The notes beneath the pieces were generated by a model, which worked only from the letters and a program-made list of their open reading frames with translations, searched no databases and was not told the origin of the DNA. A DNA stretch of 64,000 nucleotides from Martinezella lusitana (lineage in GTDB: Bacteria; Pseudomonadota; Alphaproteobacteria; Rhizobiales; Rhizobiaceae). A program made the position numbers and the translations under genes. Position 1 is the stretch's first letter. Each line of letters starts with the position of its first letter. The DNA is taken from contig NZ_FMAF01000007.1 of assembly GCF_900094565.1 (NCBI RefSeq), positions 124,001 through 188,000 on the forward strand. The letters are read 5' to 3'. This document shows, piece by piece, positions 1 through 64,000 of the stretch.

Positions 1-284
1 GGATGGATTATACCGGTGGCACGCAGGCCTGGAGCACCGAGGACCTTGGTTATGGCTCGCTGTTTCCGGCCATAACGGGCAAGATTTTCGAGTTCGGCTT
101 TGCCGATGCCATCCAGCAGATGTGGGCTGCCTTCGTCGATGAGCTGGCAGGCGGGAACGCCAACGGCTTTGGCTGCGCCACCCCGGCCGAAGCGCAGGCA
201 CATCACGCGGTGCTGACCGCGGCTCTCAAATCCGGTCGCGAGAACATCGTGGTGCCGGTCGACTATGAGGGGACGGCGATCTGA
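1..284 (+). CDS. Gfo/Idh/MocA-type oxidoreductase, C-terminal fragment
   Basis: The reading frame is open from the window edge to a TGA at 282-284, so the gene starts upstream; the ATG at base 3 is internal. The 93 visible residues end in the pattern usual for Gfo/Idh/MocA sugar dehydrogenases: a beta segment, then FGFADAIQQMWAAFVDEL, then a helix over ATPAEAQAHHAVLTAALKSG. The NAD-binding N-terminus lies outside the window. The stop overlaps the next ATG by one base, so it is co-translated with the isomerase and kinase genes. It probably oxidises a sugar or polyol; the substrate cannot be read from this fragment. Confidence 0.7.
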   Translation, partial: MDYTGGTQAWSTEDLGYGSLFPAITGKIFEFGFADAIQQMWAAFVDELAGGNANGFGCATPAEAQAHHAVLTAALKSGRENIVVPVDYEGTAI

Positions 285-952
285 TGAAGCGCTCGGAGAT
301 CAATGCAGCCCTGCTGCGGGCAACCAAGACCCTCGAGCACTGGCGGTGGGCGCTGCCGGAGTGGGGATATTGGACTGCGGCGGAGTTCGCCGCCGATCCG
401 CAGGCGACGGCCTATCTGCGCGCCCATCAACTGGGCTGGGACGTCACCGATTTCGGCTCGGGCCGGTTTGCCGAATGCGGTCTGGTGCTGTTCTGCCTGC
501 GCAACGGCATCGTTAGCGTCGAGGGCGAGCGCACGTATGCGGAAAAACTCCTCTTCGTAGAGGAAGGCCAGGTAACGCCGACCCATCGTCATGCAGCGAA
601 GATGGAAGACATCATCAATCGAGCCGGCGGCGATCTCGTCATCGAATTCGCCGCGGCCGACGCCGACAGCAATGTGCTGAAGGACGATGTCACCGTTCCG
701 CTGGACGGACTGCCGCGCAAGCTCGCGGCATGGGAACCGCTGGTTCTTTCACCCGGCCAGAGCGTGACGATCCGCACCGGGCTCTATCATCGTTTCTACG
801 GCAGAAGAGGCGGTGGCCCCGTCCTCGTCGGCGAGGTCAGCCAGGTCAACGACGACAATGGCGATAACTTCTTCCTGGATCCGATCGGGCGCTTTGCCGC
901 GATCGAGGAGGATGAACCACCCCTCAGACCCTTGTGGAACGAGGCAGGCTGA
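284..952 (+). CDS. D-lyxose isomerase-like cupin sugar isomerase
   Basis: The 222-residue single-domain cupin matches the bacterial D-lyxose ketol-isomerase family (D-lyxose to D-xylulose, also D-mannose to D-fructose). The metal site is visible: His101 and His103 in PTHRH, Glu108 in KMEDI, and His169 in GLYHRFYG. Length is typical of the family. It begins inside the stop of the preceding dehydrogenase gene (TGATG) and ends inside the start of the following PfkB kinase gene in the same way, so the three form a tightly coupled operon. Isomerase followed by kinase suggests ketose formation and then phosphorylation; the true sugar is inferred only. Confidence 0.8.
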   Translation: MKRSEINAALLRATKTLEHWRWALPEWGYWTAAEFAADPQATAYLRAHQLGWDVTDFGSGRFAECGLVLFCLRNGIVSVEGERTYAEKLLFVEEGQVTPTHRHAAKMEDIINRAGGDLVIEFAAADADSNVLKDDVTVPLDGLPRKLAAWEPLVLSPGQSVTIRTGLYHRFYGRRGGGPVLVGEVSQVNDDNGDNFFLDPIGRFAAIEEDEPPLRPLWNEAG

Positions 953-2016
953 TGATGTGGACAGGGGAGGAGGTTCGCGGCAGCGAAAGGCAAGATAAGG
1001 GCGGCATCGTTTGCGCGGGAAATTTCATCGTCGACCGCGTTCACACACTGTCCTACTGGCCGAAACAGGGTAATCTCGCTCATATCCTGCATCAGGATCT
1101 GGGCGTGGGGGGCGGAGCCGCCAATGTCGTCACCGACCTCGCCTCGCTCGGTTTTCCCGGAAAGCTGGCGGCAGCGGGATGTGTCGGCGCCGATATTGAC
1201 GGAGAGATCGTCAAGTCGCGCCTGGTCGATGCCGGCATCGATGTCGGCGGGTTGATGGTGCTGTCCGACCGGGCGACGGCGCACACCCATGTCATGAATG
1301 TGCCAGGTGAGAACCGCACTTTCTTCTATCACGGCGGTGCCAACGATGCGGTCACCGATGCGCTCGTCTTCCCCGAGGTCTTCGCGAGCGCCGGTTACCG
1401 GCTGTTCTATCTCGGTTATCTTATGCTGTTGCCCGGTCTCGACCGGCTCGGTCCGGACGGCCGCTCGGGAGCGTCGCGCCTGCTTGAAGCCGCCCGTCGA
1501 GCGGGCCTTACGACCTGTGTGGATTTCGTATCGAGCGAGGATCCGGAATTCGCCGCCAAGGTCGGCGCTTCGCTGCCATATTGCGATTTCCTGATCATCA
1601 ATGAGGTCGAGGCGGGTCGTGCAACCGGCGTGGCTGTGCGCGATGCGCGGGGAGACCTGATCGAAGCGGGAATTCTGACTGCGGGCGAGCGTCTGCTTGC
1701 GGCGGGTGTGGCCAAGGGCGCCGTCATCCATGCGCCGGAGATCTGCTTCTGGTTTGCGCCTGGCGCTTCGCCTGTCGTCACACGTTCGCGGCCCGTCAAT
1801 CCGAGCGACATCGTCAGTACCGTCGGCGCCGGCGACGCTTTTTGCGCCGCCGTGCTTTACGGCCTGCACGAGAACTGGCCGGTCGGGCGCATCTGTGCCG
1901 TTGCCCACGCCGCTGCCGCCCGCTGCCTGGGAGGCGCGACGGCGACGGATGGCATCCCCGACATGGCGGTCCTCGTTGACGACGCGAAGGAAATGCACCC
2001 GGCATTTACGGCATAG
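952..2016 (+). CDS. PfkB-family carbohydrate kinase
   Basis: A ribokinase/PfkB-fold sugar kinase of 354 residues. The N-terminal CAGNFIVDRVH strand and the GVGGGAANVVTDLASLG substrate loop are present. The C-terminal signature STVGAGDAFCAAVLYG supplies the catalytic Asp and the anion hole. The frame is open to 934, but ATG 952 is chosen because it overlaps the isomerase stop as TGATG, the junction used one gene earlier. It probably phosphorylates the ketose made by the isomerase. Family members act on fructose, tagatose-6-phosphate, ribose or deoxyketogluconate, so the substrate is open. Confidence 0.85.
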   Translation: MMWTGEEVRGSERQDKGGIVCAGNFIVDRVHTLSYWPKQGNLAHILHQDLGVGGGAANVVTDLASLGFPGKLAAAGCVGADIDGEIVKSRLVDAGIDVGGLMVLSDRATAHTHVMNVPGENRTFFYHGGANDAVTDALVFPEVFASAGYRLFYLGYLMLLPGLDRLGPDGRSGASRLLEAARRAGLTTCVDFVSSEDPEFAAKVGASLPYCDFLIINEVEAGRATGVAVRDARGDLIEAGILTAGERLLAAGVAKGAVIHAPEICFWFAPGASPVVTRSRPVNPSDIVSTVGAGDAFCAAVLYGLHENWPVGRICAVAHAAAARCLGGATATDGIPDMAVLVDDAKEMHPAFTA

Positions 2017-2126
2017 AGCATCGCTCATGAGGTCGTCAGCATTTTTGGCGATTGATGGTAGTGTACCGGGGGGATTGGCTCATCATGCGGCGATGATCAA
2101 TGGAATCTGAGGGCTGGAGGAGAAGA

Positions 2127-3137
2127 ATGAGGGCCGTACGCTTGGAATCGATCGGGTCCATAATCATGCGCATCGTTGAGAAACCGGTTGCCCGGCCCGG
2201 CGAGCTCATCGTCCGGGTTCTGGCTGCCGGCATCTGCGGCTCCGATCGTCACATGTACAAGGGCGAGTATCCGACAGCGATCCCCGTTACCTTGGGACAT
2301 GAATTCTGCGGCATCGTGGAGGAGGTCGGCGATGGAATCCCATCATTTGCCGGCGGAGAACTCGTCACCGTGGACCCGAATATCGCCTGCGGCACCTGTG
2401 CGGCCTGCAGGCGCGGGCGGCCGAACCTGTGCGCAAGGCTGACAGCCATCGGGGTGACACGCGACGGCGGCTTTGCGGACTATGTGGCGGTGCCGTGCGG
2501 TCAGGCATTCACGCTGCCGTCCGATCTCGATCCCGTGCATGGCGCCTTCTGCGAACCGCTCGCGTGCTGCATTCACGCCATCGACAGGGCAGACATCCGA
2601 CCGGGCGATAGCGTCGCCATCCTGGGCGGAGGTGTGATCGGCCTGCTCATGGTGCAATTGGCCCGCCTGGCCGGCGCCAGTCAGGTGATCCTGATCACGC
2701 GACAGCTATCGAGGCGCGAGGCTGCGCTGCGCCTGGGTGCCACGCACACCTTCGATCCAGCATCTTCGGACACGGTCGCTTCCGTTCGAGATGTTACCCA
2801 AGGCGGCGCCGACGTCGTCATCGAGTGTGCCGGTGTTGCCGACACCTTGCAGACCGGTCTCAGGATGGCGCGGCGCGGCGGCACTTTCGTGCTGTTCGGC
2901 GTGACGCCGGCCGGCATTGAAGTGCCCGTTCTGCCCTTTGACCTGCTCGTCAACGAGGTTGATGTCAGGCCGGCCTATCTCAACCCGTTCACGCATTCCC
3001 GGGCCGCGGCAATGGTCGCGAGCGGAGCGCTCGAACTGGACTCCCTGGTGACCAAAGCCATAGGCCTCGAAGAGGTTGCAGGCGTAGTCGGCAGCGCGCC
3101 ATTGCCGGGCGAAATCAAGGTCATAGTACGACCCTAG
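2127..3137 (+). CDS. Zinc-dependent medium-chain alcohol/polyol dehydrogenase
   Basis: A 336-residue MDR-family dehydrogenase. The catalytic zinc region is visible as GICGSDRHMYKGEYP and LGHEFCG. The structural zinc loop CGTCAACRRGRPNLC has four cysteines, and the Rossmann motif GGGVIGL follows. Start 2127 is preferred over the in-frame codon at 2100 because GGAGGAG lies just upstream. It is 110 bp after the PfkB gene on the same strand and probably belongs to the same polyol/sugar operon, interconverting a polyol and ketose with NAD(P). Sorbitol-, threonine- and galactitol-type enzymes share this architecture. Confidence 0.85.
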   Translation: MRAVRLESIGSIIMRIVEKPVARPGELIVRVLAAGICGSDRHMYKGEYPTAIPVTLGHEFCGIVEEVGDGIPSFAGGELVTVDPNIACGTCAACRRGRPNLCARLTAIGVTRDGGFADYVAVPCGQAFTLPSDLDPVHGAFCEPLACCIHAIDRADIRPGDSVAILGGGVIGLLMVQLARLAGASQVILITRQLSRREAALRLGATHTFDPASSDTVASVRDVTQGGADVVIECAGVADTLQTGLRMARRGGTFVLFGVTPAGIEVPVLPFDLLVNEVDVRPAYLNPFTHSRAAAMVASGALELDSLVTKAIGLEEVAGVVGSAPLPGEIKVIVRP

Positions 3138-3187
3138 CTTTAGGAAATCACCGGCCTATCTTGGCGGTCGGGTACATGCCGCTCGCC

Positions 3188-4240
3188 TCAGCCGCGGACA
3201 GGTCCCGTGGAATCGCGTTCGATCAGCGTCACGGGAATCTTGACGACCATGCCCTGTCGCGGCTCGTGCCCCGCTTGCTGCTCCTCGATCAACGCCTTCA
3301 ATCGCTGCGCCGCCTGCTCACCGACCTCGCGGATCGGCTGCGCGACGGTGGTCAATCGCGGAAAGACATAGGCAGCTTCCGGCAAGTCGTCGAAGCCGAT
3401 CACCGAATAGTCGCGCGGAACGGAAAAGCCGCGATCCTGGACGGCATGGATGACTGCGATCGCCGAAATATCGGTTGTGCCGACGATCGCCGTCACTTCC
3501 GGCCGGGACTTGAGCAATTCGCGCGCAAGCTCATAGGTTGCCGCAAAGCTATGCTCCTCCGCCATCGCCACCACGGCAGGCGTGATTCCGTCCTTCGCCA
3601 TTTCCGCCCTCATGCCCTCAAGGCGAAGCTGGACGGGTTGGCTATGCGCGGGCGCGCCGACAATGGCGATCGACCGGTGGCCGAGACCGATCAGATGGCG
3701 CGCCATCAGCCGCCCGCCTTCCTCATGATCGGCCATGACGGCATCGTTTGCGATCCCGCCCAGTTCGCGGTCGATGGCGACGATCGGAATATCGGCATCG
3801 CGCAGCGCCTCGAAATGCTCGATGCTGCCGAAGGCGCTGGCCACGATGACGCCGTCGATGCGCTGGGACAGCAGCATGGAAATATAGCGCGCCTCGTGCT
3901 CCATGTTTTCCGCCGTGCTGCAGATCAGCGTCTGGTAGCCGTGCCGGAACAATTCCTGCTCGATGGCATGGGCGAGAATCCCAAAGAAAGGCACGTCGAT
4001 CGACGGCAGCATCAGCCCGATCATTCGGCTCGGCGCACCCCGCAGCATGCGCGCGCCCTTGCTCGGTGTGTAGTTCAGCGTGCGGATCGCCGCTTCCACA
4101 CGTTGCCTGAGCTCCGGGGAGGCGTAGCCGCTGTTGTTGAGCACGCGCGAGACGGAAGAGACCGATGTTCCTGCAAGCTTGGCGATATGTCTGATACTGG
4201 TCGTCACTTGCTCGCATTTCTTTGTCTGGCGGCCGATCAT
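3188..4240 (-). CDS. LacI-family transcriptional regulator
   Basis: The N-terminal LacI helix-turn-helix is SIRHIAKLAGTSVSSVSRVL with the hinge helix near TPSKGARMLRG. A periplasmic-binding-protein-like effector domain follows from about residue 72, with conserved DDLPEAAYVFPRLTTV near the end. An in-frame GTG at 4207 would start four residues before the HTH and may be the true start; neither start has a strong ribosome site. It is convergent with the sugar operon at 1-3137 (50 bp gap) and is its probable regulator, with the operator upstream of this window. The sugar effector is unknown. Confidence 0.85.
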   Translation of the reverse strand: MIGRQTKKCEQVTTSIRHIAKLAGTSVSSVSRVLNNSGYASPELRQRVEAAIRTLNYTPSKGARMLRGAPSRMIGLMLPSIDVPFFGILAHAIEQELFRHGYQTLICSTAENMEHEARYISMLLSQRIDGVIVASAFGSIEHFEALRDADIPIVAIDRELGGIANDAVMADHEEGGRLMARHLIGLGHRSIAIVGAPAHSQPVQLRLEGMRAEMAKDGITPAVVAMAEEHSFAATYELARELLKSRPEVTAIVGTTDISAIAVIHAVQDRGFSVPRDYSVIGFDDLPEAAYVFPRLTTVAQPIREVGEQAAQRLKALIEEQQAGHEPRQGMVVKIPVTLIERDSTGPVRG

Positions 4241-4368
4241 TCCGCAGATGGCTGTATATGTTCAACTCTATGTCGGCACCGACTAAATCACCGGCGGCAC
4301 GTCGCATCAAGCGCAATAGGGGCGATCATTGACAGCGATCGGCAACGTCGGCGTCGATCCTATCAGGT

Positions 4369-5358
4369 ATGCGCAAAGAGCCTCAGGCTCTTTTATCATC
4401 CGCAAACATCCTTATCTCAGCGCTACGGCAATATCTGTTGGGGCGCGATGTGCTTTTTCATCCAGATCGACTTTCATTCGGCATCGTCCTGCCGGCGCAA
4501 CCGCGAACCTCTGCCGATGTCGAGTTCGATGCCCAGTTGAAGCTCGCAAGCCATGCGGACGAATTGGGTTTCGATGCGCTCTGGGTCCGGGATGTGCCGC
4601 TGAACAGCGAAAGCTATCCGGATCCGGTCGGACACGCCGATCCCTGGGTCTTCCTTGGAGCACTGGCGGCGGTCACTTCGAACATCGGCCTGGCGACAGG
4701 CGCGATCGTTCTGCCTTTGAGACATCCTCTGCACATTGCCAAGGCCGCGCTTTCTGTGGCGGTCCTTTCGCAAGGGCGGCTCGTTCTTGGTCTTGGGTCG
4801 GGAGACAGACCGACGGAATACGAGGTATTCGGGAAAGATCTGGAGAAGCGGAAGTCGATCTTTCAGGACAATTGGGAGCGTCTGGCTGCCGTGCTTTGCC
4901 CGGATCAGGAGATATTGGACGAGAACGGCCAGGTGCGAAGAGAATTCGCCGTCAGACCGAGGTTGCAACAAGCGCCTATTCCTTTGGTGGCTGTCGGTTC
5001 GTCGTCGCAGTCGCTCGAATGGATCGCCCGGCATGCGACCGCATGGATGACATATTACAGGCAATTGCCCGTCCAAAGGGACCGGCTGACGCTTTGGCAT
5101 AACGCCCAGGCGAAAGTGACGACGGAATTCCGCGGCTTCGGCCAGTCGATGGTGCTGGAGCTCGTCGATAGGCCCGATGCGGCCTACGAAGAGATAAATC
5201 TCGGCGGCAGAACCGGCAGGCGAGGGCTGATCGGCGCGCTATCGGCCATGCGTGAAGCCGGTATCCATCACGTCGCGTTCAATCTCGTTTCGGGAGATAG
5301 GCCGCCACACGACGTCATGGACGAAATCGCCGGGGATGTGATGCCCGCTTTGAGCTAG
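4369..5358 (+). CDS. LLM-class flavin-dependent oxidoreductase, BA3436-like
   Basis: A luciferase-like monooxygenase fold of about 329 residues. LWVRDVPL, DPWVFLGALAAVTSNI, ATGAIVLPLRHPLH and GRLVLGLGSGDRP match the BA3436/TIGR03571 type of flavin-dependent enzyme as I remember it. An in-frame GTG at 4450 gives a start closer to the family norm (LFHPDRLSFGIVLPAQ) and has a GGGGCG upstream, so 4369 may be too long. It stands alone between a divergent LacI gene and the kdp promoter region. Substrate unknown; the family uses FMNH2 and O2 or acts as an F420/flavin reductase. Confidence 0.75.
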   Translation: MRKEPQALLSSANILISALRQYLLGRDVLFHPDRLSFGIVLPAQPRTSADVEFDAQLKLASHADELGFDALWVRDVPLNSESYPDPVGHADPWVFLGALAAVTSNIGLATGAIVLPLRHPLHIAKAALSVAVLSQGRLVLGLGSGDRPTEYEVFGKDLEKRKSIFQDNWERLAAVLCPDQEILDENGQVRREFAVRPRLQQAPIPLVAVGSSSQSLEWIARHATAWMTYYRQLPVQRDRLTLWHNAQAKVTTEFRGFGQSMVLELVDRPDAAYEEINLGGRTGRRGLIGALSAMREAGIHHVAFNLVSGDRPPHDVMDEIAGDVMPALS

Positions 5359-5396
5359 GCCGCATCGCCGGCGCTACTGGCACCGGCATTTATAAG

Positions 5397-5423
5397 ATTT
5401 TTATATCTTCCACATTCCCGCCG
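5397..5423 (+). promoter_or_regulatory. KdpE-box-like site upstream of the kdp operon
   Basis: The AT-rich stretch ATTTTTATATC runs into a C-rich CACATTCCCGCC. This order resembles the E. coli KdpE operator (T-rich, TATAC, T-run, CACCCCGCCC) as remembered. It also contains the inverted repeat AAGAT (5394-5398) and ATCTT (5405-5409). It lies about 150 bp upstream of the first small ORF of the kdp operon. The assignment is by analogy and position. Confidence 0.45.
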
Positions 5424-5575
5424 TCTCGAACCTTAATGCGGTTTGGGCGCATGTTATACGGCGAAGATACACACGAGGTGATCTTCTCTCTGTGCGGAAA
5501 TAAAAGAGGCGCTCTCACCAAGCGCGCCCTGCATCGTTTTCGCAATCAACAAGAACAATCAAGGAATCGCGATCG

Positions 5576-5659
5576 ATGATGGACATTATTCTTGTCGGGA
5601 TCGGCGTTTTATTCTTCCTCCTCTGTGTCGCTTACACCAAGGCCTGCGACAGCCTCTAG
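5576..5659 (+). CDS. 27-residue membrane peptide preceding kdpF
   Basis: A short ORF beginning MMDIILVGIGVLFFLLCVAY and ending TKACDSL. One hydrophobic helix covers almost the whole peptide and is followed by a short polar tail. AAGGA lies about 11 bases before the ATG. It ends 14 bases before kdpF, so it is the first cistron of the kdp operon. I recall similar unnamed peptides (hydrophobic helix then AYTxACDxL) ahead of kdpF in other alphaproteobacteria. It could be a KdpFABC accessory subunit or a leader peptide; function unknown. Confidence 0.6.
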   Translation: MMDIILVGIGVLFFLLCVAYTKACDSL

Positions 5660-5673
5660 TCGGAGAGACGGCA

Positions 5674-5763
5674 ATGCTTCTCGATTACATTCTCGGTGGC
5701 GGCGTGACTATTTTTCTCACCGCCTACCTGATTTACGCTCTCATTCGCCCCGAGCGCTTCTAA
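5674..5763 (+). CDS. kdpF: KdpF, small subunit of the K+-transporting ATPase
   Basis: A 29-codon ORF, MLLDYILGGGVTIFLTAYLI followed by YALIRPERF. It has the single transmembrane helix and the C-terminal RPERF signature of KdpF, which stabilises the KdpABC complex in the inner membrane. GGAGAG lies a few bases before the ATG. It sits 32 bases upstream of kdpA, the canonical place. Confidence 0.9.
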   Translation: MLLDYILGGGVTIFLTAYLIYALIRPERF

Positions 5764-5795
5764 TTCCATAGCGCTGGATAGGGAAAGTTACCCCC

Positions 5796-7499
5796 ATGAC
5801 CTTCAACGGATGGCTTCAGATCCTCATTTACATCGGGATCCTTCTTCTGCTCGTCAAACCGCTCGGCGGTTACATGACGCGTGTCTTCACCGGCGAGCGC
5901 ACATTTCTTTCTTATGTCCTCGGTCCGTTGGAACGGGGACTTTATCGTCTCGCCGGCACGAATGAGCGCGAAGAGCAGCACTGGACGACCTATTCGATCT
6001 CCATGATTCTGTTCAGCCTCGCCGGCTTCTTCGTGCTCTATATCCTGCAGCGCTTCCAGGCCAGCCTGCCTTATAACCCGGCAGGCATGACCTCGATCGG
6101 CCCGGAGCTTTCGTTCAACAACGCCGCGAGCTTCGTGACCAACACCAACTGGCAGAATTACGGCGGCGAAAGCACGATGTCCTATCTCGTGCAGATGGCC
6201 GGTTTCACTGTCCAGAATTTCGCCTCCGCCGCCACCGGTATTGCGCTCGCCATTGCGCTGATCCGCGCCTTCTCGCGCGCTTCCGGCAAGGCGATCGGCA
6301 ATTTCTGGGTCGATTTGACCAGGGCGACGCTCTATGTGCTGCTGCCGATCTGCATCGTCCTGACGCTGGTGTTCGTCTATCTCGGCGTGCCGCAGACGCT
6401 CGGGCCCTATGTCAATGCCACGACGCTTGAGGGCGCGCAGCAGACAATTGCCGTCGGCCCGGTCGCCTCGCAGCTTGCCATCAAGATGCTCGGCACCAAT
6501 GGCGGCGGCTTCTTCAATGCCAACTCCGCCCATCCTTTCGAAAACCCCGATGCGATCTCCAATCTGATCCAGATGCTGGCGATCTTCGCAATCGGCGCTG
6601 CGCTGACCAACGTCTTCGGACGCATGGTCGGCAATCAGCGTCAGGGCTGGGCAATCCTCGGTGCCATGGGCGTACTGTTCATCGCCGGCGTCATCGTCAC
6701 CTATTGGGCTGAAGCTGCCGGCAATCCGCTGGTGCATGCGCTCGGCGTCCAGGGCGGCAATATGGAAGGCAAGGAAGTCCGCTTCGGCATCACACTGTCG
6801 TCGCTCTTCGCGGTCATTACCACGGCGGCGTCCTGCGGTGCGGTCAATGCCATGCATGGCAGCTTCACAGCGATCGGCGGCATGATCCCGTTGATCAACC
6901 TGCAGCTCGGCGAAGTCATCGTTGGCGGCGTCGGTGCCGGCTTCTACGGCATCCTGATGTTCGTCATCATCGCCATTTTCGTTGCCGGCCTGATGGTCGG
7001 GCGTACGCCGGAATATCTCGGCAAGAAGATCGAGGCCAAGGAAGTTAAGATGGCGATGCTTGCCGTCCTCTGCCTGCCCTTCGGCATGTTGATCTTCACG
7101 GCGATCTCGGTCGTGCTGCCGTCGGCCGTGGCCTCCATCGGCAATCCCGGTCCGCACGGCTTCTCGGAAATCCTCTATGCCTACAGCTCGGCGGCGGCAA
7201 ACAACGGCTCGGCCTTCGGAGGTCTCTCCGGCAACACGCCCTGGTATAACGTCACCCTCGCTATCGTCATGCTGATCGGCCGCTTCTTCGTCATCGTGCC
7301 GGCGCTTGCGATTGCCGGTTCGTTGATCACCAAGAAGACGGTCCCGGCTTCCGCTGGCACCTTCCCGACGGATGGTCCGCTCTTCGTCGGCCTGCTGGTC
7401 GGCACGATCCTGATCGTCGGTGGCCTGACTTTCTTCCCGGCGCTCGCGCTCGGACCGATCGTCGAACATCTGTCGATGATCGCAGGCCAGGCCTTTTAA
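5796..7499 (+). CDS. kdpA: KdpA, K+-binding subunit of the high-affinity K+ ATPase
   Basis: A 567-residue inner-membrane protein (E. coli KdpA is 557) with multiple hydrophobic helices. It has the K+-selectivity-filter-like loops typical of the SKT superfamily, such as [34 protein letters not shown] and [12 protein letters not shown]. It forms the ion-conducting part of KdpFABC, passing K+ to KdpB. It lies between kdpF and a small ORF followed by kdpB. A minus-strand open frame of similar length is a codon-bias shadow. Confidence 0.97.
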
Positions 7500-7511
7500 A
7501 GGATTGATGTC

Positions 7512-7673
7512 ATGAGCGGTTCGCTTTTGACCAAGCTTAGAAAAGTTATCGATCCACGCCCCTTCGACAGGGGGCGTGGCCCAGCCGGGACGACCTGTGC
7601 CTCCGACGCCATTCTCTTGGCGATGGTCACCCTGTTCCTCGGCCTCGTTGTCTTCGGATTCTTAATCGGCTGA
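7512..7673 (+). CDS. 53-residue putative single-pass membrane protein between kdpA and kdpB
   Basis: This ORF starts 12 bases after the kdpA stop with AAAGGA eight bases before its ATG. Its N-terminus is basic ([20 protein letters not shown]), with a Gly/Pro-rich linker after it. One long hydrophobic helix follows, [20 protein letters not shown], ending in Gly. I know no named Kdp subunit at this position. The kdpA-kdpB gap of 221 bp is unusually long for this operon and is largely filled by this ORF. A 9-bp hairpin lies inside it (7554-7579), so the DNA could instead be a structured spacer. Topology suggests an N-in helix; function unknown. Confidence 0.5.
7554..7579 (+). other. GC-rich hairpin between kdpA and kdpB
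   Basis: CCACGCCCC at 7554-7562 pairs perfectly with GGGGCGTGG at 7571-7579 across an 8-base loop. No T-run follows, so it is not a standard terminator. It lies inside the 53-codon ORF and could stabilise the upstream kdpA message or tune kdpB expression. Confidence 0.5.
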
Positions 7674-7720
7674 TCGGTGCGTTCCGATCTGACGTTTTCC
7701 TCTTCACGCTGGAGCCTCTT

Positions 7721-9808
7721 ATGAGCCAGTTAAAATCAGCGAGTATTCTGGATTCTCGCATCCTCGTTCCGGCGGTCGGCGCTGCTTTCAAGAAGCTGAA
7801 CCCGCGCACGCTTGCCAAGAACCCCGTCATGTTCGTGGTCGCGGTCGTTTCGGCATTGACGACCGTTCTCTTTCTGCGCGACCTCCTCACCGGCGGCGAC
7901 AATCTCGCCTTCTCCCTGCAGATCAATATCTGGCTGTGGTTCACGGTGTTGTTTGCCAACTTCGCCGAGGCCGTCGCCGAAGGCCGCGGCAAGGCGCAGG
8001 CGGATTCGCTGCGCAAATCGCGCACCGAAACCCAGGCAAAGCTTCTGGCCGGCAACAGCCGCTCCGACTACAAGATGGTGCCGGGCACCAGCCTGAAAGT
8101 CGGTGACGTTGTGCTCGTCGAAGCAGGCGACATCATCCCATCGGACGGCGAAGTCATCGAAGGCGTGGCCTCGGTCAACGAGGCGGCGATCACTGGTGAG
8201 TCGGCGCCGGTGATCCGCGAATCCGGCGGTGACCGTTCCGCGGTGACAGGCGGCACGCAAGTGCTGTCGGACGAGATCCGCGTGCGCATCACGGCAGCAG
8301 CAGGCTCGACCTTCATCGACCGCATGATCGCACTCGTAGAAGGCGCCGAACGGCAGAAAACGCCGAACGAGATCGCGCTCAACATCCTGCTCGCCGGCAT
8401 GACACTGATCTTCGTGCTTGCCACGGTGACGATCCCGAGCTTTGCGGCCTATGCCGGCGGCTCCATCCAGACGGTCGTGCTCGTCGCCCTGTTCGTGACG
8501 CTGATCCCGACCACCATCGGCGCGCTGCTGTCGGCCATCGGTATCGCCGGCATGGACCGCCTGGTGCGCTTCAACGTGCTCGCCATGTCCGGCCGCGCCG
8601 TCGAGGCTGCCGGCGACGTCGACACGCTGCTGCTCGACAAAACAGGTACGATCACGCTCGGCAACCGCCAGGCAACCGCCTTTCGCCCGGTTCGGGGTGT
8701 GAGTGAACAGGATCTGGCCGACGCGGCGCAGCTCGCCTCGCTTGCCGACGAAACGCCTGAGGGACGCTCCATCGTCGTGCTCGCCAAGGAGAAGTATGCG
8801 ATCCGTGGCCGTGATATGACGAGCCTGAAGGCAACCTTCGTGCCCTTCACGGCCCAGACGCGCATGAGCGGTGTCGACCTCGAAGGTTCGTCGATCCGCA
8901 AGGGTGCGGTCGATGCGGTGCTTGCCTATGTGGATGGTGCTGCCAATGGCGGCAGCGATGGCACCGCAGTGATCTCGCGCACTACCAGCGAGACGCTCCG
9001 TGAGCTGCAGTCGATCGCCGACGAGATCGCCAAGGCCGGCGGCACGCCGCTGGCGGTTGCCCGCGATGGTCGTCTCCTTGGCGTCATTCACCTCAAGGAT
9101 ATCATCAAGGGCGGCATCCGCGAGCGCTTTGCAGAATTGCGCCGCATGGGTATCCGCACCGTGATGATCACGGGCGACAATCCGCTGACGGCGGCCGCCA
9201 TCGCCGCGGAAGCCGGCGTGGATGACTTCCTCGCCCAGGCGACGCCGGAAATGAAGCTGGCGTTGATGCGCGAAGAGCAAGCCAAGGGCAAGCTCGTCGC
9301 CATGTGCGGCGACGGCACGAACGACGCCCCGGCACTTGCCCAGGCCGACGTCGGTGTCGCCATGAACACCGGCACAGTCGCTGCACGCGAAGCCGGCAAC
9401 ATGGTCGACCTCGACAGCGATCCGACGAAGCTGATCGAGATCGTCGAAATCGGCAAGCAATTGCTGATGACCCGCGGCGCGCTCACCACCTTCTCGATCG
9501 CCAACGATATCGCGAAGTACTTCGCCATCATTCCGGCGATGTTCATCGCCTTCTATCCGCAGCTGAAGGCGCTGAACATCATGGGGCTGGCGACGCCGCA
9601 AAGCGCCATTCTTTCGGCCATTATCTTCAATGCCTTGATCATCGTTGCGCTGATCCCGCTGTCGCTGAAGGGTGTTCGCTATCGCCCGATCGGCGCCGGT
9701 GCGCTGCTCAGCCGTAACCTGCTGATCTACGGCGCTGGCGGTATCATCGTTCCCTTCATCGGCATCAAGGCCATCGACATGGCGATTACCGCCATGGGCC
9801 TCGTTTAA
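7721..9808 (+). CDS. kdpB: KdpB, P-type ATPase subunit of the K+ pump
   Basis: A 695-residue P-type ATPase, slightly longer than the E. coli protein. The phosphorylation motif DKTGTIT has its Asp at residue 306. The actuator-domain motif TGESAPV is present. The nucleotide domain has KGA, and the hinge motif is [14 protein letters not shown], then [19 protein letters not shown]. Together these are diagnostic of KdpB, which couples ATP hydrolysis to K+ import through KdpA. It is 11 bases upstream of kdpC. Confidence 0.97.
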
Positions 9809-9819
9809 GGAGCTTTTCC

Positions 9820-10425
9820 ATGCTGAATCAAATCAGACCGGCCATCGTCATGATCGTGGTCACCACCGCCGTGACAGGCCTTCTCTATCCGATCGCCATG
9901 ACGGGCGCCGCCCAGGCGCTCTTCCCCAACCAGGCCAACGGCAGCCTGGTGGAGAAGGACGGCAAGGTGATCGGCTCGGCCCTCATCGGCCAGAGCTTCA
10001 CCAGTGACCGCTACTTCCATGGCCGCCCGTCGGCGACAACCGGTGCAGACCCGAACGATGCAACCAAAACAGTTGCCGCACCCTACAACGCCGTCAATTC
10101 CATGGGCTCCAATCTCGGCCCGACCAGTGCGAGCCTGATCACCCGCATCAAGGGCGACGTAGCGACCTTGCAGGCGCAGAACCCGAACATGCCGGTTCCG
10201 ATGGATCTGGTGACCACCTCCGGCAGCGGTCTCGATCCGGATATCTCGCCTGATGACGCCTACTTCCAGATCCCGCGCGTCGCCAAGGCTCGCAACATGG
10301 ATGAGGCAAAGCTCCGCACGATCGTCGACGCCGCAGTCGAGGGGCGCGAGCTCGGTGTTCTCGGTGAGCCAGTCGTCAACGTCCTGGCATTGAACCGCGC
10401 GCTCGATGCTTCTATGAATCAATAA
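9820..10425 (+). CDS. kdpC: KdpC, accessory subunit of the K+ pump
   Basis: 201 residues. One N-terminal transmembrane helix ([19 protein letters not shown]) is followed by a periplasmic domain with the family motifs [18 protein letters not shown] and [10 protein letters not shown]. The conserved C-terminal region is [18 protein letters not shown]. KdpC assists K+ binding or nucleotide affinity of the complex. AAGGAG precedes its start. A strong hairpin follows it before kdpD. Confidence 0.95.
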
Positions 10426-10432
10426 GTTGAGC

Positions 10433-10462
10433 AGGTTGAGACGGCGGCTGCCGTCTCAACCT
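10433..10462 (+). terminator. Intercistronic hairpin between kdpC and kdpD
   Basis: AGGTTGAGACGGC (10433-10445) and GCCGTCTCAACCT (10450-10462) form a perfect 13-bp stem closed by GGCT. There is no T-tract after it, so full termination is not expected. It more likely acts as an attenuator or a 3'-end stabiliser, separating abundant kdpFABC mRNA from lower kdpDE mRNA. Confidence 0.65.
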
Positions 10463-10484
10463 CGTCAGGAAAGACGATCCGCAT

Positions 10485-13196
10485 ATGGCAGATGACAGCC
10501 GCGACACACTGAGCAGGCCTTCGCCCGATGCGCTTCTTGAAAAGGCGCGGGCCGAGGCACGCGGTCGGCTGAAAATCTTTCTGGGTGCGGCGCCGGGCGT
10601 GGGCAAGACCTATGAGATGCTGATCTCCGGCAAGGCGAAGATCGCCGATGGCGTGGATGTGGTTGTCGGCGTCGTCGAAACCCATGGCCGACGCGAGACG
10701 CAGGCACTGATCGAGGGCTTCGAAATCATCCCGCGTGTCAAGGTCGACTACAAGGGGCGGGCACTCGAGGAAATGGATCTCGACGCCATTCTGAAGCGCC
10801 GGCCGCAGCTGGTGCTGGTCGACGAGCTTGCCCATACCAATGCGCAGGGCAGCCGCCATCCGAAACGCTATCTCGATGTCAAGGAACTCCTGGACCGTGG
10901 CATCGACGTCTATACGACGTTGAATATCCAGCATGTCGAAAGCCTGAATGATGTTGTTTCCCAGATCACCCGTGTCCGTGTGCGCGAGACCGTACCGGAT
11001 TCGATCATCGATCTGGCCGACGATGTCGAGATCATCGACCTGACGCCCGATGACCTGATCAAACGCCTGCATGATGGCAAGGTCTACGTGTCGAATACGG
11101 CCGAGCGGGCGCTGACCAACTATTTCACACCCGGCAATCTGACGGCGCTGCGCGAGCTGGCGCTCAGGCGCACGGCGCAACGCGTCGACGATCAGCTGCT
11201 CACCCATATGCAGGCGCATGCGATTTCGGGCCCTTGGGCTGCAGGCGAGCGCGTGCTGGTGTCCATCGATCATCACCCACGCTCGGCGTCGCTGGTGCGC
11301 TATGCCGCGCGCATGGCCTCCCGCCTGCGCGCGCCCTGGGCTGCTGTCTATGTCGAAACCAACCGCTCGATCAGCCTGACGGAGCCGCAGCGCGACACGA
11401 TCGCCGCAACGCTGCGACTGGCCGAACAGCTCGGTGGCGAGGCCATCACCATTCCTGGACGGGAGGTCGCCGAGGAACTGATCCGTCATTCCGCCAGCAA
11501 CAACGTCACCCATATCGTCATCGGCTCGCCGAAACTGGGGTCCTGGCGTGATTGGTCGCGCCGCTCGGTTTCCTATGACCTGATCCGCAAGGCCGGCGAG
11601 ATTAGTGTCCATGTCATTTCCGGCAACGACGCGGATGCCCAGGCCGCGAGCCGCGGCGTCCGGTCAGCGCCTGCTCCTACCCCCTTCCAGTTGCGCGGCT
11701 ATGTGCTGGCAACGCTCTATGTCGCCGTCGCGCTTGGTTTCTGCGTCATCCTCGATCAGGTGCTGGACGTCCGCAATCTGGCACTCGTCTTTCTGATGGC
11801 GGTGCTGGCGACCGCGGTGACGCAAGGGCTGCGTCCGGCGCTTTATTCTTGCATCCTCGGCGCACTCGCCTTCAATTTCTTCTTCCTGCCGCCGCGCTAC
11901 ACGCTGACGATCAGCGATCCGGAAAGCGTGCTCGCCTTCTTCTTCTTCCTCGGCGTCGCGGTCATCGCCAGCAATCTGACGGCGACCGTGCAGCGCCAAG
12001 CAGCCGCCGCGCGCCAGCGGGCGCGAACGACGGAAGATCTTTACCTGTTCTCCAAGAAGCTCGCCGGCACCGGCACGCTTGATGACGTATTGTGGGCGAC
12101 GGCTTTCCAGCTGGCCTCGATGCTGAAGCTGCGGGTCGTGCTGCTTTTGCCCGAGAGCGGCACGATCGCGGTCAAAGCCGGCTATCCGCCAGACGATACG
12201 CTCGACGACGCCGACATCGCCGCGGCGCGTTGGGCCTGGGAGCATAATCATGCGGCCGGTCGCGGCGCCGACACCTTGCCCGGCGCCAAACGTCTATACG
12301 TTCCGCTGCGCACGGGCCGCACCGCTGTCGGCGTCATCGGTCTCGACAGCGATCGCCGCGACGGGCCGCTGCTGACGCCGGAACAGCAGCGGCTTCTCGA
12401 TGCCCTGGCCGATCAGGCGGCGCTTGCCATCGAGCGCGTGCAGTTGGTGGCGGACGTCGACCGGGCAAAGCTCGCCGTCGAGGCAGACCGGCTGCGCTCG
12501 GCGCTGCTGACGTCGATTTCCCATGACCTGAAGACGCCGCTTGCCGCCATCCTGGGCGCTGCCGGAACGCTGCGCGATTATCTGGAGACGCTGCCGCATG
12601 AGGATCGCGTCGATCTACTGGCGACTGTCATCGATGAATCCGAACGGCTGAACCGCTTCATTGCCAATCTGCTCGACATGACGAAAATCGAGTCCGGCGC
12701 GATGGAGCCGAACTATGCCCTGCACTATGCCGGCGATATCGTCGGCAGCGCCCTTCGGCGCGCAGCGAAGATACTGGGCCGCCATCGCGTCGAGGCGCAG
12801 ATGCCGGTCGACCTGCCGATGGTGCGGGTCGATCCCGTGTTGTTCGAGCAGGTGCTGTTCAATCTGCTCGACAATGCCGCCAAATATGCGCCTGAGACCT
12901 CGGCTATCCGCCTGGAGGCATGGGCCGACATCGACAACATCGTTTTCAGGGTCATGGACGAGGGTCCTGGCATCCCACCCGCTGATCTCGAGCGCGTCTT
13001 CGATACTTTCTACCGCGTGCGCAAGGGCGATCAGGTGCGGGCCGGCACCGGTCTTGGCCTTTCCATCTGCCGCGGCTTCATCGAGGCCATGGGCGGCACC
13101 ATTGCCGCCGGCAACAGAACGGATCGTCAGGGGGCGGTCTTCACCATCCGCCTGCCAAGACCAACGGATATCCCGAAGCTGGATGAATTGAAATGA
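10485..13196 (+). CDS. kdpD: KdpD, K+-responsive sensor histidine kinase
   Basis: A 903-residue sensor with the full KdpD architecture. The N-terminal KdpD domain has Walker A GAAPGVGKTYEM at residues 34-45 and the Walker B region LVLVDELAHTNAQG. A universal-stress-protein domain follows, then a membrane block near residues 400-500, then a GAF-like domain. The HisKA motif SISHDLKTPL has the phospho-His at 680. The HATPase boxes (NLLDNAAKYAP, DEGPGIP, GTGLGLSI) close the protein. It senses low K+ or turgor and phosphorylates KdpE. Its stop overlaps the kdpE start (ATGA). Confidence 0.97.
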   Translation: MADDSRDTLSRPSPDALLEKARAEARGRLKIFLGAAPGVGKTYEMLISGKAKIADGVDVVVGVVETHGRRETQALIEGFEIIPRVKVDYKGRALEEMDLDAILKRRPQLVLVDELAHTNAQGSRHPKRYLDVKELLDRGIDVYTTLNIQHVESLNDVVSQITRVRVRETVPDSIIDLADDVEIIDLTPDDLIKRLHDGKVYVSNTAERALTNYFTPGNLTALRELALRRTAQRVDDQLLTHMQAHAISGPWAAGERVLVSIDHHPRSASLVRYAARMASRLRAPWAAVYVETNRSISLTEPQRDTIAATLRLAEQLGGEAITIPGREVAEELIRHSASNNVTHIVIGSPKLGSWRDWSRRSVSYDLIRKAGEISVHVISGNDADAQAASRGVRSAPAPTPFQLRGYVLATLYVAVALGFCVILDQVLDVRNLALVFLMAVLATAVTQGLRPALYSCILGALAFNFFFLPPRYTLTISDPESVLAFFFFLGVAVIASNLTATVQRQAAAARQRARTTEDLYLFSKKLAGTGTLDDVLWATAFQLASMLKLRVVLLLPESGTIAVKAGYPPDDTLDDADIAAARWAWEHNHAAGRGADTLPGAKRLYVPLRTGRTAVGVIGLDSDRRDGPLLTPEQQRLLDALADQAALAIERVQLVADVDRAKLAVEADRLRSALLTSISHDLKTPLAAILGAAGTLRDYLETLPHEDRVDLLATVIDESERLNRFIANLLDMTKIESGAMEPNYALHYAGDIVGSALRRAAKILGRHRVEAQMPVDLPMVRVDPVLFEQVLFNLLDNAAKYAPETSAIRLEAWADIDNIVFRVMDEGPGIPPADLERVFDTFYRVRKGDQVRAGTGLGLSICRGFIEAMGGTIAAGNRTDRQGAVFTIRLPRPTDIPKLDELK

Positions 13197-13885
13197 ACAC
13201 GACTGCCGTCAAGATTCTCGTTGTCGACGACGAGCCGCCGATCCGCAAGTTGCTGCGCGTCGGTCTCGGTGCCCAGGGCTACACCGTCAATGAGGCGCAC
13301 AATGCCGCCGCAGCCCAGGCCTCCGTCGACGAGGACCGGCCTGACCTGATCGTGCTCGATCTCGGACTGCCCGACAAGTCCGGCCAGGATCTGCTGATCG
13401 GATGGCGTGAGGATGGCATGCAGATTCCGGTCGTCATTCTGTCGAGCCGCACGGATGAGGCAGGCATCGTCAAGGCATTGGAAAGCGGGGCGGACGACTA
13501 CGTCACCAAGCCCTTCGGCGTCAACGAGCTTGCGGCGCGCATTCGCGTCGCGCTGCGCCACCGGCTGCAGCAGCAGGGCGAAAAGGCGATCTTCCAGACC
13601 GGCGGCCTTTCGATCGATCTCGTCAAGCGCATCGTCAAGGTCGAGGGCAAGGAGATCAAGCTGTCGCCGAAGGAATACGATATTCTGCGTGTGCTCGCCC
13701 AGCATGCCGGCAAGGTGCTGACCCACCAGTTCCTGTTGAAGCAGATCTGGGGGCCGGCGGCGGATGTGCAATATCTGCGCGTCTATGTCCGCCAGCTCAG
13801 GCAGAAGATCGAGCAGATTCCCGATCAGCCCCACTATATCACGACCGAGACCGGCGTCGGCTACCGCCTACGCGAACCGGAGTGA
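13193..13885 (+). CDS. kdpE: KdpE, OmpR-family response regulator
   Basis: 230 residues. The receiver domain has the acidic pair VDDE, the phospho-acceptor Asp56 in VLDLGLPD, and the conserved Lys in DDYVTKPFG. The C-terminal winged helix of the OmpR/PhoB type has KLSPKEYDIL and RVYVRQLRQKIE. The start overlaps the kdpD stop by four bases. It activates kdpFABC, presumably through the site near 5397-5423. Confidence 0.97.
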   Translation: MNTTAVKILVVDDEPPIRKLLRVGLGAQGYTVNEAHNAAAAQASVDEDRPDLIVLDLGLPDKSGQDLLIGWREDGMQIPVVILSSRTDEAGIVKALESGADDYVTKPFGVNELAARIRVALRHRLQQQGEKAIFQTGGLSIDLVKRIVKVEGKEIKLSPKEYDILRVLAQHAGKVLTHQFLLKQIWGPAADVQYLRVYVRQLRQKIEQIPDQPHYITTETGVGYRLREPE

Positions 13886-13986
13886 GGCGAAGGATTCGGT
13901 TCCTGTGATGAGGCGCTCCCATCCAAACGGGTGTCGCGATGAGTATCATGCCAGCATTATCGATTGTCCGACCCTCAAGAGCGACC

Positions 13987-14442
13987 ATGGCCCTTTCCAC
14001 CATCATCCTGCCCGAGCATGTCTTCATCGGAATGTCGGCCCCGACCAAATGGCGGGCGCTGCAGATGCTGTCGTCGAAGGCGGCCAGCTGTTTTGGCCTG
14101 GATGAAGCGACGGTCCTGCGGGCGCTGGAAACGCGCGAGAGGCTTGGAACAACCGGTATCGGCAATGGCGTAGCGGTTCCGCACGCCGCGATCGCCGGCA
14201 TGACCAGGCCGCGTGGCCTGCTGGTCCGCTTCTCTCATCCCGTGGATTTCGAAGCTATCGACGATATCCCGACCGAATGGGCCTTTGTGCTGCTTTTCGG
14301 GGAAGGGGGGCGTAGCGACTATCTGAACGTGCTTTCCGCGATTGCGAGGAGACTGAGGACGGAGGGCGTTCTGACGGCAATGCGGCAGGCAAAAAGCGCC
14401 GACGAACTTTATTCCGTTTTCATGTCCGACTCCGTCGCCTGA
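13987..14442 (+). CDS. PtsN-like EIIA (nitrogen PTS type) protein
   Basis: An EIIA-fructose/nitrogen-type domain of 151 residues. The phospho-accepting His is at residue 66 in GIGNGVAVPHAAI. LSTIILPEHVFIG at the N-terminus and the C-terminal LNVLSAIARRL fit the family. The frame is open to an ATG at 13939, but 13987 matches the usual PtsN start. It lies 101 bp after kdpE on the same strand. In E. coli, unphosphorylated EIIA-Ntr binds KdpD and stimulates it, so this may be a kdp-dedicated EIIA. Rhizobia usually carry the main ptsN near rpoN; that locus is not here. Confidence 0.85.
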   Translation: MALSTIILPEHVFIGMSAPTKWRALQMLSSKAASCFGLDEATVLRALETRERLGTTGIGNGVAVPHAAIAGMTRPRGLLVRFSHPVDFEAIDDIPTEWAFVLLFGEGGRSDYLNVLSAIARRLRTEGVLTAMRQAKSADELYSVFMSDSVA

Positions 14443-14603
14443 TACCAGTGATTGTGGAGTGTTGTAGCCAAGCGGGAATGTGATTTCACTTTTCTAGATT
14501 CTATGGGATGCTGTTCTCTGGAATTCCCCAAAACGGGAACGGTCTTCGTTACTTTATACGACCAAGTTGATAGGGTTTAGGGACAAACGAAGGGGGTCCA
14601 TCC

Positions 14604-15632
14604 ATGCAGACGATAAAGCTTTCCCGGCTGCTCGCCACCGCAGTTCTGATCGGCAGTTTCTCGATTGCGGCGGTTGCGCCGACATGGGCTGCGGACAAGA
14701 CGCTTCTGAATGTGTCCTACGATCCGACGCGCGAGTTATATAAGGATTTCAACGCCGTCTTCGCGGCGAAGTGGAAGAAGGATACCGGCGAGACCATCAA
14801 TATCAAGGCTTCGCACGGTGGTTCCGGCGCGCAGGCCCGCTCGGTCATCGACGGTCTCGATGCAGATGTCGTCACCCTGGCGCTCGAGGGCGATATCGAT
14901 GCGATCGCCAAGGCGACGCATAAGATCCCCGCGGACTGGAAAACCAAGTTCCCGAACAATTCCGTTCCCTATACCTCGACCATCGTCTTCCTGGTGCGCA
15001 AGGGCAATCCGAAGGGCATCAAGGACTGGTCGGATCTGGTCAAGGATGGTGTCGAGGTCATCACGCCGAACCCGAAGACATCGGGTGGCGCGCGCTGGAA
15101 TATTCTGGCGGCATGGGCATGGGCCAAGCACGCCAATGGCGGCGACGACGCAAAGGCGCAAGAGTATCTCACGCAACTTCTCAAGCATGTACCGGTTCTC
15201 GATACCGGTGCGCGCGGCGCAACGACGACCTTCGTCCAGCGCGGCCTCGGCGATGTCCTGCTTGCCTGGGAAAACGAAGCCTACCTCTCGATCGACGAAC
15301 TCGGTCCTGATAAATTCGAGGTCGTGACCCCGTCTTTCTCGATCCGGGCTGATCCGCCGGTCGCAGTCGTCGACGGCAATGTCGACGCCAAGGGGACCCG
15401 CAAGATCGCGGAAGCCTATCTGAACTATCTCTACTCGGATGATGGTCAGAAGATCGCCGCCAAGCATTATTATCGGCCGATCAAGCCGGCAGCGGCCGAT
15501 CCCAAGGATGTCGCCCGTTTCCCGGCTTTGAAGCTCGCAACGATTGACGATTTCGGTGGATGGGCTAAAGCTCAGCCGAAGTTCTTCGACGACGGTGGCG
15601 TCTTCGATCAGGTCTACAAGCCGGGAAAATAA
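14604..15632 (+). CDS. sbp: Periplasmic sulfate-binding protein of the sulfate ABC transporter
   Basis: 342 residues with a signal peptide (basic start, hydrophobic run LLATAVLIGSFSIAAVAP, cleavage near TWAADK). The mature part has family hallmarks: NVSYDPTRELY, SHGGSGAQARSVIDGL, VTLALEGDIDAIA, PNPKTSGGARWN and GARGATTTFVQRGLGDV. These match the Sbp/CysP sulfate/thiosulfate-binding proteins. It is the first gene of sbp-cysT-cysW-cysA. The 161 bp upstream hold the promoter; I could not assign a CysB box with confidence. Confidence 0.93.
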   Translation: MQTIKLSRLLATAVLIGSFSIAAVAPTWAADKTLLNVSYDPTRELYKDFNAVFAAKWKKDTGETINIKASHGGSGAQARSVIDGLDADVVTLALEGDIDAIAKATHKIPADWKTKFPNNSVPYTSTIVFLVRKGNPKGIKDWSDLVKDGVEVITPNPKTSGGARWNILAAWAWAKHANGGDDAKAQEYLTQLLKHVPVLDTGARGATTTFVQRGLGDVLLAWENEAYLSIDELGPDKFEVVTPSFSIRADPPVAVVDGNVDAKGTRKIAEAYLNYLYSDDGQKIAAKHYYRPIKPAAADPKDVARFPALKLATIDDFGGWAKAQPKFFDDGGVFDQVYKPGK

Positions 15633-15638
15633 GTCTGA

Positions 15639-16496
15639 ATGCATTCCATAACCCGCAAACGGTGGCGGTTTCGGCAGCCGAGTGTCATTCCGGGCTTCGG
15701 ATTGGCGCTCGGCGTTACCTTGGCTTGGCTCATCTTTATCGTTCTCATCCCGCTGTCGGGACTGCTGTGGAAGAGCAGCTCTCTTGGCTGGGAGAAATTC
15801 TGGGCCTTGGCTCTTGATCTGCGCACGCTTTACGCGCTGCGCATGAGCTTTGGCGGTGCCTTCATCGCGGCGCTCGTCAATGCAGTTCTCGGGCTCATTC
15901 TGGCCTGGGTGTTGGTGCGTTACCGTTTTCCCGGCAAGCGCATCATCGACGCCATGGTCGATCTGCCATTCGCGCTGCCGACAGCGGTTGCCGGTATCGC
16001 GCTGACGACGCTTTATGCACCGACCGGCTGGATCGGACAGTTTCTGACGCCGCTCGGCATCAAGATCGCCTTCACTCCGGTCGGCATCGTCATCGCGCTG
16101 ATTTTCGTCGGCCTGCCCTTCGTGGTACGCACCGCCCAACCGGTCATGGAGGAAATCGACCGCGAAGTCGAAGAGGCGGCCGCGACCTTGGGAGCGACCC
16201 GTTTCCAGACGATCACCCGGGTTTTGTTGCCGGGACTGGCGCCTGCCGCGCTAACCGGTTTTGCGTTGGCTTTTGCGCGCGCTGCCGGCGAATACGGATC
16301 GGTCATCTTTATCGCCGGCAACAAGCCGTATGTCTCGGAAATTGCGCCTTTGCTTATCGTCATCCGCCTCGAGGAATATAATTACGCGGCGGCAACGGCG
16401 ATCGCGACGGTGATGTTGTTCATCTCCTTCACCATGCTTTTGATCATCAATCTCATTCAGGCCTGGAGCAGGGGGAGGTACGGCTATGGCACATGA
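15639..16496 (+). CDS. cysT: Sulfate ABC transporter permease CysT
   Basis: 285 residues with about six hydrophobic helices and the binding-protein-dependent permease EAA loop (EEAAATLGATRFQTITRVLLPGL). The segments VDLPFALPTAVAGIALTTLYAP and EYGSVIFIAGN are characteristic of CysT (also called CysU). It forms the inner-membrane channel with CysW. It starts six bases after sbp, and its end overlaps cysW by 11 bases. Confidence 0.93.
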   Translation: MHSITRKRWRFRQPSVIPGFGLALGVTLAWLIFIVLIPLSGLLWKSSSLGWEKFWALALDLRTLYALRMSFGGAFIAALVNAVLGLILAWVLVRYRFPGKRIIDAMVDLPFALPTAVAGIALTTLYAPTGWIGQFLTPLGIKIAFTPVGIVIALIFVGLPFVVRTAQPVMEEIDREVEEAAATLGATRFQTITRVLLPGLAPAALTGFALAFARAAGEYGSVIFIAGNKPYVSEIAPLLIVIRLEEYNYAAATAIATVMLFISFTMLLIINLIQAWSRGRYGYGT

Positions 16497-17358
16497 TCTT
16501 TCCGCCGCCTCCGGTGTAGAGCATCCCGTCATTACCGAAAGCCGGGTCGCGCGCATTATTTTCGTGGTGATCTCGCTCGTCTTTCTGACGCTGATGGTGC
16601 TGCTGCCTCTGGCGGCCGTCTTCGTTGAGGCCTTCCGCAAGGGCATAGAGGCATTTTTCGATGCCCTGGTCGACGACGAGACTTTTGCCGCAATCAAGCT
16701 GACATTGATCGTTGCCGGCATCAGCGTGCCGCTTAATCTTGTCTGCGGCGTCGCGGCAGCCTGGGCGATCGCCAAGTTCGAGTTCAAGGGCAAGGCATTC
16801 CTGACGACCCTGATCGATCTGCCTTTCTCCGTCTCGCCGGTCATATCCGGTCTGGTGTTCGTGTTGCTGTTCAGTTCCAACAGCACACTCGGTCCCTGGC
16901 TGCAGAGCCACGGTATCCAGATCCTGTTTGCTGTTCCCGGTCTCGTCCTGGCGACGATGTTCGTGACTTTCCCCTTCGTCGCGCGCGAATTGATCCCGCT
17001 GATGCAGGAGCAAGGGAACGCGGACGAGGAGGCGGCCCTCTCGCTCGGGGCCAATGGCTGGCAGACCTTCTGGTACGTCACGCTGCCGAACATAAAATGG
17101 GGTCTGCTTTACGGCGTTCTGCTCTGCAACGCCCGTGCCATGGGTGAATTCGGCGCCGTCTCGGTCGTCTCCGGTCATATCCGCGGTGAAACCAACACCA
17201 TGCCGCTGCAGGTCGAGATCCTTTATAACGACTATAATTTCTCGGGAGCGTTTGCCGTTGCCACGCTGCTGGCCATGCTTGCCCTTGTCACACTTATACT
17301 GAAGACGTTGCTGGAAATGCGCTATAGCGAAGAGATCGCAGCCAGCCGGCGTCACTGA
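16486..17358 (+). CDS. cysW: Sulfate ABC transporter permease CysW
   Basis: 290 residues, the second membrane subunit. It has the typical [20 protein letters not shown] region, the EAA loop [21 protein letters not shown] and the CysW motif [20 protein letters not shown]. Its start lies inside the cysT gene and its stop is 11 bases before cysA, so the subunits are translationally coupled. Confidence 0.93.
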
Positions 17359-17369
17359 AGGAATTTTTG

Positions 17370-18416
17370 ATGGAAGTTCGCGTTCAAAATCTGCGCAAGG
17401 AATTCGGTCGCTTTCCCGCATTGCATGACGTCTCCCTGGATATTCGTTCGAGCGAACTGATTGCGCTTCTCGGGCCGTCCGGCTCCGGCAAGACAACGCT
17501 TCTGCGGCTGATCGCCGGGCTGGAGACGCCGACGGAAGGTCGGATTTTCTTTGGCGAAGAGGATGCTTCGCGAAAGACCGTGCAGCAGCGCAATATCGGC
17601 TTCGTGTTCCAGCATTATGCGCTGTTTCGGCATATGACCGTGCTGGAGAACATTTCATTCGGCCTCAAGGTCCGCTCTGCATCGCGTCGCCCGCCACGTG
17701 CCGAAATTCATCGGCGCGCTACGGAACTGTTGGAACTGGTGCAGCTCAACGGCCTGGAGAAGCGTTATCCGGCGCAGCTTTCGGGCGGCCAGCGCCAGCG
17801 CGTGGCTCTGGCGCGCGCCATGGCGGTCGAGCCGAACGTGCTGCTTCTGGACGAGCCTTTCGGCGCCCTGGACGCGCAGGTGCGCAAGGACTTGCGTAAG
17901 TGGCTCAGGGAAATTCACGATCGCACCGGTCATACGACGGTTTTCGTGACCCACGACCAGGAAGAGGCGCTGGAGCTTGCCGATCGGGTCGTGGTTCTCA
18001 ACAAGGGCGCGATCGAGCAGGTCGGCACACCGGACGAGATCTACGATACGCCGAATTCCCCGTTCGTTTATGGCTTCATCGGTCAATCCAACCGCGTCAA
18101 GGTGCGCATCACCAGCGGCGAGATATGGTTCGAGGACAGGCCGCTCGGTTTGAGTACGCCGCATGAGCCGGATGGCGAGGCCTATCTCTATTTCCGTCCG
18201 CACGACATCGAGCTTCATGAAGGCGATGGTGGTGCGATCGCCGGCTTGCTCGTTGGAAGCAGGCGTGTCGCCGGCACGCGCCATCTCGAAATCAATATCG
18301 GCGCCAGCCACGATCCTATCGAGATCGAGCTGCCGCCGAACAAGGCGGATGCTCTCGACCGCAACCGCATCGCATTCAGGCCGACCCGCTGGAAGCTGTT
18401 TCGCAACGGCAGCTGA
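17370..18416 (+). CDS. cysA: Sulfate ABC transporter ATPase CysA
   Basis: 348 residues. Walker [10 protein letters not shown] is at 35-43, the signature LSGGQ at 136-140 and Walker [12 protein letters not shown] at about 158-168. The C-terminal part carries the TOBE-like regulatory domain typical of CysA. ATG 17370 is taken as the start, with GAAGGA just upstream; an in-frame TTG lies three bases earlier. It completes a full sulfate/thiosulfate importer and is convergent with udh 28 bp away. Confidence 0.93.
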
Positions 18417-18444
18417 AATCGATCGCCGTGCTTATAACTGCGCC

Positions 18445-19242
18445 TCAGTCTTCGGGGTGAGCGGCTGAAGCAAAGCCACCGCCCTGAAAGATGACGGCCG
18501 GATCGTTCGGATCTTCCTCGGGTGTCCTCGCGAGAATTTCGGCCCGCCAATGGGCGGCGTTATCCTGCGGTTTCCAGCCGAGGAAGGCGGCATTGCCGTT
18601 ATCCCACCATTGTTCGTCATTGTCGGAGACGCCGTAGACGATCGTATGTCCGAGCCTGGGGGCTTCGAAGGCGCGTCCGCAGAGGGAGAGAAAATCCCGG
18701 ACGCTGAACCAGGTTGCCAGCATGCGGGTGTTGCGCGGCTCGGGAAAGCACGAGCCGATGCGCACGGACAGCGTTTCCTGGCCGAACTTGTCGAAATAGA
18801 GGCTCGCCACCGCCTCGCCGAACACCTTGGAAACGCCGTACAATGAATCGGGTCGTGTCGGCACCGTGTTGTCGATGCGCTCGTCGCGGCGATAAAAGCC
18901 GATCGTGTGGTTCGAACTGGCAAAGACGATGCGCGGTCTGCCGGCAGCACGGGCAGCCTCGTAGAGATTGTAGAGGCCGACGATGTTTCCCTGCAGGATC
19001 ATGTCGAAGGGCTTTTCAAGCGAAATCCCACCGAGATGAATGATGCCGTCGACACCCCTGAGCAATTCCTCGACCCCGCTGCGGTCGGCAAGATCGCAGG
19101 CAACGAAGCGCTCGCTCGGGCGAAGGTCGTTTATGGGCTTGAGATCGGACAGCACGACAGTCTCGGCAATCTGCGACAGAAGCGGCCTGAGCGCCTGGCC
19201 GACGCCACCGGCAGCGCCAGTCAGCAGCAGAGTTTTCAGCAT
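18445..19242 (-). CDS. udh: Uronate dehydrogenase (NAD-dependent)
   Basis: A 265-residue short-chain/extended Rossmann enzyme. The dinucleotide motif TGAAGGVG is at 8-15 and the catalytic Tyr135-x3-Lys139 is in LYGVSK. Segments HLGGISLEKPFD, QGNIVGLYNLYEAAR, FASSNHTIGFY and YFDKFGQET match the Agrobacterium uronate dehydrogenase closely as I remember it, including length. That enzyme oxidises D-galacturonate or D-glucuronate to the aldarolactone. It is single here; downstream lactone and aldarate genes are not in the window. Confidence 0.85.
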   Translation of the reverse strand: MLKTLLLTGAAGGVGQALRPLLSQIAETVVLSDLKPINDLRPSERFVACDLADRSGVEELLRGVDGIIHLGGISLEKPFDMILQGNIVGLYNLYEAARAAGRPRIVFASSNHTIGFYRRDERIDNTVPTRPDSLYGVSKVFGEAVASLYFDKFGQETLSVRIGSCFPEPRNTRMLATWFSVRDFLSLCGRAFEAPRLGHTIVYGVSDNDEQWWDNGNAAFLGWKPQDNAAHWRAEILARTPEEDPNDPAVIFQGGGFASAAHPED

Positions 19243-19412
19243 GATTATCTCCCGGATCGGTCTAGTCGGTGGGGACGTTATAAGATGGTCTTTCGGCAGT
19301 CACCATATATCTGCGGAGCGCCTATTTAAAAGCGAGGAAGTCCGGAATCTGGTGTTATATCAGGCCGTTCGGCGGGAATGTCTGATCAAGCAAGCCGCGA
19401 CGCCGGCGATCT

Positions 19413-20252
19413 CTAGGCAGTGCGCGTATGCGCCTGGGCTTCACCGTCCAATGTTTCCAAACTGATCACGGCCTTGATGGGCAGATGATCGGACGCGACG
19501 CGCGCCAATGGCGAGTCGTGGACTTCGACCGCTGAGATCATGCCGCGCCGGTTGGCCATGATGCGATCCAATGCCAGAAGCGGCAGCGCCGCGGGGAAGC
19601 TCGGCACGGCCGGAGGCAATGGCCCAAAGGCGGCCTGGAAGGTACTGAGCGACGAACGGTCGCCGAGCCGCCATTCATTGAGGTCGCCAAGCAGGATTGT
19701 CGGGATTGAGCCGCCGTCATTCATCAGCTCGACGATCAGGCGCGTTTGCTGGGCACGCGAGCGATGCAACAGGCCGAGATGGGCGGCGATGATCCTGATG
19801 CTTCCGCCACGCGCCAGTTCTATCTCGGCAATCAAGGCGCCGCGCGGCTCCAGCCCGGGCAACTTTATCTGATGCACGTCACGCACCGTGCCCTGCTTGA
19901 ACAGCACGACATTGCCGTGCCAGCCATGCGCCTTGGTGACGCCGGCGATCGGCACGGGAATGAGCCCGGTCTCGCGTTCGAGCCTGCGCAGATCGAGCAG
20001 GCCCGTGCGTTCGCCAAAACGCGTATCGGCCTCCTGCAGGCCGATGACGTCGGCATCGATTTCATGGATGACCCGGCTGGTCCTCTCCGGATCGAAGCGC
20101 CGGTCGGCGCCGACGCATTTGTGGACATTGTAGGAGGCGATCAGGGTGCCTTCTGGACGGGCAGGTTTGCCGGCTTGCTTGGGGCTCGATTTGCTTCTGC
20201 TCTTCAGGCTTTCCAGGATGCTCGCACGAAGACTTTCTTTCTTTTTCCGCAT
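19413..20252 (-). CDS. Endonuclease/exonuclease/phosphatase-family protein
   Basis: 279 residues. After a basic Lys/Arg/Ser-rich N-terminus (about 35 residues) comes the EEP fold. IASYNVHKC supplies the first Asn, IGLQEAD the catalytic Glu, LLGDLNEW the Asp-x-Asn motif, and ASDHLPI the terminal Asp-His pair. Metal-dependent phosphodiester hydrolysis is expected. No signal peptide is evident. It lies 124 bp downstream of the phospholipase D-like gene on the same strand. DNA, lipid head group or other substrate is unresolved. Confidence 0.8.
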   Translation of the reverse strand: MRKKKESLRASILESLKSRSKSSPKQAGKPARPEGTLIASYNVHKCVGADRRFDPERTSRVIHEIDADVIGLQEADTRFGERTGLLDLRRLERETGLIPVPIAGVTKAHGWHGNVVLFKQGTVRDVHQIKLPGLEPRGALIAEIELARGGSIRIIAAHLGLLHRSRAQQTRLIVELMNDGGSIPTILLGDLNEWRLGDRSSLSTFQAAFGPLPPAVPSFPAALPLLALDRIMANRRGMISAVEVHDSPLARVASDHLPIKAVISLETLDGEAQAHTRTA

Positions 20253-20376
20253 ATGTCCGTCGACCGTTCCCTTGACCAGACCACGCCGGGCGTATCGGTA
20301 TGAGTATAGGAAGCGAAGACCGGCCTTGTCATGTAAAAAGGCTGCGATGAACGCAGATTGGCCGAAGGAGCCTTTA

Positions 20377-21840
20377 TTAGAGATAGGGCGAGCCGAGCCA
20401 GAGGATCTTCTCGATCAGCCTGACGACAAAAGGCCGAGCCCGGAGCTTTTCGAGGTCCACCGGTTGCGCCGTTTCGAGTATCGCGCCGATATGCGCGTCG
20501 ATCGTGCCGGCAAAACCGCGGTCGATGACCTCCAGATCCACTTCGAAGTTCAGCCGCAACGAACGGGGATCGAGATTGGAGGAGCCGACATAGGCCCATG
20601 TGCCGTCGATCGCCAAAAGCTTGGAATGGTTGAACGGACCTTCGGCACGCCATATACGGCAGTAGCTCTTCAGCATCTGGTCGAACTGCGCCGTCATGGC
20701 GCGGTCCACGAGCACGAGATTGTTGGCTGTCGGCACGATGATATCGACTTCGACACCACGCCGTGCTGCCGTCACCAACGCGCTGATGAGCTCCCGATCC
20801 GGCAGAAAATAGGGCGACATGATGCGGATCGACTTGCGTGCGACCGAAAGCGCGCCGATGAGCATCTTGTGGTTGGTTTCGATGCTGCGATCGGGGCCGG
20901 ACGTGACAACCCGCATGAAGACCGGCGCTCCCGGCTCGTTGGATGGCGCTGCAATCCGCCACTCGTTTCCACTCAAGACTTCGCCCGTCGTGAAGCGCCA
21001 GTCCTCGGCCGCCGTGTTGAAGAGATCGGCGACTGCAGGCCCCGTCACGCAGAAATGCATGTCGCGGGCGCAATGGTCGGTGGCGAATTCGCGCGTGAAG
21101 CCCTGCCGGATGTTCATGCCGCCGGTAAAGGCGATCCGTCCGTCGATGCTCAGGATCTTGCGGTGGGTGCGCAGATTGGCATAGGGCAATCTGAGCCCGA
21201 TGATGACGTTGCCGTTGAAGACGTCGACGTCGACGCCTCCTTGGCTGAGATAGCCCATGATACTCGGCACGGAATAGCGGGCGCCGACGGCGTCGATCAG
21301 CACGCGAACGCTGACGCCGCGTTTGACCGCTTCAATCAGCGCGTCGGCCATGCGCAGGCCGATGGGGTCGCGGTCGAATATATAGGTTTCCATGAGAATG
21401 CTGCGTTCCGCGCCGTCTATGGCGGCCTTCATCGCCGCATAGGCCGCATCGCCGCTCGTCAGCATTTCGATCGTATTGCCGGTGCTCATCGTGTAGCGGG
21501 CGACACGGTCGCCGAGCGTCTTCATCGAGGCAAAGCGTTCGCCGAAATTACGCCGCACCTGGTCATCGTCTGCGTCGAAACTGGCAAGGTCGCCGCTCGC
21601 ATCCTTGCGAAAGAGGGCGTCGCGCTGCGAACTCAGCGAAGCGCGACGGATGCGGTTGATGCCGGCGAACATGTAGAGCAATGCGCCGATGATCGGCGAC
21701 AGGATGACGACGCCGACCCAGCCGATTGCCGCTCGCACATCCTCTTTCGTCATGGCCGCATGAATTGCGGCAGCCGCACCCATGGCAATGGACAGGACGG
21801 CAAGAATTTGGCCCCAATGGGCAACCAGAAGGTCAAACAT
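20377..21840 (-). CDS. Phospholipase D-domain cardiolipin synthase-like protein
   Basis: 487 residues. Two N-terminal hydrophobic helices (about residues 4-28 and 36-60, the PLDc_N type) anchor it in the membrane. Two HxKx4D motifs follow: His226 in HRKILSIDG and His405 in HSKLLAIDG, each followed by a G(S/G)xN element. This is the layout of bacterial cardiolipin synthases of the ClsA type, which join two phosphatidylglycerols. The downstream EEP gene may form an operon with it. A plain phospholipase D role is possible. Confidence 0.85.
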   Translation of the reverse strand: MFDLLVAHWGQILAVLSIAMGAAAAIHAAMTKEDVRAAIGWVGVVILSPIIGALLYMFAGINRIRRASLSSQRDALFRKDASGDLASFDADDDQVRRNFGERFASMKTLGDRVARYTMSTGNTIEMLTSGDAAYAAMKAAIDGAERSILMETYIFDRDPIGLRMADALIEAVKRGVSVRVLIDAVGARYSVPSIMGYLSQGGVDVDVFNGNVIIGLRLPYANLRTHRKILSIDGRIAFTGGMNIRQGFTREFATDHCARDMHFCVTGPAVADLFNTAAEDWRFTTGEVLSGNEWRIAAPSNEPGAPVFMRVVTSGPDRSIETNHKMLIGALSVARKSIRIMSPYFLPDRELISALVTAARRGVEVDIIVPTANNLVLVDRAMTAQFDQMLKSYCRIWRAEGPFNHSKLLAIDGTWAYVGSSNLDPRSLRLNFEVDLEVIDRGFAGTIDAHIGAILETAQPVDLEKLRARPFVVRLIEKILWLGSPYL

Positions 21841-22189
21841 GGCGCAAGTATATCTTTACCCGCGAAAGCTGCAATCTCGGCCGTCCTGCCAAACGGCTAT
21901 GCCCGGCCGATAGCAGTGCGAAAACCCGTCGTATTAGATATTTTTAATTGAACAGCATTCTTGCTGCCTTCATATTGATGGTGCTTCGGCTGCTTCGCTA
22001 CCGTCCCCCACGGTACCCATGTTTCTTGTGCGAGGCGCCACTGCGGTTCGAGTGCCGAGATTCGCGGAAACGTGCCATGGCGTTGTCACGGCCATGGTGT
22101 CTTGGCTGCTCGGGGGAGGCAAGAAGCCCGCATTTCAGAACGGGCATTGGTCATCAACCATGTTCAATGATGCGAACGGAGGACAGCGG
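21841..22189. other. 349-bp divergent intergenic region
   Basis: This separates the phospholipase D gene (minus) from the DUF2934 gene (plus) and must carry both promoters. There is an AT-rich stretch at 21932-21948. Short open frames cross it without ribosome sites. I see no clear repeat, RNA gene or operator. Confidence 0.4.
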
Positions 22190-22462
22190 ATGTTGGAATC
22201 TCGGGACGAATGGATCAAGAAACGCGCATACGCGATCTGGGAGGAGGAGGGCTATCCTTCCGGTCGCGATACCATGCATTGGGAACAGGCGAGCAACGAG
22301 CGCATCGCGCTCGAAAAAAGCGACGGCAAGGATGTCAAGATCAGCGCCAAATCCAAGGCGAAGCGCAAGCCGACGGTTGCCGTGGTTGCTGTTGCAAGTG
22401 AACCTGCGCCCAAGCCTGCCGCGAAATTGACATCGAAGAAGGCGGCGGTAGCCAAGGTATAG
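22190..22462 (+). CDS. DUF2934-domain small protein
   Basis: 90 residues. The N-terminal RDEWIKKRAYAIWEEEGYPS then GRDTMHWEQASNE is the DUF2934 signature. A Lys/Ala/Pro-rich tail follows (SAKSKAKRKP, KPAAKLTSKKAAVAKV), resembling histone-H1-like low-complexity tails. GGAGGA six bases upstream fixes ATG 22190 over longer frames. The family is common in rhizobia and has no established function; the basic tail suggests nucleic-acid contact, which is inference. Confidence 0.8.
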   Translation: MLESRDEWIKKRAYAIWEEEGYPSGRDTMHWEQASNERIALEKSDGKDVKISAKSKAKRKPTVAVVAVASEPAPKPAAKLTSKKAAVAKV

Positions 22463-22503
22463 AGCAGGCGTGCTCTTCTCAAGAATGTGGCGGGGACAAA
22501 AGC

Positions 22504-22537
22504 GGCTCGATGCTCAGCATCGGGCCGTTTGCTTCTT
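22504..22537 (+). terminator. Rho-independent terminator-like hairpin after the DUF2934 gene
   Basis: GGCTCGATGC (22504-22513) pairs with GCATCGGGCC (22517-22526), with one G-T wobble and a TCA loop. It is followed by the T-rich GTTTGCTTCTT. It lies 41 bp after the stop. Confidence 0.7.
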
Positions 22538-22739
22538 AACGCTGCGGCGGCAGAAATATCTGCAGCAATTTCGGCAGTTTGCGTGCCGGCGCGAAACAGA
22601 TGTCACACATCGGTGCTAACGAGCGAGGAGGGAGCCTCGCGATGTGCAATAGCTATATCCTTTATCTGAAAGTCGTCGTTTCGACGATCGTCGTGGCGCG
22701 CTGTCCTTTATCCTCAGCGGATCGTGCCGAGGTGATGCG

Positions 22740-22913
22740 ATGACATCGCTGCTCGTTCTCGCCAGCCTCTATCTTTTGGCGGCACTCGTGCTGATCCTGA
22801 TCATCGACCGCTCTGTCGGTGTCTTCTTCCCTGCCTCGGCCAAGCACCGCGCCGAGCCGCAGCATGGCCGTCGGGTACGGTTATCGCCGACGAGCCACGA
22901 TTCCTCGGGTTAG
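22740..22913 (+). CDS. 57-residue single-pass membrane protein, unknown
   Basis: A short ORF starting MTSLLVLASLYLLAALVLIL. The hydrophobic helix spans residues 4-22. A basic/polar tail follows, with DRSVGVFFPASAKHRAEP and a Ser/Thr-rich end. GAGGTGA lies five bases before the ATG. It is on the same strand as the next stress-type gene, whose promoter-like box starts six bases after this stop. I do not recognise the family. Confidence 0.45.
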   Translation: MTSLLVLASLYLLAALVLILIIDRSVGVFFPASAKHRAEPQHGRRVRLSPTSHDSSG

Positions 22914-22918
22914 ACAAC

Positions 22919-22943
22919 GGAACCTTTTCCGTGATGATGGGTT
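22919..22943 (+). promoter_or_regulatory. EcfG-type (general stress sigma) promoter-like box
   Basis: GGAAC at 22919-22923 and GGTT at 22940-22943 are separated by 16 bases. The alphaproteobacterial EcfG/RpoE consensus is GGAAC-N16/17-CGTT, so there is one mismatch. The box is 30 bp before the ATG of the small Lys/Gly-rich stress protein at 22974, a suitable distance. Confidence 0.5.
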
Positions 22944-22973
22944 GGTTTTTCATCCGCAACGAGGAGAAGAACC

Positions 22974-23288
22974 ATGCCACGAGGAGACAAATCCGCCTAC
23001 ACCGACAAGCAGAAGCGCAAGGCCGAGCATATCGAGGAAGGCTATGAAGATCGCGGCGTTTCCGCGGATGAGGCCGAGCGCCGCGCGTGGGCGACCGTGA
23101 ACAAGGAAAGCGGTGGCGGCAAGAAATCCGGCTCGGGCCGGGGGCATCCTGAAAATCATGAATCGTCGGAAAAGGGCGGCAAGCTCGGCGGACGTGCGGC
23201 CGCGAAACGTCCGGCTGCGGAGCGTTCAGCATCCGCAAAGAAGGCGGCCGCAACCCGCAAACGCAACGAACAGCGCGCTCATTCTTAA
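22974..23288 (+). CDS. Small hydrophilic protein of the 'plasmid stabilization'/KGG type
   Basis: 104 residues, very polar. The N-terminal half (MPRGDKSAYTDKQKRKAEHI, then GYEDRGVSADEAERRAWATV) matches a widespread family usually labelled plasmid stabilization protein. The middle has KSGSGRG and GGKLGGRAAAKR, and the tail is Ala/Lys/Arg-rich. GAGGAGAAG just upstream fixes the start. No partner toxin is adjacent, so the plasmid label is probably only historical. The EcfG-like box upstream suggests stress control. Confidence 0.75.
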   Translation: MPRGDKSAYTDKQKRKAEHIEEGYEDRGVSADEAERRAWATVNKESGGGKKSGSGRGHPENHESSEKGGKLGGRAAAKRPAAERSASAKKAAATRKRNEQRAHS

Positions 23289-23527
23289 AGAACCGGCATG
23301 CGGGGTTCGCTTTTCCATAGAGGCGCCCTTGAAGCCCTGCTGTCAAGGTCGTTGATAGGCGGTGCAAATGCCGCAGGGGCCGCCCTTCCGTTCCGTTGCG
23401 CCGATGCTAAATTCGGCATGGAGAGAGTCGAAGCTGGACCGGCCGGTCGGCCGGGAAGGCAGATCAGCCAAAGGGCCAGACTCCTGCACGAGCCGGTGTA
23501 TCGATGGTCCCATGGGAGGGAAACCGC

Positions 23528-24265
23528 ATGCCTTATGAGCTTTACTACTGGGACGGCATCCAGGGCCGCGGCGAATTCGTGCGGCTGGCGCTGGAAGAGG
23601 CTGGCGCCGATTATGTCGATATTTGCCGCGGTCCGGCAAGCAAGGGGCAGGGTACACGCGCCATGTTGGCTATTATGGGCAGCAAGTCCGAGCCTGGCAT
23701 CCCGTTCGCGCCGCCGTTTTTGAAGGATGGCGATCTGATCATTTCCCATGTGGCGAACATCCTGATGTATCTCGGGCCGACACTTGGTCTTGCCCCCAGG
23801 GATGAAGCGCAGCGTCATGAGCTGAACTCTCTGCAACTGACGATCACCGATCTCGTCGCGGAAGTGCACGACACACATCACCCAATCGCCACCTCGAAAT
23901 ATTATGAGGAGCAGAAGGAAGAGGCCAAGGCTCGCTCGGCTGAGTTCATCGACAATCGCATCCCAAAATACCTTGGCTATTTCGAGCGCGTCCTGCAGCA
24001 GAACCCGCATGGGCCGGCGCATGTTTTCGGCAACGGGCTTACCTATGTCGATCTGTCGCTATTTCAGGTCTATGAGGGATTGCGTTACGCATTTCCGCGC
24101 GCCACCGCGCATCTGGCGGACCGCTATCCCCATCTTGCAGCTCTGCACGCCGCTGTCATGAAACGGCCGAATATTGCTCGCTATCTTCAATCCGACCGTC
24201 GTATTCCCTTCAACGAGGATGGCATCTTCCGGCACTATCCGGAGCTGGACAGGAGCGAGGCGTGA
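23528..24265 (+). CDS. Glutathione S-transferase-like protein
   Basis: 245 residues. The N-terminal thioredoxin-like half has YELYYWDGIQGRGEFVRLALEEAGADY, with the Tyr and Arg positions of sigma/alpha-like GSTs, and cis-Pro in PPFLKDGDLIISHVANILMYL. The C-terminal half is helical with LTYVDLSLFQ. GGAGGG before ATG 23528 is a better ribosome site than that of the in-frame codon at 23504. Expected to conjugate or reduce electrophiles with glutathione. It overlaps the next methyltransferase-like gene by four bases, so the two are co-expressed. Confidence 0.85.
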   Translation: MPYELYYWDGIQGRGEFVRLALEEAGADYVDICRGPASKGQGTRAMLAIMGSKSEPGIPFAPPFLKDGDLIISHVANILMYLGPTLGLAPRDEAQRHELNSLQLTITDLVAEVHDTHHPIATSKYYEEQKEEAKARSAEFIDNRIPKYLGYFERVLQQNPHGPAHVFGNGLTYVDLSLFQVYEGLRYAFPRATAHLADRYPHLAALHAAVMKRPNIARYLQSDRRIPFNEDGIFRHYPELDRSEA

Positions 24266-24840
24266 GCGAAGGAAGACTGCTGACGTTATTCTTTCCAGTC
24301 TGCTGGGGCATATGGGCATTGATCTGGTTTGTGGCATCGTTCGGTGTCAAGAAGGCGACGCGCCACGAGGATCCATGGTCGCGACTGTCGAATACCGCCC
24401 CGATCTGGATCTGCGCCTTTCTGCTGGTGGTGCCTTCATCCTGGCTCGGTCCCCTGTCGCTCCGGCTCGTCCCGCGAAATCTGACCTATTACGGCATCGG
24501 CGCGGTGCTAACCGTCATCGGGCTCGGCTTCGCCGTCTGGGCGCGCTATCACATCGGCCGTAACTGGAGCGGGGTGATCACGGTCAAGGAGGATCACGCG
24601 CTGATCCGCACCGGCCCCTACGCCATCGTCCGCCATCCGATCTATTCCGGCCTGATACTGGCCATCCTCGGCGCAGTGCTGGCTCGAGGCGATATTGCTG
24701 CGTTGCTCGCATTCGCCTTCATGCTCTATGCCGTTCTGCGCCGTGTCGGCATCGAGGAACGCTGGATGAGCGAGACCTTCGGTCGCGACTATGCCGACTA
24801 CAAGGCCAGCACGCCGGCACTGATCCCCTTTGTCGTGTGA
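24262..24840 (+). CDS. ICMT/PEMT-like membrane methyltransferase
   Basis: 192 residues starting at a GTG that overlaps the GST stop (GTGA). Several hydrophobic helices are followed by the isoprenylcysteine carboxyl methyltransferase-family signature: VKEDHALIRTGPYAIVRHPIYSGL, then EERWMSETFGRDYADYKAST. Family members methylate lipids or cysteine carboxylates using S-adenosylmethionine; bacterial substrates are mostly unknown. It is convergent with the LigD-type gene, 2 bp away. Confidence 0.75.
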   Translation: MSEGRLLTLFFPVCWGIWALIWFVASFGVKKATRHEDPWSRLSNTAPIWICAFLLVVPSSWLGPLSLRLVPRNLTYYGIGAVLTVIGLGFAVWARYHIGRNWSGVITVKEDHALIRTGPYAIVRHPIYSGLILAILGAVLARGDIAALLAFAFMLYAVLRRVGIEERWMSETFGRDYADYKASTPALIPFVV

Positions 24841-24842
24841 TA

Positions 24843-25744
24843 TTAGGTCTTCAGCGGTGAAGCGGCATCGAAGAAGTCGGCCCAAGGATCGCCGCTGGCC
24901 TTGCTCAGTCGCGAGGTCGCGTTCCTTACCGTAAAGGAGGCGGGTCCGATCTTATTGGTCAACTCTTCCCAGGCTAACGGCATCGAAATCGGTGCACCCC
25001 GCCTTGCGCGCGTCGAATAAGGTGCGACCGCGGTGTTGCCGCGGCCGTTGCGCAGGTAATCGATGAAGATGTGGCCGGTCCGCTTTGCCTTGCTGGCGAC
25101 CGACAATATGCGTCAGGACTATCGGCGCTCATAGAATGCGCAATCGCCTCGGCTATATCCTTGACCTGCGGCCAGTCCGCCTTGGGCTTGAGGGAGGCAA
25201 CCACATGCAGACCCTTGCCGCCCGAGGTCTTGATGAAGGAGGTAAGCCCCAGGGCAGAAAAACGCTCCCGTATTTCCTTCGCAGCCGTGATGACCTTGGC
25301 CCAAGCGACATCCTCGCCGGGATCGAGATCCATGATGATCATGTCGGGTTTTTCCCAATGATCGGTGGTGGTGCCCCAGGGGTGTATTTCCAGCGCCGCG
25401 GATTGGACGAGTGCCGCAAGGCCGTCGAAATCCGCGATCTTCAGGAGCTTGGCGCCGTCCTTGTCCTCGGGATCGGCGATTTCTTCGATATGCGGATTGA
25501 TGCCTTTCCAGGCATGTTTCTGGAAGAAGCGCGGCCCGCTTATGCCATCCGGGCAGCGCAGCAGCGCCAGGGGACGATTGACGACGAAAGGCGCCATGCG
25601 CGGCCAGGCCAATGCGTAATAATCGACGAGATCCTGCTTGCTGACACCGTCGTCAGGCCAGTAGATCCGCTCGGGGTGGGTCAATTGAACGGAGGTTTCG
25701 ATCCGGTTCTCAATGGGCGTCTTTGCCATTCGCATGCGCTCCAT
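24843..25744 (-). pseudogene. LigD-type primase-polymerase domain gene, frameshifted
   Basis: Two consecutive minus-strand frames together encode one LigD polymerase (PolDom) protein of about 300 residues. The first (25744 to about 25106) has LTHPERIYWPDDGVSKQDLV, FFQKHAW, the catalytic MDLDPGED and TSGGKGLHV. The second (from about 25106 to 24843) continues with SVASKAKRTGHIFIDYLRNG and RGNTAVAPYSTRARRGAPIS. A one-base loss near 25106 breaks the frame between SPDAY and SVASK. No ligase or nuclease domain is attached, as in stand-alone rhizobial PolDom proteins used in Ku-dependent end joining. The break is either a true mutation or a sequencing error. Confidence 0.8.
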
Positions 25745-25819
25745 CTTCTTTCGGCGCGATCGCCGCGCCGAGCAAAGATTACCATTGCCCGGCGCAAAAA
25801 GTCGATCACCTCTAGCGCC

Positions 25820-26614
25820 TTACGGCATGAGCTGGCCGCCATTGACCTCGATGATCTGGCCGGTGATATAGCCGGACAGTGTCGGTGACGCGAGGAACAG
25901 ATAGGCGCCGACGCAATCCTCCGGAGTGCCGACGAAGCCCATGGGAATGGTCTTGCGCTGCAATTCCATCTGCTCGTCATTGGTATAGCGCTCGTGGAAC
26001 GGCGTTGCGATAACGCCCGGCGCGACCGCATTGACACGGATCTTGTCGTTGACGAATTCCTTGGCGTGACCGTGGGTAATGGTCGAGACGAAGCCCTTGG
26101 AGGCGGCATAAAGGATCGCGCCATTGCCGCCGCCGTTGCGGGCGGCGATCGACGTGGTGTTGATGACGAAGCCGCCTTGCTTCTTGAGGTGAGGGTGGGC
26201 GGCGCGGGTCGCGGCGAGTACCGAGCGGGCGTTCAAGTTCATCACACGCTCATAGTGCTCGTCGGTCATGGCCGAGGTCGGCAGTCGTCCGAGCATACCG
26301 CCTGCATTGTTCACCAACCCATCGAGGCCGCCAAGAGCTTCGGCGGCTTCATTGACGACGCGTTCCGTCTCGCCATCCTGCGAGACATCGCCCTGGATCA
26401 GATGCACCGTACCGCCGCTGGCCTTGATCTCGGCAGCCAGCCGTTCGGCCGGTTCGCGGCTGGCATTGAAGTGAAGGCCGACCTTCATGCCCTGCGCGGC
26501 GAAGGCGAGTGCAAGCGCTGCTCCGATACCAGTCGAGGCGCCGGTGATCAGCACACGCTTGCCGGCAAGATCGGGAATACGAATGGACGCAAGGGACTGC
26601 GCAAGTTCTGTCAT
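25820..26614 (-). CDS. Short-chain dehydrogenase/reductase (SDR)
   Basis: A 264-residue classical SDR. Cofactor motif TGASTGIG, structural NNAGG, catalytic Ser in NTTSIAAR and YAASK are all visible, with PGVIATPFH and the C-terminal GYITGQIIEVNGGQLMP. The HFNASREPA stretch after strand two suggests NADP preference. Substrate unknown; many such enzymes are labelled 3-oxoacyl-ACP reductase without proof. It is divergent from the S9 peptidase gene (231 bp between). Confidence 0.85.
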   Translation of the reverse strand: MTELAQSLASIRIPDLAGKRVLITGASTGIGAALALAFAAQGMKVGLHFNASREPAERLAAEIKASGGTVHLIQGDVSQDGETERVVNEAAEALGGLDGLVNNAGGMLGRLPTSAMTDEHYERVMNLNARSVLAATRAAHPHLKKQGGFVINTTSIAARNGGGNGAILYAASKGFVSTITHGHAKEFVNDKIRVNAVAPGVIATPFHERYTNDEQMELQRKTIPMGFVGTPEDCVGAYLFLASPTLSGYITGQIIEVNGGQLMP

Positions 26615-26845
26615 GACGACTCCTCCTGAACATCAATCAATCATATGACGAAATCGGTCCTGTCTTAGCAGGCACAGGCGCGGCAAGGCAATCGAGGCGT
26701 GACCGACAAAAAGACGCGGCTTCGGGAAGGGCAGGCAGGCAATCCCGTTGAACGAAAACTTCTCCCATTGATTGCTTCGAGCGGTATTGCCGGTTGCAGC
26801 TCCTGAACTACGTTCCCATCGGATCGCTGCGATAGGAGCCTCGCC

Positions 26846-28771
26846 TTGGACAACCCTCCCGAATTGATCTCTCGCCGTCGTCTTTTCTCCGACCCTGAGC
26901 GACGTGTGGTTCGCATCAGCCCCGACGGGACGCACGTTGCCTTCCAGGCGCCCTTGGACGGCATACTGAACATATGGATCGCACCGCTCGACGATGTGGG
27001 CAACGCCAGGCCGGTGACTGAAGTCAGGGACAGAAATATTGCGGCATGGCATCTGTGGACGCATGACAACCGCTATGTCGTCTATGCCCGCGACCAAGCA
27101 GGCGACGAGAACTGGCAGATCTGGAGGGTTGATGTCGAGACGGGAGAATCCAGATACCTAACGCCAAGCCCAGGAGTGACTGCCTACATCCAACAGAGGT
27201 CGCTGCATTTTCCGGCTGAGCTGCTTATTGCCCATAACGAGCGCGACAAGCGCTATGTCGATCTCTATCGCGTCGATATAGCCAGTGGTGACGCTGCTCC
27301 TGTGCACCTCAATGAAGAGTTCGGCGGCTTTTTCACCGACGATCAATTCCATGTTCGGTTCGCAAGTCGCCAGACCGAAAATGGTGCGACCGAATATCTT
27401 CAAAGGAATGGGAAAGGAGTGTGGGAACGGTTCACGCTGATCGACGTTGAGGACGCCCTCACCACCCGACCGATTGAATACAGCAGCGATGGCCGCGAGC
27501 TCTATTGGCTGGACAGCCGCGGGCGTAATACAGCGGCGGTTGTCGCTCAGGATCTGCGCGGCGGACAATCACGCGTCCTCGCTGAAGACCAGCAATCCGA
27601 TTATGTGTCCGTTGTGCTGGATCCAATCACTCGGCGCCCGCTGGCCGCCGCACGCCAGTTCGAGCGGATCGAGTGGCAGGCCCTCGATCCGGAATTCGAA
27701 GAGACTTTGGCGTTCCTCACGCAGGATTCTCGCGGGGACTTACTGTTTGCAGGCATGTCGCAGGACCGGAGACATATCCTCTACGCCTACCAGTACGACG
27801 ATGCGCCGCTTGAATATTTCCACTACGACCACGTCGCAAAGCACAAACGGCGGCTGTTCGGCTCGGTACCGGCTCTCGAAAACGCGCCGCTGGTTCCGAT
27901 GACGCCGTCGACCATCCGCTCGCGCGACGGGCTGGACTTGCATTGCTACCTTTCACTGCCGGATGGAGCGGAGGCCGGCGCAAAGCTGCCGATGGTGCTG
28001 CTGGTTCACGGTGGCCCCTGGGGCCGGGATGCCTGGGGCCTTTCTGCAAATCATCAATGGCTTGCCAATCGCGGCTACGCGGTTCTGAGCGTCAATTTCC
28101 GCGGTTCGACCGGATTCGGAAAGGCCTTCGTCAATGCCGCGAATCTCGAATGGGCCGGGAAAATGCATGACGACCTGATCGATGCGGTCGACTGGGCGAT
28201 CGCCGAAGGCATTGCCGATCCTTCCAGAATTGCGATCATGGGTGGGAGCTACGGCGGATATGCCGCGCTTGTCGGGCTGACGTTCACGCCGGAGAAATTC
28301 GCCTGCGCCATCGACCTCGTCGGAATATCCAGCCTGGTCACTTTCATCAACACGATCCCAGAATATTGGAAGCCCTGGAAATCGCTGTGGAAGACCCGGA
28401 TGGGAGATTTCGATACGCCCGAGGGCCTTCAGTTTCTAGAGGAACGCTCGCCACTCAACAGAGCGGACCGGATCGTGCGACCGCTCCTGATCGCTCAGGG
28501 AGCCAACGACGTTCGCGTCAAGGCATCGGAATCCGATCAGATCGTCGCCGCGATGCAGAAGCACGGCATTCCCGTTACTTACATTTCCTATCCCGACGAA
28601 GGTCACGGCCTCGGGCACGCGGAAAACCGCCGGTCCTTTGCCGCAGTCGCCGAGGCGTTTCTCGCTGCGCATCTGGGCGGTCGGTTCGAGCCCTTAGGTG
28701 ATGCCTTCGAGGGCTCGTCTCTCGAGTTCAAGGCGGGTCGGGGCCTCATACCTGGTTTGCAAGATCAATAA
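26846..28771 (+). CDS. S9-family prolyl oligopeptidase-like serine peptidase
   Basis: 641 residues starting at a TTG with AGGAG seven bases upstream. The N-terminal half has repeating WD/beta-propeller-like segments (RISPDGTHVAFQAP, IWRVDVETGESRYLTP). The C-terminal alpha/beta hydrolase has Ser468 in GGSYGG, Asp555 in GANDVRV and His587 in DEGHGL. This is the dipeptidyl/acylaminoacyl peptidase layout. No signal peptide is seen, so it is probably a cytoplasmic peptidase that trims short peptides. Confidence 0.88.
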   Translation: MDNPPELISRRRLFSDPERRVVRISPDGTHVAFQAPLDGILNIWIAPLDDVGNARPVTEVRDRNIAAWHLWTHDNRYVVYARDQAGDENWQIWRVDVETGESRYLTPSPGVTAYIQQRSLHFPAELLIAHNERDKRYVDLYRVDIASGDAAPVHLNEEFGGFFTDDQFHVRFASRQTENGATEYLQRNGKGVWERFTLIDVEDALTTRPIEYSSDGRELYWLDSRGRNTAAVVAQDLRGGQSRVLAEDQQSDYVSVVLDPITRRPLAAARQFERIEWQALDPEFEETLAFLTQDSRGDLLFAGMSQDRRHILYAYQYDDAPLEYFHYDHVAKHKRRLFGSVPALENAPLVPMTPSTIRSRDGLDLHCYLSLPDGAEAGAKLPMVLLVHGGPWGRDAWGLSANHQWLANRGYAVLSVNFRGSTGFGKAFVNAANLEWAGKMHDDLIDAVDWAIAEGIADPSRIAIMGGSYGGYAALVGLTFTPEKFACAIDLVGISSLVTFINTIPEYWKPWKSLWKTRMGDFDTPEGLQFLEERSPLNRADRIVRPLLIAQGANDVRVKASESDQIVAAMQKHGIPVTYISYPDEGHGLGHAENRRSFAAVAEAFLAAHLGGRFEPLGDAFEGSSLEFKAGRGLIPGLQDQ

Positions 28772-28951
28772 GACCGCCGCCATGATGCGCACGGCCATGC
28801 GTGAACCTCGACAAGGATCGGGAAGAGGCCTCTGGCGTCGCCGTGTCACGGCGGATAAGGAAGATGGCAATGGAGTCGAGCGCCTGGCCCTCATTGATAA
28901 TGAAGCGATGGCGACTGCGGCTTTCGACAACAGAGAGAGACCGAATATATC

Positions 28952-29347
28952 ATGAGCAAGAACAAGCTGATCCGTTTCGATATCGCCGATAGTCAGGCCG
29001 GCGGCCAGCGGCGTCCTTTCGCCAAGGCCGTGCGTGCCGGGGATTTCGTCTATGTTTCGGGTCAGGTTCCGACCGTCAACGGCGAGGTCGTGGTCGGCAA
29101 TATCGTCGCGCAGACCGAGCAGGTCATCGCCAATATCAAGGAAGTTCTTGCCCTGGCCGATTGCACCCTCGAGCATGTGGTGAAGGTCAATGCCTGGCTG
29201 GACGACGCACGCGATTTTTCCAGTTTCAATGCGGTCTTCCAGAAGCATTTCATCGATCATCCGCCGGCGCGCTCGACGGTTCAGTCGCCGATGATGGTCG
29301 ATGTAAAGGTCGAGATGGACGTCATCGCCTACAAGCCGCTCGACTGA
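28952..29347 (+). CDS. RidA-family (YjgF/YER057c) protein
   Basis: 131 residues with the family pattern: PFAKAVRAGDFVYVSGQVP, a middle ANIKEVLALADCTLEHVVKV, and the ligand Arg in PARSTVQ. RidA proteins hydrolyse reactive enamine/imine intermediates; paralogues often serve a specific catabolic pathway. It follows the S9 peptidase gene on the same strand, 180 bp away, and has no tight partner here. Confidence 0.88.
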   Translation: MSKNKLIRFDIADSQAGGQRRPFAKAVRAGDFVYVSGQVPTVNGEVVVGNIVAQTEQVIANIKEVLALADCTLEHVVKVNAWLDDARDFSSFNAVFQKHFIDHPPARSTVQSPMMVDVKVEMDVIAYKPLD

Positions 29348-29870
29348 ACTGACGCTCCTTGATTATTTAGAAGCTCCGTTTTGAGGTGTCGCTTCCAAAG
29401 CGGAGCTGTCTTGCAGCGAAGGGATTGCGGTGCGCGCCTGCGGCGCCGCGATCCGTATTTTAGAGCGGTTACGCGTTTCACGGAATCGCCTGACCGCTCT
29501 ATGCTATTGTTTTTACGCAATTCCGGACGGAAAACCGCTACGCACTTTTCCTGGAATTGCTCTAGCCACTCGTCCCGGCGGCGCTGCGGCCATTTCTCTG
29601 CGGACAACATCTGTTCCCGGGCGTTTCCCTGTTGAACAAGAGTCCAAACCGGCCAGCGCCCCGTTATCGGCATATGACCGGAGTGAGCCGGACAGCCCGC
29701 CAGTCTCTCCATAATTTCGATTGTGACAGATCGCCGCTCAGTCAGCAGCGGCTGCGCGTGATTGCTCACGCCAATGCTTGTTGATTTCCAATCAGCGGAT
29801 TGACGTGTGCGCAAACTCAAGATTAAATCAATTTGATTGACTACTCGAAATAAACGAGAGGGAACTAAAA
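29348..29870. other. 523-bp intergenic region before the chitooligosaccharide operon
   Basis: It holds the repeat element at 29461-29564, then about 300 bp with no convincing gene. Near the downstream gene the palindrome AATCAA-T-TTGATT (about 29826-29838) is a candidate operator for the ROK regulator of this locus. GAGAGGG before 29871 is the ribosome site. Confidence 0.5.
29461..29564 (-). repeat. Rhizobial intergenic palindromic repeat element
   Basis: The element is bounded by TAGAGC (29461-29466) and GCTCTA (29559-29564). It contains a hairpin, TAGAGCGG (29461-29468) with CCGCTCTA (29494-29501). Read on the minus strand it starts CTAGAGCAATTCCAGGAAAA and includes GGAATTGCGTAAAAAC. I recognise this as a very common intergenic repeat of Rhizobium/Mesorhizobium genomes. 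No second copy was noticed in this window. Confidence 0.7.
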
Positions 29871-31565
29871 ATGGGAATGAAGAAAAGCAGATTGCGTAAT
29901 CTTTTGCACCGGGCTCCATGGCTTGCGACGGCGGCATTGGGCGCCACGCTGGCATTCGGTTCGGGTGTCGCCTCGGCCGCCGAATCAGTGCTGACGATGC
30001 ACATTGAGGAGCAGACCAGCTGGGTCAGTAACTTCAATCCCTTCGATCTGGCCGGTCGCCGCCAGAGCACGATGGATTTCATCTATGAGCCGCTGGTCAT
30101 CTTCAACGCCAATGACGGCGGCAAGCCGGTCTGGCGTCTGGCGACGAGCTACAAGTTCTCCGATGATCTGATGTCGATCACCTATGAGCTGCGTCCCGGC
30201 GTGAAGTGGTCGGATGGCCAGCCGCTGACCTCGGCCGACGTGAAATACACGATCGACCTGATGCTGAAGAACCCGGCTGTCGACACCGTCGGCGTTGGCC
30301 AGACTGTCGCTTCCGTCGAGACGCCTTCGCCGACCCAGGTAAAGATCAACCTCAAGGCCGTGAATTCGGAATTCCCCGAATCCCTGGCCGACCTTGCCGT
30401 CGTGCCGGAGCATATCTGGAAGAACATTGCCGATCCGGTCGCCTACAAGAATGAGAAGCCCATCGGGTCCGGGCCGATGACGGAGGTTCGCCGCTTTACT
30501 CCGCAGGTCTATGAGCAGTGCCGCAATCCGAATTATTGGGATGCGGCGTCGCTGCATGTCGATTGCCTGCGCCTGCCGCAGATCTCGGGCAACGACCAGA
30601 TGTTGGCGCTGCTGCCGGAAGGCACGGTCGACTGGATCGGTTCTTTCCTGCCGCAGATAGACAAGACCTTCGTGGCACTTGATCCGCAGCATAACGGTTA
30701 CTGGCAGCCGCCGGCGGAAACCGTCGCCTTCCAGATGAACTTCAAGTCCACGAATGTCGGCAATCTGGAGGCCTTCAAGGACCTGAACTTCCGTCACGCT
30801 TTCAGCCTGGCGATGGACCGCACGTCGATGGTCGATATTGCCGGCTTCGGCTATCCGGTCGTCAACCTGCATGCGAGCGGTCTGCCACCGCGTTTCGAAT
30901 CCTGGCGCAACAAGGCTGCCGAAGGCGACAAGGATGCCTTCATGGGCTTCGACACCGACAAGGCGAACAAGATTCTCGATGACGCCGGTTACAAGAAGGG
31001 CGCCGACGGCTTCCGCACCACGCCAAGCGGCAAGCCGATCGCTTTCCCTGTCATCGTGCCGAATGGCTGGACGGATTGGATCGACGCCGTGCAGATCGCC
31101 GTTGAAGGGCTGCGGGCCATCGGCATCAATGCCTCGGTCGCCACGCCTGAATACGAGCAGTGGCGCAAGCAGCTTCTCGACGGCAGCTTCGATGTCGTCA
31201 TGAACTCGCGCGCCGACAGCGCCACACCGTTCCAGGGCTATTACCAGAGCCTGTCGACGGACTATGCCGGTAAGCTCACCGTCGCCGCACCGCGCTACTC
31301 CAACCCGAAGCTCGACGCGCTCTTCGATCAGTATCGGAAGTCGTCCTCCGATGACGATCACAAGAAGATCTTCAACGATATCCAGGTTCTGATCGCCGAT
31401 GACTTCCCGGTCGTGCCGGTCTTCAACGGACCGACCTGGTACCAGTATTCCAGCAAGCGGTTTACGGGCTGGGTCACCGACAAGGATCCGGTCATGAACC
31501 CGGAAAATCACGACAACAACCGCATGCGCCTCATGCATCTCTTGCGTCTGAAGCCGGTCCAATAA
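29871..31565 (+). CDS. Chitooligosaccharide-type periplasmic binding protein (SBP family 5)
   Basis: 564 residues with a signal peptide (basic MGMKKSRLRN, hydrophobic core, cleavage near ASAAES). The protein is of peptide-binding family 5, but its segments FIYEPLVIFN, DDLMSITYELRPGVKWSDG, CRNPNYWDAASLHVDCLRLP, GWTDWIDAVQIAVE and RFTGW closely follow the Vibrio chitin-oligosaccharide binding protein as I remember it. It is the first gene of a transporter operon that ends in a beta-N-acetylhexosaminidase. It most likely binds chitobiose or longer GlcNAc oligomers in the periplasm. Confidence 0.85.
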   Translation: MGMKKSRLRNLLHRAPWLATAALGATLAFGSGVASAAESVLTMHIEEQTSWVSNFNPFDLAGRRQSTMDFIYEPLVIFNANDGGKPVWRLATSYKFSDDLMSITYELRPGVKWSDGQPLTSADVKYTIDLMLKNPAVDTVGVGQTVASVETPSPTQVKINLKAVNSEFPESLADLAVVPEHIWKNIADPVAYKNEKPIGSGPMTEVRRFTPQVYEQCRNPNYWDAASLHVDCLRLPQISGNDQMLALLPEGTVDWIGSFLPQIDKTFVALDPQHNGYWQPPAETVAFQMNFKSTNVGNLEAFKDLNFRHAFSLAMDRTSMVDIAGFGYPVVNLHASGLPPRFESWRNKAAEGDKDAFMGFDTDKANKILDDAGYKKGADGFRTTPSGKPIAFPVIVPNGWTDWIDAVQIAVEGLRAIGINASVATPEYEQWRKQLLDGSFDVVMNSRADSATPFQGYYQSLSTDYAGKLTVAAPRYSNPKLDALFDQYRKSSSDDDHKKIFNDIQVLIADDFPVVPVFNGPTWYQYSSKRFTGWVTDKDPVMNPENHDNNRMRLMHLLRLKPVQ

Positions 31566-31587
31566 GACCTAAGCAAGGGAAGCGGAC

Positions 31588-32568
31588 ATGCGTATTTCCA
31601 GCCGACGCCTGGGCGTCTATGCGGTGGCTTTGGCCTTCGCGATCGTCGTGAACTTCATTCTTCCCCGGCTCATGCCGGGGAGTCCCGTCGACGCCATGGT
31701 GGCCCAGCTCGGGCCGCGGGCAACGCCCGCCGCCGTCGAGGCAATCAAGGCGCGCTTCGGCGAGATCGATCAGCCGATCATGATGCAGTTCGTCGATTAT
31801 CTCAAAGGCCTCGCGACGCTCGATCTTGGCGTTTCGGTCAAATACTATCCGCAGACCGTGGTGCAGGTGTTGAGCCGTGCCACGCTCTGGACGATCTTCC
31901 TGGTGGTGACGGCGATCATCTTTTCGCTGTGCGTCGGCGTCGTGCTCGGGGCGATCTCGGCCTGGCGCCGCGGCGGGCGGTTCGACACTGTCGTATCGCC
32001 TCTCGCCGTGATCATGTTCTCGATACCGCCCGTGATCATCGCCCTGACGATCCTCTTCGTCTTTGCGGTATCGCTGCGCTGGTTCCCCGTGGGGTACGCC
32101 TATGATCCCAATCTCGATCCGGGCTTCAACTTCACATTCGCCGGCAGCGTCTTCATGCATGCCATCCTGCCGGTCCTGACGCTCTCGCCATTCCTCATCG
32201 GCGAATTCCAGACGACCATGCGCTCCTCCATGATCGTTATACTGGGGGAGGACTATGTGACCATGGGGCGGGCGAAAGGGCTCAGCAATCTCGCAGTCAT
32301 GTTCAGCTATGGCGCCCGCAACGCCCTTCTGCCCGTATTGACCAACCTGGCGCTGATGCTCGGTGCGGTCTTTGGCGGCTCGATCGTCACGGAGATCGTT
32401 TTCAATTATCCGGGCCTTGGCCTGACGCTGTTCACCGCCAGCGTGGCCCGCGATTATCCCGTCATTCAGGGCCAGTTGCTTCTGATGACAATGGCGACCC
32501 TCGCAGCGAACTTCCTGGTCGACATCATCTACGGCCTGGTCGATCCGAGATTGAGGGAGGGGACGTAA
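31588..32568 (+). CDS. ABC transporter permease, DppB type
   Basis: 326 residues with six or so transmembrane helices. The N-terminal RRLGVYAVALAFAIVVNFIL is followed by LPRLMPGSPVDAM, the usual DppB/OppB opening. The EAA-type loop is MGRAKGLSNLAVMFSYGARNALLPVL. It starts 22 bases after the binding-protein gene, and its stop overlaps the next permease start by one base. It forms the membrane channel for the presumed chitooligosaccharides. Confidence 0.9.
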   Translation: MRISSRRLGVYAVALAFAIVVNFILPRLMPGSPVDAMVAQLGPRATPAAVEAIKARFGEIDQPIMMQFVDYLKGLATLDLGVSVKYYPQTVVQVLSRATLWTIFLVVTAIIFSLCVGVVLGAISAWRRGGRFDTVVSPLAVIMFSIPPVIIALTILFVFAVSLRWFPVGYAYDPNLDPGFNFTFAGSVFMHAILPVLTLSPFLIGEFQTTMRSSMIVILGEDYVTMGRAKGLSNLAVMFSYGARNALLPVLTNLALMLGAVFGGSIVTEIVFNYPGLGLTLFTASVARDYPVIQGQLLLMTMATLAANFLVDIIYGLVDPRLREGT

Positions 32569-33470
32569 TGGGCTTCGCGTTGAAATCAATCTTCAGCCAG
32601 AAGAAGGCCCTCTTTGGCTTCGTCATCATTGCCGTCTTGTGCCTGATGGCCATTTTTGCGCCGGTCATCGCGCCGGGCGAGCCTGGTGCACGCGTCGGCC
32701 GTTCGCATCAGGCGCCATCGGTCGAGCATGTCTTCGGCACCACCAAGATGGGTCGCGACGTCTACCGGCAGTTCGTCTGGGGTGCCAGGAGCTCGCTTTC
32801 GGTGGGCTTTGCGACCGGCATCGCCATTACCGTGATCGGGACTGCCATCGGGCTTATCGCCGGCTACGCCGGCGGCAAGACGGACGCGGTGCTCGATCTC
32901 GCGACCAACGCCGTGCTCGTCATACCCAATATGCCGTTGCTCATCCTGCTTGCCTCCTTTGCAGGCACGGTCGGGCCGATGACGATCATGACGATCATCG
33001 CCTTGACCTCATGGCCCTGGGGTGCGCGGATGACGAGGTCGCAGACGATGGCGCTGCGCAATCGCGATTTCGTCACTGCCGCCAAGATGATCGGCGAGCC
33101 GGCCTGGCGCATTATCTTCGTTGAAATCCTGCCCAATCTGACGCCGCTGATCGGCATCAACCTCGTCGGCAGCATCATCTATGCCATCGTTGCGCAGACG
33201 ACGCTCGAATATCTCGGCTTCGGCGATCCGCTGAAGGTCACGTGGGGCACTATGCTCTACAATGCCCAGAATGCCTCGGCGATCATGGTTGGCGCATGGT
33301 GGGATATCGCCGTTCCCGCCGCCGGTATTGCGCTCACGGGCCTCGGCTTAGCGCTGATCAACTTCACCTTCGACGAAATCGCCAATCCGCAATTGCGCTC
33401 AGGCCCGGCATTGACCCGGTGGTTCCGCCTGACCCGAGCCCGCAACCGCATGATGAGGGCTGGCCAATGA
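32568..33470 (+). CDS. ABC transporter permease, DppC type
   Basis: 300 residues, the second membrane subunit. It has the OppC-like N-terminal helix (LFGFVIIAVLCLMAIFAPVI), GTTKMGRDVYRQFVWGARSSL, and the EAA loop TAAKMIGEPAWRIIFVEILPNL. The C-terminus is basic. It overlaps both neighbours by one to four bases, so the five transporter genes form one translationally coupled unit. Confidence 0.9.
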   Translation: MGFALKSIFSQKKALFGFVIIAVLCLMAIFAPVIAPGEPGARVGRSHQAPSVEHVFGTTKMGRDVYRQFVWGARSSLSVGFATGIAITVIGTAIGLIAGYAGGKTDAVLDLATNAVLVIPNMPLLILLASFAGTVGPMTIMTIIALTSWPWGARMTRSQTMALRNRDFVTAAKMIGEPAWRIIFVEILPNLTPLIGINLVGSIIYAIVAQTTLEYLGFGDPLKVTWGTMLYNAQNASAIMVGAWWDIAVPAAGIALTGLGLALINFTFDEIANPQLRSGPALTRWFRLTRARNRMMRAGQ

Positions 33471-34282
33471 GCGACAATCTGCTGGAAATTGAAAACCTCA
33501 ATATCGACTATCTGGTCGACAAGGGTGACTTCCGGGCGGTGAAGAATGTTTCCTTCAACATCGGCCGCGGCGAGATTTTCGGTCTCGCAGGCGAATCCGG
33601 TTGCGGCAAGAGCACCATCGCCTATGCCATAACCAGGCTTTCCAAGGCGCCGGCCTGGGTCAGCGGTGGAAGTATCCGCCTGGATGGGCAGGATCTGCTG
33701 CGGATGCCGGAGATCGACCTGCAGAAGATCCGCTGGAAGCGGATCGGCATGGTCTTCCAGAGCGCCATGAACTCGCTCAACCCGCTGATGCGGGTAGAAG
33801 CACAGTTTCATGATGTCCTGCACCGCCATACTGGCTGCTCCCGTCAGGAATCCCGCGCCCGCGCCGAGGAAATGTTCAAGCTGGTCGGCATTCCCGCGCA
33901 TCGCGTCGGCGATTATCCACATCAGTTTTCCGGAGGCATGCGCCAGCGCATCGTCATCGCCATATGCCTGGCGCTCAGACCCGAACTCATCATCATGGAC
34001 GAGCCGACGACCGCACTCGATGTCGTCGTTCAGCGCGAAATTCTCGAGCAGGTCCTCGACCTCCAGCAGACCTATGGTTTCTCGGTGCTGTTCATCACCC
34101 ACGATCTGCATCTGATGGCCCAGCTTTGCGGGCGCATCGGCGTCATGCTGAAGGGTGAGCTCGTCGAGGTCGGTGACGTCACGCAGGTCAGCCAGGCGCC
34201 CGCTCATGACTACACGCGCAAGCTCTGGAACGCCATTCCGCAGCTTCCAGGCAACGTCCACCTTTCGGGAGCTTTGGTATGA
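33467..34282 (+). CDS. ABC transporter ATPase, DppD type (short)
   Basis: 271 residues. Walker [10 protein letters not shown], signature FSGGMRQRI and Walker [13 protein letters not shown] are intact. ATG 33467 overlaps the permease stop (ATGA); a longer frame from 33242 is antisense to nothing but runs inside the permease gene and is rejected. It is about 50 residues shorter than typical DppD/OppD and lacks most of the C-terminal oligopeptide-type extension, ending at [12 protein letters not shown]. Confidence 0.88.
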
Positions 34283-35205
34283 AACCGCAGACACAGGCAT
34301 CGATTGCCGAACCCGTCATCCAGCTCGAGAACATTCAGCGCGATTTCGGTCCCGTGCAGGCGCTCAAGAGCGTATCCTTCTCGTTGTTTGCGGGGCGTGC
34401 ATTGGCTCTGGTCGGTGAATCCGGTTGCGGCAAGACTACCTGCGCCCGGATCATCGCGCGGCTCGACAGGCCGACCGGCGGCAAGCTTTTCTTTCGGGGA
34501 CAGGATCGCACCGCGCGCGGCTCCGGCAACGACGAGCGGCCGTACCGCAAGGATGTCCAGATGGTCTTCCAGGACCCGTTCTCCTCGCTCAACCCGGCCT
34601 TTACCGTCAATCATCATCTGTCGCGGCCGCTGCAACTGCACGGGCAGGACAAGCCGAAAGCCGGGCGCGGCGAAGACATAATGCGGCTTCTGGAAAGTGT
34701 CGGCCTCGATCCGGCGCTGACGCGACAGAAGTTTCCGCATGAGCTATCGGGTGGTCAGCGCCAGCGCGTCAATATCGCCCGCGCGCTGGCTGTTTCGCCG
34801 AGCATTCTGGTGGCCGATGAGCCGACTTCGATGCTTGACGTCTCGATCCGCAAGGACATCCTGGAACTGCTGGCGCGTGTGAAGCGGGAGAACGACCTCG
34901 CCATGCTCTACATTACCCACGACATCGCCACGGCTGCCCATGTCGCCGAGGAGATCGTCGTGATGTTTGCCGGTCAGATGGTGGAATGGGGCGACACCGC
35001 TACGGTGCTCGCCGCTCCGAAGCATCCCTATACGCAGCTGCTGCTATCCGCGGTTCCGGACGGCGGCCGCCGGTTCGTGACCGGCGGCAGCGCCCGCTTC
35101 CTCGAGCAAGCGGAGAAAGTCCGCGCGCTCAGCCGGCCGATCTCGACCGTGGTCGAGCAGGTCGGCACCAATCATTTCATGCGTGCGCTAGCCACATCGA
35201 ACTAG
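34279..35205 (+). CDS. ABC transporter ATPase, DppF type
   Basis: 308 residues. Walker [10 protein letters not shown], signature LSGGQRQRV and Walker B ILVADEPTSMLDV are visible, together with the DppF-like MVFQDPFSSLNP. A C-terminal segment, HPYTQLLLSAVPDGG, is the oligopeptide-ATPase element that its DppD partner largely lacks. It overlaps the DppD gene by four bases. The two ATPases are expected to form a heterodimer under the permeases. Confidence 0.9.
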   Translation: MKPQTQASIAEPVIQLENIQRDFGPVQALKSVSFSLFAGRALALVGESGCGKTTCARIIARLDRPTGGKLFFRGQDRTARGSGNDERPYRKDVQMVFQDPFSSLNPAFTVNHHLSRPLQLHGQDKPKAGRGEDIMRLLESVGLDPALTRQKFPHELSGGQRQRVNIARALAVSPSILVADEPTSMLDVSIRKDILELLARVKRENDLAMLYITHDIATAAHVAEEIVVMFAGQMVEWGDTATVLAAPKHPYTQLLLSAVPDGGRRFVTGGSARFLEQAEKVRALSRPISTVVEQVGTNHFMRALATSN

Positions 35206-35217
35206 GGGGATTTCACC

Positions 35218-35688
35218 TTGGATTATCTGGTCAATCTATCGACCTTGCCGCCGGATACGCAGTCACCCGAGCGGATGACGCAAGCCGGCATCACCATCCG
35301 GCGTGCCCTGCCGCCGGAGCTGCGGCTGATCACCGGCTGGGTCGGTGACCATTTCAGCCAAGGTTGGGCGAGCGAGACGACCGTGGCGATGACGCGTCAG
35401 CCGCCGACCTGCTTCATTGCCACGCGCAATCAGGAGCTTGTCGGCTTTGCCTGCCACGAGGCGACGGCGCGCGGTTTCTTCGGCCCGACCGGCGTTGCGG
35501 AGGAGATGCGGGGTCTCGGCATCGGCCGGGCGCTGCTGTTTGCCTCCCTCACCGACATGAAGGCCATGGGTTATGCCTATGCTGTCATCGGCGATGTCGG
35601 TCCATCGGAGTTCTACGAGAAAGCGGTCGGCGCGATGCCGATCCCCAACTCCGCGCCCGGCATTTATGCCGGCATGCTCAAGCTTTGA
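35218..35688 (+). CDS. GNAT-family acetyltransferase in the chitooligosaccharide operon
   Basis: 156 residues starting at TTG 35218, with AGGGGGA upstream and 12 bases after the DppF gene. The acetyl-CoA site region is TGVAEEMRGLGIGRALLFASL, the R/Q-x-x-G-x-G/A motif in the form RGLGIG. VGFACHEAT and GPSEFYEKAVGA fit the fold. Placed between the importer ATPase and the hexosaminidase, it may act on an amino sugar such as glucosamine. This substrate is inference from context. Confidence 0.75.
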   Translation: MDYLVNLSTLPPDTQSPERMTQAGITIRRALPPELRLITGWVGDHFSQGWASETTVAMTRQPPTCFIATRNQELVGFACHEATARGFFGPTGVAEEMRGLGIGRALLFASLTDMKAMGYAYAVIGDVGPSEFYEKAVGAMPIPNSAPGIYAGMLKL

Positions 35689-35709
35689 ACGATTTTAGAT
35701 AAAGAGAGA

Positions 35710-37737
35710 ATGTTCATGTCGATACCGCGATCCCTGGCTCTGCGGCTGGAAACAACCTGGAACCCGCCGGCCGACGGCAAGGAATTTTCCTATGTGTTGC
35801 GGCTCAAGAACCTTTCATCCGAGCAGCTTTCGGGCTTCTCGCTCTGCGTCAGCGGCCCCGGCCGCGTCGATCCGGCTGGTATCGTTGAAGGTGCCACGGT
35901 CTCCAAACGGCTGTCCAACTTCACCGAGTTCCAGCCGCCTGATGGTTTCGTACTGGCCGCCGGCGATACATGGACCATCACGGTCCGTGCGCTGAGCTGG
36001 CAGTTTCGCCACTGGAACGATGGGGCCAATAGCGCCTATCTCGCATTGCCCGATGGCACCACGGTTTCACTTGGTACGGAGCCGACGCGAACATCGTCAA
36101 GCAATGCGCCGTTGAAGCGCGGTGCGGAAATCTACCCGGTGCCGGCCAATCCGCCGGTGCCGCTGTCGATCATTCCCTGGCCGAACCGCGTTGCCGTTTC
36201 CTCCCGCCGCCCGCTGCCGGCAGGCTTTGCCTTGAAGGCTATTGCTCCGGAAGCGCAGGCTGCCGCTGCAAGTTTCACAGCTCTTGTCGAGCATCTCTTC
36301 TCGGCCGAAGGTCTCATCCGCTCCGAGGCGGAGGGGGCAGTGCCGGTGGACCTGCACCAGGTTGAAGGTCTCGGTGCTGAGGCCTACAGGCTGGCGTTCT
36401 CGCCGGAGGCCATCACGGTCGAAGCGAGTACACAGACCGGCTTCGTCTATGGTCTGGTCACTATCGGCCAGATCTGGCGCGGTGCGCGTCTGCATCCACA
36501 GGCATTTTATTTCCCGGCGGGTGGCGAGATCGTCGACGAGCCGGCCATGGGATGGCGCGGGCTGCATCTGGATGTCGCACGCCAATTCTATGGCACCGCC
36601 GAGATCAAGAAGCTGATGGCGGTGCTTGCCTGGAACAAGCTCAATCGCTTCCATTGGCATTTGTCGGATGACGAATCCTGGCGTGTCGAAATCGACGCTT
36701 ATCCGGCATTGACCGAGATCGGAGCGTGGCGTGGTCACGGCCTGCCGCTGCCGCCGCTTCTCGGCTCCAGCCCGGCTCGCACCGGCGGTTACTATACCAA
36801 GGCAGCCGTGCGTGACATCGTCAGCTATGCTGGGGGTTTCGGCATCGAGGTCTTGCCCGAGATCGATATACCGGGCCATTGCTACGCCATGCTGCAGGCA
36901 ATTCCCGAGCTTCGCGATCCCAATGAGGCTGGCAGCTATTATTCGGTTCAAGGTTTTCCGGATAACTGCATCAACCCGGCGCGCGAAAAGACCTATGAGG
37001 TGATCGAGACGATCCTCTCCGAACTGATCGAGCTCTTCCCGTTCAAGACGATCCATATCGGTGCCGACGAAGTGCCGCTGGGCGCCTGGTCCGGCTCGCC
37101 GGAGGCGCTGGCGCGGCTGCGCGAACTCGCTGGTGATGAAATTGCACAAGCACATGCCAAGCGATTGAACGTCATCACCAATACGCATGGAGCCGACGAT
37201 ATTCACGGCTCCGGCGCGGCCTTCCTGCAGGCGGAGTTCCTGGAGCGCATCCAGGCATTTCTGGCCTCAAAGGGCTGCGTGACGGGCGGTTGGGAAGAAG
37301 CTGCCCATGGCGACAGGATCGACAAGGACAAGAGCTATCTCTGCAGCTGGCGCAATGTCGAAGTCGCGGCCGAGCTTGCCGGTCGCGGATACGAGATCGT
37401 GGTTTGCCCGGGGCAGGTCTATTATCTCGACATGGCGATGCGCCCGGATTGGGACGAGCCCGGCGCAAGCTGGGCGGGCCATTCGGACCCGGAGAAACTC
37501 TACACCTTCGATCCCGTCGGTGGCTGGACGGACGCCCAGAAAGAAAAACTTCGAGGCATTCAGGCCTGCATCTGGTCGGAGTCGATGACGGATCGGGCCA
37601 TCTTCGACCGGTTGGTCTTCCCGCGTCTCTCGGCGCTTGCCGAAACCGGCTGGACGAAACCATCGGCAAAATCCTGGGAGCGGTTCAAGGCGCTTGTCGG
37701 CACGATGCCGCTGCTATACGGCCTGTATCAATTCTGA
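35710..37737 (+). CDS. Family-20 beta-N-acetylhexosaminidase
   Basis: 675 residues. An N-terminal domain (about 1-160) precedes a GH20b-like region, then the GH20 barrel. RGLHLDVARQFY, NKLNRFHWHLSDDESWRVEI, VLPEIDIPGHC and the catalytic pair Asp453-Glu454 in HIGADEV are all present, as are WEEA and QACIWSE. No signal peptide, so it should cleave imported GlcNAc oligomers in the cytoplasm. In-frame ATGs at 35710 and 35716 are both possible starts. It ends the importer operon. Confidence 0.92.
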   Translation: MFMSIPRSLALRLETTWNPPADGKEFSYVLRLKNLSSEQLSGFSLCVSGPGRVDPAGIVEGATVSKRLSNFTEFQPPDGFVLAAGDTWTITVRALSWQFRHWNDGANSAYLALPDGTTVSLGTEPTRTSSSNAPLKRGAEIYPVPANPPVPLSIIPWPNRVAVSSRRPLPAGFALKAIAPEAQAAAASFTALVEHLFSAEGLIRSEAEGAVPVDLHQVEGLGAEAYRLAFSPEAITVEASTQTGFVYGLVTIGQIWRGARLHPQAFYFPAGGEIVDEPAMGWRGLHLDVARQFYGTAEIKKLMAVLAWNKLNRFHWHLSDDESWRVEIDAYPALTEIGAWRGHGLPLPPLLGSSPARTGGYYTKAAVRDIVSYAGGFGIEVLPEIDIPGHCYAMLQAIPELRDPNEAGSYYSVQGFPDNCINPAREKTYEVIETILSELIELFPFKTIHIGADEVPLGAWSGSPEALARLRELAGDEIAQAHAKRLNVITNTHGADDIHGSGAAFLQAEFLERIQAFLASKGCVTGGWEEAAHGDRIDKDKSYLCSWRNVEVAAELAGRGYEIVVCPGQVYYLDMAMRPDWDEPGASWAGHSDPEKLYTFDPVGGWTDAQKEKLRGIQACIWSESMTDRAIFDRLVFPRLSALAETGWTKPSAKSWERFKALVGTMPLLYGLYQF

Positions 37738-37756
37738 CAGCTTGATGCATGGCCCT

Positions 37757-37782
37757 CGGGCGCGGCACTTGTGCCGCGCCCG
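37757..37782. terminator. Bidirectional terminator hairpin
   Basis: CGGGCGCGGCAC (37757-37768) and GTGCCGCGCCCG (37771-37782) form a perfect 12-bp stem around TT. It lies between the convergent GH20 and ROK genes. ATTGCGTTT follows on the plus side. Confidence 0.8.
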
Positions 37783-37826
37783 ATTGCGTTTCAGTGATCT
37801 GCAAGCTCAATGGCCCTGACCGTTCG

Positions 37827-39050
37827 TCACAGTTGCTGGACAGTGCGGTGGATGATCGGCTTCTGCAGGACATCGAATTGCGGGTTCGTTTCCGAAAAGA
37901 TCGGCAGGGCGGCGGCGCCGAGAATGGCGGTATCCTTGCCGGTCGCCCCAACCATCAGGCGAGGGATCGTGCGCTCTTCCTCGGGGTTCACGGGAATGTG
38001 CAGCGGTTCCAGACGCGCCGCAAGCTGTGTCATCAGGGTTGTCGGCGCACTGCCGCCAAGCACGATAGTCTGCGGATCGAAGGCAAGCTCGAGAAAATCG
38101 ATCGTCTGGCGCAGCGGCTGCACCGCTTGTTCCAGCCAGACCTCGAGACCTCGGCTATTGGCCGCGATCATCGCATCGAGATCGTCAGGCAAAAGCTCCT
38201 GGGCGTTTTCGATGCCAAGACATTCGTAGGCGACGGATGGCGATACATAGCGATCGAGGCAGCCGCGCTTGCCGCAGCTGCACAGCCTGCCGTGCGGCTC
38301 GACGATGATATGGCCGATTTCACCGGCATTGGCGCGGCTGCCCTTGTAGAGATGGCCGTCAAGGAACATGCCGGCGCCGATGCCGCCATCGCCTGCCAGA
38401 AAGAGATAGACGAAGCTCCCAAGGCCACGCGCAACACCGTAAAGCCGTTCGCCGATCGCCGCTGCGGTCGCATCATTCTCGACAATGACAGGCACTTTGA
38501 TATACCGCTGCAGTTCACGAGCGACCGGGAAATCCTGCCAACCCGGCAGGTTGAGCGGGCTGAGCGATGTAACGCCGCCATCCGCATAGCGTCCGGGCAA
38601 GGCAATGCCGGCGCCGAGCAATCGGTCACGATCAAAGGAAAAGGCCTCCAGCAGATCTCTAACGATGTCGGCAAGCACCGGCATCGCCTCGGTCGGGCCT
38701 GGTTTGTCGACATGGCGCTCGATGCGGGCGCGAACCGAGCCGGAAAGATCCGTCAGTACGCCGGCGGCCCGTTGGCGGCCGAGTTCGAGGCCGATGGAAT
38801 AGGCCCCATTCGGGTTGATGGTATAGGGAATGATCGGCTGGCCGCGGGCAATTCTTTGCGCTTCCATCGGGATCAGCAGATGCGAACGCGCGAGTTCCTC
38901 GACGATGTTGGATACGGTTTGTGTCGTCAGCGCCGTGATGCGAGCAATGGCGGCTCGTGACATCGGCCCGTTGGTGCGAATGGCCTCGATCACGACACGC
39001 CGGTTATGCGATTTGGCCTGTTCGAGATTCGTGCCTGAAATTGTCTTCAT
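37827..39050 (-). CDS. ROK-family transcriptional regulator (NagC/Mlc-like)
   Basis: 407 residues from ATG 39050. The N-terminal winged helix (LEQAKSHNRRVVIEAIRTNG then PMSRAAIARITALTTQTVS) is joined to a ROK sugar-kinase-like domain. Motifs there include VENDATAAAIGERL, AGEIGHIIVEPHGRLCSCGKRGCLD (the ROK zinc cysteine cluster CxCxxxxC) and a C-terminal GATGKDTAILGAAALP. The frame stays open to 39233 but without family-like sequence. Convergent with the hexosaminidase operon, it probably represses it and responds to GlcNAc or a GlcNAc phosphate. Confidence 0.88.
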   Translation of the reverse strand: MKTISGTNLEQAKSHNRRVVIEAIRTNGPMSRAAIARITALTTQTVSNIVEELARSHLLIPMEAQRIARGQPIIPYTINPNGAYSIGLELGRQRAAGVLTDLSGSVRARIERHVDKPGPTEAMPVLADIVRDLLEAFSFDRDRLLGAGIALPGRYADGGVTSLSPLNLPGWQDFPVARELQRYIKVPVIVENDATAAAIGERLYGVARGLGSFVYLFLAGDGGIGAGMFLDGHLYKGSRANAGEIGHIIVEPHGRLCSCGKRGCLDRYVSPSVAYECLGIENAQELLPDDLDAMIAANSRGLEVWLEQAVQPLRQTIDFLELAFDPQTIVLGGSAPTTLMTQLAARLEPLHIPVNPEEERTIPRLMVGATGKDTAILGAAALPIFSETNPQFDVLQKPIIHRTVQQL

Positions 39051-39343
39051 GAGATGATCGGGAATTTCTGGATCAGCGTTCGAATAGCGTTGTTGCTTGT
39101 CACGGGCTGCTGTTGCGTGACGGGGAGGGCGGGGCGTAATTTGCCGTTGCTCGCCCGGTATATAACCACTTTCCATTCTTTTATCGATTGGTTCAATACG
39201 AGATGGATCAATGGGCGAAAGGTTGGCTCCCACAGGAGGTTTTTTTGCTCCATCGGCGATCGGAGAAGCCTTTACTACAGCCGCCGTTAGGTTAGAGTCG
39301 GGTTACCTCGGCGTTCTGCAGAGGGTTGCCCCGGAGGACTTCG

Positions 39344-39592
39344 ATGATCAGGCTGCTCGGACTTGCGATTTTTTCAACCTGCCTTGCCACCGGAGCGATG
39401 GCCGCCGATGCCACTTGCAAGGCACAGGCAGCCGACAAGAAGCTGGCGGGAGCAGCCTTGACCAGTTTCAGCAACAAGTGCGCGAAGGATGCGGCAAGTT
39501 CTTGCGATGCCCAAGCGGCTACCAAGAAACTAGCCGGCGCCGCCAAGACGAGCTTTGTCAAGAAGTGCACCGCCGATGCCGTCGGCGGTTGA
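39344..39592 (+). CDS. PsiF-repeat exported protein
   Basis: 82 residues. A signal peptide (MIRLLGLAIFSTCLATGAMA) is followed by two copies of a Cys-containing repeat: CKAQAADKKLAGAALTSFSNKC and CDAQAATKKLAGAAKTSFVKKC. This is the PsiF phosphate-starvation-inducible repeat. CGGAGGA ahead of ATG 39344 fixes the start. Periplasmic; molecular function unknown. It is divergent from the ROK gene and convergent with the GMC gene, with a weak stem (CGGCCC/GGGCCG, 39625-39647) after it. Confidence 0.8.
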   Translation: MIRLLGLAIFSTCLATGAMAADATCKAQAADKKLAGAALTSFSNKCAKDAASSCDAQAATKKLAGAAKTSFVKKCTADAVGG

Positions 39593-39752
39593 TCACTGAC
39601 ATCAAGCTCTTGATCAGGGGTCCCCGGCCCGGTTGTTCTCTGGGCCGAGAGTGGATTGATGTTTGTGCACGACGATCTGATTGGTCACCCTTTCGACAGA
39701 TGGCGGACCCGTTCTCCAGGTTCCGGCTGCCCCACCCTCCAAGAATGGATGG

Positions 39753-41405
39753 CTACAATCGTCCGGCTCGATATTGATCGACGAGGTTTCTGCAGGCCCG
39801 AATGGTCAATGCCATGACGGTCAGCGTGGTGCCGGCAATGCCGCTGCCCGGGAAGGCGGAGGCATCCGTCACGATCAGGTTGGGAACGTCCCAGCTTTGA
39901 TTATGGGCATTGAGGACGGAGTCCTTGCTTGAGGCACCCATACGCGCGCCGCCGGTCTCGTGGATGGCGGCTCCCATGCACATGGTCTTCCGGAACCATT
40001 GTCGGAACATGAAACGGCTGAACGGATCGGCATTGGGAAAGGCGCCGCGGCCCATTTCCCTAAGGCCGGTGGGCGAACCGATGAATTCCAGCTCGCCGCC
40101 GACGCCGCGCACCATCTCGATCAGCATTTCTTCCTGCCGGCGCAGCAGGGCATGCTCCTCATCGCCCATGACGCAACGGATATGGGGAACCGGAATGCCC
40201 CAGGCATCCTTGCGCCTTGTATCGAGCGTGATGCGATTGTCGGCATAGGGCAGCATGCGGCCGAAGCCGAAGAAGGCGAGCCGTGCAGGCTCGTTATCCG
40301 GCGTCGGTGCCCGGCCGATGCTGCCCTGATAGTCGAAATCATCGCGGCCCGCATCGCCTTCCCCGAAGCGCGGAACGAAGATGCCGCCCGAGGGATTGTA
40401 GAATGGGTCCGTTGGGGCGGAGTCGTCGACTGCCCAGCCTTTTGCTTTCGAGAAGGAGCCGAAGGCCAGGCATGGCAGCTGGTCCATGAAAAAGCGCCCG
40501 AGCGTGCCCGAGCTATTCCCCAGTCCCTGGGGATGGCTGGCGGTCGCCGAATTGAGAAGCAGCCGCACGCTTTCGATCGGCGATGCCGAAAGCACCACGA
40601 GGGCCGCGCGCGCGGTCTCGACTTTGCCGGTGACACGATCGATGAATTCCGCACCCGTTGCCCGCTCGCCGAGATCATCGGTCGTGATGCGGCGCACGAT
40701 GGCGTCATGACGGATGGTCAGCCGACCGGTTGCCAATGCCTCGCGTAGCGGCTTCGGCGTGCGCTCGGCATCAGGAGCGATATAGCGCCAGGAAACGACA
40801 TGCCGCTTGGGCCAACGTCCCTCGACTTCCGTCTTGAAGGTCTCCTCGGCCGGTGTCAGCTTTGCCGGATGCGCGTAGACGCCGTCGGGCAGTGTCTTGA
40901 TGCCGTCCGGATTGCCATATAGCCCGAGGCTGGATTCGATCTCGGCATAATAGGGCGCGAGTTCTTCGTACGAAACCGGCCAGTCCTCACCCTTGCCGGT
41001 TTTCGAGCGGATCTTGAAGTCATCGTCCGTCCAGCGCAACAGCACGCGGCCGAAGCTGTGCAGGCGGCCGCCGCCCTGACGGCCACGTATCCACAGGAAT
41101 GGCGCATCCTTCGGCGTCGTATAGGGGTTCTTGCGATCGTTGACGAAGAAATGGCTGAAGCGCTCGGTAAAGAAGGCTGCGCGCGCCTGGATGGGCTGGC
41201 CCTTGAGCGTGGCGCGGGCTCGCTCCCAGATATTGATGCTGCTTGCAGGCGCCTTCTTTCGATTGGGATCGAAATCCTTCTGCGTGACGGCGGGACCGGC
41301 CTCCAGCAGCAATACCGACAGCCCTTGGGCGGTCAATTCCTTGGCGGCAAAGGAGCCGGCGGCGCCGGAGCCGATCACCAGCGCGTCATAGATAGTCTGA
41401 GACAT
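39753..41405 (-). CDS. GMC-family FAD-dependent oxidoreductase
   Basis: 550 residues. The FAD motif VIGSGAAGSFAAKELTAQG is at the N-terminus without a signal peptide, so it is probably cytoplasmic. The C-terminal active-site segment is HETGGARMG followed by FPGSGIAGTTLTVMALTIRA. The usual Asn-Pro of GMC oxidases (NPTLT) is replaced by GTTLT. HETGG with this tail resembles pyranose-2-oxidase/glycoside-3-oxidase-like branches. It closes a sugar ABC-transporter operon, so a sugar or glycoside substrate is likely; the exact oxidation is unknown. Confidence 0.8.
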   Translation of the reverse strand: MSQTIYDALVIGSGAAGSFAAKELTAQGLSVLLLEAGPAVTQKDFDPNRKKAPASSINIWERARATLKGQPIQARAAFFTERFSHFFVNDRKNPYTTPKDAPFLWIRGRQGGGRLHSFGRVLLRWTDDDFKIRSKTGKGEDWPVSYEELAPYYAEIESSLGLYGNPDGIKTLPDGVYAHPAKLTPAEETFKTEVEGRWPKRHVVSWRYIAPDAERTPKPLREALATGRLTIRHDAIVRRITTDDLGERATGAEFIDRVTGKVETARAALVVLSASPIESVRLLLNSATASHPQGLGNSSGTLGRFFMDQLPCLAFGSFSKAKGWAVDDSAPTDPFYNPSGGIFVPRFGEGDAGRDDFDYQGSIGRAPTPDNEPARLAFFGFGRMLPYADNRITLDTRRKDAWGIPVPHIRCVMGDEEHALLRRQEEMLIEMVRGVGGELEFIGSPTGLREMGRGAFPNADPFSRFMFRQWFRKTMCMGAAIHETGGARMGASSKDSVLNAHNQSWDVPNLIVTDASAFPGSGIAGTTLTVMALTIRACRNLVDQYRAGRL

Positions 41406-41435
41406 GAGTCATTTCCGTATGCTGTGAAAGCGGGT

Positions 41436-42518
41436 TCAGAGGCGGGCGCCATCGGCGTCGAAAAGGGAGGCTTTGGCGATATCGAGCCGGGGTGCGATCG
41501 CCATGCCCGGCTGGAGCGCGGCGTCGCCCATGATGCGATAGGATAGGCTTTGGCCTGCCCAGTCGAACCACAGCACGGTGTCTGCTCCCATCGGTTCGAC
41601 GACGGAGACGATGCCCGGAATGGTGGGCGAGCCGCTTGCCACACCATCCGGCGCGATATGTTCCGGCCGGATGCCGAGCGTGGCGGGACCCTCCTTGACG
41701 GCAGTCAAAAAGGGATAGCTGGCCAGATCAATGGCAAGCCCGTTGCTTTCGAAGACCGGCGTGCCTGACTTTAGAACAATCTCGCCCCTGATGAAGTTCA
41801 TTGCCGGTGCGCCGATGAAGCCGGCAACAAAGAGGTTGACAGGGCGATGGTAGATTTCGGATGGGCTGGCAAGCTGCTGGATCACGCCATCCTTCATGAT
41901 GGCAATGCGGTCGGCGAGCGTGAGCGCTTCCACTTGATCATGCGTCACATAGATCATCGTATTGCCCAGGCTCTGGTGCAGCTTCTTGATCTCGACGCGC
42001 AATTCGTTGCGCAGCTTGGCGTCGAGATTGGAAAGCGGCTCATCGAACAGGAAGACGTTCACTTCGCGCACCAGGGCACGGCCGATCGCGACGCGCTGGC
42101 GCTGGCCGCCCGACAGTTCCGAGGGTCGGCGGTCGAGCAGCTTGTCGAGGTGCAGCAGTGAAGCGGTGCGGGCGATACGCGCCTCGATCTCGGCCTTGGG
42201 AAGACCAGCGACGCGCAAGCCGAAGGACAGGTTCTTGCGTACCGACATGCGGGGATAGAGCGCATAGGACTGGAACACCATGCCGATGCCGCGATCCTTC
42301 GGTTCGGCCCAGGTGACGTTCTTGTCCGATATCCAGATCTCGCCGTCGCTGATGTCCTGCAGCCCGGCAATGGAGTTGAGCAGGGTCGACTTTCCGCAGC
42401 CGGACGGCCCCAGCAACACGAGAAATTCGCGCGGAGCGATGTCGATCGACAGTTTTTCGATGACGGTGTGATCGCCATAGGCGATCTTGAGGTCCTTGAC
42501 TGACACGGCAGGCTGCAT
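41436..42518 (-). CDS. Sugar ABC transporter ATPase, UgpC/MsmK type
   Basis: 360 residues. Walker A GPSGCGKST, signature LSGGQRQRV and Walker B FLFDEPLSNLDA are intact. A C-terminal TOBE/MalK-type domain follows (LGIRPEHIAPDG, PMGADTVLWF). It lies 30 bases upstream of the GMC gene and 4 bases after the inner permease stop. The domain layout indicates an ATPase for disaccharides or glycosides. Confidence 0.9.
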   Translation of the reverse strand: MQPAVSVKDLKIAYGDHTVIEKLSIDIAPREFLVLLGPSGCGKSTLLNSIAGLQDISDGEIWISDKNVTWAEPKDRGIGMVFQSYALYPRMSVRKNLSFGLRVAGLPKAEIEARIARTASLLHLDKLLDRRPSELSGGQRQRVAIGRALVREVNVFLFDEPLSNLDAKLRNELRVEIKKLHQSLGNTMIYVTHDQVEALTLADRIAIMKDGVIQQLASPSEIYHRPVNLFVAGFIGAPAMNFIRGEIVLKSGTPVFESNGLAIDLASYPFLTAVKEGPATLGIRPEHIAPDGVASGSPTIPGIVSVVEPMGADTVLWFDWAGQSLSYRIMGDAALQPGMAIAPRLDIAKASLFDADGARL

Positions 42519-42522
42519 GGCA

Positions 42523-43407
42523 TTACCCCTTCACGGCCCCGGCGGCGACACCACGCAGGAACCAGCGGCCGGAGAAGAAATAGATGGCGAGCGGAACGAC
42601 GGCGGTCAGGATGGTGGCTGCCATGTTCACGTTGTAGGCGCGCTCGCCCATGGTGGTGTTGACGATGTTGTTCAGCTGCACCGTCATCGGCAGATTGTCG
42701 CGCCCGGCAAAGACCAGGCCGATCAGGAAGTCGTTCCAAATGCCGGTGAACTGGAAGATGGAAGCGACGACGACCATCGGCACGGACATGGGCAGCATGA
42801 TCTCGAAGAAGATTCGCCAGAAGCCGGCGCCATCGACGCGCGCGGCCTTGCAGAGCTCTTCGGGGATGGCGACGAAATAATTGCGGAACAACAGCGTCAC
42901 CAGCGGCAGGCCGAAGATGACATGGACCAGAACGACGCCGGCCACCGAATTATAGAGGCTCAGATTGGCGAGCAGCCGAACCAGCGGATAAAGGAAGATC
43001 TGGTATGGGATGAGGCCGCCGGCCATCAGCAGGCCGAATAGAAGGTTTGACCCCCTCGGCCGCCAGAAGGAGAGGGCATAGCCGTTGATCGCGCCGATGA
43101 AGACGGAAATCGCCACGGCCGGCACGGTGATCTTCACCGAGTTCCAGAAGCCGATGCGCACGCCCAGACATTGCGTGCCCATGCAGGCTCCCGACCAGGC
43201 CGTCTTCCACGCATCGAAGTTGATAATATCAGGCAGGGCGAAGATGCGACCCTGGCGGATCTCTTCCATCGTCTTCAGCGAGGTGACGAGCATCGTATAG
43301 AGCGGCAGCAGGAAGAACAGCGCTGCCAGGATCAGGAAGGCATAGAGCCCGATCTGGCCGGCCGTCGGTCGCGATGGTTTCGGGCCGCGGGGATGAAGAG
43401 CTGCCAT
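42523..43407 (-). CDS. Sugar ABC transporter permease, MalG type
   Basis: 294 residues from ATG 43407, which overlaps the preceding permease stop by one base (TGATG). Multiple transmembrane helices are interrupted by the EAA loop PEELCKAARVDGAGFWRIFFEIMLPMSVP. The C-terminus RWFLRGVAAGAVKG is typical of MalG-like subunits. A longer frame to 43926 reads through the other permease and is not real. Confidence 0.9.
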   Translation of the reverse strand: MAALHPRGPKPSRPTAGQIGLYAFLILAALFFLLPLYTMLVTSLKTMEEIRQGRIFALPDIINFDAWKTAWSGACMGTQCLGVRIGFWNSVKITVPAVAISVFIGAINGYALSFWRPRGSNLLFGLLMAGGLIPYQIFLYPLVRLLANLSLYNSVAGVVLVHVIFGLPLVTLLFRNYFVAIPEELCKAARVDGAGFWRIFFEIMLPMSVPMVVVASIFQFTGIWNDFLIGLVFAGRDNLPMTVQLNNIVNTTMGERAYNVNMAATILTAVVPLAIYFFSGRWFLRGVAAGAVKG

Positions 43408-44294
43408 CAGTGCGCTCCCCTTCTTCTGGCGCGCATATAAAGCGCGTATCGAAACGGTGCGACGGCCATGACGACCGAGAGCACGAGCACGGTGGCGCCG
43501 GCGCTGGCGAGGCCGAGGTTCTGGCGCTCGAATAGATTGTCCATGATGAATTTCGCCGGCACCTCGGTCGAATAACCGGGACCGCCGCCGGTCTGCGCCA
43601 CGATGAGGTCGTAGGCCTTGATGACGCCCATGGAGAGCAACATGCCCGACGCAACGAGCGCTGGCCCAAGTTGCGGCAGGATGATCGAGAGATAGATGCG
43701 CCAGACTGGAATGCCGTCGATCTGGGCCGCCTTCCATTGCTCTTCGCCGATGCCGCGCATGCCGGAGAGCGCAATGACCATGACAAGGCCTGCTCCTTGC
43801 CAGACGCCGGCGAAGACGACCGTGTAGATCGCCATGTCGCGATTGACGATCCAGTCGAAGACGAAGCTTTGCCAACCGAGCGCCCTGACCGTCGCCTGAA
43901 TGCCGAAGGTCGGGTTCAGCATCCATTGCCAGATGAGGCCGGTGACCACGAAGGACACGGCATAGGGATAGAGGAAGATGGTGCGGAACACGCTTTCGAA
44001 GCGGACCTTGCGGTCAAGTGCTGCCGCCAGCACAAAGCCGAGGGCGAGGCAACCTCCGACATAGAGCACGCCGAAAATCAGCACATTTTCCAGGGACGCG
44101 AGCCATCTCGACGTCCGGAACAGCCTGGCATACTGGGCAAAGCCGACATAGTTGGATGACGGAAAGATCGTCGAATCCGTAAAGGATAGGCGCACCGACC
44201 AGACCATCGTGCCGATGTAGATGAAGATCGCGGCTATCCACGTCGGCAGGAGGGCATAGGTCGCAGCAAGGGGACGTCTGCGCTTGGCTTGCAT
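43407..44294 (-). CDS. Sugar ABC transporter permease, MalF type
   Basis: 295 residues from ATG 44294, with AAGGG eight bases upstream; an in-frame TTG lies six bases earlier. Transmembrane helices begin LAATYALLPTWIAAIFIYIG. The EAA loop is GEEQWKAAQIDGIPVWRIYLSIILPQLGP, and AQTGGGPGYSTEV is a conserved periplasmic-side element. Upstream neighbour is the binding protein, separated by a strong hairpin. Confidence 0.9.
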   Translation of the reverse strand: MQAKRRRPLAATYALLPTWIAAIFIYIGTMVWSVRLSFTDSTIFPSSNYVGFAQYARLFRTSRWLASLENVLIFGVLYVGGCLALGFVLAAALDRKVRFESVFRTIFLYPYAVSFVVTGLIWQWMLNPTFGIQATVRALGWQSFVFDWIVNRDMAIYTVVFAGVWQGAGLVMVIALSGMRGIGEEQWKAAQIDGIPVWRIYLSIILPQLGPALVASGMLLSMGVIKAYDLIVAQTGGGPGYSTEVPAKFIMDNLFERQNLGLASAGATVLVLSVVMAVAPFRYALYMRARRRGAH

Positions 44295-44324
44295 CAGCAA
44301 ACCCTTTCAAAAGGAATGAGGAGA

Positions 44325-44352
44325 GCCGATCGGAGGGAAGCCTCCGATCGGC
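44325..44352 (-). other. Hairpin between binding-protein and permease genes
   Basis: GCCGATCGGAGG (44325-44336) pairs perfectly with CCTCCGATCGGC (44341-44352) around a GAAG loop. There is no T-tract on the transcribed strand. It lies just after the binding-protein stop, a position where such stems protect the upstream message and raise binding protein over permease. Confidence 0.7.
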
Positions 44353-44365
44353 CCGTTGCGAGGCC

Positions 44366-45598
44366 CTATTCGAAGATCGCGAAGAACTTCTCGGCGCCGG
44401 AGGCGCTGTCCTCGGAAGGGTTGGTCCAGAACTCGTCGACGAAGTCGTTGAGCGCACCAGCCTGCTGCGGCGAGAGGATCAGGGCCTGGTCCGGCACGAT
44501 CTTGCCCGCGCTCATCAGTTCCAGCCCCTTTTGCGCGCATATGTCGAGCTTCGACTTGTCGACATCGGTGCGCATCGGCACCGAGCCTTTCCTCAGGGAG
44601 AATTCGACCTGCACGGCCGGATCCATGGCGACCTCCGCGAGCAGCGTCTGGCCCTTCTGGGATGCCGCATCGGCGATCTTCGGGAAGGAGAAGGAGTCGG
44701 CGACATAGACCATCCCCGGCGATTGCGGCGCGAGCATGCAGCCATAGTCCTTGCCTGGCTGTTTGCCGGCCACAACGAATTCGCCCTTGGCCCAATCGCC
44801 CATAAATTGCACGCCGGCCTTGCCGGTGATGACCATGGCGGTCGCGTCGTTCCAGTTGCGTCCTGCAGCCCCTTCATCGACATAGGCGCGCAGCTTGCCG
44901 AGAATATCGAGCGTCTTCTTCACGCCTTCGACGGATGCATCGCCCTTTTCCTTGTCGACATAGATCTTGAGGAAGCCGTCGATGCCGACCTGGGTCAGCA
45001 GGATCATATTGAAAACCTTGGATTCCTGCCAGGATTGGCCACCCCAGGCGACCGGCAGCACACCGGCAGCCTTGAGCTTGTCGAGAGCGGCGAAGAATTC
45101 GTCCCAGCTCTTCGGCTCCTCGGTCACGCCGGCCTTGGCGAAGGCATCCTTGGAATAAAACACCCAGCTTTCGCCATGGGCATCGCTCGGCGAGAGATAG
45201 ACCTTGCCGTTATAGGAGATGAGATCAAAAATCGATTTCGGCAGGACCTCTGCCCATTTGTCGGCTTTCGCCACGTCGTCGATGGAGTTCAGAAGGCCCT
45301 GATTGACGAAATCGGTATTGGCAAGGCCGATCACGGCCTGCTTGGCAGCCGGCGGATCGCCCGCGACCAGACGGTTCTGGAAGGCGGCGTCCGCCGCTCC
45401 GAAACCGGCAATGGAGGAATCCTTCCAGACACCGCCGCGCTTTTCGAATTCTTGGCTGATGACACTGAGGGCGGCGGCTTCGCTGCCGGAGGTCCATGAG
45501 GTCATTACCTCGGCCTTCGGCTTGTCTTCGGCATAGGTCGGGGTGGATGCCGCGACGAGGGCGGCTCCCACCAATAGCAGTTTCATTCTGTTTTTCAT
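44366..45598 (-). CDS. Sugar ABC transporter periplasmic binding protein
   Basis: 410 residues of the family-1 solute-binding type. Signal peptide MKNRMKLLLVGAALVAAST, cleavage near TYAEDK. AEVMTSWTSGSEAAALSVIS, DAAFQNRLVAGDPPAA and GQSWQESKVFNMILLTQVG fit sugar-binding members. It is the second gene of the minus-strand operon, after the TIM-barrel gene (60 bp). The bound sugar is not readable from sequence. Confidence 0.88.
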   Translation of the reverse strand: MKNRMKLLLVGAALVAASTPTYAEDKPKAEVMTSWTSGSEAAALSVISQEFEKRGGVWKDSSIAGFGAADAAFQNRLVAGDPPAAKQAVIGLANTDFVNQGLLNSIDDVAKADKWAEVLPKSIFDLISYNGKVYLSPSDAHGESWVFYSKDAFAKAGVTEEPKSWDEFFAALDKLKAAGVLPVAWGGQSWQESKVFNMILLTQVGIDGFLKIYVDKEKGDASVEGVKKTLDILGKLRAYVDEGAAGRNWNDATAMVITGKAGVQFMGDWAKGEFVVAGKQPGKDYGCMLAPQSPGMVYVADSFSFPKIADAASQKGQTLLAEVAMDPAVQVEFSLRKGSVPMRTDVDKSKLDICAQKGLELMSAGKIVPDQALILSPQQAGALNDFVDEFWTNPSEDSASGAEKFFAIFE

Positions 45599-45658
45599 TG
45601 TTCCACCTCTTCAAGAAAGCCCTCTTGGCGGGGCCGTTTGGTCTTCAGATCATTGGCA

Positions 45659-46612
45659 TCATCGATAGATCGGCAGAAGCGCCTGCTGTACGAGCGTCAA
45701 CCCGTTTGCGATGTCGGCGACCGGATCGGGCGCAGCGTCGAGCTCGAGAATGGCCCAGCCTTGATATCCACGGTCGCGCAGGAGCCTGGCCCAGCCTGGC
45801 CAGTCGACGCGGCCAAGGCCGAAGCCGCAGAAATAGGGGCGATGGCGATCGTGGATATGCTCGTCGATCGGCGTGTCGGCGGGCATCGGCCCGAGCGCGT
45901 CCTTCCAGTGGGCGATGATGACGCGCTCATGGTGGCGGTCGACAAGCTGCAGCGGATCGGAGCCGGCAACGATGATATGCGCCGTGTCCGGGCACATATG
46001 TACGTAGGCCGGATCCGTCAGCAGCATCAGCAGATCGACATCGCGCGCGGCTGCAAAGATCGAGTGCGCCTCGGTGTGAAGCGCCAGCCGCACGCCCTTG
46101 GCGTAAAGGGTGGCGCCGAGGCGATTGAGGAAGTCGGCAATCTTGCGCGCCTGTTCGAAATCGAAGAATCGTGTCGGCTGGGCGCCAAGCGTCTGGCGAA
46201 GCGGCGCGCCGATGACCATGATGTCGCTGCCGCAGGCCTTGAGGAACTCGGCGTATTTCTCGGCCTTGTCGATGATGGCGGCTTGCGCGGATGCTTCGGT
46301 AAAATCGCCGGCGGCTTCGAGCTCGGCAAAAAAGCCGCTCGCCAGTGTCAGCCCACGCTTGGAAAGCTCGGCGGCGAAGGCTTCGACCGAGCCACAGGTC
46401 TTTGTCGCATCCTGCCAGTTGAACGGCGAGAAGGTAAGCTCCACGCCTGTGACGCCGGAGGCTTGCACGGCATCGAGAATCTTGTCCCAAAACGCGCGCG
46501 GCTCGCTGCGTGACAGGGCGATGATGCCGTCATAATCTCCAACGCCCCAAAATCCGGGGTGGAAGAAAGTGACAAGATCGACGCCAAAGCGAAGCCGTTC
46601 CGTTGAGGTCAT
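45659..46612 (-). CDS. Sugar-phosphate isomerase/epimerase-like TIM barrel protein
   Basis: 317 residues from ATG 46612. The barrel has GVELTFSPFNWQD, ALHTEAHSIFAAARDVDLLM, PDTAHIIVAGSDP and VIIAHWKDALGP, with likely metal ligands Glu, Asp and His in those strands. WAILELDAAPDPV ends it. It is the first gene of the operon and its promoter overlaps the LacI operator region. Members include inosose dehydratase, 3-keto-sugar processing and xylose-isomerase-like enzymes, so the activity is unresolved. Confidence 0.8.
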   Translation of the reverse strand: MTSTERLRFGVDLVTFFHPGFWGVGDYDGIIALSRSEPRAFWDKILDAVQASGVTGVELTFSPFNWQDATKTCGSVEAFAAELSKRGLTLASGFFAELEAAGDFTEASAQAAIIDKAEKYAEFLKACGSDIMVIGAPLRQTLGAQPTRFFDFEQARKIADFLNRLGATLYAKGVRLALHTEAHSIFAAARDVDLLMLLTDPAYVHMCPDTAHIIVAGSDPLQLVDRHHERVIIAHWKDALGPMPADTPIDEHIHDRHRPYFCGFGLGRVDWPGWARLLRDRGYQGWAILELDAAPDPVADIANGLTLVQQALLPIYR

Positions 46613-46699
46613 GAGACTATCCGTTCCTAAGGCATGGAAGATCGTTCGCGGAGCTTGCTCCACAGCAAATAATCCATAATGATTTCAATGCACTGCAAC

Positions 46700-46713
46700 T
46701 GGCAATCGTTTGC
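46700..46713. promoter_or_regulatory. LacI-type operator, copy 1
   Basis: TGGCAATCGTTTGC, part of the inverted repeat GGCAA-N4-TTGCC (46701-46714). It is identical to copy 2, 59 bp away, in the region between the TIM-barrel gene (minus) and the LacI gene (plus). Confidence 0.75.
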
Positions 46714-46758
46714 CGTGCTTAGATAGTAGACAAGTCGCTTTTATATGCAAGCAGTTTT

Positions 46759-46772
46759 TGGCAATCGTTTGC
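46759..46772. promoter_or_regulatory. LacI-type operator, copy 2
   Basis: An exact second copy of TGGCAATCGTTTGC. The spacing of 59 bp, near five or six helical turns, would allow looping by a dimer-of-dimers regulator. Confidence 0.75.
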
Positions 46773-46831
46773 TAAACCTCTGGGATTGCCGTAGCATCCC
46801 GCGCAGCAGGCATCGGGAAGGACGTAAAAAA

Positions 46832-47908
46832 GTGAAAAATAACAAGGATCTGCCCGTGGAGGAGCATTCGGGACCTTTGATGGCGGATGTCGCCCGGCTG
46901 GCGGGGGTCGCCATCTCGACGGTCAGTCGGGCGCTGGCCAATCCGGGTCGGGTGAACGAGAAGACGCGCGCCAAGATCGATGCCGCTGCCAAGCAGCTCG
47001 GCTATACACCGAATGCCATGGCCCGAGGTCTTCGCGTCGGCAAATCCAACGTCGTCATGATTGTCCTGCCGGGTTCGCTCTACTATGGCGTCTCGCAGGT
47101 CATTCCGCAGGTCCTGCAGGGCATCAACCGGTCCCTGAGCCAGAATGGCTACCATCTGATGATCGCCAACCTCGATCGCGACGAGATCTCGGAGCGTCAC
47201 ATCCTCGATCTGGCCTTCGGCGGCACGGTTCGCGGCGCCATCATTCTCTCCTCCGATCTGCCCGTCGATGGCGGCCGGTCGCTCAAGGATTCGGCCCTGC
47301 CGATCGTCTCGCTCCTGTTCGACATGAGCCACGCGGCCCTGCCGAGCGTGGTCACGAATGATCGGCAGTCCGTTCGGGATGCGACGAGCGAACTGATCGC
47401 TCTCGGCCATAGGCGGTTTCTTTATCTTGCCGGGCCGGTGGGCAACTACCACGACAACGAGCGTTATCTTGGCGTTCTCGAAGCGCTCGCCGAGGCAGGA
47501 CTGTCCGAAACGGCGGTCATCAGGTCCGGAGGCACCCTCGATTATCAGCACGGTTTCCAGATCGGCGTCGCTGCGGCCGCCGAATTTGCCGATCTCACGC
47601 AGAAGCCGACCGCCGTCATTGCCACGAGCGACGACATGGCTATTTCATTCATGAGTTGCGTCCAACGAATGGGCTGGAAAATTCCGGCGGATCTTTCCAT
47701 CGTGTCGTTCGACGGGGCACCGGTATGCGAATATTCCTCTCCTCCGCTTTCGACGATCGAGCAGCCGGTCGAGGAGATGGGGCAGCTAGCCGTGAGCTTG
47801 CTGATGGAACGGATCGATGCGCCGGAAAGGGGAGCGGCGACACGTCACGTCATCTCGAGCAAGCTCATTCGGCGTGAAAGCTTCGGTCCGGCGCGGCCGA
47901 GTATCTGA
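46832..47908 (+). CDS. LacI-family regulator of the GMC/ABC operon
   Basis: 358 residues from GTG 46832, with GGAAGGA upstream; the frame runs to 46745, but that part overlaps the second operator. HTH is MADVARLAGVAISTVSRALA, with the hinge GYTPNAMARGLRVG. The effector domain is of the sugar-binding type (PTAVIATSDDMAISFMS, IVSFDGAPVCEYSSPPLST). It is divergent from the GMC/ABC/TIM operon, and both carry the operators between them, so autoregulation is expected. Confidence 0.9.
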   Translation: MKNNKDLPVEEHSGPLMADVARLAGVAISTVSRALANPGRVNEKTRAKIDAAAKQLGYTPNAMARGLRVGKSNVVMIVLPGSLYYGVSQVIPQVLQGINRSLSQNGYHLMIANLDRDEISERHILDLAFGGTVRGAIILSSDLPVDGGRSLKDSALPIVSLLFDMSHAALPSVVTNDRQSVRDATSELIALGHRRFLYLAGPVGNYHDNERYLGVLEALAEAGLSETAVIRSGGTLDYQHGFQIGVAAAAEFADLTQKPTAVIATSDDMAISFMSCVQRMGWKIPADLSIVSFDGAPVCEYSSPPLSTIEQPVEEMGQLAVSLLMERIDAPERGAATRHVISSKLIRRESFGPARPSI

Positions 47909-48047
47909 CGGCCGCATCTCGCTCCCCACGCGTAAATCGCCGATATTTGAGGGGCGAGATATCGGAATCCAGCTTAGGACATTCTTTTACCATCAGGTCT
48001 TACAATCAGGTATAGATGCTAACTTCGAAAGGCCTGTACTGGATAAG

Positions 48048-49628
48048 ATGCTGGGCGCGGAAATCGTCGCATTCCTTGAAGCCTGTCCGATGGCGGCACT
48101 TGTGATCGACCCCACAGGTGCCATCGTCTTGGCGAATGCCGAAGCTCGTGATTTTTTTGGCCTTGGAGACCAGCCTTTCGCCACCGTCATCTCGGATCTG
48201 CTGCCTGACTGGCCGTTGGCCGCCCCGTCACAGCCGCTTGTCGTGGTCGGCAATCGCCATCGGCGAGACTGTCATGTCAAAGTCATCACCTGGCAATCGG
48301 CCTCTGACGTAATGACTGCGGTTCTTGTCGAACCGGAGAGCGAAGAGCGGCAGGCGGCTTTCGCGGCACGCGAGGCGAACCTGCGTCTTCGATACGTCAT
48401 CGAGATGCTGCCGGAGGCTGTTTGCGTTTTCGACGCAAACGACCGTTACGTTCTCTGGAATGAGAGATATGCGGAACTCTACCCGGACATCGCGGATCAT
48501 CTGAAACCCGGCGTCGCTTTTGAGGACATATTGAAGGTGAGCCTTGCGAGCAACCGAATGCGGGAGGTTGTCGAAGACAAGGATGCCTGGCTGCGACAGC
48601 GCATGCGGAAATTTCACCAGCCCGTTTCACAGGAAGAGCAGCAACTGCGCGACGGACGGTGGCTGCGGCATGACGATCGACGTACCCCCGATGGCGGCGC
48701 CATCGGCACGCGGGTAGACATCACCGATTTGAAACAGCGCGAGGAATGGCTGCGCCAGCTGTTCGACGCCAATCCGATGCCCATGCTCCTGTGCGACGGC
48801 AGCAGCCTTCAAATCCTGCAGGCGAACCGGGCCGCGCTGGATTTCTACGGCTTCGGGAAAGAGGCATTGCTTTCCTGGAAAGCATCCAACATGCATGTCG
48901 AAAGCGAGGCCGATCGATTTGCAAGAGCGCTTCTCGAACTCGGAGGCGACTGCGAGGCCAGAACGGTCTGGCGGCAGAGAATAGCTGATGGCACCGAGCG
49001 TCACGTGCTCATCTATGTTCGCGTGCTGCACGAAGGCAAGGAACGCCGTCTTCTGCTGACCATTGCCGATGTCAGCGACCGGATTCTCGCTGAAGCGGAA
49101 GCCAACCGTCTCGCCGCGCACGATATGCTGACTGGATTGCCAAACCGGATGTGCTTCTACAAGGCCCTTGGCGAAGCGTTGAGAGCGAATAATGGAAAGC
49201 GTGTCGCCGTTTTCTGCCTTGATCTCGATGGCTTCAAGCCGGTCAACGACACCTTCGGGCACGCCGCGGGTGACGATGTGCTCAAGATGGTCGCCGAGCG
49301 CCTGCGAGGGGCCGCGAGGGGTCATATGGTGGCGCGGCTGGGTGGCGACGAATTCGCCATCCTGATGGAGGCTGACGAGGGAGATGTAGCCGAGCTGGCA
49401 CAGGGCTGCATAGCTGCCTTCAAGTCATCCTTCCTCATCGAAGGTGTCCCGGTCGATATCGGCATCAGTGTCGGTGTTTCGGCGGCACCTGCGGAGGGTC
49501 AGGATGGGCAAGCCCTCGTTCTGGAGGCCGACCACGCCCTCTACAGGGCGAAAGCCAATGGGCGGAATACCTGGCAGATGGCGTCCGACAGCTATCGACA
49601 TCGCAATGTTCCGAGACGTCGAAGGTGA
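48048..49628 (+). CDS. PAS-GGDEF diguanylate cyclase
   Basis: About 526 residues from ATG 48048 (the upstream frame overlaps the LacI gene and is not supported). PAS-like sensor domains occupy most of the N-terminal two thirds (ACPMAALVIDPTGAIVLANA; EAVCVFDANDRYVLWNERY; NPMPMLLCDGSSLQILQAN). The C-terminal GGDEF domain has an intact active site, LGGDEFAIL, after DMLTGLPNRMCFY. No transmembrane helix or EAL domain was seen. It should make cyclic di-GMP in response to a cytoplasmic signal, perhaps redox or a ligand in a PAS domain. It follows the LacI gene by 139 bp with no clear link. Confidence 0.88.
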   Translation: MLGAEIVAFLEACPMAALVIDPTGAIVLANAEARDFFGLGDQPFATVISDLLPDWPLAAPSQPLVVVGNRHRRDCHVKVITWQSASDVMTAVLVEPESEERQAAFAAREANLRLRYVIEMLPEAVCVFDANDRYVLWNERYAELYPDIADHLKPGVAFEDILKVSLASNRMREVVEDKDAWLRQRMRKFHQPVSQEEQQLRDGRWLRHDDRRTPDGGAIGTRVDITDLKQREEWLRQLFDANPMPMLLCDGSSLQILQANRAALDFYGFGKEALLSWKASNMHVESEADRFARALLELGGDCEARTVWRQRIADGTERHVLIYVRVLHEGKERRLLLTIADVSDRILAEAEANRLAAHDMLTGLPNRMCFYKALGEALRANNGKRVAVFCLDLDGFKPVNDTFGHAAGDDVLKMVAERLRGAARGHMVARLGGDEFAILMEADEGDVAELAQGCIAAFKSSFLIEGVPVDIGISVGVSAAPAEGQDGQALVLEADHALYRAKANGRNTWQMASDSYRHRNVPRRRR

Positions 49629-49751
49629 GGCTGGCGGCGCTTGCGCGCGGCTCTTGAACTTGGCCCGGCGACCCCTCATCTGATTATCAACTGTTTCAAT
49701 CTGTCGAACTGACAGCCTCTCGCTTTTTCACAGTTGCTGCCGGTCCTCGTA

Positions 49752-49771
49752 GCGACGCGCGTCCGCGTCGC
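49752..49771 (+). other. Hairpin at the ribosome site of the DegP-like gene
   Basis: GCGACGCG (49752-49759) pairs with CGCGTCGC (49764-49771) around CGTC. It ends directly before AGGAG, the ribosome site of the protease at 49783. It could modulate translation or be a 5' mRNA stabiliser. Confidence 0.5.
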
Positions 49772-49782
49772 AGGAGTTTTTT

Positions 49783-50745
49783 ATGGGATTCATTGATCGC
49801 GACATCCAGCCGTCATCTGATGCCGGGCTGCTGGATGCTTATTCTCAATCGGTATCGAGCGCCGTCGATGTCGTCGGACCGGCTGTCAGCCGGATCGAGC
49901 GGTTGGGCGGCCGCGCCGGGCATGGTTCCGGCTTCGCCATCTCGCCGGATGGTCTCGTCGTCACCAACAACCATGTCGTCGACGATGCGAAAGCCGTGCG
50001 TATCAAGACGCCCGAGGGCGCGACCGTCGAGGGCAGGGCGCTTGGCCGCGATCCGGACACCGACCTTGCGCTGATCCGCGCCAATGACTGGCCCGGTGCA
50101 TGGGCAAGGCTCGGCGATTCCAAGACGCTGAAGCGCGGTCATATCGCGATTGCCATCGGCAATCCGCTCGGCTTCGAATGGACCGTCACGGCCGGTATCG
50201 TGTCGGCGCTCGGCAGGTCAATGCGCGCGGCCAGTGGCCGGCTGATGGAAGACATTATCCAGACGGATGCAGCGCTCAATCCGGGTAATTCGGGCGGGCC
50301 GCTGGTGTCCTCGGCGGGCGAGGTGATCGGCGTCAACACCGCTGTCATCCAGGGCGCCCAGAGTATCGCCTTTTCGGTCGCCTCGAATACGGCGAAGCAT
50401 GTCGTGTCCGAGATCCTGCGGTTCGGTCATGTCAGGCGCGCCTATATCGGCATTGCTGCCGACACGGTGGAACTGCATCGCCGTATTGCCCTGGAAGCCG
50501 GCGTCACGCACTCGACCGCCGTGCGCCTGCGCCGCGTCGAAAAGGACAGCCCGGCCGAAAAGGGTGGCTTGCAGGAGGGCGACTATCTGCTCGCCATCGA
50601 TGGGTATGCCGTGTCAGGCATAGATGATGTCGTCAGGCTGCTTGATGGCGATAAGATCGATACCGAGATCGAGGTTCTGATCTTCAGCGTCGGCGGCCTG
50701 ATCGAGCGACGGCAAGTGAAGCCGTCGGCTCGCCCGGCAACATAG
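49783..50745 (+). CDS. DegP/HtrA-like S1C serine protease, no signal peptide
   Basis: 320 residues. The catalytic triad is His64 (TNNHVVDD), Asp94 (PDTDLALI) and Ser170 (NPGNSGGPL). A C-terminal PDZ domain follows (RRVEKDSPAEKGGLQEGDYLLAIDG). It lacks a signal peptide or N-terminal helix, so it would be cytoplasmic, unlike standard HtrA. Trypsin-like proteases of this type form trimers and handle misfolded proteins. Convergent with the SDR at 50758, 12 bp away. Confidence 0.88.
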   Translation: MGFIDRDIQPSSDAGLLDAYSQSVSSAVDVVGPAVSRIERLGGRAGHGSGFAISPDGLVVTNNHVVDDAKAVRIKTPEGATVEGRALGRDPDTDLALIRANDWPGAWARLGDSKTLKRGHIAIAIGNPLGFEWTVTAGIVSALGRSMRAASGRLMEDIIQTDAALNPGNSGGPLVSSAGEVIGVNTAVIQGAQSIAFSVASNTAKHVVSEILRFGHVRRAYIGIAADTVELHRRIALEAGVTHSTAVRLRRVEKDSPAEKGGLQEGDYLLAIDGYAVSGIDDVVRLLDGDKIDTEIEVLIFSVGGLIERRQVKPSARPAT

Positions 50746-50757
50746 GGTCGCCGATTG

Positions 50758-51534
50758 CTACCCTCTGCCGACCAATGGCATTTTCGTCGCCATGACGGTC
50801 ATCGAAAGCACGTTGGCATCCAGCGGCAAGGTGGCCATGTAGACAACGGCGCGCGCCACGTGCTCGGCCGAAATCGTCGGCTCTGCGGCGATTTCCCCAT
50901 TCGCCTGCAGCACGCCGGCGCTCATTCGTGCCGTCATGTCGGTTGCGGCATTGCCGATATCGATCTGGCCGCAGGCGATGTCGAAAGGCCGGCCATCGAG
51001 CGCCGTCGATTTCGTCAGGCCGGTGATGGCGTGCTTTGTGGCCGTATAGGGTGCTGAAAGCGGGCGCGGCGTCGTCGCCGAAATCGAACCGTTGTTGATG
51101 ATGCGGCCGCCGTGCGGCACCTGGTTCTTCATCAGCCGGAAGGCTTGCTGCGTGCAGAGGAATGCACCGGTCAAATTCGCTCCGACGATGGCGTTCCACT
51201 GTTCGAAGGTCAGTTCCTCCATCGGAACTGCGGGCAGGCCCATGCCGGCATTGTTGACCAGAAGATCGAGACGGCCGTATCGGCTGGAAATGGCATCGAA
51301 AAGAGTGCGGACGGATACCGGATCGCTGACATCGGCAGCAACCGCGAAAAATTCCGCGCCGGTCTCCTCCGTAAGCTCCTTGGCGGATTTTTCAAGAACA
51401 TCCGTCCGCCGCCCGGAGATCACGACCTTGTAGCCGGCTGCACCGAGCGCTTTCGCCATGGCGCGCCCGAGACCCGTGCCGCCGCCGGTCACCAATGCTA
51501 TTCCATTGTGTGTGCTGGATGAAACCTCGCTCAT
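50758..51534 (-). CDS. SDR, last gene of the tetronate operon
   Basis: 258 residues. [14 protein letters not shown], the catalytic NNGSIS and YTATK, and no clear metal site: a classical SDR. Its start overlaps the denD stop (ATGA), so it is co-translated with the tetronate enzymes. Not part of the described otn/ltn/den sets that I recall, so its substrate is unexplained. It could reduce or oxidise a further four-carbon acid such as a stereoisomer. Confidence 0.8.
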
Positions 51535-52517
51535 GCAAGCCTCCCGCCCAGTTCATCCTCGATATGCACCTGCAAGATCTCGTCGAAGCTCTGTTCCGCC
51601 TTGAAGCCGAGATCGCGAGCCCTTTGCGCATCGAACTGCGTCGCCCAGCCGGCGACGATCCGCTCGATCACCGGATCCGGTTCCCGCCGGATAAGGGCGA
51701 CAGCCTTGTCGCCGGCCACCCGACGCAGCGCGTCGATTTCATCCGAAACGAGCGCCGATAACCCCGGCATGGTGAGATTGCGTCGCGGCCCGATCTTCGC
51801 AGTATCGAGCGTTGCGGCATGTACAAAGAAGCCGACTGCAGAGCGTGGGCTGGCAAACCAATGCCGCACCGTATCGCTAACCGGCAGAATGGCCTCCTTG
51901 CCGACCAGCGGCTCGCGCAGGATGTTCGAGAAGAAGCCTGAGGCGGCCTTGTTCGGGGCGCCAGGGCGGACACAGATGGTGGGCAGCCTGATGCCAATGC
52001 CTTCGAAAATGCCGCGCCTGGAATAGTCGGCGAGCAGCAGCTCGGCGATCGCCTTCTGCGTGCCGTAGCTTGTAAGCGGTGCCGTCAGGAATTCATCGCC
52101 GATAATTTCGGGGAAAGGCGTGCCGAATACGGCGATGGACGACGCAAAGATCACGCGCGGTGTGTACGCAGTCTTCAGTCCCTGCTGCCGGATGGCCTCG
52201 AACAGTGCCCGTGTGCCATCAAGGTTGACGGTGTAGCCCTTATCGAAGTCCGCTTCCGCTTCGCCCGAGACGATGGCGGCAAGATGGAAGATGACATCGG
52301 GACGGTCTTCGATGAGCTTGTCTGCGATGCCGGCATTCGCGAGATCCACCGTGACAGCCTTCGAAACGTCCTTGAGAGCCTCCGGCACCGGCGGCTGCAC
52401 CGCATCCGCGAGCGTCAAGCGATCGATCGACTGTCCGAGAGTCTTCGGCTCGGCTGCGATCCTGTCGACAAGCTTGCGGCCGATCATGCCCGCAGCGCCC
52501 AATATCAATACATGCAT
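51531..52517 (-). CDS. denD: D-erythronate dehydrogenase
   Basis: 328 residues from ATG 52517 (GGAGG upstream; the longer frame to 52784 lacks a domain match). NAD motif GAAGMIG at the N-terminus and active-site Tyr151-x3-Lys155 in [23 protein letters not shown] and [20 protein letters not shown] are characteristic of the DenD branch of the epimerase fold. It oxidises D-erythronate to 2-oxo-tetronate. That needs OtnI, which is next door in the same operon. Confidence 0.85.
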
Positions 52518-52641
52518 TTCGGCTCTTCCTCCCAAGGACTGGCGTCGGTCTTCAAAGATAGTTGCCGCCTTCTCCTCGCCAATCCCCTTGCTTCGGCCCA
52601 ATCGACGGCGGTCAAAACGGTTCAGATATGAATTGCTGCTC

Positions 52642-53406
52642 TCATCGATACGCCTGTAGCCAGGCCAGGCCAGCTTCCGTAGTGGTTGCCGGCCGATATT
52701 CGGCCCCGATGGGCCTGTCATAACCGAGCTTTTCGATAAAGCGCAGGATATAGCGGTAGTCGATTTCTCCGTGATCCGGTTCACGCCGGTCCGGGACGGC
52801 CGCGATCTGAATGTGGCCGATGGCGTCCAGATGCTCTTGCAGTCTATGCGTCAAGTCGCCCTGCATGATCTGGATATGATAGCAATCGAACATCAGCTTG
52901 ATGTTCTGCGCTCCGACCGCGGAGATGATGCCGAGCGCCTGATCCATCGTCTGCAGGAAGTATCCCGGTGCATCGCGGTGGTTCAGCGGCTCAATCAGCA
53001 CGTTCGCTCCGACCTTGTCTGCACGCTCGCAGGCATAGCGCAGATTGTGAATAAAGGTGCTGCGCCCTTCTTCGCCATTGCTCTTTCCGGCCATCACATG
53101 CACGTTTCGCGTGCCGGTGGCGGCGGCATAGTCGAATGCCTGATCGATCGCCCGGCGTGCCTCGTCCTCGCGTCCCGGCACGGCAGCCAGCCCATTGTCG
53201 CCGTCCTCGACACGTCCACGTGTCGTGTTGAGACCAAGCATGTGAAGGCCGGTTTCGGTGAGCGCCTGACGCACGACTTCGGCCGAAATGTCATAGGGAT
53301 AATGGCATTCCACCGCATCGAAGCCGGCTGCCTTGGCGGCCCGGATCGCGTCGGGAAGCGAAAGCTCCTGCCAAAGGAAGCCGAGATTGGCGGAAAAGCG
53401 CAGCAT
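52642..53406 (-). CDS. otnI: 2-oxo-tetronate isomerase (hydroxypyruvate isomerase family)
   Basis: 254 residues from ATG 53406, two bases after the otnC stop; a GTG at 53418 is an alternative. A xylose-isomerase-like TIM barrel: ANLGFLWQELSLPDAIRAA, EPLNHRDAPGYFLQ, MFDCYHIQIMQGDL and the metal-binding Glu near GAEYRPA. It interconverts 2-oxo- and 3-oxo-tetronate, funnelling the DenD product into OtnK/OtnC. Confidence 0.85.
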   Translation of the reverse strand: MLRFSANLGFLWQELSLPDAIRAAKAAGFDAVECHYPYDISAEVVRQALTETGLHMLGLNTTRGRVEDGDNGLAAVPGREDEARRAIDQAFDYAAATGTRNVHVMAGKSNGEEGRSTFIHNLRYACERADKVGANVLIEPLNHRDAPGYFLQTMDQALGIISAVGAQNIKLMFDCYHIQIMQGDLTHRLQEHLDAIGHIQIAAVPDRREPDHGEIDYRYILRFIEKLGYDRPIGAEYRPATTTEAGLAWLQAYR

Positions 53407-53408
53407 GT

Positions 53409-54059
53409 TCAGTCCCACTCCACATCATAGGTGCGAACCAGATCGGCAATTTGTGCGTCGGTCAGCAGGGAGGGATTGGCCCCTCGCGTCAGGATGGCAA
53501 GTTTTGCCGTCTCTTCCAACTCCTCGATGGCATAGATCGCCGCTTCCAGATCCTTTGCCGAGACGACCGGTCCGTGTGCCGCCAGCATCACGGCGCTGCG
53601 TTTGCCGGCAAGGCCACGGATCGCATCGCCCATGGCGGGATCACCGGGCATGAAATAGGGCAGGAGTTTCACCTTGCCGAGCTTCATGATCGAATAGGCC
53701 GTGAGCGGCGGCAGCATATTGTCGCTATCGATATCGGGCAGAACAGACAGCGCGACCGAATGGCTGGAATGGAGATGCACGACGGCACCTGTCTTCTCCG
53801 GTCTTGTCTCGTAGAAGGCGGCATGCAGCGGCATTTCCTTCGTCGGCTTGTCTCCGCCGATCAGGCGTCCATTGGCGTCGAACAGAGACAAGCGTGAAGG
53901 ATCCAAACGGCCGAAGGAACTGCCTGTCGGCGTCACCAGCAGGCGCCCATCGCTGAGACGGGCGGAGATATTTCCGGACGAGCCCGCGGTCAGGCCCCTG
54001 TCGTAGAGCGATTTGGCCATCTGGCATATCTGCTCGCGCAGCTTGGCTTCCTCGCTCAT
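53409..54059 (-). CDS. otnC: 3-oxo-tetronate 4-phosphate decarboxylase (class II aldolase family)
   Basis: 216 residues. AGSSGNISARLSDGRLLVTPTG, the metal-binding AVVHLHSSHS, and MLAAHGPVV are the class II aldolase/adducin-type motifs. It starts inside the otnK stop (ATGA). Expected to decarboxylate 3-oxo-tetronate 4-phosphate to dihydroxyacetone phosphate. Confidence 0.88.
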   Translation of the reverse strand: MSEEAKLREQICQMAKSLYDRGLTAGSSGNISARLSDGRLLVTPTGSSFGRLDPSRLSLFDANGRLIGGDKPTKEMPLHAAFYETRPEKTGAVVHLHSSHSVALSVLPDIDSDNMLPPLTAYSIMKLGKVKLLPYFMPGDPAMGDAIRGLAGKRSAVMLAAHGPVVSAKDLEAAIYAIEELEETAKLAILTRGANPSLLTDAQIADLVRTYDVEWD

Positions 54060-55330
54060 GCCGTCTCCAGCCGGGTAAAGGCATCCGCGAAGAAGGTCTC
54101 GCCGCCGAAATTGCCCGATTTCAGCGCAAGTGCAATCGTCTCGCCCTTCACCTCCGCGAAGGTCCAGGGAACGCCGGGTGCTATTTCCGGGCCGATCGTC
54201 AGATGGGTAACCCCGAGCGCCTGGGTGATCGCACCTGATGTCTCACCGCCGGCAACGACGAAGCGGCGTGTGCCGAGGCGGAAGGCTTCCTGCGCGAGCT
54301 CTGAAAGCGCTTGTTCGACCACTTGGCCCGCCTTGTCTCGCCTCAATCGCTCCTGCGCCCGGCGCACGTCGTCGGGTTCGGCGGTGGCGTAGATGATTTT
54401 CGCAGCGTCGGCGGGTTGTTTCTGCAGCCACCGGCAGGCTGCTGCCGCACCTTGCTCCGCGAGGGCGAGAGGATCAAGCCTCAGGCTGATACTGCGCCCC
54501 GCATAGTCGGCGACTTGTTTGCGTGTCATGGCAGAGCAGCTTCCAGACAGGACGATCTGGCTGCCCGCGACGTTTGGCAATGTTTGGCGGACCTTGGGTG
54601 GCGCCGCAAGGCCTTGCTCCATGTACAGCCGAGGAAGCTGGCCGGCGATCGCGCTGCCGCCCGTCAACAGGAGAAAATCGACCGTGGCGGTGGCGATCGT
54701 GCGCAGGTCATCGTCGCAAACGGCATCGACGATCACATGCTGTACACCGTCTTCCGTGAGCTTTTGCAGTCTCGCTTTCAGCGCCGCCGGCCCTTCGGAA
54801 ACCGCGATGCGGTTGGCAAGACCGACCGTGCCGCGCACCTGTGGCGCCAGAAGCCGCACCAGGCTCGAATCGCGCATCGGCGTCAACGGATGGTCCTTCA
54901 TTGAGCTTTCCGAAAGCAGCTGCTCGCCGACGAACAGATGGCCCATGAATATGTTGCGGCCGTTTTCGGGAAAGGCCGGGCAGTAGATCGTTTGCCGGGC
55001 GCCGATCTCTGCCATCAGCATTTCCGCGATCGAACCGATATTGCCCTCCGGGGTGCTGTCAAAGGTCGAGCAGTATTTCCAGAAGAACCGGGTCGCGCCC
55101 GCGTCTTTCAGCCATTCCAGCGCCTGTCGCGCTTGCTCCACGGCAGTCTGGACCGGCGCTGTCCGGCATTTCAGGGCGATGACTTCGATGACGGCTGCAT
55201 CGGTGTCGTCGCGTTTCCTCTGCGGCACGCCGATCCGCAGCGACACTGGCAGCCCGCTGCGTGAGAGCAGCGCGGCAAGGTCCGTCGCCCCGGTAAAATC
55301 ATCGGCGATGCAGCCGAGCAGGAGTGCCAT
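54056..55330 (-). CDS. otnK: 3-oxo-tetronate kinase (DUF1537 family)
   Basis: 424 residues of the four-carbon acid sugar kinase family. N-terminal GCIADDFTGATDLAALLSRSG and C-terminal VAGGETSGAITQALGVTHLT (the nucleotide-binding half) identify it. The middle has LLTGGSAIAGQLPRLY. It phosphorylates 3-oxo-tetronate ahead of OtnC. Neighbouring genes on both sides are only a few bases away or overlap. Confidence 0.9.
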   Translation of the reverse strand: MALLLGCIADDFTGATDLAALLSRSGLPVSLRIGVPQRKRDDTDAAVIEVIALKCRTAPVQTAVEQARQALEWLKDAGATRFFWKYCSTFDSTPEGNIGSIAEMLMAEIGARQTIYCPAFPENGRNIFMGHLFVGEQLLSESSMKDHPLTPMRDSSLVRLLAPQVRGTVGLANRIAVSEGPAALKARLQKLTEDGVQHVIVDAVCDDDLRTIATATVDFLLLTGGSAIAGQLPRLYMEQGLAAPPKVRQTLPNVAGSQIVLSGSCSAMTRKQVADYAGRSISLRLDPLALAEQGAAAACRWLQKQPADAAKIIYATAEPDDVRRAQERLRRDKAGQVVEQALSELAQEAFRLGTRRFVVAGGETSGAITQALGVTHLTIGPEIAPGVPWTFAEVKGETIALALKSGNFGGETFFADAFTRLETA

Positions 55331-55333
55331 CCT

Positions 55334-56230
55334 CTAGCCCTCCATGCCCGGCAGGATGGCGCCGCTCTTGCGAGCGAGGATCTTTGCGACGGCAGCGTCA
55401 TCCTCGAGGCCGAGACCTGCTTCGGAAGCCTCGACGAAGAGGCTGAGTGCGGTTGCTGTAAGCGGCGTGAGGGCTCCCGCCCTTTCGGCTTCGGAGGCGA
55501 CGATGCCAAGGTCCTTGACGAAGATGTTGACCGCCGAGCGTGGGGTGTAATCACCCGAAACGATGTGTTCGCCCCGGTTCTCGAACATCCATGACGAGCC
55601 CGCCGAAACGCGGATCACCTCATAAAGCGTCTTCAGGTCGATGCCCGCCTTGGCAGCTAGCGTCATGGCTTCGGCAGTTGCCGCAATGTGCACGCCTGCG
55701 AGAAGTTGATTGATCATTTTCACCTGGGAGCCGGCGCCGAGCCGATCCCCCAGGCGGAACACCTTTGCCGAAATGGCGTCGAGGACGGCGGATGCCCGGT
55801 CGAAGGCCTCTTGCGGGCCGGATGCCATGACGGTGATCTCGCCCGCCAGCGCGCGAACATGGCCTCCGGAAACCGGTGCGTCGATGACCTGCATGCCGGC
55901 TGCTTCCAATCTTTCGGCAATGGCCGTCGTGGCGCTCGGTGCCATGGTCGTGCAAAGCAGAAAGACAGTCGAGGGGCGCGCGGTCTCCAGCGCACCGTTC
56001 TGCCCGAAGAGAACGTCTTCGACCTGCTTGCTGTTGATGACGTAGATGAGGACGACATCGGCCGTGTCCACCGCCGAGGCCGGCGTGGTGCAGGCGTCCC
56101 CGCCCGCTTCCGTGAAGCGCGTCAGGACATCGCTGCGAACATCGCATCCTTGGACAGCAAAACCTGCTTTGAGAAGCGATATCGCTGCGCCCCAACCCAT
56201 CGATCCCAGCCCGATGACGGCTGTCTTCAT
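55334..56230 (-). CDS. ltnD: L-threonate dehydrogenase (3-hydroxyisobutyrate dehydrogenase family)
   Basis: 298 residues from ATG 56230 (GCAGGACG upstream). NAD motif GLGSMG at 7-12, substrate loop DAPVSGG around 118-123, catalytic Lys171 in KMINQLLAG. This is the beta-hydroxyacid dehydrogenase fold of LtnD, which gives 2-oxo-tetronate from L-threonate; the product then goes through OtnI. First gene of the operon, three bases before otnK. Other family members act on tartronate or hydroxyisobutyrate, but the neighbours support LtnD. Confidence 0.85.
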   Translation of the reverse strand: MKTAVIGLGSMGWGAAISLLKAGFAVQGCDVRSDVLTRFTEAGGDACTTPASAVDTADVVLIYVINSKQVEDVLFGQNGALETARPSTVFLLCTTMAPSATTAIAERLEAAGMQVIDAPVSGGHVRALAGEITVMASGPQEAFDRASAVLDAISAKVFRLGDRLGAGSQVKMINQLLAGVHIAATAEAMTLAAKAGIDLKTLYEVIRVSAGSSWMFENRGEHIVSGDYTPRSAVNIFVKDLGIVASEAERAGALTPLTATALSLFVEASEAGLGLEDDAAVAKILARKSGAILPGMEG

Positions 56231-56272
56231 TGCGTCCTGCACGGCGCTACCTCTGCAAATATCAATGATGTT

Positions 56273-56298
56273 ACCGGTACCGGTATCGATACCATGGT
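56273..56298. promoter_or_regulatory. Overlapping palindromes, probable LacI-type operator
   Basis: ACCGGTACCGGT (56273-56284) and GGTATCGATACC (56282-56293) are each perfect palindromes, followed by ACCATGGT (56291-56298). They lie between ltnD (minus) and the LacI gene (plus), about 40 bp before ltnD. Confidence 0.7.
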
Positions 56299-56409
56299 CA
56301 ATTTCCCTTCTGATTGTCAAGGGACGGCAGTTTGCATTTTGGTGGAAACATCCTATGAAGAAGAGCGGCGCCAGCCAAGGTGCGGCTTGTCATCGAGGGC
56401 TGCTTGGGA

Positions 56410-57453
56410 ATGCGCAAACCCACTCTGGAAGAAGTCGCGATCGAGGCAGGCGTCAGCAAAATGACGGCGTCGCGCGCCCTTCGCGGTTCCGCCGATGTCT
56501 CCAAGGAAACCCGTGAGAGGGTCATCGAGGCGGCGACGCGGATGAGCTATGTGGGCAACCGGCTGGCGCTCTCGCTTTCCTCTCAGCGTACCAATCTGGT
56601 CGCCGTCGTCGTGCCCAGCATGTCGAACATCGTTTTTCCCGAAGTTCTGGCCGGCATTTCCGCCGGGCTGGATGGCTCCGGCATGCAGGCCGTGTTCGGC
56701 ATATCCGACTATGACGTCGCCAAGGAGCGCGACATCATCCGCGACATGCTCTCCTGGCAGCCTTGCGCCATCATCGTTACCGGTCTGGATCAGCCGGAGG
56801 AGACGGTGAAATTGCTACAGCACGCGAATATTCCGGTCATCCAGCTCATGGATCTAGATGGCACGCCCATCGATCTCAATGTCGGGCTATCGCATGGCGG
56901 GGCGGGTGAGGACATGGCAAGGGCGCTCGTTGGGGCCGGCCGCAGACGGTTCGGCTATGTCGGCAGCGCACTCGAGAAGGATCTGCGCGCGGGCAAGCGC
57001 AAGGCCGGCTTCGAGCGGGTGTTGCACTCCTACGGCCTGCACTTCGTAAACCAGTCGGTCGATGACGCCTTTTCCTCGATCGCCTTGGGGAAGCGGCTGA
57101 CGCTCGCCATGCTCGCGGCCGTTCCCGATCTCGATTGCATTTATTATTCCAACGACGATATGGCGAGCGGCGGATTGTTCGCCTGCATGGAGCTGGGGGT
57201 TGCTGTACCCGAAAAGATCCTGATTGCAGGCTTCAACGGGCTGGATCTCGTCAACTCCCTGCCGGCGCCGATCGCGACCTCTCGTTCGCCAAGGCGCGCC
57301 ATGGGTGAGGTTGCGGCGCAGTTGGTCCGTCAGGCGGTGGCGGGCGCTCAGGATGCCCGCCAGAAAACGGTTGTGTTCAAGCCGGTAATTACAGGAATTG
57401 ACGGCTACGATGATGCGCCGGACGAGCCGGAGACGGCGCGCTTGCGTCCATGA
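56410..57453 (+). CDS. LacI-family regulator of the tetronate operon
   Basis: 347 residues from ATG 56410; the frame is open to 56380. HTH TLEEVAIEAGVSKMTASRAL followed by the hinge near NRLALSLSSQRT, then the effector domain (DCIYYSNDDMASGGLFACM, ILIAGFNGLDLVNSLPAPIAT). Resembles GntR-type (gluconate) LacI regulators. Divergent from ltnD, so most likely represses the tetronate operon through the palindromes at 56273-56298. Confidence 0.88.
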   Translation: MRKPTLEEVAIEAGVSKMTASRALRGSADVSKETRERVIEAATRMSYVGNRLALSLSSQRTNLVAVVVPSMSNIVFPEVLAGISAGLDGSGMQAVFGISDYDVAKERDIIRDMLSWQPCAIIVTGLDQPEETVKLLQHANIPVIQLMDLDGTPIDLNVGLSHGGAGEDMARALVGAGRRRFGYVGSALEKDLRAGKRKAGFERVLHSYGLHFVNQSVDDAFSSIALGKRLTLAMLAAVPDLDCIYYSNDDMASGGLFACMELGVAVPEKILIAGFNGLDLVNSLPAPIATSRSPRRAMGEVAAQLVRQAVAGAQDARQKTVVFKPVITGIDGYDDAPDEPETARLRP

Positions 57454-57553
57454 CCAGCATCATGTGGGTCCGGCGCGGTTGTTGCTTCAGCCTTTGTTAG
57501 ATCGATGGTGATATTGGCACTACATCATCTTCTCAAACCGAGGATATTTGAGA

Positions 57554-57967
57554 ATGCATCGCCCCCAACAATTGCTTTTTGCCCTTACCTTCACTGCCAT
57601 GACAGCCGTTTCATCAAGCGTATGGGCCGCCGGCTTTGAGAACATTATCGTCTCGACGGAGAAAGATGCCGACACGACGCAGGATAGCTTTGCCCCGGAT
57701 ACACCGAAAATCTTTGTTTCGGCTGACCTCACCGAGGACGTCCCCGCCGGAAGCAAGGTGAACATCGCCTGGATTTCCGTCGATTCCGGAGGCGCCGCTC
57801 CACCGAACTACAAGATCGATGAGGTCAATCTCGACATCACATCGACAATCAATCACGTCGATTCCGCGTTGACCAAGCCGAACAGTGGCTGGCCGGTCGG
57901 GACATACAAGATCGAATTCTCTGTCGACGGCAAGCCGATGGAGTCGGTCGGTTTCGCCGTCAAATAG
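57554..57967 (+). CDS. Small exported protein, unknown function
   Basis: 137 residues. Signal peptide (MHRPQQLLFALTFTAMTAVS then SSVWAAG) and a beta-rich mature part with SADLTEDVPAGSKVNIAWIS and TYKIEFSVDGKPMESVGFAVK, suggestive of an Ig-like periplasmic domain. CGAGGA lies ahead of the ATG; a TTG six bases earlier is an alternative. I do not recognise the family. It is 12 bp from the convergent GntR gene. Confidence 0.65.
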   Translation: MHRPQQLLFALTFTAMTAVSSSVWAAGFENIIVSTEKDADTTQDSFAPDTPKIFVSADLTEDVPAGSKVNIAWISVDSGGAAPPNYKIDEVNLDITSTINHVDSALTKPNSGWPVGTYKIEFSVDGKPMESVGFAVK

Positions 57968-57979
57968 GGCCTGGGCTGT

Positions 57980-58621
57980 TTACGCCTGCAGTATATGCCT
58001 GCGCGTCAGCTCCTTGAGCATGTCCACGTCGCGTTTCTCTATCGCGTCGACCATCAGCTGATGTTCGTGGCCCGACTGCTCGATGCGGGCGCGGGTGCGC
58101 CATTGCGATACGGGCGCCGATGACGTCCGCTGCCGGATCTCCGTGATCAGCTCGACGAGTTCCTGATTGCCGGCGAGCGCCAGCAAATGCCGGTGAAAGG
58201 CAAGATTGGCTTCGTAGAGCTCAAGCATGGTGCCCGTCAGTACCAGCTCGTCGAAGCGCGAGGCGAGCGCCCGCAAATTCGCGACATCGTCCTCGCCGGC
58301 GTTTGCGACGATGCGGTCGCTGACCGCCGTTTCAAGGATGACGCGGATGTCGCTGACTTCCTGAGCGCGGCGCCCGTCCTGCTCGTGCACATGATAGCCG
58401 CGATTGGGAACATGCTCCACCAGCCGCTTCTGCACCAGCCTGTCGAGCGCGCGGCGCACTTCCGGCCGCGTACAGTTGTATCGTCGTTCGAGATCGATCT
58501 GCTTCAGCCACGTTCCGGGCGGAAGCCTGCCGGCGAGGATATCCTGGAGAATGAGCTCGGTCACATCCGGCGTCTCCGCCTCTTTTGCTCGCGCTGTCGC
58601 TTCAGCTTCCAGCGAATTCAT
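57980..58621 (-). CDS. GntR-family (FCD type) transcriptional regulator
   Basis: 213 residues. The winged helix (LILQDILAGRLPPGTWLKQI, RYNCTRPEVRRALDRL) is joined to an all-helical FCD domain with a likely metal site (ANLAFHRHLL, GHEHQLM). FCD members bind small organic acids or amino-acid derivatives. Divergent from the M20/M28/ABC operon with a palindrome between them. Confidence 0.88.
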   Translation of the reverse strand: MNSLEAEATARAKEAETPDVTELILQDILAGRLPPGTWLKQIDLERRYNCTRPEVRRALDRLVQKRLVEHVPNRGYHVHEQDGRRAQEVSDIRVILETAVSDRIVANAGEDDVANLRALASRFDELVLTGTMLELYEANLAFHRHLLALAGNQELVELITEIRQRTSSAPVSQWRTRARIEQSGHEHQLMVDAIEKRDVDMLKELTRRHILQA

Positions 58622-58742
58622 GTAGCTCTCCCAAGCCTCCGGATTTCCGCGATGACTATCATAGGTTCCGGCTCATCAACAACGACGTGCCCGTTGTCCC
58701 TGCCGAAAAAATATTCATGCACATCTCTTGCGCACCCATTTC

Positions 58743-58769
58743 AATTGGCACATAAATTGGTGCCAATTT
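58743..58769. promoter_or_regulatory. GntR-type operator palindrome
   Basis: AATTGGCAC (58743-58751) is the inverse of GTGCCAATT (58760-58768), and the inner AAATTGG-TG-CCAATTT (58754-58769) is a second palindrome. TTGG-N-CCAA arms are typical of FadR-family GntR sites. It lies 32 bp before the M20 gene. Confidence 0.75.
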
Positions 58770-58800
58770 GATATCCATTACACGAGGCGGATGCAAGTCC

Positions 58801-60225
58801 ATGCAAAATTCTGATGCGGTCTGGGAAATCGTCGAGAGAAAACGCGCGGCGTTCTTTGCGCTCAGCGATCGGATTTGGGATATCCCAGAGACGAACTATC
58901 TCGAATATCAATCCGCCGAAGAACATGCTCGCATGCTTGAGAGCGAGGGCTTCCGGGTCGAGCGCGGACTTGCCGGCTTGCCGACAGCAGTCATGGGAGA
59001 GGCAGGCGAGGGTGGACCGGTCATCGCGATATTGGGTGAATTCGACGCGCTGCCGGGATTGAGCCAGGAGGCCGGGATCGCCGAAGAGCGCCCCTTGATC
59101 AGCGGCGGCAACGGCCATGGTTGCGGTCATAACATGCTCGGCTCCGGATCGATGCTGGCGGCTGCCGCCGTCAAGGATTTTCTTGCCGAAAACGGTCTGA
59201 AGGGCCGGGTGCGCTATTACGGTTGCCCCGCCGAAGAGGGCGGTTCTTCCAAGGGCTTCATGGTGCGGGCCGGCGTCTTCGATGACGTAGATATCGCGAT
59301 TTCCTGGCATCCGGCAGCCTTTGCCGGCGTCAACAATCCGATCTCGCTCGCCTGCAATGAAATCAATTTCCACTTCTCCGGCCGCGCCTCGCATGCCTCG
59401 GCCACGCCCCATCTCGGTCGCAGCGCGCTCGATGCCGTCGAATTGATGAATGTCGGCGTCAACTACATGCGTGAGCACATGCCCTCGACGGCGCGTATTC
59501 ATTACGCCATCACCGATGCGGGCGGTGCGGCGCCGAATGTCGTGCAGGCGCGGGCGACGGTCCGCTATCTGGTTCGCGCGCGGACCTTGCCGGAGCTTCT
59601 GGTGCTGGTTGCGCGGGTCAAGAAAGTAGCGGAGGGCGCCGCGCTGATGACCGAGACGACCGTTCGCAGCGAGATCATCAGCGGCGATGCCAATCTGGTC
59701 GGGAACACGCCGCTCGAGGAGTGCATGTTCTCTCACCTCGAACGTCTTGGGCCGCCGGTGTTCGATGACGAGGACCGCGAGACGGCGCGCAAATTCCAGC
59801 AGACCTTCAGTGCTGAGGATATCGCGGCCTCCTATGGTCGTTTCGCGCTGAAGCCGAAGAAGGGCCAAGCGCTTTGCGAGGAGATTTTTCCGCTGAATGC
59901 CGGTGATGGCACGCTGGTCGGCTCCACGGATGTCGGAACCGTCAGCTGGGTCGTCCCGACCGTCCAGATGCGCGGCGCCACTTATGCGATCGGCACGCCG
60001 GGGCATTCCTGGCAGCTTGTCGCCCAGGGTAAGTTGCCTGTGGCGCACAAGGGAACCGAGCATGCAGCCAAGGTGATGGCGAGCACGGCTACCGATCTCA
60101 TCCGCAATCCGCAGCTCATCGAGGCCGCCAAGGCTGACCACAAGGCGCGGCTTGAGGGCACGCCTTTCGTCAATCCGATCCCGGACGACGTCAAGCCGCC
60201 GCTCCCGGAGACGGCCAATGGCTGA
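58801..60225 (+). CDS. M20-family amidohydrolase, AbgB-like
   Basis: 474 residues from ATG 58801. It closely follows E. coli AbgB (aminobenzoyl-glutamate hydrolase subunit) as remembered: ILGEFDALPGLSQEAG, GHGCGHNMLG (metal His), CPAEEGGSSKGFMVR (Glu), SWHPAAFAGV (His), SHASATPHLGRSALDAVELM and VGSTDVGTVSWVVP. It likely hydrolyses an amide between an aromatic or acyl group and an amino acid. It overlaps the M28 gene by 8 bases, suggesting two consecutive cleavages of one imported compound. Confidence 0.88.
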   Translation: MQNSDAVWEIVERKRAAFFALSDRIWDIPETNYLEYQSAEEHARMLESEGFRVERGLAGLPTAVMGEAGEGGPVIAILGEFDALPGLSQEAGIAEERPLISGGNGHGCGHNMLGSGSMLAAAAVKDFLAENGLKGRVRYYGCPAEEGGSSKGFMVRAGVFDDVDIAISWHPAAFAGVNNPISLACNEINFHFSGRASHASATPHLGRSALDAVELMNVGVNYMREHMPSTARIHYAITDAGGAAPNVVQARATVRYLVRARTLPELLVLVARVKKVAEGAALMTETTVRSEIISGDANLVGNTPLEECMFSHLERLGPPVFDDEDRETARKFQQTFSAEDIAASYGRFALKPKKGQALCEEIFPLNAGDGTLVGSTDVGTVSWVVPTVQMRGATYAIGTPGHSWQLVAQGKLPVAHKGTEHAAKVMASTATDLIRNPQLIEAAKADHKARLEGTPFVNPIPDDVKPPLPETANG

Positions 60226-61894
60226 GCTGGCCCTGAAGCCCGATCGCGAGCGCCTGATGGCGCATATCACAGAGTTTGCCCGCCGGGTGAAGCTCTCGGG
60301 GACGCCTGAGGAACTCGAAAGCTTTCGCTATCTTCAGGCGCAGATGGATAGCTATGGCTATCGCACGCAGCTCTTGTCGCACGACGCCTACATCAGTCTG
60401 CCTGGCGCGGCGAAAGTGGAGATCGACGGCAAGAGCTTCCGCTGCATCACGCATTCCATGTCGGTGCCGACATCCGCGGCCGGAGTAACCGGCGTTCTCG
60501 TCTATGTCGGCGAGGGTAGCAAGGCGGATTTCGCGGGCAAGGACGTCGCCGGGAAAATTCTTTTGGTAGATGGGATCGCGACCGAGGAAGTGGCAGCACT
60601 TGCAAGTGCTGCCGGTGCTCTCGGCCAGCTTCATGTCAGTCCGAACGAGCATCTCTACGAAATGTGCGTGTCGCCGGTCTGGGGCAGCCCGTCGCAGCAT
60701 ACACTGATCAATCTGCCGACCACGGTCATCTGCACCATAGCCAAGGAAGACGGCGATCGCTTGCGCATGAGGCTTGCGAACGGCGAAAAAGTGCAGGCGA
60801 CGCTGACGGCGGAGGTGGATACCGGGTGGCGCAAGACGCCGCTGCTGGTGGCCGAACTTCAGCCGACCGGCGAGGATGCGCCATTCGTCCTCTTTTCTGG
60901 GCATCACGACACCTGGCATTTCGGCGTCATGGACAATGGCGGCGCCAATGCGACGATGTTGGAAGCTGCCCGCCTGCTTGCCCTTCACGCGGCTGATTGG
61001 CGGCGAGGGCTGCGCATATGCTTCTGGTCCGGCCATTCGCATGGCCGTTATTCGGGCTCGGCCTGGTATGTGGACGAATATTTCGACGATCTCGATCGTC
61101 GTTGCGCGGTGCATGTAAATGTCGACTCCACCGGCGGCGAGGGGGCAACAGTGCTCACCAATTCCGGCGTGATCGACGAGTTGCGGCCCCTCGCTTCGGA
61201 CGTGATCGAACGTGTCGCGGGGCAGAAGCATGCCGGCAGGAGGCATGGACGGGCTGCGGACCAATCCTTCTGGGGTGTCGGCATCCCCTCGATGTTCGGC
61301 AGCCTCAGCCATCAGCCGCCCGGTCCGGTCAAGATGCTGACGGCGCTCGGATGGTGGTGGCATACGCCGCATGACACGGCCGCACATATCGACCCCGATA
61401 ATCTGATCCGCGACACACAAATCGCCCTCGAGGTCCTGTGGCGGCTCTTGGCGTCGCCCGTCCTGCCGCTGGACTACACCGTCTATGCCGCAGCGCTCGG
61501 TGAACAGATCGCGCGCCTGCAGACAGGGCTTGGGGGCCGGATCGACATTTCCGTTTTGGTAAAGGCGGTTGATGAGCTGAACGCCAATGCGAAGGCCATT
61601 CTTGAGGCGGGCCATGTCTCCGTCGACAGGGCGGAGCACATCAATGCTTCGATGATGCGCGCCGCGCGCCATCTGGTGCCGCTGAATTATACGAGCGGCG
61701 AGCGCTTTCACCACGATTCCGCCCTGCCGCACCCTGCCTGGCCTTCACTGGAGGGGCTGCGTGCGCTGGCCTCGTTGCCGAAGGGGGCGCCGGAGACGGC
61801 CTTCTATGCCGTTCATGCGCGCCAGGTCAGAAATCGTGTTGCTCACGCGCTGAGAGAGGCCAATGCGGCGCTCGGATCGGCTCTGAACGACTGA
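60218..61894 (+). CDS. M28-like zinc peptidase with altered active-site motif
   Basis: 558 residues from ATG 60218, inside the M20 gene end. A PA-like region (about 70-190) precedes the M28 domain. The first ligands HHD and DNGGANATMLE are present, and HTPHDTAAH gives the last His/Asp. The segment that in M28 peptidases carries the catalytic Glu pair (AEE) reads WSGHSHGRYSGSAWY, so the general base seems changed to His/Asn-like residues. I recall related proteins with GHS(H/N)GRYSGS. Probably a distinct subfamily. No signal peptide. Together with M20 it probably degrades a peptide-like or amide substrate. Confidence 0.75.
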   Translation: MAELALKPDRERLMAHITEFARRVKLSGTPEELESFRYLQAQMDSYGYRTQLLSHDAYISLPGAAKVEIDGKSFRCITHSMSVPTSAAGVTGVLVYVGEGSKADFAGKDVAGKILLVDGIATEEVAALASAAGALGQLHVSPNEHLYEMCVSPVWGSPSQHTLINLPTTVICTIAKEDGDRLRMRLANGEKVQATLTAEVDTGWRKTPLLVAELQPTGEDAPFVLFSGHHDTWHFGVMDNGGANATMLEAARLLALHAADWRRGLRICFWSGHSHGRYSGSAWYVDEYFDDLDRRCAVHVNVDSTGGEGATVLTNSGVIDELRPLASDVIERVAGQKHAGRRHGRAADQSFWGVGIPSMFGSLSHQPPGPVKMLTALGWWWHTPHDTAAHIDPDNLIRDTQIALEVLWRLLASPVLPLDYTVYAAALGEQIARLQTGLGGRIDISVLVKAVDELNANAKAILEAGHVSVDRAEHINASMMRAARHLVPLNYTSGERFHHDSALPHPAWPSLEGLRALASLPKGAPETAFYAVHARQVRNRVAHALREANAALGSALND

Positions 61895-61959
61895 TCGCGA
61901 CAGGCCGCCGAATCTAACAAACGGCTGCGCAAAGTGGCTGTAAAAAAAGGGAACTGAAA

Positions 61960-62814
61960 ATGAAGAACAAAAGCCTGCTTGCCGCCGTGTTCGGGGCTAT
62001 TGCCGTTCTGGCACCGCTTGCCGCCGGCGCCAAGGATTGGACGCATGTCAAAGTCGGCATCGAGGGCGCTTTTCCGCCCTGGAACCTGATGGACTCCAGC
62101 GGCAAGCTCGCCGGTTTCGATGTCGATCTGATCAACAATCTCTGCAGCCGCGCCAAGGTCGACTGCGAGCTGATCGCCGGCGAATGGAATGCGATGATCC
62201 CGAGCCTCAATGCCGGCAAGTTCGATCTTGTCATGACGCTCGGCATCAACGAGAAGCGCAAGCAGGTCGTCGACTTCACCGTTCCCTATGCCAGCGGCGT
62301 CGCGAGCTTTTTCCTCTTGAAGGATGGCCCGGTTTCCCCGCTGCCGATGACGGGCGAACGGCTGAACCTGAACGACAAGGCCAAGGCCGATCCGGTAATG
62401 GCTGAAATCGGCAAGTCCTTGAAGGGCAAGACGATCGGCGTGGTCCAATCGACCAGCCAGGAACAGTTGATCACCGCCTATTTCGGTTCCGATGTCACCG
62501 TGCGTGCCTATAAGAGCTCCGGCGAGCGCGATCTCGACTTGAAGGCAGGACGTGTCGATGCCGGTTTCGACAGCGGCGTCTATGAGACCTCCGTTCTGGG
62601 CAAACCGGGCAACGAGGACCTGATGATGTCGGGGCCGATGGTCAAGGGCGCGATGCTTGCGACGGAAGTGGCGCTCGGCATGCGCAAGGGCGAAACGGAT
62701 CTGAAGGCCAAATTCGATGAGGCCATCAAGCAAGCCGCTAAGGATGGGACGATCAAGCAGCTCTCGGAAAAATGGAGCAAGATCGACCTTACGCCCACGT
62801 TTGACGCCAATTGA
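61960..62814 (+). CDS. Polar amino-acid ABC transporter binding protein
   Basis: 284 residues with a signal peptide (MKNKSLLAAVFGAIAVLAPL, cleavage near AAGAKD). It is family-3 (SBP_bac_3) with VGIEGAFPPWNLMDSSGKLAGFDVDLI, DFTVPYASGVASFFL and the terminal helix FDEAIKQAAKDGTIKQLSEKW. Such proteins bind polar amino acids or opine-like compounds. It lies 65 bp after the M28 gene in the same operon. Confidence 0.9.
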   Translation: MKNKSLLAAVFGAIAVLAPLAAGAKDWTHVKVGIEGAFPPWNLMDSSGKLAGFDVDLINNLCSRAKVDCELIAGEWNAMIPSLNAGKFDLVMTLGINEKRKQVVDFTVPYASGVASFFLLKDGPVSPLPMTGERLNLNDKAKADPVMAEIGKSLKGKTIGVVQSTSQEQLITAYFGSDVTVRAYKSSGERDLDLKAGRVDAGFDSGVYETSVLGKPGNEDLMMSGPMVKGAMLATEVALGMRKGETDLKAKFDEAIKQAAKDGTIKQLSEKWSKIDLTPTFDAN

Positions 62815-62895
62815 ATGCCCTCGCGAGACATCGTCCCTAGCTGAGGCTTAGACAATGATACGATTTGCCAGAATCTGCTCCACTCGGGCAGCACC

Positions 62896-63615
62896 ATGAA
62901 CCAGCCAGGCATATTCGAACTTGCCGGCTTCGGCCCGGACGGCTGGGGGCATGCCCTTCTCGCCGGGGCGTGGATGACCATCCTTGTCGCGATTGCCGGC
63001 TATGCGGTCGGCGCCCTCATCGGGACCTTCGGTGCCTGGGCGAAGATTGCCGGCAATCGCTTTGCGCGCACGGTGGCCGATGCCTACACGACCGTATTGC
63101 GCGGCATTCCCGATCTGCTGGTCATCTACCTCTTCTATTTCGGCGGAAGCGCCGTCGTCACGGCGATCGGCAAGCTTTTCGGGGCGGAAGGCTTTCTTGG
63201 TTTTCCCGGATTTCTTGCCGGCTCGCTTGCCGTGGGCGTCACCTCGGGAGCCCAGTTCACGGAGGTGCTGCGGGGCGGGTTCAAGGCGGTGCATCCCGGT
63301 GAAATCGAGGCGGCTATTGCCTGCGGCATGTCGCGCGGCTTGCGCCTGCGCCGCATCATTGCGCCGCTGACGCTGCGGCATGCGCTTCCCGGCCTCGGGA
63401 ATGTCTGGCAGGTCGTCCTGAAGGAATCGGCGCTGGTGTCGATCACCGGCGTCGCCGAACTCCTGCGTCAGGCCCAGGTCGGTGCCGGCTCGACCGGGCT
63501 TCCATTCGATTTCTACCTGATTGCCGGCGTCATCTACCTGATGATCTCGACCCTTTCGAGCCTCATCCTTCAACAGGCCGAGCGGCGTTTGTCGCGCGGT
63601 GTGAGGAGGCGCTGA
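62896..63615 (+). CDS. Amino-acid ABC transporter permease, HisQ type
   Basis: 239 residues, multiple transmembrane helices. The amino-acid-permease motif AYTTVLRGIPDLLVIYLFYFGG and the EAA loop AIACGMSRGLRLRRIIAPLTLRHALPGL are present. It ends with one base overlapping the next permease start. Confidence 0.9.
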   Translation: MNQPGIFELAGFGPDGWGHALLAGAWMTILVAIAGYAVGALIGTFGAWAKIAGNRFARTVADAYTTVLRGIPDLLVIYLFYFGGSAVVTAIGKLFGAEGFLGFPGFLAGSLAVGVTSGAQFTEVLRGGFKAVHPGEIEAAIACGMSRGLRLRRIIAPLTLRHALPGLGNVWQVVLKESALVSITGVAELLRQAQVGAGSTGLPFDFYLIAGVIYLMISTLSSLILQQAERRLSRGVRRR

Positions 63616-64000
63616 TGGATTGGCAATTCCTTGAAGAGACGTTCGTAAGTCTCATCGGCGCGCTCCCTTTGACGATCGAGCTTGCCGTGACATCGATCTG
63701 CCTCGGCGCCATCCTGGCGCTGCTGCTGGCGCTGGCGCGTCTTTCCGGCATCGCTGTCCTCGATTGGTTCGCGCGCCTCTATGTCTTCGTCTTCCGCGGT
63801 ACGCCGCTGCTGGTTCAGATCTTCCTGATCTACTATGGCCTCGGCCAGTTTCCCGCCATACGCCATAGTATCCTCTGGCCATTCCTGCGCGAGCCCTATT
63901 GGTGTGCGGTCCTGGCATTGACCTTGAACACCGCTGCCTATGCCAGTGAGATCATTCGCGGCGGCCTGCTCTCGGTACCGCACGGGCAGGTCGAGGCCGC
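63615..64000 (+). CDS. Amino-acid ABC transporter permease, HisM type, partial
   Basis: The start ATG 63615 overlaps the HisQ-type stop (TGATG), and the frame runs open off the window for 128 codons. MDWQFLEETFVSLIGALPLT, FVFRGTPLLVQIFLIYYGLG and TAAYASEIIRGGLLSVPHGQ are typical of the second permease of polar amino-acid importers. The ATPase gene is presumably just outside. Confidence 0.9.
   Translation, partial: MDWQFLEETFVSLIGALPLTIELAVTSICLGAILALLLALARLSGIAVLDWFARLYVFVFRGTPLLVQIFLIYYGLGQFPAIRHSILWPFLREPYWCAVLALTLNTAAYASEIIRGGLLSVPHGQVEA

Follow-up and report, generated by a model that had tools for sequence, protein, structure and literature searches.

A gene set running over the end of the window (the whole 64,000-nucleotide stretch of DNA analysed) joins an AbgB-like M20 amidohydrolase and an M28 protein with an exchanged active-site pair to an amino-acid importer and a GntR regulator. 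Our tentative interpretation, to which we give slightly less than an even chance, is a cassette under local regulation that imports and hydrolyses an N-substituted (amide-linked) amino acid; the conjugate is most likely one of arginine or of a basic amino acid close to it. At the AATTGGNNCCAATT palindrome, the GntR protein would hold the promoter until substrate or product is present. The conjugate would then be caught whole by two binding proteins of the opine type and imported through the ABC transporter. In the cytoplasm, the M20 and M28 proteins, produced from overlapping genes, would cleave the amide linkage or several bonds in succession, and the freed amino acid would pass into ordinary catabolism; where arginase and ornithine cyclodeaminase genes adjoin the cassette, it would go through these enzymes. 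For the M28 protein, this view supposes an active metallohydrolase with His273 acting as general base instead of Glu and a second metal site rebuilt around Ser274 and Arg277. We infer the substrate, the order of the enzyme steps and M28 catalysis from the evidence given below.

Gene set and candidate operator

The genes are arranged in the order GntR, M20, M28, binding protein, two permeases, ATPase and second binding protein (Table 1), and the M20 and M28 genes overlap by 8 bp. The preliminary description had proposed a single operon for the two hydrolases and an amino-acid importer, with a GntR sensor beside it; the analysis supports the single operon. The regulator gene lies just outside the range stated in that description. 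Judged on reading of the sequences, neither the M20 nor the M28 protein has an N-terminal signal sequence.

Table 1. Features of the cassette, in window coordinates.
Feature	Position	Strand	Support
GntR/FCD transcriptional regulator	57980..58621	-	Pfam FCD 80.4 bits, GntR 43.4 bits
Palindrome AATTGGTGCCAATT, candidate GntR operator	58755..58768	.	Unique in genome, conserved core
M20 amidohydrolase, AbgB-like	58801..60225	+	AbgB identity, TIGR01891
M28 protein, HS class, predicted GCPII-like three-domain fold	60218..61894	+	PF04389, PA domain, alignments, model
WSGHSHGRYSGS, M28 residues 270-281	61025..61060	+	H273/S274 replace catalytic/metal-ligand Glu
Periplasmic binding protein 1 (SBP1), family 3, octopine/nopaline type	61960..62814	+	SBP_bac_3 121.8 bits
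ABC permease A	62896..63615	+	BPD_transp_1 65 bits versus cut-off 26.4
ABC permease B	63615..64352 (window ends at 64000)	+	BPD_transp_1 82 bits versus cut-off 26.4 (locus L008)
ABC ATPase	64349-65116		Beyond window
Second family-3 binding protein (SBP2)	End at 66009		Beyond window

The AATTGGNNCCAATT pattern has a single occurrence in the 7.92-Mb genome, and the reversed control pattern has none. A GntR relative was present in 43 of the 51 relative loci holding the M20 gene. The palindrome core ATTGGNNCCAAT was located within 150 bp upstream of M20 in 43 of these 51 loci, with 46 sites in total in their 1.05 Mb; it preceded M20 in every locus with GntR (43/43) and in none without it (0/8). 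GntR may bind this palindrome until a ligand, presumably the substrate or product of the cassette, appears.

The M20 enzyme is 46% identical to E. coli AbgB over its whole length (218/469, BLAST) and scored 244.5 bits against TIGR01891 (cut-off 153.75); its earlier designation as AbgB-like stands. Similarity to E. coli AbgA was much weaker. In a search of the genome at E ≤ 1e-20, this protein was the sole match. Among M20 relatives with solved structures, HmrA was the best, followed by Xaa-Arg dipeptidases (E about 1e-28).

Active site and fold of the M28 protein

M28 enzymes are two-metal peptidases that rely on a Glu general base. The open reading frame downstream of M20 belongs to this family (PF04389, 62.2 bits, cut-off 21.3) and contains a protease-associated domain (24.6 bits, cut-off 23.9). 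In both pairwise and profile alignments, the Glu-Glu pair of solved M28 structures lined up with H273 and S274, so that His and Ser occupy the columns of the catalytic Glu and the metal-ligand Glu that follows it. All 81 aligned proteins, the window's own and 80 relatives, had these two residues, indicating a conserved motif rather than chance.

A broader alignment comprised 116 proteins; 5 of the 81 close rows were left out for odd ORF length, as were 3 of the 43 distant matches (one partial, two duplicates). The pair was HS in 104 proteins, HE in 8 relatives and EE in 4, the latter being ordinary M28s. His229, Asp231, Asp239, Asp303 and His382 were unvarying across all 116; by comparison with GCPII, we take H229, D239, D303 and H382 to be the remaining metal ligands (His, Asp, Asp, His). 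Outside the ordinary M28s, the general-base position was His in 112 of 112 proteins (HS and HE classes). Invariance at these two sets of positions shows that the M28 protein is tightly constrained. In the HS class, Arg or Lys always occurs three residues after the HS pair.

The altered Glu pair noticed in the preliminary description was thus found throughout the HS class. The alternative it had allowed for, a Glu pair retained in another loop, found no counterpart in the alignment: no Glu conserved in at least 97% of the HS class is missing from the four ordinary M28s, and E249, which reaches this level, is common to all four. As far as alignment can indicate, the pair appears to have been lost without visible relocation. 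D348 was invariant in the HS and HE classes; the corresponding column of the ordinary M28s is perhaps off by one, so this residue was given no weight. Glu148 was invariant in alignment A1 (44 of the 81 close proteins, L036 being excluded for a stop codon in the stretch); among the 116 rows, 20 have Trp at this place, 5 have Phe and 4 have a gap.

Trees were built from 61 of the 116 rows, two of which are identical. The split into EE, HE and HS persisted when the motif columns were removed, with lower support (SH-aLRT 96, 81 and 89). It is possible, although we hold this view loosely, that HS proteins form a distinct type of M28 metalloenzyme, which arose stepwise from EE through HE to HS, with His replacing Glu as general base and with a rebuilt second metal site. 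Such enzymes would hydrolyse N-substituted amino acids or other amides, not peptides, and would take part in many amide-catabolic gene sets of bacteria and haloarchaea; the set described here would handle an opine-like arginine amide. Among open-licence PubMed Central texts, no report of the activity of any HS-subfamily member was found.

In the predicted model of the M28 protein (pLDDT 91.9), a protease-associated domain, an M28 domain and a helical C-terminal domain form a single fold, which aligned over residues 1..558 with GCPII and transferrin receptor. Structures of the GCPII/transferrin receptor type matched 519-537 of its 558 residues (Z about 30-36, rmsd about 3); transferrin receptor 1 aligned over 524 residues with Z 35.6 and rmsd 3.2. 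Two bacterial aminopeptidases were also among the best matches. As modelled, the protein adopts the three-domain fold of glutamate carboxypeptidase II and transferrin receptor.

Importer and distribution of the cassette

Both binding proteins resemble binders of N-substituted amino acids. The best solved relatives of SBP1 were OccJ (1.5e-57) and NocT (2e-48), and those of SBP2 were OccJ, then NocT. SBP1 carries equivalents of Glu30, Trp71 and Arg96 in 46 of 46 orthologues, Gly at the LAO Ser72 place in 46 of 46, and Ser at the LAO Asp161 place in 45 of 46 (one gap). SBP2 has the Glu, Gln159, the Arg and Ser at the Asp161 place, all in 42 of 42, and retains the Ser of LAO Ser72. At the position where OccJ and NocT have the guanidinium-binding Gln, SBP1 has Val (LAO: Leu). 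Compared with Table 3 of PMC5740067, each protein shows a partial, not the full, published OccJ/NocT ligand signature.

Both proteins are without the Asp that holds a free alpha-amine and retain the Glu by which a guanidinium or amine is held. Since this Asp was present in only four of eight other binding proteins compared (seven from the same genome and one of L022), its absence is not diagnostic. The inability of NocT to bind arginine is attributed to its lack of the LAO Ser72 and Asp161 residues (PMC4192606; Table 3 of PMC5740067), and the OccJ variant N202D still bound octopine (PMC5740067).

The cassette is conserved in Rhizobiaceae, Phyllobacterium and others, and partial in Sodalis and Biostraticola. 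Counting the window's own genome, matches at E ≤ 1e-30 were obtained in 16 of 199 genomes of the family and 13 of 297 of the order; at E ≤ 1e-10, 7 of 398 genomes of the phylum matched, the four weak matches (about 1e-11) being ordinary M28s. Of 80 loci, 51 had M20 next to M28, 5 of them in reversed order, and the proposed link between the two enzymes is thereby kept across distant relatives. In the other 29 loci, no AbgB-type M20 was seen in the stretch examined. Among the matches listed from open-licence PubMed Central texts, no title concerns this M20-M28 system.

Arginase (TIGR01229, 326.6 bits, cut-off 227.6) and ornithine cyclodeaminase (NF005762, 576.8 bits, cut-off 350) adjoin the cassette in four loci, on different sides, and one Phyllobacterium locus contains an ornithine cyclodeaminase. 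Of the 80 loci, the remaining 76 yielded no adjoining arginase, and the arginase of the window's own genome sits on another contig. Other members of the M28 subfamily have hydantoinases, racemases and dipeptide-type transporters as neighbours, so specificity for arginine is not a general property of the subfamily.

Alternative readings and known systems

The M28 protein could instead be a pseudoenzyme, like transferrin receptor, serving as partner or regulator of an M20 enzyme that performs all hydrolysis. The protein has neither Glu of the catalytic pair, GCPII mutants E424A and E424M are called inactive in PDB titles, the model matches transferrin receptor 1, and the M20/M28 gene overlap favours matched amounts. 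However, the four metal-ligand positions and H273 are preserved as described, and the same residues occur in the 29 loci where no AbgB-type M20 was seen, which argues that the M28 protein does not depend on an M20 partner; we regard a pseudoenzyme as unlikely. Slightly less probable still is salvage of Xaa-Arg or similar dipeptides by an M20 Xaa-Arg dipeptidase and an M28 aminopeptidase with an altered site. The position of Xaa-Arg dipeptidases directly after HmrA and the two bacterial aminopeptidases among the M28 matches would fit such a role, but the M20 enzyme is AbgB-like over its length and the M28 protein is missing the ordinary aminopeptidase Glu pair. To our knowledge, dipeptide uptake by a family-3 importer is also unusual, which counts against salvage.

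Catabolism of folate fragments, with M20 cleaving p-aminobenzoyl-glutamate and the GCPII-like M28 trimming poly-glutamate, would account for the identity to AbgB and the predicted GCPII fold. In addition, an AbgT-family gene (PF03806, 526 bits) precedes the cassette by about 5 kb in one Phyllobacterium locus, and relatives of this gene stand some kilobases upstream in two more loci of that genus. Nevertheless, this is very improbable, because SBP1 and SBP2 look like binders of basic amino acids and opines and keep the Glu for a guanidinium or amine, arginine genes are neighbours in four loci, the cassette contains no AbgA (the best AbgA match besides M20 is 33% identical and on another contig), and AbgT was not matched in the genome by a search run without a positive control. 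From the earlier suggestion of amide- or peptide-conjugate degradation, we tentatively retain amide hydrolysis coupled to an importer whose binding proteins resemble those for N-substituted amino acids, regard the plant conjugates it named as possible substrates, and consider the folate fragments unlikely.

As an N-substituted arginine bearing an additional carboxylate, beta-Asp-Arg (the cyanophycin dipeptide) was considered and is a candidate substrate for the proposed conjugate-degrading cassette. The cyanophycin-dipeptide hydrolases named in PMC10206079 are IadA, IaaA and an M14-type family; the terms M20 and M28 are absent from its main text.

Identifying the substrate would name a nutrient for which root-associated bacteria may compete. 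With one regulator, one operator, two binding proteins and two hydrolases, the cassette forms a small testable system, and a conserved M28 branch that lost its Glu base, apparently stepwise, while keeping the other ligands offers a case for studying conversion of a metallopeptidase site.

Like E. coli AbgA-AbgB with AbgT, the cassette ties an amide hydrolase, here the AbgB-like M20 (46% over 469 columns), to an importer. According to PMC5082436, the E. coli p-aminobenzoyl-glutamate hydrolase is an AbgA-AbgB tetramer, whereas the cassette is without AbgA and has an M28 partner instead, together with an opine-type ABC importer in place of AbgT and a GntR in place of a LysR regulator. The M28 protein, as modelled, shares the whole three-domain fold and the four metal-ligand positions with GCPII, NAALADase-like proteins and transferrin receptor; it differs from the GCPII type in having His for the catalytic Glu and Ser for the ligand Glu, in being encoded in a bacterial operon and, on reading, in being without a signal sequence or membrane anchor. 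In contrast to the Agrobacterium occ and noc uptake systems, the cassette includes M20 and M28 hydrolases, and its octopine and nopaline signatures are incomplete. It nevertheless resembles them in its binding proteins, whose nearest solved relatives are OccJ and NocT, and in four loci the neighbouring arginase and ornithine cyclodeaminase correspond to the pathway that PMC4192606 gives for the products of nopaline.

Operon organization and regulation

The gene order and an 8-bp overlap (ATGGCTGA) bear out the preliminary description, which placed overlapping M20 and M28 genes in one operon with an amino-acid-type importer and a GntR regulator. The plus-strand operon lies behind the divergent regulator gene, and its last three genes, partly or wholly past the window, were taken from the genome sequence.

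Genes of the cassette (window positions)
Gene	Position	Strand	Relation to window end
GntR/FCD regulator	57980-58621	minus	
M20	58801-60225	plus	
M28	60218-61894	plus	
SBP1 (family-3 binding protein)	61960-62814	plus	
Permease (first)	62896-63615	plus	
Permease (second)	63615-64352	plus	partly past
ATPase	64349-65116	plus	past
SBP2 (second family-3 binding protein)	ends 66009	plus	past

A palindrome with arms of 6–9 bp lies mostly 22–35 bp ahead of the M20 start. Its core, ATTGGNNCCAAT, was present within 150 bp upstream of M20 in 43 of 51 loci and at just 46 sites across their 1.05 Mb. The core-bearing loci are exactly those with a GntR relative and the remaining eight exactly those without. 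Since these eight are more distant relatives as well, kinship and function stay confounded. The arms are constant while the centre differs among the 43 loci (CG 20, TA 16, TG 5, TT 2). Across the window's 7.92-Mb genome, AATTGGNNCCAATT occurs at a single place (58755-58768) and its reversed control pattern has no occurrences. This distribution points to a GntR regulator that would target one operon by binding the palindrome. Upstream, positions 55334-57453 hold, back to back, a probable 3-hydroxyisobutyrate dehydrogenase-type gene (minus) and a LacI-type regulator gene (plus), as judged from translations only.

Distribution of the M20–M28 pair

Among 80 related loci from named genomes, which are not independent because many are close Rhizobium relatives, an AbgB-type M20 gene lies on the same strand upstream of M28 in 46 and downstream in 5. 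It was absent from the available stretch in 29, some stretches ending at contig ends; one of these (L063) has a different kind of M20 close by. An ATG at the identical spot, eight bases before the M20 gene end, occurs in 39 of the 46 upstream loci, and the overlap from the aligned M28 start is exactly 8 bp in 34. Three of the 46 (L034, L043, L038) lack tight contact and have frames that seem disrupted or truncated. All five reversed pairs come from Roseomonas-type bacteria, three ≤60 bp apart and two separated by about 0.8 kb.

The full cassette was also found in Rhizobium, Sinorhizobium/Ensifer, Neorhizobium, Phyllobacterium, Mesorhizobium and Shinella; Microvirga, Agrobacterium vitis, Biostraticola and Sodalis carry M20 and M28 alone or with cassette parts. 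For other members, ten plasmid loci were examined through their annotation: five have an M20 gene near M28, and five have none in the stretch examined. These ten and some of the 80 repeatedly carry hydantoinase/oxoprolinase pairs, Asp/Glu racemases and dipeptide-type ABC transporters. A conjugative A. vitis plasmid (L090:9782-13896) carries GntR-M20-M28 with no adjoining transporter genes annotated. In Candidatus Sodalis endolongispinus (L038:8579-11900), the M20 frame is 315 aa versus 474, that of M28 is too long, and the cassette transporter genes were not found; in this symbiont the cassette may be decaying.

Altered motif and fold of the M28 protein

A different motif had been noted where the M28 Glu pair is expected, and this was confirmed: in pairwise and profile alignments with solved M28 proteins, H273 aligns with the first Glu and S274 with the second. 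From glutamate carboxypeptidase II (GCPII), we take the first Glu to be the general base and the second a metal ligand. All 81 close proteins in the alignment carry H273 and S274. With distant relatives added, the 116 rows comprised 104 HS, 8 HE and 4 EE (classes named by residues 273-274), all four EE rows being ordinary M28s, and His229, Asp231, Asp239, Asp303 and His382 were conserved throughout. Position 277 is always Arg (103) or Lys (1) in HS rows, Thr or Glu in HE rows and Leu in EE rows.

In a 61-row tree, a single branch set each class apart from the rest (bootstrap/SH-aLRT: HS 99/97, HE 97/76, EE 98/94), and the split persisted, with lower support, after the motif columns were taken out. 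HE is therefore a plausible middle step between EE and HS, the order of changes hanging on a root supplied by only four long-branched ordinary M28s. Besides proteobacteria, the HS class takes in one Deinococcus and one haloarchaeon, and the motif was likewise read in a second of each. The component parts come from known families; what is new is the variant catalytic pair within M28.

The AlphaFold2 model (mean pLDDT 91.9) matches the whole three-domain GCPII type (e.g., Z 32.5, rmsd 3.2, 531 residues), transferrin receptor 1 (Z 35.6, rmsd 3.2, 524 residues) and bacterial aminopeptidases (BSAP, Z 36.7, rmsd 4.0, 383 residues).

Genome G183 holds three HS-class M28 genes inside about 13 kb of a 19.5-kb stretch (L129) and a fourth on a separate contig; the subfamily multiplies locally. 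A Roseomonas plasmid (L135:6220-9611) carries two adjoining, overlapping M28 genes of differing HS sub-types (GHST, GHSH), with a five-gene ABC transporter beside them on the opposite strand.

Candidate substrate and competing explanations

Arginase and ornithine cyclodeaminase genes adjoin the cassette in 4 of 80 loci. In Neorhizobium galegae (L031), Rhizobium sp. CF080 (L033) and R. terrae (L035) they lie downstream, separated from it by a single small divergent gene; in N. alkalisoli (L036) they lie upstream, adjoining the GntR gene. The four loci count as two or three arrangements only, because the downstream cases are near relatives. A cyclodeaminase gene lies upstream in Phyllobacterium locus L022, and an agmatinase-family gene follows the second binding protein, on the opposite strand, on a Rhizobium etli plasmid. 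Neither arginase nor cyclodeaminase was found in the stretch examined of N. tomejilense (L037), and the arginase match of the window's own genome sits on another contig. Counting against the arginine reading, Phyllobacterium L046 has an AbgT-family gene (PF03806, 526 bits) some 5 kb ahead of the cassette, with relatives in L027 and L030. An M20 gene accompanies it there (both in L046:1440-4242); the L027 copy of this M20 gene gives a PepT-like model match below cut-off.

The window's M20 protein is AbgB-like, as initially described: across 469 columns it shares 46% identity with E. coli AbgB, and its resemblance to AbgA is far weaker. It scores 244.5 bits with TIGR01891 (cut-off 153.75) and is the sole match at E ≤ 1e-20 within its genome. 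We tentatively favour an arginine-conjugate system, which as a whole falls somewhat short of probable: the intact conjugate would be imported and hydrolysed in the cytoplasm, and M28 would be an active metalloenzyme with His replacing the Glu base. The chief rival, which makes M28 a pseudoenzyme partner for M20, appears doubtful. Ordinary Xaa-Arg dipeptide salvage draws on the best solved-structure matches of the M20 protein, HmrA (6e-42) and, in its favour, Xaa-Arg dipeptidases (about 1e-28); we consider it unlikely, and folate-fragment catabolism very improbable.

For the ligand of the binding proteins, an N-substituted basic amino acid is the favoured candidate. Site residues were compared against Table 3 of PMC5740067. 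SBP1 retains the guanidinium-holding Glu, stacking Trp and carboxylate-holding Arg in 46 of 46 orthologues; the place of LAO Ser72 is Gly (46/46) and that of Asp161 Ser (45/46, one gap). SBP2 retains Glu, Gln, Arg and, at the Ser72 place, Ser; Phe replaces Trp, and Ser also occupies the Asp161 place (42/42 each). The authors of PMC4192606 attribute the failure of NocT to bind arginine to the absence of both Ser72 and Asp161. Counting against the N-substituted reading, Asp stands at the Asp161 place in only 4 of 8 further binding proteins taken for comparison, the other 4 lacking it, and octopine binding persists in OccJ N202D (PMC5740067).

No description of a system joining these parts was found among the open-licence papers that the searches listed. 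The nearest solved structure to both binding proteins is octopine-binding OccJ (SBP1 1.5e-57, SBP2 3.3e-71), followed by nopaline-binding NocT, but SBP1 is without the Gln that OccJ and NocT share (Val 44, Ile 1, gap 1 in the orthologues).
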